Source: a virus. From it: DNA of 33,905 bases. Within the stretch, counting starts at the first letter, position 1, and each line of letters opens with the position of its first letter. The stretch covers positions 1 through 33,905 of IMG/VR virus record IMGVR_UViG_3300031963_000539, one strand, 5' to 3'. A program made the translations under genes and the position numbers. The notes beneath the pieces were generated by a model. The model had not been told where the DNA came from. It saw only the letters and a list, made by a program, of their open reading frames with translations, and searched no databases. Below, in pieces: positions 1 through 33,905 of the stretch.

Positions 1-180
1 GACATCACAGCACAAATTGAAGCCGAACAAGCACAAATCCAAGCAATCAAAAACGCTCAACTACAAGCTGGCTTGAGATTGCAAGATTTTCCAGCTCAAG
101 TGGATGCTTGTCAGGATTTAAGTGAATTAAAATTAGCAATTAAACAAATGGTCCAAGACATAGCAGTTTTATTGAGGTGA
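1..180 (+). CDS. 3' end of a gene cut by the window edge
   Basis: Frame 1 is open from the first base and ends in TGA at 178-180, leaving the last 59 residues of a protein whose start lies outside the window. The visible part is rich in Gln, Ala and Leu and looks mostly helical, possibly coiled coil. It holds no motif I recognise. The next gene starts 4 bases later, and that gene's GAGGTGAT ribosome site overlaps this stop, so the two are probably co-transcribed and translationally linked. By position in the fibre and lysis region it may be a fibre-associated or chaperone-like protein, but that is inference only. Confidence 0.6.
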   Translation, partial: DITAQIEAEQAQIQAIKNAQLQAGLRLQDFPAQVDACQDLSELKLAIKQMVQDIAVLLR

Positions 181-184
181 TAAC

Positions 185-634
185 ATGGCAACATATTCAA
201 AAGGCTCAGTTTATTCTGAAACATTATTAACAAACGCATTTGGTGGAACATCTATTCCTGGATCTGGTCAAATCAGCTTGTATCAAGTTCCTGCAAACAA
301 AGTCAGTTATTTGTCTGGATGGATTTCTCTTACAAGCATTGGCATTTTGATAGGCCCAACAACAACATGGAATGATTCAAGAGTCTTTGGATATGCTTAT
401 GATGGCTCAGTTTATTTGGCTGGAAATCCGTATTTACAGACATATACCACAAATCAAGTAACTAAATTAAATGATGGCGTTACTTATCAAAAGCATGGAG
501 CAACTTTTGGAATGATTTTCTTTGATAATTTACCGCTTCGAAGTGGTGATTACATTTTACTAAAGAATTTTGTCGGTGGAGCAAACTCAAGTTGGGCTAG
601 CTGCTTAACTGTTACTCATATTAGTCCAGCATAA
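185..634 (+). CDS. small beta-rich virion protein, possibly fibre tip
   Basis: This 149-residue protein has no signal peptide or membrane segment. It is rich in Gly, Ser, Thr, Tyr and aromatic residues spaced as in beta sandwiches of phage fibre tips. Near the C-terminus it has an L-R-S-G-D-Y-I-L-L-K stretch that resembles the L-x-A-G-D-x-I strand seen in the gene at 5454 and in the fibre at 31202. The ATG follows GAGGTGAT with a short spacer. It lies between a cut gene and the lysis cassette, in the late region. I do not recognise a named family; a role in host attachment or virion decoration is inferred from composition and place. Confidence 0.6.
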   Translation: MATYSKGSVYSETLLTNAFGGTSIPGSGQISLYQVPANKVSYLSGWISLTSIGILIGPTTTWNDSRVFGYAYDGSVYLAGNPYLQTYTTNQVTKLNDGVTYQKHGATFGMIFFDNLPLRSGDYILLKNFVGGANSSWASCLTVTHISPA

Positions 635-643
635 GGAGAAAAG

Positions 644-871
644 ATGGAGTTTAATCAATTTGCTTTTTGGCTTCTTTGTGGACTTCTTGGGCTATTTGCA
701 GCAGGTATTGCAAAGTTTCTCAATGATTTAATCCTTGAGATTAAAGGAATGCGAATTGAAATGGCTCAAATGAACGAAAAATTAACTCATGTTGTGACCA
801 ATCAGGACTGGCATCAAAAGGAATTGACGAGATTAGAAAAACGGCTGAACATTTTAGAGGAAAAAAACTAG
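644..871 (+). CDS. small membrane protein with coiled coil, holin-like candidate
   Basis: This is a 75-residue protein. Residues about 6-27 form one hydrophobic segment (FAFWLLCGLLGLFAAGI), followed by a charged helical region, about 28-73, with heptad-like spacing and a final E-rich end. One membrane anchor plus a coiled coil fits a holin-associated or lysis accessory protein of the phage inner membrane. The gene opens the lysis cassette, 9 bases after the previous stop, with AAGGAGAAAAG before its ATG. Other candidates for the holin are the short proteins at 881 and 1310; the sequence does not decide between them. Confidence 0.6.
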   Translation: MEFNQFAFWLLCGLLGLFAAGIAKFLNDLILEIKGMRIEMAQMNEKLTHVVTNQDWHQKELTRLEKRLNILEEKN

Positions 872-880
872 GAGGAAATC

Positions 881-1009
881 ATGGACCCATTGTTTTTTGG
901 AATTTTATGGGGAATTTTATTCACACATAATTTTGAAAACTCAAATCTTTACAAATGCAATGTTGAAAAAAATCAACAAGCTTGTGCTTTAATTGAATTA
1001 AAAAAATAA
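881..1009 (+). CDS. 42-residue hydrophobic small protein
   Basis: A perfect AGGAGG at 870-875 stands 5 bases before the ATG, and the frame ends in TAA at 1007-1009, giving 42 residues. The N-terminus (LFFGILWGILF) is hydrophobic enough to insert in or lie on a membrane. The C-terminal half is polar, with two cysteines and several lysines. The strong ribosome site and tight spacing to both neighbours argue that it is a real gene despite its length. It sits among lysis genes and could be a holin, antiholin or lysis accessory peptide; no family is recognised. Confidence 0.6.
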   Translation: MDPLFFGILWGILFTHNFENSNLYKCNVEKNQQACALIELKK

Positions 1010-1019
1010 GGAGTATTAA

Positions 1020-1307
1020 ATGGAAGAAAAAGGCGTAAAAGAAACAAAAGAAGTTGTTCTAGGATTTTTGGCAATTGCTTCTTTGATGGCAAAACACTTC
1101 AAAGATGGAGTTCAGGTTGCAGATTTTGCTCAAATCATGGCTAAAGTTGCTGCTGATGAAGAGTTAAAATCAAAAATCGAAGCTGCTTACAAGGATGTTG
1201 AGCTTGTAAAATCTGAAGTAGTTGATCTTTCTTTGGCTGAAGGAATTGAGCTTGTTAGTTCGGCTCTTCCTGAAGTTTTAAAGCTAGTTGAAGCGGTTAA
1301 GGCATAG
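1020..1307 (+). CDS. hypothetical helical protein of the lysis region
   Basis: A 95-residue, mostly alpha-helical protein rich in Ala, Val, Glu and Lys. Residues about 13-25 (VLGFLAIASLMAK) are moderately hydrophobic but short for a membrane span, and the rest is amphipathic helix. The AAGGAG site at 1007-1012 overlaps the stop of the gene before. No catalytic motif is visible. Given its place between small membrane proteins and the endolysin it is probably a late accessory protein, but I cannot name a function. Confidence 0.6.
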   Translation: MEEKGVKETKEVVLGFLAIASLMAKHFKDGVQVADFAQIMAKVAADEELKSKIEAAYKDVELVKSEVVDLSLAEGIELVSSALPEVLKLVEAVKA

Positions 1308-1309
1308 TT

Positions 1310-1513
1310 ATGGGTGGTCTTTCTGCGATCTTTCAGGTCATTATTGCAATTCCAAAGATAATTTCTTTTATTAAAGAGATGATTTCAGCAATTAAAGAGA
1401 TGAGAGAAAGGCAGAAAGAAGCTCAATATCAAGATGCAAAGACTAAGTTAGAAAATGCAAAAACTGAAAAGGAGGTTAAGGATGCAGCTAAAGATTATCT
1501 TGCTAACTTTTAG
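1310..1513 (+). CDS. small membrane-associated protein, candidate i-spanin or holin
   Basis: A 67-residue protein. The first 27 residues are hydrophobic and amphipathic (AIFQVIIAIPKIISFI then a second short stretch), followed by a highly charged Lys/Glu helix to the end. Its last 32 bases overlap the start of the lipoprotein gene at 1482 in another frame. Overlap of an anchored coiled-coil gene with a lipoprotein gene is the layout of i-spanin and o-spanin pairs in phages of Gram-negative hosts. The membrane segment is weak and interrupted by Pro and Lys, so a holin or peripheral protein is equally possible. Confidence 0.55.
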   Translation: MGGLSAIFQVIIAIPKIISFIKEMISAIKEMRERQKEAQYQDAKTKLENAKTEKEVKDAAKDYLANF

Positions 1514-1778
1514 CCTCTTACTTTCTGGATTTTCTGGCTGCTCAGATCCAGATGCTTTTCGTTGTGTTCTTATCCTAGTTGATGAGAATGGTAACAAAAA
1601 GCCAACAGATCAATGGTATTGGTTTTGTTATAATAAAAAAACAAAAGAAGAAAAGACAATCTGGCTTAAAGATTCAGACAAGTGCATTAGATCAAATGCT
1701 GATTGTAAATGGATAGGGCTAGATCTTAACGAAGAACAAAGAATCAGGGATCACTACAAAAAGGAATGTAATCAATAA
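1482..1778 (+). CDS. lipoprotein, candidate outer-membrane spanin
   Basis: The start is placed at the ATG at 1482, which has GGAGG at 1471-1475. The longer reading from 1455 would put basic residues before the signal peptide and lacks such a site. The 98-residue product begins MQLKIILLTFSLLLSGFSGC: two basic-side residues, a hydrophobic core and a lipobox-like F-S-G-C with cysteine 20 as the lipidation site. Ser at +2 favours outer-membrane sorting in typical Gram-negative cells. The mature part has five further cysteines and is not proline-rich, unlike lambda Rz1. Its position next to the endolysin, and its overlap with 1310-1513, suggest an o-spanin that fuses inner and outer membranes at lysis. 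Confidence 0.6.
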   Translation: MQLKIILLTFSLLLSGFSGCSDPDAFRCVLILVDENGNKKPTDQWYWFCYNKKTKEEKTIWLKDSDKCIRSNADCKWIGLDLNEEQRIRDHYKKECNQ

Positions 1779-2704
1779 TGGAATTCATAAAGTGGATTCT
1801 TTCTTTATTATCTCCTAAAGCTGAAAATGTTCAGCAACCAGATCCTCCTCCCCCTGCGCCAAAGCCAATTCAACCACCACCAAAGGCTGAAGATGAAGAA
1901 AAGGAAGACGTTGATTTTAATGAGTGGTCGAAAAAAGCAGCGTTTATATCATCAACGTATGAAGGAAAGGGTGGGGACTATGCGAATGTTGTTGGAAATT
2001 TTGACGGTGCTTTTCTTACTTGTGGTCTTCTCGGTCTTACTTGGAAATATGGGAATCAAGTAGAAATCATAGATAAGTATTTAACAAAATATGGCCCAAA
2101 TAAATTGTTAAAGCTAATGCCAAAGACTGGGCAAAAATATCTTGAAGCTGTTAATTCTGGGGAGATTCGGGGAGCAAGCATTGTTGCTTCGTGGTCGCTT
2201 GGAACATCAAGGGTTCAAGAGCCATACAAATCAGAACTTGCAACTTTTTGGTCAAGTCCTGAGATGGTTAAACTTCAAGATGAAACTTATGCAAATATGA
2301 TGGGAGTTTTTGCTAAGAAAAAGTGTTTAGAAACTCAAGAATATTTTTCTTTATCAAAGCCTGAATTTGCTCATTATGCGTATTGGTGGGATCAAGCTGT
2401 TTTAAATGGACAGGGAAAGACTGTAAGTTTTGAAGCGGCAATTTCCGTGGATATTTCTGAAATCATGGAATGGATGGCTTCTCTTGGGGGCTATAACCAG
2501 GGATCAAATAAAAAGAATTATCAATTATGGTTAAAAGAAATTAAGAATGCCAACAAGGTAAAAATTGATCTATTCAAAATGGCATATTTAAGAGCATTAA
2601 GATCAAGATCAGAATTTCAAGGCACGACAATGATGAGGCGTGGAACATTGGCTCTTGGTATTGGATATGTTAATGACACTTTAAGAAGATATGAGTGGGC
2701 ATAA
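1778..2704 (+). CDS. endolysin candidate with lysozyme-like (GH46-like) core
   Basis: A 308-residue protein. Residues 1-12 are a short hydrophobic-amphipathic segment; 21-36 are a proline-rich linker, then an acidic stretch to about 48. The core has Glu62 in STYEGKGG and Asp76 in GNFDGA, followed by CGLLGLTWKYGN and EIIDKY. This spacing (Glu, about 14 residues, Asp-Gly, then a Gly-hydrophobic strand) resembles the catalytic Glu/Asp region of GH46 chitosanases and related lysozyme-superfamily hydrolases. In a lysis cassette the likely substrate is peptidoglycan. Its ATG overlaps the lipoprotein stop (TAATG). The family match is by eye only, so the glycosidase class is uncertain. Confidence 0.6.
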   Translation: MEFIKWILSLLSPKAENVQQPDPPPPAPKPIQPPPKAEDEEKEDVDFNEWSKKAAFISSTYEGKGGDYANVVGNFDGAFLTCGLLGLTWKYGNQVEIIDKYLTKYGPNKLLKLMPKTGQKYLEAVNSGEIRGASIVASWSLGTSRVQEPYKSELATFWSSPEMVKLQDETYANMMGVFAKKKCLETQEYFSLSKPEFAHYAYWWDQAVLNGQGKTVSFEAAISVDISEIMEWMASLGGYNQGSNKKNYQLWLKEIKNANKVKIDLFKMAYLRALRSRSEFQGTTMMRRGTLALGIGYVNDTLRRYEWA

Positions 2705-5440
2705 ATGGCTTATGAGATAACACAAACAGCAAGAGACCTTGCAAATGAAATACAACTTCAACCAAATATAGTTATTTGCTTTCCAAAACTAGGTAAGTGT
2801 TATGCAGCAAAGAAGCTTTTAACTGTTGCAAGGTATGGAGAAAATGGAATTTATTATGGTCAACCTGGGCTTGTGTTTGGTGGATTAACTGAGATTCAAG
2901 GATCTGGCGAATATATTTCATTAAGTGGAACGACTCAAGATATCGTCCAACAGCTTGAGCCTGATAAGGCTGCAGCTAGTTCAACTCAGACCATTGTCGT
3001 AAAGCTTGCGGATCTTAATGGAGACATAACCGGATTAATTTCTCCAGGTTTTGTCACAGATGATCTTTTATATGAATTTGCGCAAGTATATCTTGGACAC
3101 TCAGCATCTTCATTTCCAGATGATTACATTGAGATCTTTAATGGAAACGTAACTGATATTGTTTCTGGGTCTGGCTTTATTGATCTCTCAATATCTCATC
3201 CAGACGATCACAAGAGATCAGAGATTTTCACAAAGTTAGAAAGAGAGCTTGTTCAAAAGGTTGATTTTAACTCTCTTACTGTTCAAGATTTATTTTACCA
3301 AGCAAGGCCCGATGTTGCTGGGACAGTTTCTATTCAATACACAAACGGTGGTATCCTTGGCGATGTTGCAAATGTGACGGTTGCAGGGAACAACATTTAT
3401 GTCTCAATTGACATATTTTCAACTAAGGCAAAGACAATAAAAAAGGCCATTGAAAATAATGATTCTGCAAATCAATTAGTCTCTGTGAAAATTGTCGGCA
3501 ATGGAAATAATGTTCAGGCAGTTTACGCTTTAACAGCTTTTGAAAGTGATACAGAGATTTACTTAGATTCTGTTGCTGAGTTTTTATTGCCAGTCTCACC
3601 AATATTTCAGACTTATGTAAGAATTAATGATGAGATCATTCAATATACTGGCATCAATGTTGGCTTAAATAAGCTCACAGGATGCACCAGGCAGTCATTA
3701 AATAGCTTTGGTTACCCTCATGAGATTGGCGATAATGTAACGTCTTTCTATAAGCTTGGAGATGGATCTCAAGATTATGGAAATGCAATCAATTTAGCTT
3801 TATGGATTATGCTTTCAGGCGGTCCAGAGTATTATGCAGAAAATATTGACGTTGGAAACTTCGTAAAAGTATATACTGAGAATATTACTAACTGTATTTT
3901 CTTCCCATCAAAGAATCTTAAACAGCTTTATGGGGTCATAATTGGCGATAAAATAACCACCGTTGGTGCTACAAATCTTGCCAATAACTTCGTTGATAGA
4001 ACGATTACAGACATAATCATTGACGGAAATGGCACAAAGCTTATTGTTGATGGAGCATCTTTAGTTATTGAAGAAACAAGCCCTGCAACTTGTTATTTTA
4101 AATCTAAATATAATATCCTACCTGATGGGATTGGATTAGATCCTGTTCAAATAGACATTGATCAATTTAATGCAGTCTATAGCTTATACTTTTCATCAAT
4201 TGCACTTTATGAATTGTATTTAAAAGACACTCAAAATGCTAAGAAGCTAATCAATGAAGATCTTTTCTTGCCATCAGCACTTTATTCAATCCCGAGAAAG
4301 GGAAGAATATCAGTTGGCATAACATCCCCTCCCCTATTTGATGTAAACACTAAGCAATTAACATTAGAAACAGTCGAAAACCCAAGAGATTTGAAGATCA
4401 AAAGAAGTGTTGGAAAGAATTTTTATAACTCTGTTGTGTATAAATACAACGAAGATTCGGTTGATGATAAGCTTTTAAATGGAAATATCACAATTTCTAA
4501 TAACTCTATTGCTAGAATCGAAGCTCCAAATCGTCCATTAAAGATTGATGCTAGAGGATTAAGACCATCGGCTGCAACTGATTTGCTCATTGAGAGAAAT
4601 GCAAATAGATTTTTAAGACGTTATGAATACGGGGCAGAATCATTAGACGTCAATGTCCCATTTGGCGTTGGTTGGACAATTGAGGTCGGGGATTCTATCG
4701 TGTTTGGAGAGCCAGCTCTTCAGGTATCAGATTCCACTCAAGGCAATAGACAATTCCAACCTAGAATATTTGAAGTTATTAACAAGAGAATGAACTGGAG
4801 AACTGGTGCGATTTCTCTTTCAATCTTAGACACAAATTTTAATCAACCTGTAAGATATGGAACTTGGGCACCTTCCTCGGTGATTGGAACTGGATCAAAT
4901 ACCGATAGAATTAAGATTACAGATTCTTATGGTTATGGTGATTCTGAATTTAACAAGTGGGAATTTTACATTGGAAAGCAAATTTTAATTCATAACGAGG
5001 ATTGGTCTCAGCAATGGGTCACAACATTTAATGGGTTTGATCCTGGTGACGAATATATGATGTTAATTGATTTTATTCCATCGATTGCGGCTCCAGGTTG
5101 GGGAGTTACAGTGCCTGAGTATGATCTTATTAATGTTGATTCTGAGATTTATAAATCATTGCATCCATTTTGGACTCCTCAGCTTGTAGTAACTGGAGCA
5201 ACTTCATCTACACAATTCACTGTTTCAGCTCTTGATGCTGCAAAAGCGTTTGAGGGTGGAGTTATTCGTGTTCATAATTATAACTACACGACAGACTCTG
5301 GAGAGGTTCCACTAAGTATTACAAGCATTGTTGGAACGACTATTAACTGTGAGGATCTTGGATATGTTCCGGCGATAGGTGACTTTGTTGATCTTGTTGG
5401 GTTTGTATCTGATGAGGGAAAGCCTTATTGTTGGATTTAA
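2705..5440 (+). CDS. large tail hub or tail-tip protein
   Basis: A 911-residue protein starting directly after the endolysin stop. The first 200 residues are beta-rich, with FGGLTEIQGSGEY and IEIFNGNVTDI, like the N-terminal domain of tail hub proteins (DUF2163 or gpJ-like). Residues about 610-710 hold a pattern typical of such hubs: NANRFLRRYEYG, then VPFGVGWTIEVGD, then an FEVINKRMNW strand. The C-terminal 180 residues are beta-rich and could be an adaptor for fibres. Its role would be the central tail tip that binds fibres and closes the tube. It is separated from the distal tail genes at 30419 only by fibre and lysis genes if the genome is circular. Confidence 0.6.
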   Translation: MAYEITQTARDLANEIQLQPNIVICFPKLGKCYAAKKLLTVARYGENGIYYGQPGLVFGGLTEIQGSGEYISLSGTTQDIVQQLEPDKAAASSTQTIVVKLADLNGDITGLISPGFVTDDLLYEFAQVYLGHSASSFPDDYIEIFNGNVTDIVSGSGFIDLSISHPDDHKRSEIFTKLERELVQKVDFNSLTVQDLFYQARPDVAGTVSIQYTNGGILGDVANVTVAGNNIYVSIDIFSTKAKTIKKAIENNDSANQLVSVKIVGNGNNVQAVYALTAFESDTEIYLDSVAEFLLPVSPIFQTYVRINDEIIQYTGINVGLNKLTGCTRQSLNSFGYPHEIGDNVTSFYKLGDGSQDYGNAINLALWIMLSGGPEYYAENIDVGNFVKVYTENITNCIFFPSKNLKQLYGVIIGDKITTVGATNLANNFVDRTITDIIIDGNGTKLIVDGASLVIEETSPATCYFKSKYNILPDGIGLDPVQIDIDQFNAVYSLYFSSIALYELYLKDTQNAKKLINEDLFLPSALYSIPRKGRISVGITSPPLFDVNTKQLTLETVENPRDLKIKRSVGKNFYNSVVYKYNEDSVDDKLLNGNITISNNSIARIEAPNRPLKIDARGLRPSAATDLLIERNANRFLRRYEYGAESLDVNVPFGVGWTIEVGDSIVFGEPALQVSDSTQGNRQFQPRIFEVINKRMNWRTGAISLSILDTNFNQPVRYGTWAPSSVIGTGSNTDRIKITDSYGYGDSEFNKWEFYIGKQILIHNEDWSQQWVTTFNGFDPGDEYMMLIDFIPSIAAPGWGVTVPEYDLINVDSEIYKSLHPFWTPQLVVTGATSSTQFTVSALDAAKAFEGGVIRVHNYNYTTDSGEVPLSITSIVGTTINCEDLGYVPAIGDFVDLVGFVSDEGKPYCWI

Positions 5441-5453
5441 TTAGGGGGAAAAG

Positions 5454-5978
5454 ATGGCTGATGTAACACCGTTAAAAAAGAATTTACAAGTTGAGGAACT
5501 TAAAACTGGAGCGGCTGCCTCTGAATCTACGATGCAACGAGTGGCATCTTCGGTTAATTTTTGGAATTCCTATTATGAAGGCTCACGAGGTTGGTTCCTT
5601 AATGGACGATATGACATCATATCACTTCCCCAAGTTGGCGTTGATGGTGCTTTCTTTGCCTGGACTAATATGGAGATCTGGATGATTGGTTGTTATAACC
5701 TAGTAGCTGGATCTGCTGGAAGTGTTGAGTTTGACATTTTAAAAAATGGATCAACTATATTCTCGACAAAACCTGCAATTCCTTACACTGCTGGAGCAAA
5801 TGCAAAGCTTGTAAGAGATGTTATAGCTAATTCAACGGTTGTTGCATCACCTGGCGTCACACTTCCTGCATTAATATCAACACAGCTTTCTGCTGGAGAT
5901 ATGCTGACATGTAACCTTACTGGGGCGCAAACGGCTGGGGAATCTGCTGGTATTATTTTAGGCATCAGGCCTCGCTAG
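5454..5978 (+). CDS. small beta-rich virion protein, fibre-tip-like
   Basis: A 174-residue protein with a GGGGGAAAAG-type ribosome site (TTAGGGGGAAAAGATG). The first 35 residues are helical and could be a trimerisation stem. The rest is Gly, Ala, Thr and Val rich, with alternating strands and an L-S-A-G-D-M-L strand near the C-terminus followed by IILGIRPR. That layout is like C1q or jelly-roll tips of phage fibres. No Cys-rich or catalytic motif is seen. It directly follows the hub gene, so a receptor-binding or tail-tip attachment role is a reasonable inference. Its last codons contain the first copy of a CTAGAC motif that recurs after the next two genes. Confidence 0.55.
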   Translation: MADVTPLKKNLQVEELKTGAAASESTMQRVASSVNFWNSYYEGSRGWFLNGRYDIISLPQVGVDGAFFAWTNMEIWMIGCYNLVAGSAGSVEFDILKNGSTIFSTKPAIPYTAGANAKLVRDVIANSTVVASPGVTLPALISTQLSAGDMLTCNLTGAQTAGESAGIILGIRPR

Positions 5979-6026
5979 ACCTTAGTGTAATTTTACTTTT
6001 AAAATCTTAAAAAGTCTGAAATCATT

Positions 6027-6803
6027 ATGCTCATGAAGTTGGCAGTTTTGATTCCTGACACTCATTTTCCATATCACGACGTTAAGGCTTGGAAGCTTTT
6101 TAAGAAATCACTCGAAATATTAAACAAAGATAATGCTGCAAATGGCGGAATTCACGAGATTGTGTTTTTGGGTGACTTTGCTGACTTCTTTGCCGTGTCA
6201 TCACATGGCACTCATCCTCAAGTTATTCCAATGCTTGTTGATGAGGTAATGGCTATAAAAGAAGAGTTTGATTGGTTTGATGAAACATTTCCGGATGCAA
6301 AAAAAGTATTCATTGAAGGCAATCACGAAAACAGGCTTGAAAGATATTTAGTTCAAAAGGCTCCAGCACTTTTTGGTGTCACTGAAACAGAGAATGTTTT
6401 AACGATCAGAGGAAGACCAAACTGGAAGTTCGTACCTTATGGACCTAATCAGTCCTATGCCATTTGTGGATCTTATCTTAAGGCAAGACATCAACCAATA
6501 GCTAACAACGCAGGATTAACGGCTAGAAGAGCAATGACGAGCTTAGTTTATGGTCATATTCATCGAATCGAATCCGGTTATGCAGTTGGCCTAGATGGCA
6601 CTCAACACGTTGCATTCTCAGTAGGATGGCTCGGTGATAAAAACAAAGATAAGATTTTTGGATATGTGAAGAACCACCATGATTGGCAGTTAGGATTTGG
6701 AATTGTGGTAGTGAATGAAAAGACAAGACATTTTTACCATCAAGCCATACCCATCATGGACGATTATTCCTGCGCTATTAACGGAAAAATCATCAAGCTT
6801 TAA
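6027..6803 (+). CDS. calcineurin-like metallophosphoesterase
   Basis: A 258-residue protein with the full motif set of the family: D11-T-H13, G-D50-x-A-D, G-N99-H100-E, R-H155-Q and Y-G-H177-I-H179. These residues would bind two metal ions and cleave phosphodiesters or phosphomonoesters. Phage members have been linked to nucleic acid or nucleotide processing, but the substrate here is unknown. The ATG at 6027 lacks a clear ribosome site; a second in-frame ATG at 6033 is as good. It stands apart from the tail operon by a 48-base gap and is followed by a metallopeptidase gene, so it looks like part of a small accessory group. Confidence 0.85.
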   Translation: MLMKLAVLIPDTHFPYHDVKAWKLFKKSLEILNKDNAANGGIHEIVFLGDFADFFAVSSHGTHPQVIPMLVDEVMAIKEEFDWFDETFPDAKKVFIEGNHENRLERYLVQKAPALFGVTETENVLTIRGRPNWKFVPYGPNQSYAICGSYLKARHQPIANNAGLTARRAMTSLVYGHIHRIESGYAVGLDGTQHVAFSVGWLGDKNKDKIFGYVKNHHDWQLGFGIVVVNEKTRHFYHQAIPIMDDYSCAINGKIIKL

Positions 6804-6807
6804 AAAA

Positions 6808-6829
6808 CTAGACTAAGACTTTAGATCAA
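6808..6829 (+). repeat. CTAGAC / TTTAGATCAA intergenic motif, copy 1
   Basis: CTAGAC at 6808-6813 and TTTAGATCAA at 6820-6829 lie just after the phosphoesterase stop. The same two blocks recur at 7231-7258, at the same distance from the preceding stop but with a longer gap between blocks. A third CTAGAC overlaps the stop at 5975-5980. The rest of the 126-base gap (6804-6929) contains a T8-like run near 6905 with no convincing stem, so I do not call a terminator. The motif may be a binding site or promoter element. Confidence 0.45.
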
Positions 6830-6929
6830 TATCTGATTTAATCATCAGTGGAGCATTGGCCCTGAGATTCCAACCTTTTTTAAGTCTTCAGGCCTCTAAG
6901 CTCCTCTTTTTTTATCTGCTGGGGGTGAT

Positions 6930-7226
6930 ATGCGTAAGACTTGGGATATCTACGGGCAAAAAGTCACAGTTGAATTAAAAAAAGGCCCACTTCAGGACCA
7001 TACTGGAAGACAACTAGCAGGATACTTTGACCAATTACATAATAAGATTGTAATTGATTCCACGATGCCCAAGGATCACATTACAAAGACCCTATACCAT
7101 GAGTTGGGCCACGCCCTAAAGTCTCGTCTAGGCATCTTTCAAACGTCTCTAAGCGAAGACCTGCACGAGCTAATCGTTGAAGGATATGCAAATTTTATCT
7201 ATGAGAACTTTAATCCTAAGAAATGA
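6930..7226 (+). CDS. small HExxH zinc metallopeptidase
   Basis: A 98-residue protein with Y-H57-E58-L-G-H61-A-L, the zinc-binding HExxH signature, and E84 in V-E-G-Y-A-N-F-I as a likely third ligand. This is the core of ImmA/IrrE-type and related gluzincin-like small peptidases. ImmA-type proteins often cleave phage repressors, but this protein has no HTH domain attached and the substrate is unknown. The N-terminal 45 residues are beta-rich and include a conserved-looking Y-F-D-x-x-H-N-K-I-V-I-D strand. The start follows GGGGGTGAT directly before the ATG. It may regulate the lytic switch or process a virion protein; context does not decide. Confidence 0.75.
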   Translation: MRKTWDIYGQKVTVELKKGPLQDHTGRQLAGYFDQLHNKIVIDSTMPKDHITKTLYHELGHALKSRLGIFQTSLSEDLHELIVEGYANFIYENFNPKK

Positions 7227-7230
7227 TTGA

Positions 7231-7258
7231 CTAGACGCATTGCATCTATTTAGATCAA
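7231..7258 (+). promoter_or_regulatory. CTAGAC / TTTAGATCAA motif, copy 2, upstream of 7262
   Basis: CTAGAC at 7231-7236 and TTTAGATCAA at 7249-7258 fill the 35-base gap before the next gene. A TTGACT at 7227-7232 overlaps the first block and could be a -35 element, with TTAGAT at 7250-7255 as a weak -10 at 17 bases. The transcript would then be nearly leaderless for the gene at 7262, which has no evident ribosome site. Copy 1 lacks the -35, so a protein-binding site is an alternative. Confidence 0.35.
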
Positions 7259-7261
7259 GTT

Positions 7262-7621
7262 ATGGACATCAATTTATACCGTCAAAGATGCCTTGAGCTA
7301 CGTCAAAAGTTCGGTGAGGATAAGATCACAAAAGAAATGCTCAATGATGCATGGCAATACTGGAAGTCAGAAGATGACGAATTCTTTGAAGCCTTCATTA
7401 AAAAGATCATAGCCCTACCATTTGTCGTAAAGCTCGTTCCTGAGAGAGTTATAGAATATGAGGACCCACATAAGGAAATAGGCGCGAAGCCTAACCAAGA
7501 GCCTTTAAAGCCCAAACAAGCCTCAAATCTAGAGGAATCCATAAAAAGAGTCGGAGCCTCATCGCTGTTGGATCTAGTATTAGACACCAAAAAACGTGAC
7601 GCTTGGCTTAAGACTTATTAA
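7262..7621 (+). CDS. hypothetical 119-residue protein
   Basis: The protein has a helical N-terminal half with many charged residues, a central Pro/Lys linker (about residues 75-88) and a helical C-terminus. No family is recognised. The ATG is not preceded by a purine-rich ribosome site. The gene is the last of the rightward series that began with the tail genes, and its end converges with the leftward block, overlapping the cryptic minus-strand frame at 7608-7898 by 14 bases. Confidence 0.5.
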   Translation: MDINLYRQRCLELRQKFGEDKITKEMLNDAWQYWKSEDDEFFEAFIKKIIALPFVVKLVPERVIEYEDPHKEIGAKPNQEPLKPKQASNLEESIKRVGASSLLDLVLDTKKRDAWLKTY

Positions 7622-7898
7622 AAAAACATTTACAATCTTTAAACAATTTACAATAAGCTTTTTCAACGTGCCAGTGAGGGGCTGCTATCAAGCCCACTAG
7701 TGAGGCAATAACTGGTGCATGCTTCATTAGCCAAAAGATAGCGGGTTCTGCATTTGCTCCTGTGGGGATAAGAGTGTGGGAGTTGCCTGAACTTATCAGG
7801 ATAGCAAGCAAACAAATAGTCCAAGTTGCTAAAAGACCGATGACGATAAAGTGAGAGATCAGCCTATTTAAACTAGGTTCATTGCGAGGGTAGATCAG
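7608..7898 (-). CDS. cryptic leftward frame for a small two-helix membrane protein, start unresolved
   Basis: On the minus strand an open frame of 96 codons runs from a stop just above 7898 to TAA at 7608-7610. It encodes two clear membrane-type segments: FIVIGLLATWTICLLAILI and, after a polar Asn/Ser/Thr loop, APVIASLVGLIA. A Cys/Lys/Phe-rich tail follows. The only standard start is TTG at 7811, which would cut the first helix in half. CTG codons at 7862 and 7898 would give whole helices but lack ribosome sites. Protein-like composition with no good start suggests a rare initiation codon, a start in a different frame, or a decayed gene. Two-helix size fits a holin or a superinfection exclusion protein; this is inference. 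Confidence 0.35.
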   Translation of the reverse strand: MIYPRNEPSLNRLISHFIVIGLLATWTICLLAILISSGNSHTLIPTGANAEPAIFWLMKHAPVIASLVGLIAAPHWHVEKAYCKLFKDCKCFFNKS

Positions 7899-7970
7899 TT
7901 AAAGCTTTTAAGCTAACCACTGACCTAATACGGGATGCTTTGTCCAATGGGGATAAGCGAGGTGTGGGTC
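7893..7970. other. foldable non-coding stretch within the 368-base gap 7622-7989
   Basis: The gap between the rightward gene ending at 7621 and the leftward gene ending at 7990 has no rightward gene. Within it, TCAGT at 7895-7899 pairs with ACTGA at 7919-7923 around an inner AGCTT-TT-AAGCT hairpin at 7903-7914. Next to it, GACC at 7922-7925 can pair with a GGTC near 7967, enclosing GCTT...TCC-AATG-GGGA...AAGC. The part from 7921 to 7977 is visibly richer in G and C than its surroundings. This could be a small RNA, a leader for the leftward frame at 7608-7898, or a transcription end region. No tRNA consensus is seen. Confidence 0.35.
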
Positions 7971-7989
7971 GGGCCGTTCAAAACTCAAT

Positions 7990-8289
7990 CTAAGAAACTC
8001 CAAAGATTTCTTCAAGATTTTTAATCTCGTTAAATAGTACGGTTGTTAAGTAAGAACTTTGAGTTGCTTTATTAGGGCTTAATTTCTTGTAGTTATATGA
8101 TTCTTTAATTTGTTCAATAAACTCAGATAATAGAAGTGGGTCTTCATCGAATGCGTAAATTAATATATGAATCTTAAATAAGACAGATGGTTGAATTACT
8201 CCATTCATCTTCATTATTTCTAAGAACTCATTCTTTAATTTAAGATCAATAATTAACTCCTTTGATGTTGAGTCTTTTATTGGCTGCAA
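7990..8289 (-). CDS. leftward small helical protein, possible regulator
   Basis: This 99-residue protein from TTG at 8289 is helical and rich in Lys, Glu, Ile and Leu, with no clear HTH and no membrane segment. It is the only confident leftward gene. Its divergence from the recombination operon across a 117-base control region resembles a repressor-type position, but I cannot show DNA binding. The start is doubtful: TTG 8289 has no ribosome site, while AAGGAG at 8262-8257 sits ideally before an ATT codon at 8250-8248. Internal ATGs at 8214 and 8208 are other choices. Confidence 0.6.
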   Translation of the reverse strand: MQPIKDSTSKELIIDLKLKNEFLEIMKMNGVIQPSVLFKIHILIYAFDEDPLLLSEFIEQIKESYNYKKLSPNKATQSSYLTTVLFNEIKNLEEIFGVS

Positions 8290-8406
8290 AATAGTTAAGC
8301 AAGTCTGTTTGACTTTGCTGCAAACTTTACATTACATTATTTTAAATTTACATCATTCGTGGTTTACTTCATAACCATTGAAGAACTTAATACTAGGAGG
8401 GAATAG
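8290..8406 (+). promoter_or_regulatory. divergent control region for the early recombination operon
   Basis: TTGACT at 8309-8314 and TACATT at 8333-8338 are spaced 18 bases apart and make a plausible rightward sigma70-type promoter. TTTACA is repeated at 8326-8331 and 8347-8352, 21 bases apart, and CTTCA-N7-TGAAG at 8367-8383 is a small dyad; both could be operators. On the other strand TAAAAT (8344-8339) could be a leftward -10, but its -35 is poor. AGGAGGG just before 8407 is the ribosome site of the exonuclease gene. Confidence 0.4.
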
Positions 8407-9207
8407 ATGCTAACTTGGCAAAAGTTATCAGACGAGGAATATCACTCAAGACCTGAGATCAGCTTTCATGGCTTAATGAACTGCTTACGATCATATCAGC
8501 ATTATCAAGCAGATAGACAGACGAAGAAAGAGACTCAAGCTATGCGCTTTGGGACGCTTGCTCATCTAATGGCCCTTGAGCCTTTAGAGTTTAAAAAGCG
8601 AGTAAAGGTATCTCCAAAGTTTGATAAAAGAACCAAGGAGGGGAAGGCTGGATATGAGGCATTTATTGCAACTCTTTTACCTTCTGACCTGGTAGTTGAC
8701 GAGGATGATTATACTAGACTCATGGGAATGCGAGCTAAACTTGATGAGGCCATGCTTGATCCAAATTTATCTTGGATATTTAAAGACATTGAAAGAATTG
8801 AGGAAGCTTTATTTTTTCAGATGCAAGTTAATGACACGTTAATTGATTGTAGAATGAAGCCAGATGCTGTCGGCACGACATTTATTTTAGATTATAAGAC
8901 AACTCAAGATGCTTCGGCTGAAGGATTTTGGAAAACAGTTAAGAGCTACAATTATGATTTGCAGCTTTATTTCTACCAATACGCTGAAAGTCTTGTTTCT
9001 AAGACACAAAAAGAATTGATTATTTTAGCGCAAGAAACTGAAGCTCCGTATGAGTTTCAATTTCATATCATTAATCAAGATGGCAAAGAACATGCTTGGA
9101 ATGTCTTAGATCTTGCTCTTAATAAGTACGTTCTTGGAAAGACTGGCAAGCAGACTGGTTATCCTAGAGCCGTGTGTGAATTGATGGTCAGGAGATCTTA
9201 TGAATGA
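8407..9207 (+). CDS. RecE-like / PDDEXK exonuclease (DUF3799-type)
   Basis: A 266-residue protein with the motifs of RecE-type and AddB-like PD-(D/E)XK nucleases: F-G-T-L-A-H53, E132/E133 in the middle, M-K-P-D153-A, I-L-D162-Y-K164-T, and a final Y-D-L-Q186-L-Y-F-Y. The length matches the isolated nuclease domain of E. coli RecE, without its long N-terminal region. The enzyme should chew 5' strands of duplex ends to leave 3' single strands. An ERF annealing protein is encoded 0.5 kb downstream in the same operon, giving a two-component recombination system. A strong AGGAGG leads the operon. Confidence 0.85.
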   Translation: MLTWQKLSDEEYHSRPEISFHGLMNCLRSYQHYQADRQTKKETQAMRFGTLAHLMALEPLEFKKRVKVSPKFDKRTKEGKAGYEAFIATLLPSDLVVDEDDYTRLMGMRAKLDEAMLDPNLSWIFKDIERIEEALFFQMQVNDTLIDCRMKPDAVGTTFILDYKTTQDASAEGFWKTVKSYNYDLQLYFYQYAESLVSKTQKELIILAQETEAPYEFQFHIINQDGKEHAWNVLDLALNKYVLGKTGKQTGYPRAVCELMVRRSYE

Positions 9208-9439
9208 AATTCAAAGACTTAAAAAGCAATTGAAAATAGCCTTAGAAGCTCTTGAATGGTATGACAATAATGGAGTGCTTGGGTATAAGGACATGAATCT
9301 AAAATATGATCACTTTGTTTATTTATCTGGTCAAAAAGCCCACGATGCTCTTAGAGACATATACCAAGTTCCATTGTCTGAGTGGCCTACGTTTAGAGGA
9401 AAAAGCTTAAAGGAGTACATCGATGAAAAAAATAGTTAG
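9200..9439 (+). CDS. hypothetical 79-residue protein
   Basis: The ATG overlaps the exonuclease stop by 8 bases and has AGGAG at 9190-9194 inside that gene, so the two are probably translated in step. The first 20 residues are a basic-acidic helix, possibly coiled coil; the rest contains W-Y-D-N-N-G and an aromatic-rich middle. No family is recognised. As part of the exonuclease-ERF operon it may be an accessory to recombination or just a small early gene. Confidence 0.55.
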   Translation: MNEIQRLKKQLKIALEALEWYDNNGVLGYKDMNLKYDHFVYLSGQKAHDALRDIYQVPLSEWPTFRGKSLKEYIDEKNS

Positions 9440-9632
9440 AGATCGAGTTGTTTATGAGCATGGCATTTATTGGCTCGAGGGAGAATTTATTAAAGTCCTA
9501 ATGAAAAAGCCTTTTGATAAATCTAAAATGCCGCAAGATTTAATCAACGAGGATACAATTTTTGATGTTGAATTTATAGATAATGCTGAATATGATTTAC
9601 ACATCAATGCGAGAATTATAAGCACATATTAA
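9423..9632 (+). CDS. hypothetical 69-residue protein
   Basis: This gene begins inside the end of the previous one, with AAAGGAG about 8 bases before its ATG. The product is beta-strand-rich with alternating charged and aliphatic residues (IVRDRVVYEHGIYWLEGEF) and has no recognised motif. It could be a small DNA-mimic-like or regulatory protein given its acidic C-terminal half, but nothing in the sequence proves this. Confidence 0.55.
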   Translation: MKKIVRDRVVYEHGIYWLEGEFIKVLMKKPFDKSKMPQDLINEDTIFDVEFIDNAEYDLHINARIISTY

Positions 9633-9662
9633 GTTAATAAAGAAACTTCAGGAGGAGATCAA

Positions 9663-10112
9663 ATGACAGAAGTTAAGAATCTAAAAAGCGCATTAGCTAA
9701 GGCCCAAGGCGCGATCAAGGGCGCAAAGAAATCACAAGACAATCCATTTTTTAAATCTAAGTTTGCAGATCTAGCAGAATGTCTAGAGGTCATCCAAGAG
9801 CCAGCATCAAAGAATGGTCTAAGTCTTATTTTCAATTTTAAAACTGAATTTGTTGGGGAGCATCCTGCAACCTATTGTCAGTATATTTTAGCGCACGAGT
9901 CAGGCGAAGAGATTAAATCTGATTGGCTCTTAATGTTTATGAAAGATAAAACCCCTCAAGGATTTGGAGCTGCTTGTACATATTATAAGCGGCAACTAAT
10001 TAAGGCCATTTATCAAATCCCTGAAGTGGATGATGATGGCAACGAGGCGTCTGGATTAGCTAATCAACAGGGCCAAAAGCCACCATTAAAAAACTACGCT
10101 CCAAAGGTCTAG
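9663..10112 (+). CDS. erf: ERF-family single-strand annealing protein
   Basis: A 149-residue protein with hallmarks of the ERF superfamily: an N-terminal helix rich in Lys and Ala, N-P-F-F-K-S-K-F-A-D-L at about 27-37, a central strand pair ending in S-D-W, and G-A-A-C-T-Y-Y-K-R-Q followed by an acidic D-D-D-G-N stretch. ERF proteins anneal complementary single strands and act with a 5'-3' exonuclease, here the RecE-like product encoded at 8407. The last 25 residues are polar and Pro/Gln-rich, as in other members. A strong AGGAGGAG precedes the start. Confidence 0.85.
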   Translation: MTEVKNLKSALAKAQGAIKGAKKSQDNPFFKSKFADLAECLEVIQEPASKNGLSLIFNFKTEFVGEHPATYCQYILAHESGEEIKSDWLLMFMKDKTPQGFGAACTYYKRQLIKAIYQIPEVDDDGNEASGLANQQGQKPPLKNYAPKV

Positions 10113-10116
10113 TAAA

Positions 10117-10359
10117 ATGATGACAAGAGATGATTTTAGAAAACTCATTGCTGGTCATTTTGCTTTAATGAATGGCATTGAAAGAGATTCATTAACTAAG
10201 TATGTCGAGGGTGGTTTATTTGCCTTCGACTTTTTTCAGAAAAATTGGGGCAAGTATGAAAGATTTAATCGTTCGAGCAATGAAGAGACTCAATCTACAA
10301 ACTGGGACAAGTCAGTACATGAATGTGTACAACAGAAGAACGAAGTTACTACAAATTGA
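10117..10359 (+). CDS. hypothetical 80-residue protein
   Basis: It starts 4 bases after the ERF stop. The N-terminal half is helical with aromatic residues (FRKLIAGHFALMNG, F-A-F-D-F-F-Q-K-N-W-G-K-Y), and the C-terminal third is polar and unstructured-looking. The frame overlaps the next gene by about 100 bases, which is unusual in this compact genome, so either the end of this gene or the start of the next could be misplaced. No family is recognised. Confidence 0.5.
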   Translation: MMTRDDFRKLIAGHFALMNGIERDSLTKYVEGGLFAFDFFQKNWGKYERFNRSSNEETQSTNWDKSVHECVQQKNEVTTN

Positions 10360-10588
10360 GTTTAATGATTCGGAATTTAACGAAATGTCTATCATGGCTT
10401 ATCTTGTGGGTGATATTGATTTAGACGTTCTTAGATTAATCATAAATAAATTTACAACTTCACTTGAGTTTTTGGCTGTTGAAAGTCCATATTGGGCTAA
10501 TCAAGAAAAGTTTACGAAACGACAATTGGTTCAAGTAATCTTGTTTCAATATAGACTTAAGGAATTTTTAAGGAGTGCAGATGTTTAG
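10256..10588 (+). CDS. hypothetical 110-residue protein, start uncertain
   Basis: I place the start at ATG 10256, preceded by GGGG at 10247-10250; the frame is open from 10202, but that ATG has no good site. A later ATG at 10319 would shorten the overlap with the previous gene. The C-terminal 75 residues are helical, with a conserved-looking stretch around FTKRQLVQVILFQYRLKEF. No known domain is seen. Its stop overlaps the start of the next small membrane protein gene. Confidence 0.45.
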   Translation: MKDLIVRAMKRLNLQTGTSQYMNVYNRRTKLLQIEFNDSEFNEMSIMAYLVGDIDLDVLRLIINKFTTSLEFLAVESPYWANQEKFTKRQLVQVILFQYRLKEFLRSADV

Positions 10589-10745
10589 TGATAATTTTCT
10601 TGAAGGATTTGCTACAGGTTGCATTATTTTATCTTTAATTATTGTGGCTTTCTTGCTTGGTGGACAACTTAAAGAAGAAAGTCTATCTAAGGGAACAACA
10701 TTTCTAGTATATGATGTGAAATATCAATGTGAGGTCATAAAGTGA
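10581..10745 (+). CDS. 54-residue single-span membrane protein
   Basis: AGGAG at 10570-10574 stands 6 bases before the ATG, and the frame runs to TGA at 10743-10745. Residues about 10-27 (FATGCIILSLIIVAFLL) make one membrane span, and the C-terminal half is polar with two more cysteines possible for pairing (C14 within the span, C50 outside). The stop overlaps the GTG start of the HTH gene (GTGA), so both are likely translated together. A role in superinfection exclusion or host membrane change is possible but not shown. Confidence 0.6.
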   Translation: MFSDNFLEGFATGCIILSLIIVAFLLGGQLKEESLSKGTTFLVYDVKYQCEVIK

Positions 10746-10942
10746 ATATCAATAACTTAGATATAGCATCTAGGATTATCACATACATAAATAAAAGAGG
10801 CATCACTCAAAAGGAATTTTCCAAGAGAGCAAATGTCTCAAAATATAGTCTTCACAGATGGATTAAAGAAGGTAAGAAAATCAATAATTCTGATTTAGAA
10901 AAATTGAATCATTTCTTTAATATGAATGATGAAAACGGATGA
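10742..10942 (+). CDS. Cro/CI-type HTH DNA-binding protein
   Basis: A 66-residue protein starting with GTG. Residues about 21-44 (ITQKEFSKRANVS followed by SLHRWIKEG) form the helix-turn-helix of the XRE family, and 48-60 form a closing helix. At this length it is a bare DNA-binding domain, like Cro-type regulators. The repeats TTGCGACAA at 10971-11011 lie only 29 bases after its stop and are the best candidate operator. It overlaps the stop of the membrane protein before it. It could switch the downstream early genes (11036 onward) on or off. Confidence 0.75.
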   Translation: MNINNLDIASRIITYINKRGITQKEFSKRANVSKYSLHRWIKEGKKINNSDLEKLNHFFNMNDENG

Positions 10943-10958
10943 TATTTGTGGGGTGGCT

Positions 10959-11039
10959 ATGAATATTCTAATTGCGACAATAATGCAGAATTGCGACAAA
11001 TTATGTCGCGATATTAAAACGAAGGAAAGTAAATTATGA
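10959..11039 (+). CDS. possible 26-residue leader peptide over the operator repeats
   Basis: An ATG at 10959, with a GGGGTGG just upstream, opens a 26-codon frame ending in TGA at 11037-11039. That stop overlaps the ATG of the next gene (ATGA), the usual coupling sign in this genome. It encodes an N-terminal MNILIATIM and a polar, Lys- and Cys-containing end. The frame runs across the TTGCGACAA repeats, so it could be accidental. If translated it may act as a coupling or leader peptide. Confidence 0.3.
   Translation: MNILIATIMQNCDKLCRDIKTKESKL
10971..11011. promoter_or_regulatory. TTGCGACAA direct and inverted repeats, candidate operator
   Basis: ATTGCGACAA occurs at 10971-10980 and again at 10990-10999, 19 bases apart. 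The second copy also forms an inverted repeat, GCGACA-N5-TGTCGC, at 10993-11009 with partly matching flanks. Two direct copies plus a dyad within 41 bases, immediately after a Cro/CI-type gene, is the normal look of a phage operator. GC-rich cores in an AT-rich stretch make a chance match less likely. A matching -35/-10 pair is not obvious. Confidence 0.5.
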
Positions 11040-11428
11040 GTAAGTATCCTTTGATTGAGGCTATGGGATTGACTGTTTTTCAAGTCGAAGCAAATCCAAA
11101 TGAATGGATAGATCCAAAAGATAAAATTATTTTTGATTATGTTTCTGCTGCAAGTCTTGAAAAAGCCTTGCAAGATTCGCCTGTGGTTTGGGGATCAGAA
11201 AAATCTGATTCATATTTTATGCCTTATTTAAAATTTGATTCAATCGAATTACAAGATGGATCAAATGCAATTAAAGGTCGCCTTGTCTGCATCCAGCCAT
11301 TGAAAAAGAAAACCAAGAAAGAAGCGGCTTTGGAATTTCTTGAAAAGTTTTTAGACGAAAATAAAAGATGGTCAAATCCTGAAGATGCTGCCAAAGATGC
11401 TAAAGAAATATTGGAGATGCCAGAATGA
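11036..11428 (+). CDS. hypothetical 130-residue early protein
   Basis: An AAGGAAAG site precedes the ATG. The first 85 residues are mixed alpha-beta with several aromatic residues; residues about 88-130 are a Lys/Glu-rich helical tail (KKKTKKEAALEFLEKFLDENK). I recognise no family. It is the first full gene after the operator-like repeats, so its expression may be controlled by the HTH protein at 10742. It overlaps the next gene by 4 bases (ATGA). Confidence 0.55.
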   Translation: MSKYPLIEAMGLTVFQVEANPNEWIDPKDKIIFDYVSAASLEKALQDSPVVWGSEKSDSYFMPYLKFDSIELQDGSNAIKGRLVCIQPLKKKTKKEAALEFLEKFLDENKRWSNPEDAAKDAKEILEMPE

Positions 11429-11733
11429 GTGAGCAGAATTATGAAATTCAAAGATGCGGATTAAGTAAGGATTGTGCAAAACTTTCAAGAGACTTCTTTC
11501 ATATTAGCTCAGCACTAGAATCATTACAGCAAGAAAACGCCAAGCTGAAAGAGCAGCTTGCAGAGATAACAAGAGGCGGTCTTGTTAAAATTGCAGACTT
11601 ACCTTTTGAGGTAAAAATTAGCTCATCAATTTATATAGGTGAGCCAATGATGTTTTTACCTCCAAAAGATTTTTCCGCTTTAGAAAAGCATATTAAAGAA
11701 AAACGAATAACAATAGAAAGCGCAGGGGAGTGA
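11425..11733 (+). CDS. hypothetical coiled-coil protein
   Basis: A 102-residue protein. Residues about 27-50 (ISSALESLQQENAKLKEQLAEI) have clear heptad spacing for a short coiled coil, so it is probably a dimer or trimer. The C-terminal half has strands and a P-P-K-D-F-S motif. There is one C-G-L-S-K-D-C pair near the N-terminus but no zinc finger pattern. Function unknown. Its stop codon is part of the dyad at 11731-11760. Confidence 0.55.
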   Translation: MSEQNYEIQRCGLSKDCAKLSRDFFHISSALESLQQENAKLKEQLAEITRGGLVKIADLPFEVKISSSIYIGEPMMFLPPKDFSALEKHIKEKRITIESAGE

Positions 11734-11760
11734 TAAGTAAATCTATATAAAAACTTATCA
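11731..11760. promoter_or_regulatory. perfect 8-bp dyad TGATAAGT-N14-ACTTATCA
   Basis: The two arms at 11731-11738 and 11753-11760 are exact reverse complements around an A/T loop that contains TATATAA. The dyad begins at the stop codon of the coiled-coil gene. No T-run follows on either strand, so an ordinary intrinsic terminator is unlikely. It could be an operator, an mRNA processing hairpin, or a binding site overlapping a -10-like TATAAA at 11746-11751. The rest of the gap to 11826 shows nothing else. Confidence 0.4.
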
Positions 11761-11826
11761 AAATAGCTACGAAATCAATACGAATTTTTAGCAAAAGTGA
11801 AGTGCAATAAAGTCATGGGGGATTTA

Positions 11827-12114
11827 ATGAACTTAACTGAAGAAAACATAAACATTTTAATTGATAAGATGAGAGCAGAAATTGATGCTGGATGGTCGAT
11901 TGTTATGGCTCGAAAGAAGATATTAAAATCTGATTCAAATTCAATTTGTAAGAAAGTTATGATGTCGCGCCAATATAAAGAGTTACTCAATGAATACTTA
12001 AAAAGTAAGAAGTTGAATTATTACTATGAAATATCAAATGGAAAATTAAATTGTAAAACTGGAAGAAGGAAGAGTTTAAAAAATGTCAGCAATGGAAAAT
12101 CTAAAGAAGTTTAA
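11827..12114 (+). CDS. hypothetical basic protein, possibly DNA-binding
   Basis: I place the start at ATG 11827 because GGGGGAT at 11816-11822 fits it; the frame is open from 11797. The 95-residue product is strongly basic and helical. Residues about 20-47 have a pattern reminiscent of a helix-turn-helix (GWSIVMARKKILKS followed by S-I-C-K-K-V-M-M-S-R-Q-Y), and the C-terminus is Lys/Arg/Asn-rich. DNA or RNA binding is plausible from charge, but no family is recognised. It overlaps the next small gene by 32 bases. Confidence 0.5.
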   Translation: MNLTEENINILIDKMRAEIDAGWSIVMARKKILKSDSNSICKKVMMSRQYKELLNEYLKSKKLNYYYEISNGKLNCKTGRRKSLKNVSNGKSKEV

Positions 12115-12223
12115 AAAGTCGTATGACAAGAACAAAGAAGACGTTTATGGAGTTAGTGTTACATCAATTTTAATTTTAATCATTGAAGCAATTATTGAAA
12201 TGGAGGAAAGAAATGCAAAATAA
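12083..12223 (+). CDS. 46-residue small protein with hydrophobic C-terminal helix
   Basis: The frame from ATG 12083 (AGGAAGA upstream) to TAA at 12221-12223 links the genes on both sides: it overlaps the basic gene before and the SSB-tailed gene after. The N-terminal half is Lys-rich; the second half, VTSILILIIEAIIEM, is a short hydrophobic helix that may sit on a membrane or a partner protein. Codons look like those of the neighbours. No family is known to me. Confidence 0.5.
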   Translation: MSAMENLKKFKKSYDKNKEDVYGVSVTSILILIIEAIIEMEERNAK

Positions 12224-12515
12224 TAACAACAATAGGCCAAAGCTCCAAGTTGGTTCTTTTTGGACTAGAACTAGCAAGGCTGGAAATCAGTACACATCAG
12301 GACTTTTAAAGCGTGAATCCTTGATGGAGTTATTATCTAAAACACAAGATGCTGAAATTAAGGTTATGTTATTTAGTAATAGGAAAACAAACGAAAAACA
12401 GCCAGATTTTAAGCTTATGAGTTCAGATGTTGACTTTGTGAAAAAAGAAAATCACAATTTTTCTCCTGAGCCACCACAATCAATTTTTGACAGTGAAGAC
12501 TCAATACCATTTTAG
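12213..12515 (+). CDS. small protein with SSB-type acidic C-terminal tip
   Basis: The start at ATG 12213 has GGAGG at 12202-12206; the longer frame from 12183 lacks a site. The product has 100 residues. Residues about 12-65 (VGSFWTRTSKAGNQYTSG, then K-V-M-L-F-S-N and D-F-K-L-M-S) look like a compact beta domain, perhaps an OB-like or DUF736-like fold. The last residues are F-D-S-E-D-S-I-P-F. This acidic, Pro-Phe-ending tip is how bacterial single-strand binding proteins recruit repair enzymes. In an operon with RecE, ERF and RusA functions, an ssDNA-binding or host-recruiting role is likely. Confidence 0.6.
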   Translation: MQNNNNNRPKLQVGSFWTRTSKAGNQYTSGLLKRESLMELLSKTQDAEIKVMLFSNRKTNEKQPDFKLMSSDVDFVKKENHNFSPEPPQSIFDSEDSIPF

Positions 12516-12524
12516 GAGAAAAAG

Positions 12525-12674
12525 ATGCCATTGAAAAAAGGATATTCTAAGGAATCAGTGAGTAAGAACATTAAGACAGAGATGAAAGCTGGAAAAAGTC
12601 AAAAGCAATCAGTTGCAATTGCTCTGGATGTTGCTAAAAAGGCAAAAGCTAAGGCTAAGAAAAATAAAAAGTAA
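12525..12674 (+). CDS. DUF6496-like small basic phage protein
   Basis: A 49-residue, strongly basic protein beginning MPLKKGYSKESVSKNI, with G-K-S-Q-K-Q-S-V-A-I-A-L-D in the middle and a Lys/Ala tail. This pattern is common in small conserved phage proteins of unknown function. TTAGGAGAAAAAG precedes the ATG. The stop overlaps the ATG of the RusA-like gene (TAATG), indicating coupling. A nucleic-acid-binding role is suggested only by charge. Confidence 0.7.
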   Translation: MPLKKGYSKESVSKNIKTEMKAGKSQKQSVAIALDVAKKAKAKAKKNKK

Positions 12675-13147
12675 TGGAATTTTGGCTTGATGGCTTTCCA
12701 ATGCCTCCGTCAATTAATGAACAATTGATGTCAGTCAGAGGAAGGCTAATAAAGACAAAGAAAGCTCGAGAGTTTGACAAACAGGTGAATGAGTATTGTC
12801 GAGCAAATCGGGCTATTATTAAGGAGATTAAGAAAGAATTAACTCCTGCCCTTGCCATGCAAGGATTAAAGATTGATTGTTTTTTTGCTTTTCATGAAGA
12901 TAGACTTGTAACTAAGACAAAAAAGGCCAAGGACTGGCTCAAGGTGCTTGACGCTAACAATCGGCTAAAATCGACGCTTGACGGAATATCTAAGGCACTT
13001 GAAATTGACGATAAATTTTTTATCGCTGGAAACTGCGAAAAGGTATCATGCAAGTCATTAGAAGACCAAAGAGTCTTAATAAGGATAAAGCCACAGAATC
13101 TAAAGAATCTGGAAGCAGTCCTATTTATGATGAAACTAAATCAGTAG
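12674..13147 (+). CDS. rusA: RusA-like Holliday junction resolvase
   Basis: A 157-residue protein of usual RusA-family size. It has the N-terminal G-F-P-M-P-P-S-I-N strand, a basic middle, and the active-site block L-D-A-N-N-R-L-K-S-T-L-D-G, then A-L-E-I-D-D-K and a final V-L-I-R-I strand. RusA cleaves four-way junctions symmetrically, which would clear recombination intermediates before packaging. In E. coli RusA two aspartates flank one residue in this block; here the second position is Asn, a variation that I believe occurs in some relatives. The last 100 bases overlap the next gene. Confidence 0.8.
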   Translation: MEFWLDGFPMPPSINEQLMSVRGRLIKTKKAREFDKQVNEYCRANRAIIKEIKKELTPALAMQGLKIDCFFAFHEDRLVTKTKKAKDWLKVLDANNRLKSTLDGISKALEIDDKFFIAGNCEKVSCKSLEDQRVLIRIKPQNLKNLEAVLFMMKLNQ

Positions 13148-13317
13148 AAACTAAGTTTGTCACAAATCTTTATCTTGGTGATGAGATTTCAGTCGATGGC
13201 CCGACTAAGGTTGTGTTCCTGGGAATGACTGGAAAAAATCAAGCTCAACTCTTGTTTAAGTCCCCCCGATCAACGAAGATCAAAAAGGGTGGGGGAAGCG
13301 ATGGATCTCGGAAATAA
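13048..13317 (+). CDS. possible CsrA-like RNA-binding protein
   Basis: An 89-residue product. The first 40 residues are polar, Ser/Lys/Glu-rich and overlap the RusA gene. Residues about 42-80 read L-Y-L-G-D-E-I-S-V, a short insertion, V-V-F-L-G-M-T-G-K-N-Q-A, then K-S-P-R-S-T-K-I. This matches the strand order of CsrA (I-G-D-x-I-x-V, L-x-V-x-G-x-x-V, A-P-x-x-x-x-V). CsrA proteins bind GGA motifs in mRNA leaders and could shift host or phage translation. The match is by eye and the long overlap with RusA lowers confidence. It ends 17 bases into the next gene. Confidence 0.45.
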   Translation: MQVIRRPKSLNKDKATESKESGSSPIYDETKSVETKFVTNLYLGDEISVDGPTKVVFLGMTGKNQAQLLFKSPRSTKIKKGGGSDGSRK

Positions 13318-13486
13318 CATTCAAACTGGTGATCTTATAAACTTAATTAAAGATATTTTCGAATGTATTGAAGCCGATGATGGCAATAATCCTATATTTA
13401 CAGTATTCAATGACGAGATTGCAGTCCTAGAAATCGAAGGAAAAAGATTTAGAATCCACATCGAGGACACTCGTAAATTCAACTAA
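13301..13486 (+). CDS. hypothetical 61-residue acidic protein
   Basis: I choose ATG 13301, with GGGGGAAG at 13290-13297, over the GTG at 13289. The protein is acidic and compact, with an N-terminal helix (TGDLINLIKDIFECIEADD) and a C-terminal strand pair (DEIAVLEIEG, FRIHIED). It is the last gene of the early series. A small protein of this charge may bind a partner or mimic DNA, but no family is recognised. Confidence 0.55.
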   Translation: MDLGNNIQTGDLINLIKDIFECIEADDGNNPIFTVFNDEIAVLEIEGKRFRIHIEDTRKFN

Positions 13487-13490
13487 ATGC

Positions 13491-13540
13491 TTGCATTGTA
13501 AATTTTACACAGTTAGATTTTAATTAACTCTGTGAGTTAA
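13491..13540 (+). promoter_or_regulatory. candidate promoter with two palindromes before the methyltransferase and late genes
   Basis: TTGCAT at 13491-13496 and TAGATT at 13514-13519 are 17 bases apart, each matching four of six consensus bases. The spacer holds a perfect TGTAAA-T-TTTACA dyad (13497-13509), and after the -10 lies TTAACTC-TGT-GAGTTAA (13524-13540). Dyads inside and just after a promoter fit repression by a phage or host protein. This 76-base gap is one of the few true intergenic regions and stands at the early-late junction. Confidence 0.45.
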
Positions 13541-13562
13541 ACTTTCTAGCCAGTGGTGGAAA

Positions 13563-14783
13563 ATGAAATTTAATTGCTCCTATAAAGAGATATTAGACGC
13601 ATCTAGTCTAAAGCCTAATCCAAAGAATCCAAATAAGCATTCAAAAGACCAAATCGAACGCCTTGCAAAGATCATAGATTATCAAGGCCAACGCTCCCCA
13701 ATCGTTGTTTCTAATCAATCTGGTTTCATTACCAAGGGGCATGGAAGGCTTCAAGCCATGAAGAAACTAGGATGGCGTAGGGTGGCCGTAGACTTTCAAG
13801 ATTATGAATCAGAGGCTCAAGAGTATGCAGATATTGTTGCAGATAATGCCATTTCTGAATGGTCAGAGCTTGATCTATCAATGATTAACACTGACTTCAC
13901 AGACTTCGGGCCCGACTTTGACATTGATCTTTTAGGCTTAAAAGACTTTGAAATTGACGTTGCCGATAAAGAATTAGGTGATGAGGAAGAAACTCCAGAG
14001 CCACCAAAAGAGTCAAAAGTTGTTAAGGGTGAGGTTTATATCCTTGGCGATCATCGGTTAATGTGTGGCGATTCTACGATGATTGATGACGTTGATAAGC
14101 TCATGGCAGGACAAAAGGCTGACATGGTTTTTACTGATCCTCCGTATGGAATTGATGTAGTCGGTGGCGGAAAATCTTTTGGAAAAGTCGGTGGCGGAAA
14201 ATCTTTTGGAAAAGTCGATGGCGGAAATATCATTGAATCAAATTTATACATGAAAATCAAAGGCGATGATACGACACAAACTGCTATTGATGCATATAAT
14301 TTGTGCGTGAGTTTGCAAATACCTGTTTTGTGTTTTTGGGGAGCAAATTATTATGCGTCAGCATTGCCAGACAGAAAAAAATGGATCTTTTGGGATAAAG
14401 AAACAACAGGAAACTTTTCAGATGGAGAGCTTGCTTGGACTAATCTTGAAGGTAGGGTTCAAAGATTCAAGCACGTATGGAATGGGCTTATAAAAGAATC
14501 AGAGAAACGTGACAAAAGAATTCATCCTACACAAAAACCAATTGCATTAGCTGAGTGGTGTTTTAAAGAACTTAGTCCTATGTCAAAAAGCGTATTAGAT
14601 TTATTTGGTGGATCAGGTTCAACTCTTATTGCCTGTGAAAAGACCAATAGAAAATGTTTTATGATGGAGTTTGAGCCTCATTACATTTCAGTAATTCTTG
14701 ACCGATGGGAAAAGTACACAGGCAAAAAAGCACACAGAGAGTCAGACAATAAGCTATGGCAAGACATCAAGGATGGTAAGTAA
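13563..14783 (+). CDS. ParB-domain / DNA methyltransferase fusion
   Basis: A 406-residue protein. Residues 1-135 are a ParB/Srx-type domain (L-K-P-N-P-K-N-P, T-K-G-H-G-R at 58-62, V-A-D-N-A-I-S-E). Residues about 155-400 are a beta-class amino-methyltransferase: T-D-P-P-Y at 191-195 (catalytic), H-P-T-Q-K-P at 321-326, and the SAM-binding L-D-L-F-G-G-S-G-S-T at 345-354. It should methylate adenine N6 or cytosine N4. Such fusions are common just before terminase genes in phages and may mark DNA against restriction or guide packaging. A 9-residue tandem repeat follows the DPPY motif. Its stop overlaps the terminase small subunit start. Confidence 0.88.
   Translation: MKFNCSYKEILDASSLKPNPKNPNKHSKDQIERLAKIIDYQGQRSPIVVSNQSGFITKGHGRLQAMKKLGWRRVAVDFQDYESEAQEYADIVADNAISEWSELDLSMINTDFTDFGPDFDIDLLGLKDFEIDVADKELGDEEETPEPPKESKVVKGEVYILGDHRLMCGDSTMIDDVDKLMAGQKADMVFTDPPYGIDVVGGGKSFGKVGGGKSFGKVDGGNIIESNLYMKIKGDDTTQTAIDAYNLCVSLQIPVLCFWGANYYASALPDRKKWIFWDKETTGNFSDGELAWTNLEGRVQRFKHVWNGLIKESEKRDKRIHPTQKPIALAEWCFKELSPMSKSVLDLFGGSGSTLIACEKTNRKCFMMEFEPHYISVILDRWEKYTGKKAHRESDNKLWQDIKDGK
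14160..14213 (+). repeat. perfect 27-bp tandem duplication in the methyltransferase gene
   Basis: Two exact 27-base units at 14160-14186 and 14187-14213 encode V-G-G-G-K-S-F-G-K twice, in frame. A third, shorter and diverged unit starts at 14214 (V-D-G-G-N). The array begins five codons after the catalytic DPPY. Exact identity points to a recent duplication, or to a repeat number that varies between genomes. Confidence 0.9.
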
Positions 14784-15142
14784 TGGCTAGACCACGAAAA
14801 GAATTAAATTGGATTGAGCTTGATAAACTTTGTTTAATTCATGCAACTAGAAAAGAAATTTCAGACTGGTTTGAGTGTTCAGAGGATACAATTGATAGAC
14901 GTTGCCAAGAGGAATTTGGCATAAGTTTTGCGGCCTACTACGACCAAAAATCTGTTAATGGAAAAATGAGTCTAAGAAGAAAGCAGTATGAGCAAGCCAT
15001 GTGTGGAAATACAACCATGCTTTTATGGTTAGGCAAACAATATCTTGGACAAAAAGACAAGCAAGAGGTCTCAACTGATCCACAATCCCCAATCCAACAA
15101 ATCACTTTAAATTACGTTCCAAAGAGTCAGCGTGAAAAGTAA
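14783..15142 (+). CDS. terS: terminase small subunit
   Basis: A 119-residue protein. Residues about 20-45 are a helix-turn-helix (TRKEISDWFECSEDTIDRR), used to bind the packaging start site. Residues 61-90 (S-L-R-R-K-Q-Y-E-Q-A, T-M-L-L-W-L-G-K-Q-Y-L-G-Q) are typical of the oligomerisation part of small terminases. It starts on the methyltransferase stop and is followed with no gap by the large subunit. Its target, pac or cos, is probably nearby but not identifiable here. Confidence 0.85.
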   Translation: MARPRKELNWIELDKLCLIHATRKEISDWFECSEDTIDRRCQEEFGISFAAYYDQKSVNGKMSLRRKQYEQAMCGNTTMLLWLGKQYLGQKDKQEVSTDPQSPIQQITLNYVPKSQREK

Positions 15143-16498
15143 ATGGTTAAATCATCAACGCCAGTCTTTACGGAGTTTGATCCTTCAATAATTCCTTGGC
15201 AGGATCGAGTTGTTGATGATGTTTATTGCCAATATGATTACTCTAAGGGAGTTTATGAAATACTCCTTTCTGGCTCTGTAGGATCGGCAAAATCTACATT
15301 ACTTGCTCACTTAATTATAAGGCATTGTCTTGAGAATTATGGAGCAAAGGTTTTAATTTGTCGCAAGGATCTCCCATCACTCAAGCAAACTCTTTTTGCA
15401 AAGATACTTGAGCATATTGATGAACAGGCTTTCCAAATAGATAAGGATTACACAGTTAATGAGACAAGGGCCAAGATTAAGTTTCTAAAAACAGGCTCTG
15501 AGATTATTGCAGGATACTGGAAAGATAAGCGTTACAAAAGATTTAGATCCTATGAATTATCAATGGCTGTAATCGAGGAATTAACCGAGAACAACGAAGA
15601 GGATAAACAGGCATACGATGAAATATCGATGCGTGTTGGGCGACTTCCTCACATAAAGCAAAATCTAATAATTTGTGCCACTAATCCAGATGGTGCTTCT
15701 CACTGGGCGTACAAGCATTTTATCTTACAGCAATCAGAACAGCGTAGAGTTTATTATTCACTGACTCGAGATAATCCTTTTCTGCCTAAGACTTACATTG
15801 AGCAGTTAGAAAAGAACATGGACCCAAAACTTGCCAGAAGGATGCTTAATGGTGAGTGGATCGACTTAAACGAAGATAAGATTTATTATGCGTATTCGGA
15901 AAAGAATTACAGAAAAGAGCCTTACAATATCAATCCTCATTTTCCTGTTTATCTATGTTTTGACTTTAACATAGCTGATGGAAAGCCAATGTCATCGGCT
16001 GCATACCAATATATAAACGATCATTTCCATATTTTTGCTGAGACAATAGTTCACGGCTCAAGGACTTTAGACATCATGGAGGAATGGTCAGAAAAGGGAA
16101 TTTTTAATACCTATTCAAAGATAATAATTCATGGGGATGCAACGGGTCAGTCAAGGGATACAAGATCGATCATGTCAGATTATGATCTAATTAAGAAATT
16201 CTTAAGCCAGACAAACGTCCAATTTGAAATGCAGGTACCTAGAGAAAATCCTCCAATCAGAGCAAGGCATAATAGAGTTAATGCTTACTTTCAAAATGCT
16301 GCTGGTGATTCGAGAGTGACAATCCATAATTGTCCAAAGGTTGATGAAGGCTTTCGATTGACAGCGTTAAAAAAGGGCGGGCAATATATTGAAGATGATT
16401 CCAAAGATTATCAGCACGTTACAACTGCAATTGGATATGGAATATATTACGATACTAATGCGATAAGTACGCAAATAAGTTCACAAAAAAAGAGGTAG
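15143..16498 (+). CDS. terL: terminase large subunit (packaging ATPase-nuclease)
   Basis: A 451-residue protein with both domains. ATPase: Walker A G-S-V-G-S-A-K-S at 44-51, Walker B A-V-I-E-E at 142-146, and coupling motif C-A-T-N-P-D-G at 179-184. Nuclease: D274 in F-D-F-N-I-A-D, D332 in H-G-D-A-T-G, and D422 in D-S-K-D-Y-Q-H, the three metal-binding acidic positions. It cuts and pumps DNA into the prohead through the portal. The size is normal. The fold resembles PBSX/SPP1-type terminases, which often package headful, but that is not proved from this sequence. Confidence 0.93.
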   Translation: MVKSSTPVFTEFDPSIIPWQDRVVDDVYCQYDYSKGVYEILLSGSVGSAKSTLLAHLIIRHCLENYGAKVLICRKDLPSLKQTLFAKILEHIDEQAFQIDKDYTVNETRAKIKFLKTGSEIIAGYWKDKRYKRFRSYELSMAVIEELTENNEEDKQAYDEISMRVGRLPHIKQNLIICATNPDGASHWAYKHFILQQSEQRRVYYSLTRDNPFLPKTYIEQLEKNMDPKLARRMLNGEWIDLNEDKIYYAYSEKNYRKEPYNINPHFPVYLCFDFNIADGKPMSSAAYQYINDHFHIFAETIVHGSRTLDIMEEWSEKGIFNTYSKIIIHGDATGQSRDTRSIMSDYDLIKKFLSQTNVQFEMQVPRENPPIRARHNRVNAYFQNAAGDSRVTIHNCPKVDEGFRLTALKKGGQYIEDDSKDYQHVTTAIGYGIYYDTNAISTQISSQKKR

Positions 16499-16501
16499 TG
16501 A

Positions 16502-17998
16502 GTGTTAAATTATCTTAATCCAGACCTTCGAAAAACAATCTTACAAGATGCTCAAACAGACGAGACGATTAAAAGAAAAGACGTTTCACTTTCTGAGTTT
16601 GAAATCTTTCAAGATAACTTAATGCCTTATGTGAAAAAGTATCTTAAAGGAATGTATTCTGAAGACACAATAAATGAAATGCCAATTATCGCATCTGTTA
16701 ATCTTGCAAAGAGAATTGTTACTCAAGAGGCATCAATTTATAAAGAAGCTCCAGAGCGTGAATTCTTTGGCGTATCTGAAGAGCAAGAAGCTGTTATTAA
16801 ACAGGTCTATAAAGACATGCAGATTGATAAAAAGCTGATGAAGGCTAATCAATACTATAAGCTACAGGGGCAGACTCACATTCAAATTCTTCCGTTTCAA
16901 GGCAAGCTCGCATCAAGGGTGCTTCTCAATCATCATTTAGACGTTGTTCCATCGCCTATTAATCCTGAAATGGCTGATGCTTACGTTGTTAGCGGATTTG
17001 ATAAGTCACGATCAAAGCTTAAAGACATAGATTCTGACACAATCAATGAGCTTTCGGCTGATCCTGATGATTATAAGGCAAGCACAAATCAATTAGCATT
17101 ATGGTCAGATCAGTTTAACTTCATCATGGATAATAAAGGAAATATCATTTCTGGAGAGAATGTTTCAAACGATCTTGAGATGATGCCTTTTGTTGAAGTT
17201 GCTCCAGATAAGGATTTTGAATACTGGGTGAGAAGAGGTCAAGCAATCACTGATTTTACAATTCAATTTAACGGTGCGCTCTCAGACATGGGGCATATCG
17301 TAAGAATGCAAGGATTTGCACAAGCTTGGATGAAGGGCCCTGCTAATTCTCTCATCGAGAACGTCCAGATTGGTCCAAATTACATTCTAAAATTGCCAAT
17401 TGATCCGAATAATCCAGTCGAGACAGATTTTGGTTTTGCAAGTCCATCTCCTGACCTGGCTGGTTCGATCTCTTACATTGAAATGCTTCTTTCTAACTTC
17501 TTAACATCAAGAGGATTAGATCCAAAGCTTGTATCTGGTAAGGGACAGGCACAAAGCTATTCATCAGGCATTGAAAGACTTCTTGCAATGTTTGAAAAGT
17601 TTGATGCTTCAAGGTCTGACTTATCTACATTTGAAGATGTTGAGATCAAAATCTTTGAGATTGTTAAGCAATATCTGAACAAAATGTCTGGATCTGTTCT
17701 TAATTACAGAATTGCACCTATTCCAGAGGATGCAAGTGTTTCTGTAAAATTTAAAAAGCCTGAGATGGTTCAAACAGACGATGATAAACTCAACTCAATT
17801 CAAAGAAAAATTGAGCTTGGGCTTATTTCTAACATTGATGCTATCATGGAATATCATGGAATTGAGCGAGAGGATGCAATTGAAAAGAAGGCTCAAATTG
17901 ATGAGGATGTGAAACTTGTTGCTGCTCCTGTTGAAATGCCGGAAGAGTCAGAAGTTGAAACTATAGAAATGGAAGAAAATGGCGAGACTGCCGACTAA
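16502..17998 (+). CDS. portal protein
   Basis: A 498-residue protein starting with GTG after AGAGGTAGT. The order after TerL, the size, and stretches such as I-I-A-S-V-N-L-A-K-R-I-V, T-H-I-Q-I-L-P-F, and a C-terminal block V-K-F-K-K-P-E followed by helices fit SPP1-like portals. It would form the dodecameric ring at one capsid vertex and bind terminase. Its acidic last 25 residues overlap the start of the next gene by 20 bases. It has no fused MuF or protease domain. Confidence 0.85.
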   Translation: MLNYLNPDLRKTILQDAQTDETIKRKDVSLSEFEIFQDNLMPYVKKYLKGMYSEDTINEMPIIASVNLAKRIVTQEASIYKEAPEREFFGVSEEQEAVIKQVYKDMQIDKKLMKANQYYKLQGQTHIQILPFQGKLASRVLLNHHLDVVPSPINPEMADAYVVSGFDKSRSKLKDIDSDTINELSADPDDYKASTNQLALWSDQFNFIMDNKGNIISGENVSNDLEMMPFVEVAPDKDFEYWVRRGQAITDFTIQFNGALSDMGHIVRMQGFAQAWMKGPANSLIENVQIGPNYILKLPIDPNNPVETDFGFASPSPDLAGSISYIEMLLSNFLTSRGLDPKLVSGKGQAQSYSSGIERLLAMFEKFDASRSDLSTFEDVEIKIFEIVKQYLNKMSGSVLNYRIAPIPEDASVSVKFKKPEMVQTDDDKLNSIQRKIELGLISNIDAIMEYHGIEREDAIEKKAQIDEDVKLVAAPVEMPEESEVETIEMEENGETAD

Positions 17999-18548
17999 TA
18001 TTAACTTATCTGAGGATGAAGTTTCTCAGACAATTAATCTGAAGGATTGGATGGGTGTTGATTTCTCGTCTGATCCTAATCTTGTTCGCCAAATAGGACA
18101 GGCTTGCATTGATTACATGACTAAAAGAGTTGATGATAATAAAGGCTTAGGTAACGAAAAGCTAAAATCACCATACACAAAGACTTATGCAGATTCGCTA
18201 GACTTTCAGGCTGCAGGTAAATCAAAGAATGACGTCAATATGAAATTGTCAGGCGATATGCTTGGTTCGATTGACCTAGAGGAATCAGGAAATTCATTTA
18301 AGATTTTTATTCCATCAGATGAGTCCCCAAAGGCTTACGGGCACATGACTGGATTCAAAGGCCATCCAACAATTCCAGAAGGAAAGTACAAAAGGCAATT
18401 CTTTGGCCTAACAAAAGAAGAATTCAAAAAAGAGATTGCTCCAAAGTTTAAAGGTGAAAAACCAAAAGAAACAGAGCGTGACTTGGTTGGAGAACTAATT
18501 AAGACTATAAAAACGGCAGATAATCTTTTTGATATTGGGGAGGAGTAG
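17979..18548 (+). CDS. neck / virion morphogenesis protein, paralog of 18548
   Basis: A 189-residue protein. The middle holds S-P-Y-T-K-T-Y-A-D-S, then N-M-K-L-S-G-D-M-L-G-S-I-D, followed by strands and A-Y-G-H-M-T-G-F. This L-S-G-x-M-L-x-S pattern is that of gpG/HK97 gp10-like virion morphogenesis or tail completion proteins. The next gene has the same pattern, so the two look like an old duplication. The C-terminus is Lys/Glu-rich. It overlaps the portal gene and its stop overlaps the GTG of the next. Confidence 0.6.
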   Translation: MARLPTNINLSEDEVSQTINLKDWMGVDFSSDPNLVRQIGQACIDYMTKRVDDNKGLGNEKLKSPYTKTYADSLDFQAAGKSKNDVNMKLSGDMLGSIDLEESGNSFKIFIPSDESPKAYGHMTGFKGHPTIPEGKYKRQFFGLTKEEFKKEIAPKFKGEKPKETERDLVGELIKTIKTADNLFDIGEE

Positions 18549-19096
18549 TGGCTTTCAAAGTTAAATTTGATCCTAACTCTATCAATTCAGCAGAAAAAAA
18601 GATTAAAGATGGATTTAAAAAAGTAATCGAATCAAAGCAGATGCTTAATGAAGTTGGAACTTTGATTGTAAAAGATATTCAATTTCAAACTCGCCGAGGA
18701 TATTCAATCCCACAAGATAGAAAGTTTAAGCCATTAACTCAGAAATGGATCAATAAAAGATCACGCATTGCTCAGGCTGATTCAGTGCATGAAACATTCA
18801 AATCTAATCGCTCAAATCTTACTTTGACAGGTCAATTGCTTGATTCTTTAAAACATAGAATACTCGGAGCTGGTAAGTTATTGCTTGAATTTACTGGTGT
18901 GCATAGGCCATACAAAATCAGAACAAGAAAAGGCATTGGCAAGATTGGAAAGCAAATTCCTAACGAAGAACTTGCAAAGTATGTTTCACAAGTCAGGCCT
19001 TTTGTCGGGGTAAGAGATAAAATCAAGATAAGAATCAAGAATGTAGTCGTTGCATATATCAGAAGATCGGCAAAGGTACTAAACTTTTTTGAATAA
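18548..19096 (+). CDS. virion morphogenesis / head-tail completion protein
   Basis: A 182-residue, basic protein with a GTG start on the previous stop. K-P-L-T-Q-K-W-I, then N-L-T-L-T-G-Q-L-L-D-S-L, and a final R-P-F-V-G-V-R-D are the usual blocks of phage virion morphogenesis proteins (Mu gpG type) that sit at the head-tail joint. The gene ends 34 bases before the scaffold gene. It lies on the head side of the capsid gene, which is common for this family. Confidence 0.7.
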   Translation: MAFKVKFDPNSINSAEKKIKDGFKKVIESKQMLNEVGTLIVKDIQFQTRRGYSIPQDRKFKPLTQKWINKRSRIAQADSVHETFKSNRSNLTLTGQLLDSLKHRILGAGKLLLEFTGVHRPYKIRTRKGIGKIGKQIPNEELAKYVSQVRPFVGVRDKIKIRIKNVVVAYIRRSAKVLNFFE

Positions 19097-19130
19097 TAAT
19101 TGACACAAGACAAAATAGGAGGATTTAATT

Positions 19131-19715
19131 ATGAGTGAAGATCAAAAAGGCTCCAGTGGAGTGCCTGAGACAAATGGCAGTGCCAACTCACAGGAAGATG
19201 TCGTTGCATATTCGACATATAAAAAGACTGTTGGTGAAGTGAAGTCTCTTAAGGCCAAACTAGCAGAGCTGGAAGCCGAAAAAGAATCACAATCCAATGC
19301 AAGACTTCAAGAGCAAGGCAAGTGGAAAGAAGCTGCCGAGGACTGGCAAAAGAAAGCAAAAGAGGCTGAAGAAAAAGCGATGAAAGTCGCTAGAACTTTT
19401 GGTCAAAAGGTTTTTGCTCAAGAGGCAAAGACTGTTGCGCTAGAACTTGGAGCAACTCCAGAGGCCTTGGAAGACATCATCAAGGTTGGTGATTGGTCTG
19501 AAATCGAAATCGGAGAAGATTTTTCTGTTGATCGAGACAAATTGAAGTCATCAATTGCAAGGATGCAACAAGCAAAGCCTTTTTATTTTAAAAAGACAGT
19601 TAATCCTCCAAAGGATATTGTCCCGTCAAATATGCCACAACAATCAGGGTCTAAGAAATTGGATGAAATGAGCGTTGATGAGCTTATTTTATTCGCAAGA
19701 AATAATATTAAATAA
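19131..19715 (+). CDS. capsid scaffolding protein
   Basis: A 194-residue, acidic, strongly helical protein. Residues about 33-82 are a long coiled coil rich in Ala, Glu and Lys; the C-terminus ends in a short helix M-S-V-D-E-L-I-L-F-A-R-N. Its position right before the major capsid gene, and the composition, are those of internal scaffold proteins that guide shell assembly and then leave. AGGAGG stands 9 bases before the ATG. No capsid protease gene is seen near it. Confidence 0.8.
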   Translation: MSEDQKGSSGVPETNGSANSQEDVVAYSTYKKTVGEVKSLKAKLAELEAEKESQSNARLQEQGKWKEAAEDWQKKAKEAEEKAMKVARTFGQKVFAQEAKTVALELGATPEALEDIIKVGDWSEIEIGEDFSVDRDKLKSSIARMQQAKPFYFKKTVNPPKDIVPSNMPQQSGSKKLDEMSVDELILFARNNIK

Positions 19716-19731
19716 TTAAAAGGGGTTTAAA

Positions 19732-20574
19732 ATGCCAGATGTAATAACAGGCAATACGCAAGTTGGTCCTACAAAACAAGAAGTGATCGCTGCGATTGTA
19801 CAAAAAGAATTGAAATTTGCTGCTAAACTTGCTGGATATGTTACTGACGTATCTCAGTTTGCACAAAAAGGAATGAACCAAGTTTCTTTCCCTAAGCTTA
19901 CAAGCTTCACAGTTCAAAAAAGAGCTACTGGAGTTGCGGGAGATATTCAAGCTTTGACAGCTACTAAGGACACTTTGGCACTTGATCAACGTGCTTATGT
20001 TTCTTGGTTGGTTGATGCTAACGATGCTATTCAATCTACTCTAGATTGGGATCTTGAATCTGCTCGTCGTGCTGCTGCTGCTCACGGTCGCCAAGTTGAC
20101 CTTGATCTTATCGTTGCTCTTCAAGCTGCTGCTGGTCTTGATGTAGGTGCTGCTCCTATCACTCGTGACTTCATCCTCAATGGACGCGCTTTCATTAAGA
20201 AAAACGATGGCGACTTGAATCAAGTTGTTCTAGTTGTTAGCCCTGAGCAAGAAAAAGAAATGCATAAGATTTCTGAATTCAGTCAAGCTCAAATCTACGG
20301 TAACGCAGTTATTCCAAGTGGAGTTATTGGCTCTGTTTATGGAATGCCTGTTATCACTCACAACGGTTTGGCTGATGGTGAGGCTTTGATGTTTGAAAAA
20401 TCTGGTTGCGCTTTGGCTTTCCAAAAAGCACCTGCAATGGACGAACAAAAAGCTATTGCTTACGGAACTGGCAGCAAGCTAGTCGTGTTGGATCAACTTT
20501 ATGGAATCCGAGCCCTACAGTTGGGCGAAAAAGGTTTGCTTGGTACACAATCTCCTCTTATTGTTAAGATGTAA
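19732..20574 (+). CDS. major capsid protein (HK97 fold)
   Basis: A 280-residue protein of usual coat size. The order scaffold then coat, the beta-rich middle (Q-V-S-F-P-K-L-T-S-F), the long helix R-R-A-A-A-A-H-G-R-Q-V-D-L-D-L, and the end V-L-D-Q-L-Y-G-I-R-A-L fit HK97-fold coats of the P22 / N4-gp56 kind. Codon choice differs from the neighbours: many GCT, CGT, CGC and GGT codons, few AGA, as expected of a very highly expressed gene. Without a delta domain or protease gene, the scaffold is likely the separate protein encoded at 19131. Confidence 0.87.
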   Translation: MPDVITGNTQVGPTKQEVIAAIVQKELKFAAKLAGYVTDVSQFAQKGMNQVSFPKLTSFTVQKRATGVAGDIQALTATKDTLALDQRAYVSWLVDANDAIQSTLDWDLESARRAAAAHGRQVDLDLIVALQAAAGLDVGAAPITRDFILNGRAFIKKNDGDLNQVVLVVSPEQEKEMHKISEFSQAQIYGNAVIPSGVIGSVYGMPVITHNGLADGEALMFEKSGCALAFQKAPAMDEQKAIAYGTGSKLVVLDQLYGIRALQLGEKGLLGTQSPLIVKM

Positions 20575-20595
20575 TTCTTAACATAGGGGGATAGT

Positions 20596-20805
20596 TTGGA
20601 AGTAAGAGCGAATCATATTCCGAATTATCTTAAGGCGGCCAGTCCCATCGGATTGCGCCGCCTCATGTTGTTAAATTCAATTAAACTTAATGGATTTGTT
20701 ACATATTTTAGCGTCCAGTATGTTAACGAAGGAAAAGACAAATACTGGATTGCTTGGTATTATTCAGAAATACAAAACGACGATCAAATTCTAAAGGATA
20801 AATGA
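20596..20805 (+). CDS. hypothetical 69-residue protein with TTG start
   Basis: AGGGGGATAG precedes a TTG at 20596. The product has an N-terminal region with basic and hydrophobic residues and a C-terminal strand pair rich in Tyr and Trp (F-V-T-Y-F-S-V-Q-Y, Y-W-I-A-W-Y-Y). No known family. Its position right after the coat gene would fit a capsid-associated or connector-related protein. It overlaps the next gene by 4 bases. Confidence 0.55.
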   Translation: MEVRANHIPNYLKAASPIGLRRLMLLNSIKLNGFVTYFSVQYVNEGKDKYWIAWYYSEIQNDDQILKDK

Positions 20806-21110
20806 TGGCGTTGATTGGTGATGTAAGAGAAAGAGAGCATCGAAAATTTGTTGAATCTCCGACAAGACCAGATCAAACAGCAATTGAGGTTGTCGATTCT
20901 TTAAATTTAATTTCATCTGTCGGATCTCTTCGAGTAGATCAGGCATCATCAACAATAATTTATTTGGGTCAAGCTGCATACGGATCTCTTGAGTCTGAAG
21001 CCAAATGGCAAATTAAGAAAATAGATACAAGCTCAGGCGTTTCTATAACAAATGCTTCAAATGGATTTAACCAAATTTGGAATAACAGAGCGAGTTTAAC
21101 TTATGTCTGA
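20802..21110 (+). CDS. conserved phage structural protein, possibly adaptor
   Basis: A 102-residue protein. S-T-I-I-Y-L-G-Q-A-A-Y-G-S-L-E-S-E-A-K-W-Q-I-K-K and N-G-F-N-Q-I-W-N-N-R-A-S-L form a pattern I have seen in small phage proteins near fibre genes, of unknown role. The beta-rich fold would suit an attachment domain. It overlaps both neighbours, so it is part of the capsid-distal fibre cassette. ATG 20805 is an equally good start. Confidence 0.65.
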   Translation: MMALIGDVREREHRKFVESPTRPDQTAIEVVDSLNLISSVGSLRVDQASSTIIYLGQAAYGSLESEAKWQIKKIDTSSGVSITNASNGFNQIWNNRASLTYV

Positions 21111-22521
21111 TTTTAAAATTGTTAAACTATTAGATCCAATTTCTCTGACTTTGACTGGGCCAAATTTTCAGGGAGAATATGTTTCAGGTAATACATATCA
21201 GGTTGGAATGTCAGTTAGCTATAATGGATCATCTTATGTGGCCCTTCAGACTACGACTGGCAATGTTCCAACAAACACAACTTATTGGCAACTATTAGCA
21301 GCCAAAGGTGATACTGGCGCTGGGGCAGTGGCCTTTACTTGCCGTAACTCTACAGGCGTTCCAATTCAAGCCTTTCGTGTTGTCTACATTAGTGGATCAA
21401 CTGGAAATGAGCCAAACATTACACTGGCTCAAGGTAATAATGATCCAAATTCATCAAAGACTTTCGGGGTAACACCTCTAGTAATTAATAATAATTCTAA
21501 TGGAACTGTCGTACATAATGGTGAGATTGATAACCTAGACACATCAGCTTTTACGGCCGGAAATCTTTTGTGGTTATCCCCAACTACTCCAGGTTTAGTT
21601 ACAAGTACTCGTCCACCTGCTCCTGATCATGCTGTTTTTATCGGTTATGTTGTCAGAGCACATCCCACACAGGGGAAAATCATTGTTACGATTCAGAATG
21701 GTTTTGAGCTTCAGGAGCTTCACAATGTATTAATTAATGGCATAATTAATGGCCAGGTCATTCAATACGAATCTGCGACTCAGCTTTGGAAAAATCACAC
21801 ATTAACTAAGACTGACGTTGGCCTTGGAAATGTGCCCAATACTGATGCCACAAATCCTGCAAACATTGTTCAAACTGCATCCTACAGATTTGTAACTGAT
21901 ACAGAAAAGTCAGACTGGAATGGAAAGCAGGACGCACTAGGGTTTACCCCTGAGAATGTAACAAACAAATCGACTGACTTATCTTCACCAGATAACACGA
22001 AATACCCAACCACTTTGGCGGTATCTACTGCTATTTCAAATTCAACAACCCCTGACGCTACTGATACCGTTAAAGGTAAATTAAAACTAACAAACGATCT
22101 GGGTGGAACGGCAGACCTTCCTACAGTTCCAGGTCTTGCTGGGAAAGAGCCAACAATTACTGCAGGAACTACCTCTCAGTATTTTAGAGGCGACAAGACA
22201 TTCCAAACTCTTGATAAAAATGCCGTTGGATTAAGCAATGTTGATAATACTAGCGACCTTTCAAAAGACTTAAATAGGTTCGAAAAAATATCTAAAAACT
22301 TGCGATCATATCCTGCATCATTTGCTTACTCAGGAAGTTCTTTGTCTTCGATTACTTATCAAACAGGCGTTTCAACTTTTATCGTAAAAACATTTAACTA
22401 TACTGCTGGAGCATTAACCTCTATCGTTTTAAGTGGTAATTTGCCTTCAGAGCTTGGCGGGATCACAACTAAAACGATTAGTTACTCTGCTGGAAAAATA
22501 TCATCTTTATCTTACTCATAG
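21103..22521 (+). CDS. fibre-like protein with carbohydrate-binding N-terminal module
   Basis: A 472-residue protein. Residues about 22-70 (G-E-Y-V-S-G-N-T-Y-Q-V-G, Y-N-G-S-S-Y-V-A-L, N-T-T-Y-W-Q-L) match the CBM5/12-like module common in phage fibres, followed by K-G-D-T-G-A-G. The middle has several L-G-N-V-x-N-T/D-T-D fibre repeats. The C-terminus consists of beta-turn-rich S-Y-S-A-G-K-I-S repeats. It would be a trimeric fibre or spike binding host sugars. Unusually, it lies between coat and neck genes rather than near the tail tip. Confidence 0.7.
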   Translation: MSDFKIVKLLDPISLTLTGPNFQGEYVSGNTYQVGMSVSYNGSSYVALQTTTGNVPTNTTYWQLLAAKGDTGAGAVAFTCRNSTGVPIQAFRVVYISGSTGNEPNITLAQGNNDPNSSKTFGVTPLVINNNSNGTVVHNGEIDNLDTSAFTAGNLLWLSPTTPGLVTSTRPPAPDHAVFIGYVVRAHPTQGKIIVTIQNGFELQELHNVLINGIINGQVIQYESATQLWKNHTLTKTDVGLGNVPNTDATNPANIVQTASYRFVTDTEKSDWNGKQDALGFTPENVTNKSTDLSSPDNTKYPTTLAVSTAISNSTTPDATDTVKGKLKLTNDLGGTADLPTVPGLAGKEPTITAGTTSQYFRGDKTFQTLDKNAVGLSNVDNTSDLSKDLNRFEKISKNLRSYPASFAYSGSSLSSITYQTGVSTFIVKTFNYTAGALTSIVLSGNLPSELGGITTKTISYSAGKISSLSYS

Positions 22522-22528
22522 GGAATTT

Positions 22529-22759
22529 ATGAACTATCAAATTTCAACTGGTGAAAAAATAGATATTAAGAATGGCGATTGGGTTGATGTTATTTCCGGT
22601 CTATTTGCGCCTGATGAAAAAAATGGAACTAGTTACATGGTGGAAAATACTTTGGACGGATTTGTTGAAATTCTTGTCAAATTAGAAGGTGATAATTATT
22701 CTTTAGTTACACTTTCGCCAGATTATATTTGTGCAAACTATAGAAGGGTTGAATCATGA
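22529..22759 (+). CDS. hypothetical 76-residue protein
   Basis: The start is set at ATG 22529, after AGGGAA; the frame is open farther up, inside the previous gene. The product is acidic and beta-rich (I-D-I-K-N-G-D-W-V-D-V-I, F-V-E-I-L-V-K-L-E-G, S-L-V-T-L-S) and resembles a small SH3-like barrel in layout. Function unknown. Its ATGA overlap with the next gene marks it as part of the fibre cassette, perhaps an adaptor or chaperone. Confidence 0.5.
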   Translation: MNYQISTGEKIDIKNGDWVDVISGLFAPDEKNGTSYMVENTLDGFVEILVKLEGDNYSLVTLSPDYICANYRRVES

Positions 22760-25434
22760 AAAGTAAATTAATTGACTTACAGTCAACAGTCTCAACGACT
22801 TACGATAAAACAAAAACTTCAACTCTCGGCAGAGCTAGACAAAAAACTCTAAACGGAAAGCAAGTCATTGGGCCTTCACTTTCTAAGTTTATTGACGTTC
22901 AAACTTTGACAGGACTTGGACCAAGTTTTGTTTATTTTGTTCCTGCGTATAATCTTTTGTTCGTTTTACATAATACAACCACCGCAACTCCAAATGTTAT
23001 AGTTTTTAATTTTGATACTACAACTGGGAATTATTCATATATTGGGAGAGTAATTTTAAATATAGCGAACGTGGCAGCCACAACCTTTTCGCAACGTGGA
23101 TTTTGTGTTGTAACAGATGGAACAAATGTTAAAATTTATTTATCAACAACTGGATCAGTTGCAATCAATTCTGGAATTTATGCGGCTTATTGTACGATTT
23201 CAAGCTTTACTCCTGCCGGAACAAATTTATGGGCCGCATCTGGAGCTGGTCAAAATGCCATATATTTACTTCAGTCATCAGATTATTATGGAGTAAATGC
23301 GACAACTGGTTTTAATAATACTCAATGGGGAATTGACGTTCCTTATACATCAGCAAATGCCGCGATAAATACAAAGCTCTATGCACTTGCGAACACAGTA
23401 GCAGCTCCAAATGTAATGATTTGGGAAACGGCGACAACACCAGACGTTGCTGGCCAAATTATAAACGGCGTAACTTCGCAAACTACAACTTACGCAAATA
23501 CATCTCCGGCGGCTTACTTTACCTCTGCAACTCTTCCAGGATATTCGGGAAGTTCTGGAGAGCCAGTCTGTCTCCAAGGAGGTACTGTTGCAGTTCCAAC
23601 GCCTTTTGGTACTTGGGCATCTGGTACTTTGCAAACTACTGCAAACGTTTATTTTACTCGTGATGCTCAGAGACTTCACACCTTTACTTGCTCACCTTTG
23701 ACGACAGGTATTTCTGCCAATTCAACATATACTATTTCCGTAGGTCTTCAGTTATTAACTTTTACCGTTGTTACATCTGCAATCGCTGGTGCAACTTCTT
23801 TTATTGGATCTTTATCATTACCTGCAAATGGACTTTCTCCATCAAGCCCTCCTGCTTCTGGAACATTATCAAGAGCAACAGGCACAGGCGATACTACTAT
23901 TACATTTTCTGCATTTGTTGCTGGGAATTTCTTCTTTAACTTATCAACGACAACGGGTGGTGCGACTTCAGTTCCTACTCAATCTCTTTCCGGATTTTCA
24001 ATGCTCAGAGCATTTGGAACTAGCACAAATCAATTTGTTGTTAGAACACCAACTGCAGGATTGGGACAAGCTTTAACTGGATCTATACTTCAATCAAATA
24101 TCATAAATCATGCAAAGCCTTTGTCGGCTCCACAAAACGTAAATTTAAACAATCAGGACTGCTTATCGCTGGGAACAACGGGTTCATTTTATTTAGGTAA
24201 AATTTCGGATTTAATAGTTTTATCGACAACTGGAGACACTATCATTGGAACCACCACAATAAGTGGTATTCCATCAACAACAGGACTTGTCGCTGGTATG
24301 TCAGTAATTGGCCCTGCAATTCCGGCTGGAGCAACAATCTCATCAGTTGGCGTTGGTTCTATTGTAATTACGGCAGGTGCTAATGCTACGACAACGGGAA
24401 GCTCTTTAATTTTTGGCACTAATAATTGGACATCTTTGACAGCTTCAAACATCATCGGAACAGGAATAGACATTGTTGTTCCAGCAAATACATTCATACA
24501 ATATGGTGGCATTGGCACTGGTATGTGTATTGATGCGTTTATCGCAGTAGTTTCACCTGGTCCTTCTGTTTTAATTAAGCCCTTACAGAATAACATTATA
24601 AATTATTCATTTGGCGGGACTGATAACCAATATTACGAAACATTAAATTTACCCACAATTTATGGCGCATATTTGGCAACTGTTCTTGGAATGACTTCAA
24701 AAGCTGGGTGGTTATTTCTTTCAGGTGGTACGACTGGACAGCGTGGAGTTATGGCAATTGATGTCTTAAGCGAAGCAAATCAAGGCGTTTCCGCTTTAAT
24801 CTCTGCAGTAAAATATATACAGCCAGGAACAAAACTAGAGGGAATTGGAACTATTGAAGAATTGCATGATGTAACTGGAAATTTAAATTTCTGGATAAGA
24901 TCATCTAGCGCAGATGATTCAACATTTAACTCCGCAAATATTCCAACTATTGCGAGCAACAATGGCTGGACAAGAATCAATACTTCCCAAGATTTGAACA
25001 GTGTAGCAATCGGACCTTATTATCAAATCTGCTTAACCTATCAGGTTGTTTCTTTAGATACCCAAACACCTGCACAGGTTAATGATATTTTAATCAACTA
25101 TTTCCCTGTCGGTGAAATGTCTGAGAAATGGGAAGGATCAGTTGATAATACTTCAGTCAATGGTGCTTCACCTTCTTACGCTGCATTTAGATTGAAGCAA
25201 ACTGATTCAGGCACTAAGTATTTCAGAGCTTATGATGATAACGGGAACTTGGTTGTAGGTGCTAATACAAGCGCAGATTATTTGTTCTTCGATAAATCAA
25301 CTAATAACGGCGCGACCTGGACTCCGATGGCTTCAGCAAATGATTATAGTTCAACTCCGCTCACGACAGAGATAAGATACAAATGGGCAAGCCCTCCAGG
25401 GGTCAACGTAACGGTATCTTTAGGGGATAGCTAA
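22756..25434 (+). CDS. large beta-rich virion protein, putative fibre or appendage
   Basis: An 892-residue protein, very rich in Thr, Ser, Gly and Ala with few charges. The first 150 residues contain beta-propeller-like strands (F-V-Y-F-V-P-A-Y-N-L-L, Y-S-Y-I-G-R-V). The middle has repeated S-T-T-G / T-T-T-I-S-G stretches, and the last 200 residues are a beta sandwich with W-T-R-I-N and W-E-G-S-V-D-N-T-S. No catalytic triad or depolymerase motif stands out. By size, composition and neighbours it is a surface fibre, possibly head-linked. No family is named. Confidence 0.6.
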   Translation: MKSKLIDLQSTVSTTYDKTKTSTLGRARQKTLNGKQVIGPSLSKFIDVQTLTGLGPSFVYFVPAYNLLFVLHNTTTATPNVIVFNFDTTTGNYSYIGRVILNIANVAATTFSQRGFCVVTDGTNVKIYLSTTGSVAINSGIYAAYCTISSFTPAGTNLWAASGAGQNAIYLLQSSDYYGVNATTGFNNTQWGIDVPYTSANAAINTKLYALANTVAAPNVMIWETATTPDVAGQIINGVTSQTTTYANTSPAAYFTSATLPGYSGSSGEPVCLQGGTVAVPTPFGTWASGTLQTTANVYFTRDAQRLHTFTCSPLTTGISANSTYTISVGLQLLTFTVVTSAIAGATSFIGSLSLPANGLSPSSPPASGTLSRATGTGDTTITFSAFVAGNFFFNLSTTTGGATSVPTQSLSGFSMLRAFGTSTNQFVVRTPTAGLGQALTGSILQSNIINHAKPLSAPQNVNLNNQDCLSLGTTGSFYLGKISDLIVLSTTGDTIIGTTTISGIPSTTGLVAGMSVIGPAIPAGATISSVGVGSIVITAGANATTTGSSLIFGTNNWTSLTASNIIGTGIDIVVPANTFIQYGGIGTGMCIDAFIAVVSPGPSVLIKPLQNNIINYSFGGTDNQYYETLNLPTIYGAYLATVLGMTSKAGWLFLSGGTTGQRGVMAIDVLSEANQGVSALISAVKYIQPGTKLEGIGTIEELHDVTGNLNFWIRSSSADDSTFNSANIPTIASNNGWTRINTSQDLNSVAIGPYYQICLTYQVVSLDTQTPAQVNDILINYFPVGEMSEKWEGSVDNTSVNGASPSYAAFRLKQTDSGTKYFRAYDDNGNLVVGANTSADYLFFDKSTNNGATWTPMASANDYSSTPLTTEIRYKWASPPGVNVTVSLGDS

Positions 25435-25943
25435 TGGCATCACAGTTCTTCGGTGATTATTTCAAGCATAAAGTAGCAAACGCGGCGATCACTGACCTGA
25501 CGCCGCCAACTTTCGGTGGAATTACTGGATTAACTCCACTAGGAAATGGTGCGCTTTCTGTTAATGCAACACCAGGAACAGATGCGCTAAGTCCTATTAG
25601 ATATGAAATTTACATTTCAAGTACAAATGTTGTGGGTTTGTTTTCTTTGTCTAACATTTGCTCCGTAGTGACAAGCTTCCCAGCCAATGTTTTTCAAGAC
25701 GCGTCTGGCGTTCTACTTTCTAATCAATTGTATTATGTTGGCGTCCGAGCAGTTGATAATGTTGGAAATAGAGAGACAAACACAGCAATTCTAAGTGCTA
25801 CATCTTTGGGAGTGTCTAGCGCATCGGTTTTAGGACAATTGACGCAAATAAATAATTTAATTGGGTCTCCTGCGGCTGGCACTGTTTCTCTTGATCTTGC
25901 TGATATTAAAAAGAATACAGACTTGATTCCAGCGGCTTTATAA
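25434..25943 (+). CDS. FN3-like domain virion protein
   Basis: A 169-residue protein. Residues about 22-125 read as a fibronectin type III-like or Ig-like domain: D-L-T-P-P-T-F-G-G-I-T, P-I-R-Y-E-I-Y-I-S, Y-Y-V-G-V-R-A-V-D-N-V-G-N-R. Such domains are often displayed on phage heads and tails and may bind host surfaces weakly. The C-terminal 40 residues are helical (QLTQINNLI). It begins on the stop of the 892-residue gene. Confidence 0.65.
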   Translation: MASQFFGDYFKHKVANAAITDLTPPTFGGITGLTPLGNGALSVNATPGTDALSPIRYEIYISSTNVVGLFSLSNICSVVTSFPANVFQDASGVLLSNQLYYVGVRAVDNVGNRETNTAILSATSLGVSSASVLGQLTQINNLIGSPAAGTVSLDLADIKKNTDLIPAAL

Positions 25944-25958
25944 AATTAGGGGTGAAAA

Positions 25959-26672
25959 ATGCCAGTTTTTGGATTTTTAGAATTAGAAAATACGGTACAG
26001 GTAAATGACAAAACGCGACTTAATGCTGGAAAATCATTTGCCTCAAAGGGATCACCTGCAATTTCTTTAATAAGAATTAAGCCAGAATCAACAGAGTCAT
26101 TTATCCAAGTTTCAGGAACTGGCATTACTCAAAAAGATTGGCTCTTGGATTGGCAATATCAAACATCTGGAACAAAAACAGTTGAACTTGAGATCACATT
26201 AACTGGAGGTTCTCCCCAAGTCTTTACAAAGACAATATCTGTCATTACTGCTGCAGATGATAAGCTCTGGTCATCAGATCAAGACTTGGTAGCAAAAGAG
26301 CATGACATTCTTCAATGGGTTCCCGCCGGAAGAAATACATTTTTAAATGTTCACAGAGAAGCACAAAAGAAGATTTTAAACTGGCTTGATGAGATTAGAG
26401 TCTGGAAATATGATGGAACAAAACTCACAAAGACCGATTTAAACTATACTGATGATCTTAAAGAGCTATCAATTAATTGGACGTTAGCCCTTATCTTTGG
26501 GTCTATTTATAATAAGCCAGATGATGTTTATTATCAAAAGATGGAAAACTATATGAGCGCAGTGGAGTCCTGTAAGCTTCGAGGAAGAATTCAGGCAGAT
26601 TTTAACAATTCTGGCGCATTGGAATCTACTGACAATCAGGACATGAGATCACTCAGGATGGTTAGACGATGA
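25959..26672 (+). CDS. neck protein: Ig/PKD-like domain plus head-tail connector
   Basis: A 237-residue protein in two parts. Residues 1-95 form a PKD/Ig-like sandwich (I-R-I-K-P-E-S, W-L-L-D-W-Q-Y, K-T-V-E-L-E-I-T-L). Residues 98-237 are helical with W-A/S-x-D-Q-D-L, A-Q-K-K-I-L-N-W-L and a C-terminal D-F-N-N-S-G-A-L-E, as in head-tail adaptor proteins that bind the portal. The fusion of an external Ig domain to a connector is unusual. Its end overlaps the next gene by 4 bases. Confidence 0.55.
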   Translation: MPVFGFLELENTVQVNDKTRLNAGKSFASKGSPAISLIRIKPESTESFIQVSGTGITQKDWLLDWQYQTSGTKTVELEITLTGGSPQVFTKTISVITAADDKLWSSDQDLVAKEHDILQWVPAGRNTFLNVHREAQKKILNWLDEIRVWKYDGTKLTKTDLNYTDDLKELSINWTLALIFGSIYNKPDDVYYQKMENYMSAVESCKLRGRIQADFNNSGALESTDNQDMRSLRMVRR

Positions 26673-27091
26673 GTTGGGAAAATGTCTTTTCTTACTTTTC
26701 TCAAAAGCTTGAATCTGTTGGATGCTCCGAGTGGGTGGTTCCATTTGATGAAGAAAACATTCCAAGTTCTTTAATTGATAAGTCATTTATTCAATCTGTG
26801 GTTAATATCACAGGCGATAACATGACAAATCAGGCTTTAGAAACTATTATTTCCCACGAAGTTAGGATCTTTTATAAGGGATTCAGAGACCCAAGAAATG
26901 CTGAAAAAGAAGCTCTAGCTAAAGCTTCTGAGGCCGTAAAGGCTTGCGTTTCACACGTTGCTCAAGGTGGAGATTTTAAGGGAGTCTATTTCACAGACTT
27001 AAGTCTTGAGCCTTTAAGTGATGACATCAATGACAATGTTGTGGTTGCAATAATTAGATTTGATGTGAGAATGTTTTTGTGCATAGAATAA
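26669..27091 (+). CDS. tail terminator-like protein
   Basis: A 140-residue mixed alpha-beta protein directly before the tail tube gene, the usual place of the tail terminator (gpU / Gp17-like). The strand order (V-V-N-I-T-G-D, H-E-V-R-I-F-Y-K-G-F-R, then a helix and F-T-D-L-S-L-E-P, V-V-V-A-I-I-R-F-D-V-R) fits that fold. It would cap the tube and join it to the neck. The assignment rests on position, size and strand pattern. Confidence 0.55.
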   Translation: MSWENVFSYFSQKLESVGCSEWVVPFDEENIPSSLIDKSFIQSVVNITGDNMTNQALETIISHEVRIFYKGFRDPRNAEKEALAKASEAVKACVSHVAQGGDFKGVYFTDLSLEPLSDDINDNVVVAIIRFDVRMFLCIE

Positions 27092-27113
27092 TAATGATTT
27101 AGGGAGGACTATA

Positions 27114-28043
27114 ATGGCTTGCAACGTATCTTCATACAATTTAGGAGTGAGAAATATCTTACTCGGAAAAACTACAAAACAAAGCTTCTGTATCAGTGCA
27201 AAGGCTGACGTTGCTGGCTCTTTAGCTGGTAAATACTTTGTCTTGCATGAGCCTGTTACTCAAGCAAAGCACGTTTTTTGGATGGACAATGGTGTAGCAT
27301 CTGCTCCAACTGTTCCAAATGCAACTTTGACAAATGTTGTTTATGTGAATAATGCTTCAGCATCCACAATTGCAACTGCAATCGCAGGATCTTTAAATGG
27401 AAAAACTTGGATTGGAACTGCGACAGCTTCAGGTGCTCATGTTGATGCCGATATGGATGTTGCTGGTTATGCTTACGAAGTGAGAGATGCTCTTGATCCT
27501 TTGAAGCAAACAAAGTTTAAATTTACTCTTGTTCAATACGGACGAGTTCAAGAAGATCTTGGCGCGACAAATGGCGACATCACAGCGACTATCGAAGAAC
27601 AAACAATCGAGATCACATCTCCTCAAACTGGTGATTATGTTCTTGGTGAAATTCGAAGAGGCGTTAGAGTTTCTATGTCTTTTGAATTGAAATCAACTGC
27701 GGCTGATGACATCAGAAAAGCTCTTAATTTTTACGGTGGAACTTTTGTAACTGATGATGCTGCGAGCGCAATTATCACTGGTTACGGTTCAGGCAATCTT
27801 TTCAAATCTACCGAAGACGTTGCAACTCAATTGATCCTTCGGGAGCCTGATTATGCTGAAAGTGATGATGCTTCTCAAGATTTCACACTACATAAGGCAA
27901 AGTTAAAGCTTGGCGAATTGACTTTTTCTGCTGAAAATGAATTTGTATTGCCAATCGAAGTAATTGGTTACTTGGATAAAACTAAGTTTTCTGGACTTAA
28001 TATGTTCACTTATGGTGACGCATCTAAAGTTCCAAGCGTTTAA
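27114..28043 (+). CDS. major tail tube protein
   Basis: A 309-residue protein after AGGGAGGAC. Position between the terminator-like gene and the chaperone pair is that of the tube protein. The core strands (F-K-F-T-L-V-Q-Y-G, T-I-E-I-T-S-P-Q, V-S-M-S-F-E-L-K, L-T-F-S-A-E-N-E-F-V-L-P-I-E-V) fit tail tube beta sandwiches. Residues about 32-125 (Ala/Thr/Val-rich with V-Y-V-N-N-A-S-A-S-T) look like an inserted extra domain. Codon use is richer in GCT and GAC-type codons than in fibre genes, in line with high expression. Confidence 0.78.
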   Translation: MACNVSSYNLGVRNILLGKTTKQSFCISAKADVAGSLAGKYFVLHEPVTQAKHVFWMDNGVASAPTVPNATLTNVVYVNNASASTIATAIAGSLNGKTWIGTATASGAHVDADMDVAGYAYEVRDALDPLKQTKFKFTLVQYGRVQEDLGATNGDITATIEEQTIEITSPQTGDYVLGEIRRGVRVSMSFELKSTAADDIRKALNFYGGTFVTDDAASAIITGYGSGNLFKSTEDVATQLILREPDYAESDDASQDFTLHKAKLKLGELTFSAENEFVLPIEVIGYLDKTKFSGLNMFTYGDASKVPSV

Positions 28044-28073
28044 TTAAATTAAAATCTGACTAGGAGTGGGATT

Positions 28074-28325
28074 TTGGAATTTGTAGCAAAGAAAAAGAAG
28101 TTGAAAATCACAATCGAAGGGGAGAGCTGGGAGATTGGCTCCCCATCGATAGGCCAACAAGAAGAGCTGAACGAGAAGATTAAAAGTGCAGCTCCTGAGA
28201 ATGTTTTAAATATCTATTTAGATTTTTTCTCAGCTCTTGGTCTACCTAGTAAGGCTCTGCGCGATCTAGATGCAGATGAATTTTTTGAACTTACGAAGTT
28301 TGTGTTTTCACCTAAAAAAAAATAG
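28074..28325 (+). CDS. tail assembly chaperone, upstream frame (gpG-like)
   Basis: An 83-residue protein from TTG 28074, with AGGAGTGGG just before it. It is helical in its second half, acidic in the middle and Lys-rich at both ends. Between the tube and tape measure genes this is the first member of the G/GT chaperone pair that coats the tape measure during tail assembly. It ends at TAG 28323-28325 just after a run of nine A, where some ribosomes should move to the -1 frame. Confidence 0.75.
   Translation: MEFVAKKKKLKITIEGESWEIGSPSIGQQEELNEKIKSAAPENVLNIYLDFFSALGLPSKALRDLDADEFFELTKFVFSPKKK
28314..28322 (+). promoter_or_regulatory. A9 slippery site for -1 frameshifting
   Basis: Nine A residues encode K-K-K in the zero frame, right before TAG. 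In the -1 frame a stop (TAA at 28313-28315) lies directly ahead of the run, and the frame is then open to 28621 with protein-like sequence. The shift can therefore take place only on these nine bases. The zero-frame stop in the next codon would help pausing. I see no clear strong hairpin after it. Confidence 0.8.
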
Positions 28326-28621
28326 ATAATAATTGGTTAAGGATTGCTAAGGTAGCACGTTTCTATGGGTGGCCTCCCGATGTGATCCTTGACCTTGATG
28401 TAAATGTGTTCGAGTTATTCTGTCAGGCCATCCCAATCATTGAAGCTCAAGAGATGTTGAGCGATTTCAAAGTGCAGGACTGGTCTAATATGAAAGAGAC
28501 TGCACGATCTAAACTTCACAGTCACTTATCAAAGACAGCATTTAACTCAATATCGACAGGTAAAAAAGAAGCCAAGAAAATCAGTAATGAGGACTTGGCT
28601 AGAATCTTATCTAAGAGGTGA
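28322..28621 (+). CDS. tail assembly chaperone, -1 frame extension (gpT-like part)
   Basis: After a -1 slip on the A9 run, reading goes on as I-D-N-N-W-L-R-I-A-K-V-A-R-F-Y-G-W-P-P-D-V and 99 residues in all to TGA at 28619-28621. This makes a fusion of about 182 residues with the upstream product. R-F-Y-G-W-P-P-D before a GTG at 28382 is clearly coding, so a separate gene starting at that GTG would miss its own N-terminal part. The tail is Lys/Ser-rich and helical. Fusion chaperones of this kind recruit tube subunits to the tape measure. Confidence 0.8.
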   Translation: MDNNWLRIAKVARFYGWPPDVILDLDVNVFELFCQAIPIIEAQEMLSDFKVQDWSNMKETARSKLHSHLSKTAFNSISTGKKEAKKISNEDLARILSKR

Positions 28622-28625
28622 TTGA

Positions 28626-30419
28626 ATGGCTGAAACAGACGGCAAAATTTTAGTTGAAATTGTGCTTGATGATGGATCCGTTCAAAAGGGATTTGTTAAG
28701 ATTCGTGATGAAGCAAAAAAGACTGGCACTAGCATTGGTGATTCGTTATCAAGTGGCCTTTCTTCAGGCTTTACAAGCCTTGTGGCAAGAGCTGGTGCTG
28801 TTGGGACTGCCATAGGTGCGGCTCTATTTTCAAAGGCAAGCATTGAGGCTGCAGCTCAACAAGAGGCTGCTGTTCAAAGACTTAATCAAGCTCTGGCAAG
28901 TGCAGGACGATTTTCTCAAGAAGCATCAAAACAGTTCCAAGATTTTGCAAATGAAATACAACGCACGACAGTAATTGAGGATGATGCGGTTCTTTCGCTT
29001 GTGGCATTGTCTAGCAATTTTGCTAAAACAAATGAGGAAGCAAAGAAACTAACCGAGGCTGCAATTCAATTAAGTGCTGCAACTGGTAAGGATTTATCAT
29101 CATCCGTTGATCTTTTAGGAAAGACATTAAGTGGAAATCTTGGCCTAATTGGGCGTTCTGTTCCAGCATTGCAGGGATTAACTGCAGAACAATTAAAAGC
29201 TGGTGCTGCATTAGATACTATTATTGCTAGATTTGGTGGAGCCGCTCAGTCTCAAATAAATACTTTCTCTGGTGCTGTTGCTCAATTAAAAAACTCATTT
29301 GGAGATCTTCAAGAAGAGGTTGGATCTTTTATCACTCAAGATAAGACTTTCGTTGCATTAATTAAAGGGATCGCAGATGGCTTTGCTCAAGCCTCAAAAG
29401 GACTTTCAGACGTAAGAGCAAGTGCGGGTGATGCAAGATCAGTCTTTGGTGAGCTTTTAATTTTACTCGTTAAATTTGCCGAGGGAGTTAATAAGTTTTT
29501 GATTGCTCCACTTGAGCTTGTGTTTAATTTTTTAAAAACTGGTGCTTTGGCAGTTTTAACCACATGGAATGGACTTTTTGCCGCTATCTTTGCAGGACTT
29601 AACAAGCTTGCTTCATTTCTTCCAGATATAAGTGCCTTTACTGGTTTAAAAGAGGCCCTTACATCTGAGTCTGAAGATCTAACCGCAAAGGTTTCTGCTA
29701 ATTTTGATGCTCTTTCTAATGCTGCTGATAATGCTTTAAATGTTAACTTTGCTGGATCAACTGCTTTGTTCTTAGAGGATCTTCGAACAAAAATGGAAGA
29801 CGCCAAAGCAATCACTCAAGATTTCAAAAATAATTCTACAAATAACTTTAAACAAGCCGCTCAAGGAATTAAAATCAGCATTGATCAAATCAAGAGCGTT
29901 GTGGCGAGTGGTCTTTCCTCAACAGCTCAAGAAATAGGAAAGGCATTACAATCTGGTCAAAATCTATTTGATGCTTTCGGAAAAGGAATTGTTGGAATCG
30001 TTGGTGATATTTTAATAACTGTCGGTAACGCGTTGATCTTACAAGGTTTGGCAATCGAAAAGTTTATTGCTTCAATTAATTCTTTAATCCCTGGATCTGG
30101 TGCCTTGGCTGCTGCGGCTGGATTTGGGCTTGTGATATTTGGATCTGCTCTAAAGGCTTCTGTTGGAGCTGGTGGTGGCGCATCCGCTCCAGCTGGTGGG
30201 GCTGGTGCTGTTCCTGGTGTAACTACTCCCATTGCTGAAACTCCGGCAACAGAATTGACTCCAACCTCTGAAACACTTAGGGAAGCACAGACTCAAGTCG
30301 TGGTTAACGTACAGGGAGATATACTAGATTCGGACGAGACAGGAAGTCGCATAATTTCTCTTATCAATGAGGTCTATGATAAAAAGGGAGTACAAATTAG
30401 ACGGGGAGTGACTGCATAA
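28626..30419 (+). CDS. tape measure protein
   Basis: A 597-residue protein with long Ala/Gln-rich helices in the first 300 residues (A-A-A-Q-Q-E-A-A-V-Q-R-L, a pattern with S-G-N-L-G-L-I-G-R-S-V-P-A-L-Q-G-L as in many tape measures). Hydrophobic segments lie near 53-72, about 283-330, 445-480 and 490-515. The length suits a fairly short siphovirus tail. It fixes tail length and helps DNA pass through the inner membrane. No lytic domain is seen. It starts 4 bases after the chaperone stop with GAGGTG upstream. Confidence 0.88.
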   Translation: MAETDGKILVEIVLDDGSVQKGFVKIRDEAKKTGTSIGDSLSSGLSSGFTSLVARAGAVGTAIGAALFSKASIEAAAQQEAAVQRLNQALASAGRFSQEASKQFQDFANEIQRTTVIEDDAVLSLVALSSNFAKTNEEAKKLTEAAIQLSAATGKDLSSSVDLLGKTLSGNLGLIGRSVPALQGLTAEQLKAGAALDTIIARFGGAAQSQINTFSGAVAQLKNSFGDLQEEVGSFITQDKTFVALIKGIADGFAQASKGLSDVRASAGDARSVFGELLILLVKFAEGVNKFLIAPLELVFNFLKTGALAVLTTWNGLFAAIFAGLNKLASFLPDISAFTGLKEALTSESEDLTAKVSANFDALSNAADNALNVNFAGSTALFLEDLRTKMEDAKAITQDFKNNSTNNFKQAAQGIKISIDQIKSVVASGLSSTAQEIGKALQSGQNLFDAFGKGIVGIVGDILITVGNALILQGLAIEKFIASINSLIPGSGALAAAAGFGLVIFGSALKASVGAGGGASAPAGGAGAVPGVTTPIAETPATELTPTSETLREAQTQVVVNVQGDILDSDETGSRIISLINEVYDKKGVQIRRGVTA

Positions 30420-31192
30420 TGGCTTTAAAAACTCGGGCAAAATTCTTTTATGGATTTAAGATAAACACAGGATCAAACTTTATTGCATTTCAAGAGGCAT
30501 CTGGACCTGTTAAAACAGCCACATTAAAGGTAGCTACCTATTCAGCACAAGGCTTTGCAAATGAAATATCAAGGGCGTTAAATGAGGCAGGGATACAAAA
30601 TTACTCAGCTTCTTTTAGTAGAATAAATAGAAAATTAACGATCTCTTGTAGTGGCACCTTTTCATTACTTATAGCATCAGGACCATTTGCAGGATCTCAA
30701 ATCTATGCTGATATGGGCTTTGATCTAGTTGATTTAAGCGGTTCAAATTCATATACAGCTCAAAATACTTGTGGGAAAGAATATATTCCACAATTTTTCT
30801 TGCTTGATTACGTTTCAACTGACAACTCTCAGGAAGCTGTTGATGCATCTATCAATGAGACTGCATCTGGAGCTGTTGAAGTTATCAGGTACGGAATTAA
30901 AAAGTTTATGAAATGCACTATTGATTATATCACCAACGAAAAACTTCCAAATGATTCTTGGATAGAAAACTCTCAAACTGCTGTTGATGATGCTCAAAGT
31001 TTCTTGCAAGACATAACTCAAAAAAATAAGATTGAATTCATGCCAGATAGGGAAGATCCAAGCTCTTTCCAAGTGATGATTTTAGAATCAACACCATCAA
31101 ATAGAAATGGTTTAGGATATGAGCTTCAAGAAAAAGCTGGATTTGATGAGTATTACACAACAGGCCGATTGGTCTTTCGATTGATTGAATAG
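30419..31192 (+). CDS. distal tail protein candidate
   Basis: A 257-residue protein overlapping the tape measure stop (TAATG). Residues about 35-115 hold A-T-Y-S-A-Q-G-F-A-N-E-I-S-R-A-L-N, then S-A-S-F-S-R-I-N-R-K-L-T-I-S and D-M-G-F-D-L, a small structural domain common in phage surface proteins. The C-terminal half is mixed alpha-beta with M-K-C-T-I-D-Y-I-T and V-M-I-L-E-S-T. The place after the tape measure is that of Dit-type or minor tail proteins that start the tip. Confidence 0.6.
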   Translation: MALKTRAKFFYGFKINTGSNFIAFQEASGPVKTATLKVATYSAQGFANEISRALNEAGIQNYSASFSRINRKLTISCSGTFSLLIASGPFAGSQIYADMGFDLVDLSGSNSYTAQNTCGKEYIPQFFLLDYVSTDNSQEAVDASINETASGAVEVIRYGIKKFMKCTIDYITNEKLPNDSWIENSQTAVDDAQSFLQDITQKNKIEFMPDREDPSSFQVMILESTPSNRNGLGYELQEKAGFDEYYTTGRLVFRLIE

Positions 31193-31201
31193 GGGATTAC
31201 G

Positions 31202-33905
31202 ATGAGCGTATTTAATGGACAACCTGTAGATGCTGACACAACCAATGCAGCATTTATGTCTCGAACAAATGACACCGATACGGTTGGAAAGCTTGGATTA
31301 GACAATGCAGGATCTGCTTCGATAGATGATGCTCAAAAATATATCAATAAAATTGCTGATGCTGATGGCACATTATCAGAGACAGACACTACAAATAAGA
31401 CTTACTCATCAACAAATTATATTGCCAATGGTGATTCTAGAAAAGTAGCAATCGGAAAATTAGATACTCAAGTAAAAACAAACTCAAATGATATTGATGC
31501 AATTGAGATTGTAAATACAAGCCAACAAGTTGAAATCAATGACCATGAAAATAGACTTGATAATTTAGAAACTAATACGATGACAATTGGTGGAAATAAA
31601 ACATTTTCTGCTAATGTTACTGTTCAAGGTGATTTTGAGGTTCAAGGCACAACCACTTACATTAATACAACAAATCTGAATGTAAAAGATGCCAACGTTA
31701 TGTTAAATCAGTCAGGGACTGATATTACTGCAAATGGTGCAGGATTAACAGTTGATAGACCATCTGGAAATGGATCTTTAATTTATGATTCAGCTTTGGC
31801 CTCAAAGTGGAAGGCTGGTCAGTTATCATCAGAATCTGAAATAATAACAGCCTCTACGACTCAAACAATGACAGGAGTTAAATCATTTTCGTCAGGATTA
31901 AATTCTGACTCAATAAATGAATTCACTCTAAATAATGGCGTTAGTATTGATGGAGTTTTAATCAAAGATGGCCTTGTTGATGGCCGTGACGTATCTGTTG
32001 ATGGATCAAGCTTAACATCACACATTGCAAATACTTCAAATCCTCACGCAACTACTGCCGCTCAGGTTGGTGCTGATCCTTCAGGAACTGCGGCAAGTGC
32101 TGTTTCTGCTCACGAGTTGGCATCTGATCCTCATCCACAGTATTTGACAAGCACCGAAGGAGATAATGCTTATTTAAAACGTGGAGCTGGTGATTATAAT
32201 TCATTTACAAGTAAAGGCACTCCCGTAAATGCTGACGTAGTTTTGATAGAAGATTCTGCTGATTCATTTAATAAAAAGAAAATTACACTAACAGATTTGT
32301 TGGGAGGAACAGCATCTCCTTTGACAACAAAGGGTGATCTTTACACTTATTCTACGGTTAATGCTAGACTCCCCGTTGGAACTAATGGTCAAGTTTTGAG
32401 TGCTGATTCTTCTCAGACAACTGGACTTAAGTGGACAACTCCTACAAATGGAGGAGTTAATTTTATAACAAATTCAATTGCTGAAATTGATACTACTGGA
32501 TGGGCTACCTACGCCGATGCTGCGGGTGCCGCTCCTGTTGATGGAACTGGCGGCTCTCCTAGCGTAACATGGACGCAATCAACGTCTAGTCCTCTTGCTG
32601 GATCTGGTTCATTTTTATTTACTAAAGATGCGGCAAATAGACAGGGCCAAGGTGTGAGCTTCGATTTTACTCTTGATCCCGCTTATCGTGCTCGAGTAAT
32701 GAACATTAAATTTGATTATATTGTAGGATCTGGAACATTTGCGGCTGGAACTAGCTCAACTGATTCAGACTTAACGGTATGGCTTTATGATGTTACTAAC
32801 TCTACCTTAATTCAGCCATCTGCTTTCAGACTGTTGTCTAACAGCTCAACGATTGCAGATACGTTTCAATCTACTTTCCAGACTTCTGCAACTGGCGCAA
32901 GTTATCGTTTGATTGTTCATTGCTCTACCACTAGCGCATCAGCTTACACTGTTAAATTCGACAACGTGCAAGTGACTCCTACTGAGTATGCGTTTGGAAC
33001 GCCTGTTACGGATTGGGTTAGTTATACTCCGACTTTAACAACAAACCTAGGTGCAAATCCAGTAACTTTGAATACAGGCGCGGGTTATTTTGCGCCAAAT
33101 GGAAGATGGCGAAGAGTTGGAGACAGCATTGAGGTTTATGCTCATTTTAGAAATGGAACTGGTGGTGTGGCAACGGGAACGGCTGGAAATTTAGCAATAT
33201 CAATTCCATCCGGCGTTTCTATTGATACAAACAAAATAGCGTCTGACGGAAGTATAGGATCTTCAAATGGTTGGGCAATGTCTAACTTAGGAGGAAATTA
33301 TAGCGATGTTCAAAACATATACTTATCGTCAAATTTAATGCAAGTGCAGCAAGGCGGAACTGGTTCTTACTATACTTTATCTAGCATTACGGCTGGATTT
33401 GCAGTTCATTATCATGGTTTTTTTCCAGTGACTGGCTGGTCTTCTTCCGTCCAGACTAGCGATCAGACAAGCACTAGGGTTGTTTCATTCAAAGCTCAAA
33501 ATGCAACAGCAACTCTTTCAACATCAGCATCAAAAGTTACTTATTCAACTGTTGTCTTTGATGACTTAAATGCTTATTCATCTGGCACTTATACTGTAAA
33601 AGTCGCAGGAAAATATAAAGTCCATGCAAGTCTTTTAGTTGCAAGAACTGCAACTGTGGCAAGTAATGTTGTTCAAATTTGGGTTAGATATAATGGATCA
33701 AATGGTCAAGCCGTTTTATTAAGAGATCAAAGCACTGAGGCTCAATCAAGAACGATTGCAATCACTGACATTTTAGATTGTAAGGCTGGAGATACAATTG
33801 AAATTCAGGCTGCCGCAGAGGGAACTTCACCAACTGTTCCATCGGATGGAAATAGAAATTTCATTTTAATCGAGCGCATCTCCGGTCCGAACCAAATCGC
33901 GGCAA
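31202..33905 (+). CDS. large tail fibre protein, 3' end beyond window
   Basis: From ATG 31202 (AGGGGATT upstream) the frame stays open for 901 codons to the window edge. Residues about 85-130 form a coiled-coil stem, followed by V-T-V-Q-G-D-F-E-V-Q-G-T-T-T-Y and N-V-K-D-A-N-V as in many shaft domains. S-N-P-H-A-T-T-A-A-Q-V-G-A and S-D-P-H-P-Q-Y-L are histidine-containing fibre repeats. The last 130 residues are a C1q-like beta tip (S-G-T-Y-T-V-K-V-A-G-K-Y, A-G-D-T-I-E-I, I-E-R-I-S-G-P). It likely reads host receptors. Probably only a short tail is missing. Confidence 0.85.
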   Translation, partial: MSVFNGQPVDADTTNAAFMSRTNDTDTVGKLGLDNAGSASIDDAQKYINKIADADGTLSETDTTNKTYSSTNYIANGDSRKVAIGKLDTQVKTNSNDIDAIEIVNTSQQVEINDHENRLDNLETNTMTIGGNKTFSANVTVQGDFEVQGTTTYINTTNLNVKDANVMLNQSGTDITANGAGLTVDRPSGNGSLIYDSALASKWKAGQLSSESEIITASTTQTMTGVKSFSSGLNSDSINEFTLNNGVSIDGVLIKDGLVDGRDVSVDGSSLTSHIANTSNPHATTAAQVGADPSGTAASAVSAHELASDPHPQYLTSTEGDNAYLKRGAGDYNSFTSKGTPVNADVVLIEDSADSFNKKKITLTDLLGGTASPLTTKGDLYTYSTVNARLPVGTNGQVLSADSSQTTGLKWTTPTNGGVNFITNSIAEIDTTGWATYADAAGAAPVDGTGGSPSVTWTQSTSSPLAGSGSFLFTKDAANRQGQGVSFDFTLDPAYRARVMNIKFDYIVGSGTFAAGTSSTDSDLTVWLYDVTNSTLIQPSAFRLLSNSSTIADTFQSTFQTSATGASYRLIVHCSTTSASAYTVKFDNVQVTPTEYAFGTPVTDWVSYTPTLTTNLGANPVTLNTGAGYFAPNGRWRRVGDSIEVYAHFRNGTGGVATGTAGNLAISIPSGVSIDTNKIASDGSIGSSNGWAMSNLGGNYSDVQNIYLSSNLMQVQQGGTGSYYTLSSITAGFAVHYHGFFPVTGWSSSVQTSDQTSTRVVSFKAQNATATLSTSASKVTYSTVVFDDLNAYSSGTYTVKVAGKYKVHASLLVARTATVASNVVQIWVRYNGSNGQAVLLRDQSTEAQSRTIAITDILDCKAGDTIEIQAAAEGTSPTVPSDGNRNFILIERISGPNQIAA

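Follow-up and report, generated by a model that had tools for sequence, protein, structure and literature searches.

The segment at positions 28,074 to 28,621 of the window, by which we mean the whole analysed stretch of 33,905 nucleotides (IMG/VR record IMGVR_UViG_3300031963_000539), is supported as a G/GT-type pair of tail assembly chaperone genes. Its second part, T, would be reached when reading moves back one base, into the -1 frame, on a run of nine A (A9). On the sequence evidence it is very probable that the chaperone is recoded in some form. That the ribosome is the main agent of the shift is a good deal less certain and we regard it as probable, and the whole statement, a G/GT chaperone pair with -1 recoding on A9 by a slipping ribosome, is given with the same moderate confidence. 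G/GT recoding itself is familiar in kind, and the chaperone sequence family is new.

According to the proposed mechanism, ordinary translation from TTG 28,074 would give G (83 aa), and at A9 a fraction of the readings would slip back by one base into the -1 frame and give GT (182 aa), the T part at 28,322-28,618 probably having no start of its own. Most likely tRNA-Lys would slip by -1 on A_AAA_AAA within the ribosome, and neither a conserved stimulatory hairpin nor a conserved Shine-Dalgarno (SD)-like element would be involved. By analogy with lambda, G may coat the tape measure protein and T may recruit the tube subunits. We infer the production of GT, its ratio, these binding partners and the ribosome as the slipping machine from the evidence which is presented below.

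Arrangement of the locus and the slip run

The gene pair sits on the plus strand between a tail-tube-like gene and a tape measure gene, and the same order is found in the relatives. The tube-like gene (27,114-28,043) matches Ig-domain PHROGs (phrog_2175, E 6e-07) and has homologs at the same place in the relatives, with 55-58% identity in the two closest. The downstream neighbour (28,626-30,419) encodes a tape measure protein of 597 aa (phrog_1272, E 5e-04; PF06791, E 3e-04, under the cut-off) and also matches annotated Pseudomonas phage tape measure proteins. Upstream of the pair the window encodes recognisable TerL, capsid, scaffold and neck-like proteins, and a tail-fibre-like protein lies between the capsid and tube genes at 21,103-22,521, with a weak match to the carbohydrate-binding family CBM_5_12 (E 9.5e-05, under the Pfam cut-off). 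The window also encodes a fusion protein with a ParB-like N-terminal part and a DNA methyltransferase (13,563-14,783), and no tRNA gene was found in it.

The gene of G (28,074-28,325) was delimited from the frames, the homologs and a fold model. It begins with TTG at 28,074, which is preceded at a distance of 7 nt by the ribosome-binding site AGGAG (28,062-28,066), and its 83 codons end as TCA CCT AAA AAA AAA TAG, with the stop at 28,323-28,325. The A9 run occupies 28,314-28,322. The preliminary description of this DNA had correctly read the zero frame as closing with K-K-K-stop on nine A. It had also described a -1-frame stop just before the run followed by coding sequence up to 28,621, which agrees with our reading of TAA at 28,313-28,315 and a -1 frame open over 28,316-28,618, reading (K)(K)IDNNWLRIAKVARFYGWPPDV..., with its stop at 28,619-28,621. 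Since TAA 28,313-28,315 closes the -1 frame upstream and sets the 5′ limit of a possible shift, the shift is confined to the 7 nt (28,316-28,322) over which both frames are open together. The only in-phase heptamer within these 7 nt is A_AAA_AAA itself (28,316-28,322), and it is of the X_XXY_YYZ form. The run was also followed by run counts and in the relatives. If the shift takes place at 28,322, GT has 182 aa, and the extension T (28,322-28,621; placed by frames, relatives and model) consists of 99 residues and the stop. The first ATG, GTG or TTG of the -1 frame is the GTG at 28,382-28,384, exactly 20 codons past the shift, and a gene call starting there would lose 20 residues, as was stated earlier. 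This GTG has no ribosome-binding site before it and conserved coding sequence upstream, and we consider it a decoy.

The A9 at 28,314-28,322 is the sole A-run of at least eight on both strands of the 33.9-kb window, whereas 2.8 runs of A9 or longer per strand would be expected under a first-order Markov model. Both strands together contain 16 A-runs of seven and none of eight, which suggests that long A-runs are avoided in the window apart from the slip site. The architecture as a whole was tested as a run of seven or more A, with the zero frame open for at least 60 codons before it and ending soon after it, and the -1 frame open for at least 90 codons after it; in the window this combination was observed once, against 0.01 expected per strand, and we do not attribute it to chance.

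Runs of nine A are generally prone to sequencing error, and an indel in the homopolymer, or a pseudogene, might have split one true reading frame, but a second record (IMGVR_UViG_3300042691_018055) is identical over the region, and the -1 arrangement recurs in 15 divergent relatives as well as in sister phages without a homopolymer at the site, so an assembly error is unlikely and this explanation, hardly credible, was rejected. The same second record joins the window end at 33,905 to its start at position 1 through 691 bases which the window lacks (7,488-8,178 of locus L005), and the join implies a genome of about 34.6 kb which is circular or circularly permuted, though the record is classed as linear.

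Relatives, conservation of T and identity of the proteins

A search with TerL gave 26 viral records, which were then searched with T, the tube and the tape measure protein, and their junctions were read. These records yielded two close homologs (L048 and L049) and five sister phages (L050-L054). With the loci added by tube-based scans and a T-based scan, the homologous family has 16 members, the window included. T lies in the -1 frame with respect to G in all 15 homologous loci, which are divergent and come from viral metagenomes. The T proteins of the relatives are down to 26% identical, yet the order of G then T between tube and tape measure is kept. Two tube alignments were scanned against bacterial and archaeal genomes and found no relative there, so we assign no host. 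A search of named phages gave no usable relative of T, the best matches having E values of 0.06 to 0.9.

The preliminary description had, beforehand, made its case depend on the -1 frame between 28,322 and 28,382 being conserved, and conservation of this stretch was found in 15 relatives. The opening segment of T follows the pattern A-K-x-C-x-F-Y-G (the FYGW motif in the -1 frame) and lies upstream of the position of GTG 28,382, and residues F14 and Y15 of T are invariant in an alignment of 14 members. The mean pairwise identity of T is 37% before GTG 28,382 vs 33% after it, and nucleotide change falls mostly at third codon positions (0.66 vs 0.48 and 0.44 per site). Judged from these sequences, the -1 segment before GTG 28,382 is under coding constraint. 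The same data bear on the proposal that T is an independent gene, coupled to G and starting either at GTG 28,382, which is in frame and gives an ORF of 79 aa, or at a non-standard start codon. The GTG has no ribosome-binding site, and conservation in the segment before it is no lower than in the rest. In the relatives no start codon precedes the conserved part: among the six other members listed, the first ATG, GTG or TTG comes only at T residue 16 to 45, behind the FYG motif. With conserved coding sequence before the GTG and start-less relatives, an independent start for T was rejected as very improbable.

No significant match for the G/T family, from the window or the relatives, was found among the Pfam, PHROGs and PDB sequence models. 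Weak matches of single members to known chaperones were obtained (best E 0.0036 to 0.05), and the names among these profile matches include tail assembly chaperone (PHROGs) and Phage_TAC_7 (Pfam). The model of G (pLDDT 87) is predicted as a beta hairpin with helices; its top two matches in BFVD are tail assembly chaperones (E 0.018), and among solved structures the HK97 chaperone 2ob9 ranks third (Z 4.5, which is weak alone). These fold matches, weak by themselves, agree with the position and the frame architecture. The model of T (pLDDT 81) is all helical, and a fold search with it gave no informative match. The earlier assignment to a siphovirus-type G/GT chaperone is supported by the tube and tape measure neighbours, by the heptamers of the sister phages and by the chaperone matches of the G model.

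The five sister phages are more distant TerL relatives with a different tube-like protein of roughly 500 aa, and in all five a -1 pair precedes the tape measure gene. Their chaperone pair is apparently unrelated to that of the window family, and the tube and chaperone module appears to have been swapped among phages whose TerL and tape measure proteins are related. Canonical in-phase sites are present in four of the five (CCCAAAG; AAAAAAG, with six A; GGGAAAG; GGGAAAC). In the remaining phage (L052, 1,923-1,971) only the imperfect in-phase heptamer CGGAAAC is seen in an otherwise normal -1 chaperone pair.

Ribosome or RNA polymerase as the agent of the shift

An in-phase A_AAA_AAN site is present in 16/16 members of the family. 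Comparison of the A-run with relatives, which had been proposed as a check on the original reading, gave a run of exactly nine A in 13 of the 16 homologs and A8-G in the other three (L061, L076, L078). The first A stands at codon position 1 in six loci, at position 2 in two and at position 3 in eight, and so the nine-A length recurs in every codon phase. Under selection for the in-phase A_AAA_AAN alone, about 8-13% of sites should carry nine or more A, an estimate which ignores relatedness, though most branches of the tree are long. Among the first 13 relatives, whose loci were counted on either strand, ten A9 and five A8 runs occur; all of the former and three of the latter are slip sites, the runs having been matched to the sites by comparison with the slip-site listing, and no run longer than A9 occurs there.

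A nine-A length kept in all three phases exceeds what the heptamer requires, and this counts against a purely ribosomal reading. It would suit transcriptional slippage, in which RNA polymerase stutters on A9, some mRNA carries ten A, and normal translation of this mRNA gives GT; the proteins would be the same, with their ratio set by the polymerase, as in dnaX of Thermus thermophilus and certain insertion sequences. For such slippage it is the total run length and not the codon phase that should be kept, as is seen here (nine A, or eight in the three shorter runs), and both the low frequency of long runs under the heptamer-only null and the finding that every A9 run counted among the first 13 relatives is a slip site point the same way. 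Transcriptional slippage is efficient in bacteria from about nine A (PMC1088944, PMC5009743), conservation of 9A among homologs is the criterion of Baranov et al. for purposeful slippage (PMC1088944), and the runs in insertion sequences (IS) of D. radiodurans are likewise of nine or eight A (PMC1088944).

Several observations speak against it. In the sister phages, whose terminase and tape measure are related, the shift sites are ribosomal heptamers and not homopolymers, and at four of them, canonical in-phase heptamers, polymerase slippage on a long run cannot apply. Placed on the tree, A8-G requires three changes, two of them forced by the starred branches, and hence arose at least twice. 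The shortened run is always A8-G and so always gives A_AAA_AAG, which is the heptamer of E. coli dnaX (PMC3711429). In a GFP study the E. coli RNA polymerase slipped little on poly(A), and undetectably below eight A (PMC6260861), and no tail chaperone case of such slippage was found in the literature searched. We consider transcriptional slippage the less likely account but a serious rival, and the claim that the G/GT ratio is wholly or largely set by polymerase slippage on the length-conserved A9 in this lineage is a tentative one, to which we give well under an even chance. If it is true, tail chaperone stoichiometry would be fixed at transcription here, while the sister phages would obtain a similar pair by the ribosome on GGGAAAN or CCCAAAG.

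The ribosome is favoured on account of the sister sites, which are ribosomal only, the A_AAA_AAG left in every shortened run, and the precedent of tailed phages. No downstream RNA structure or SD-like stimulator is conserved in the family (mean z -0.3 and -0.9), which fits the account of tailed phages as shifting at a low level without stimulators (PMC5009743). Reporter shifts in E. coli were about 40% for A9, 10% for A7 and 6-7% for two tail chaperone sites (PMC3711429); the value for A9 would imply a high GT:G ratio, which was counted against the ribosomal explanation. Sliding of ribosomes on A stretches that encode lysine is also reported (PMC4363877). Ribosome and RNA polymerase may contribute jointly. 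The preliminary description had proposed a -1 shift on A9, and this recoding is supported; the ribosomal level was fixed too early, as nine A permits slipping by the ribosome or by the polymerase.

Significance and comparison with known systems

For a group of uncultivated phages these results correct the gene calls, and they offer a tail gene on which annotation can be anchored. The nine-A run, being independent of codon phase, is also suited for testing recoding of a tail chaperone at the RNA polymerase step.

The slip site of lambda G/GT is GGGAAAG, whereas that of the window is A9, and the shift level expected for the window is possibly higher. The two systems have no detectable sequence relation, and the window G is smaller (83 aa). 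They are alike in lying between the tube and tape measure genes (Xu, Hendrix and Duda; reviewed in PMC5009743), and in having a short zero-frame product, a longer -1 product, a slip near the end of G and no conserved stimulator. The HK97 chaperone 2ob9 resembles the predicted model of G in its beta hairpin followed by helices, with 75 of the 83 model residues aligned at Z 4.5, but the identity is 13% and this middling Z does not by itself prove homology. Thermus thermophilus dnaX and the A9 IS elements share with the window family a nine-A run, eight in some copies, with its length conserved among homologs, in the window family at nine in 13 of 16. They differ in not being tail genes and in that mRNA slippage has been demonstrated for dnaX, whereas the window family also has A8-G members which fit the ribosomal heptamer.
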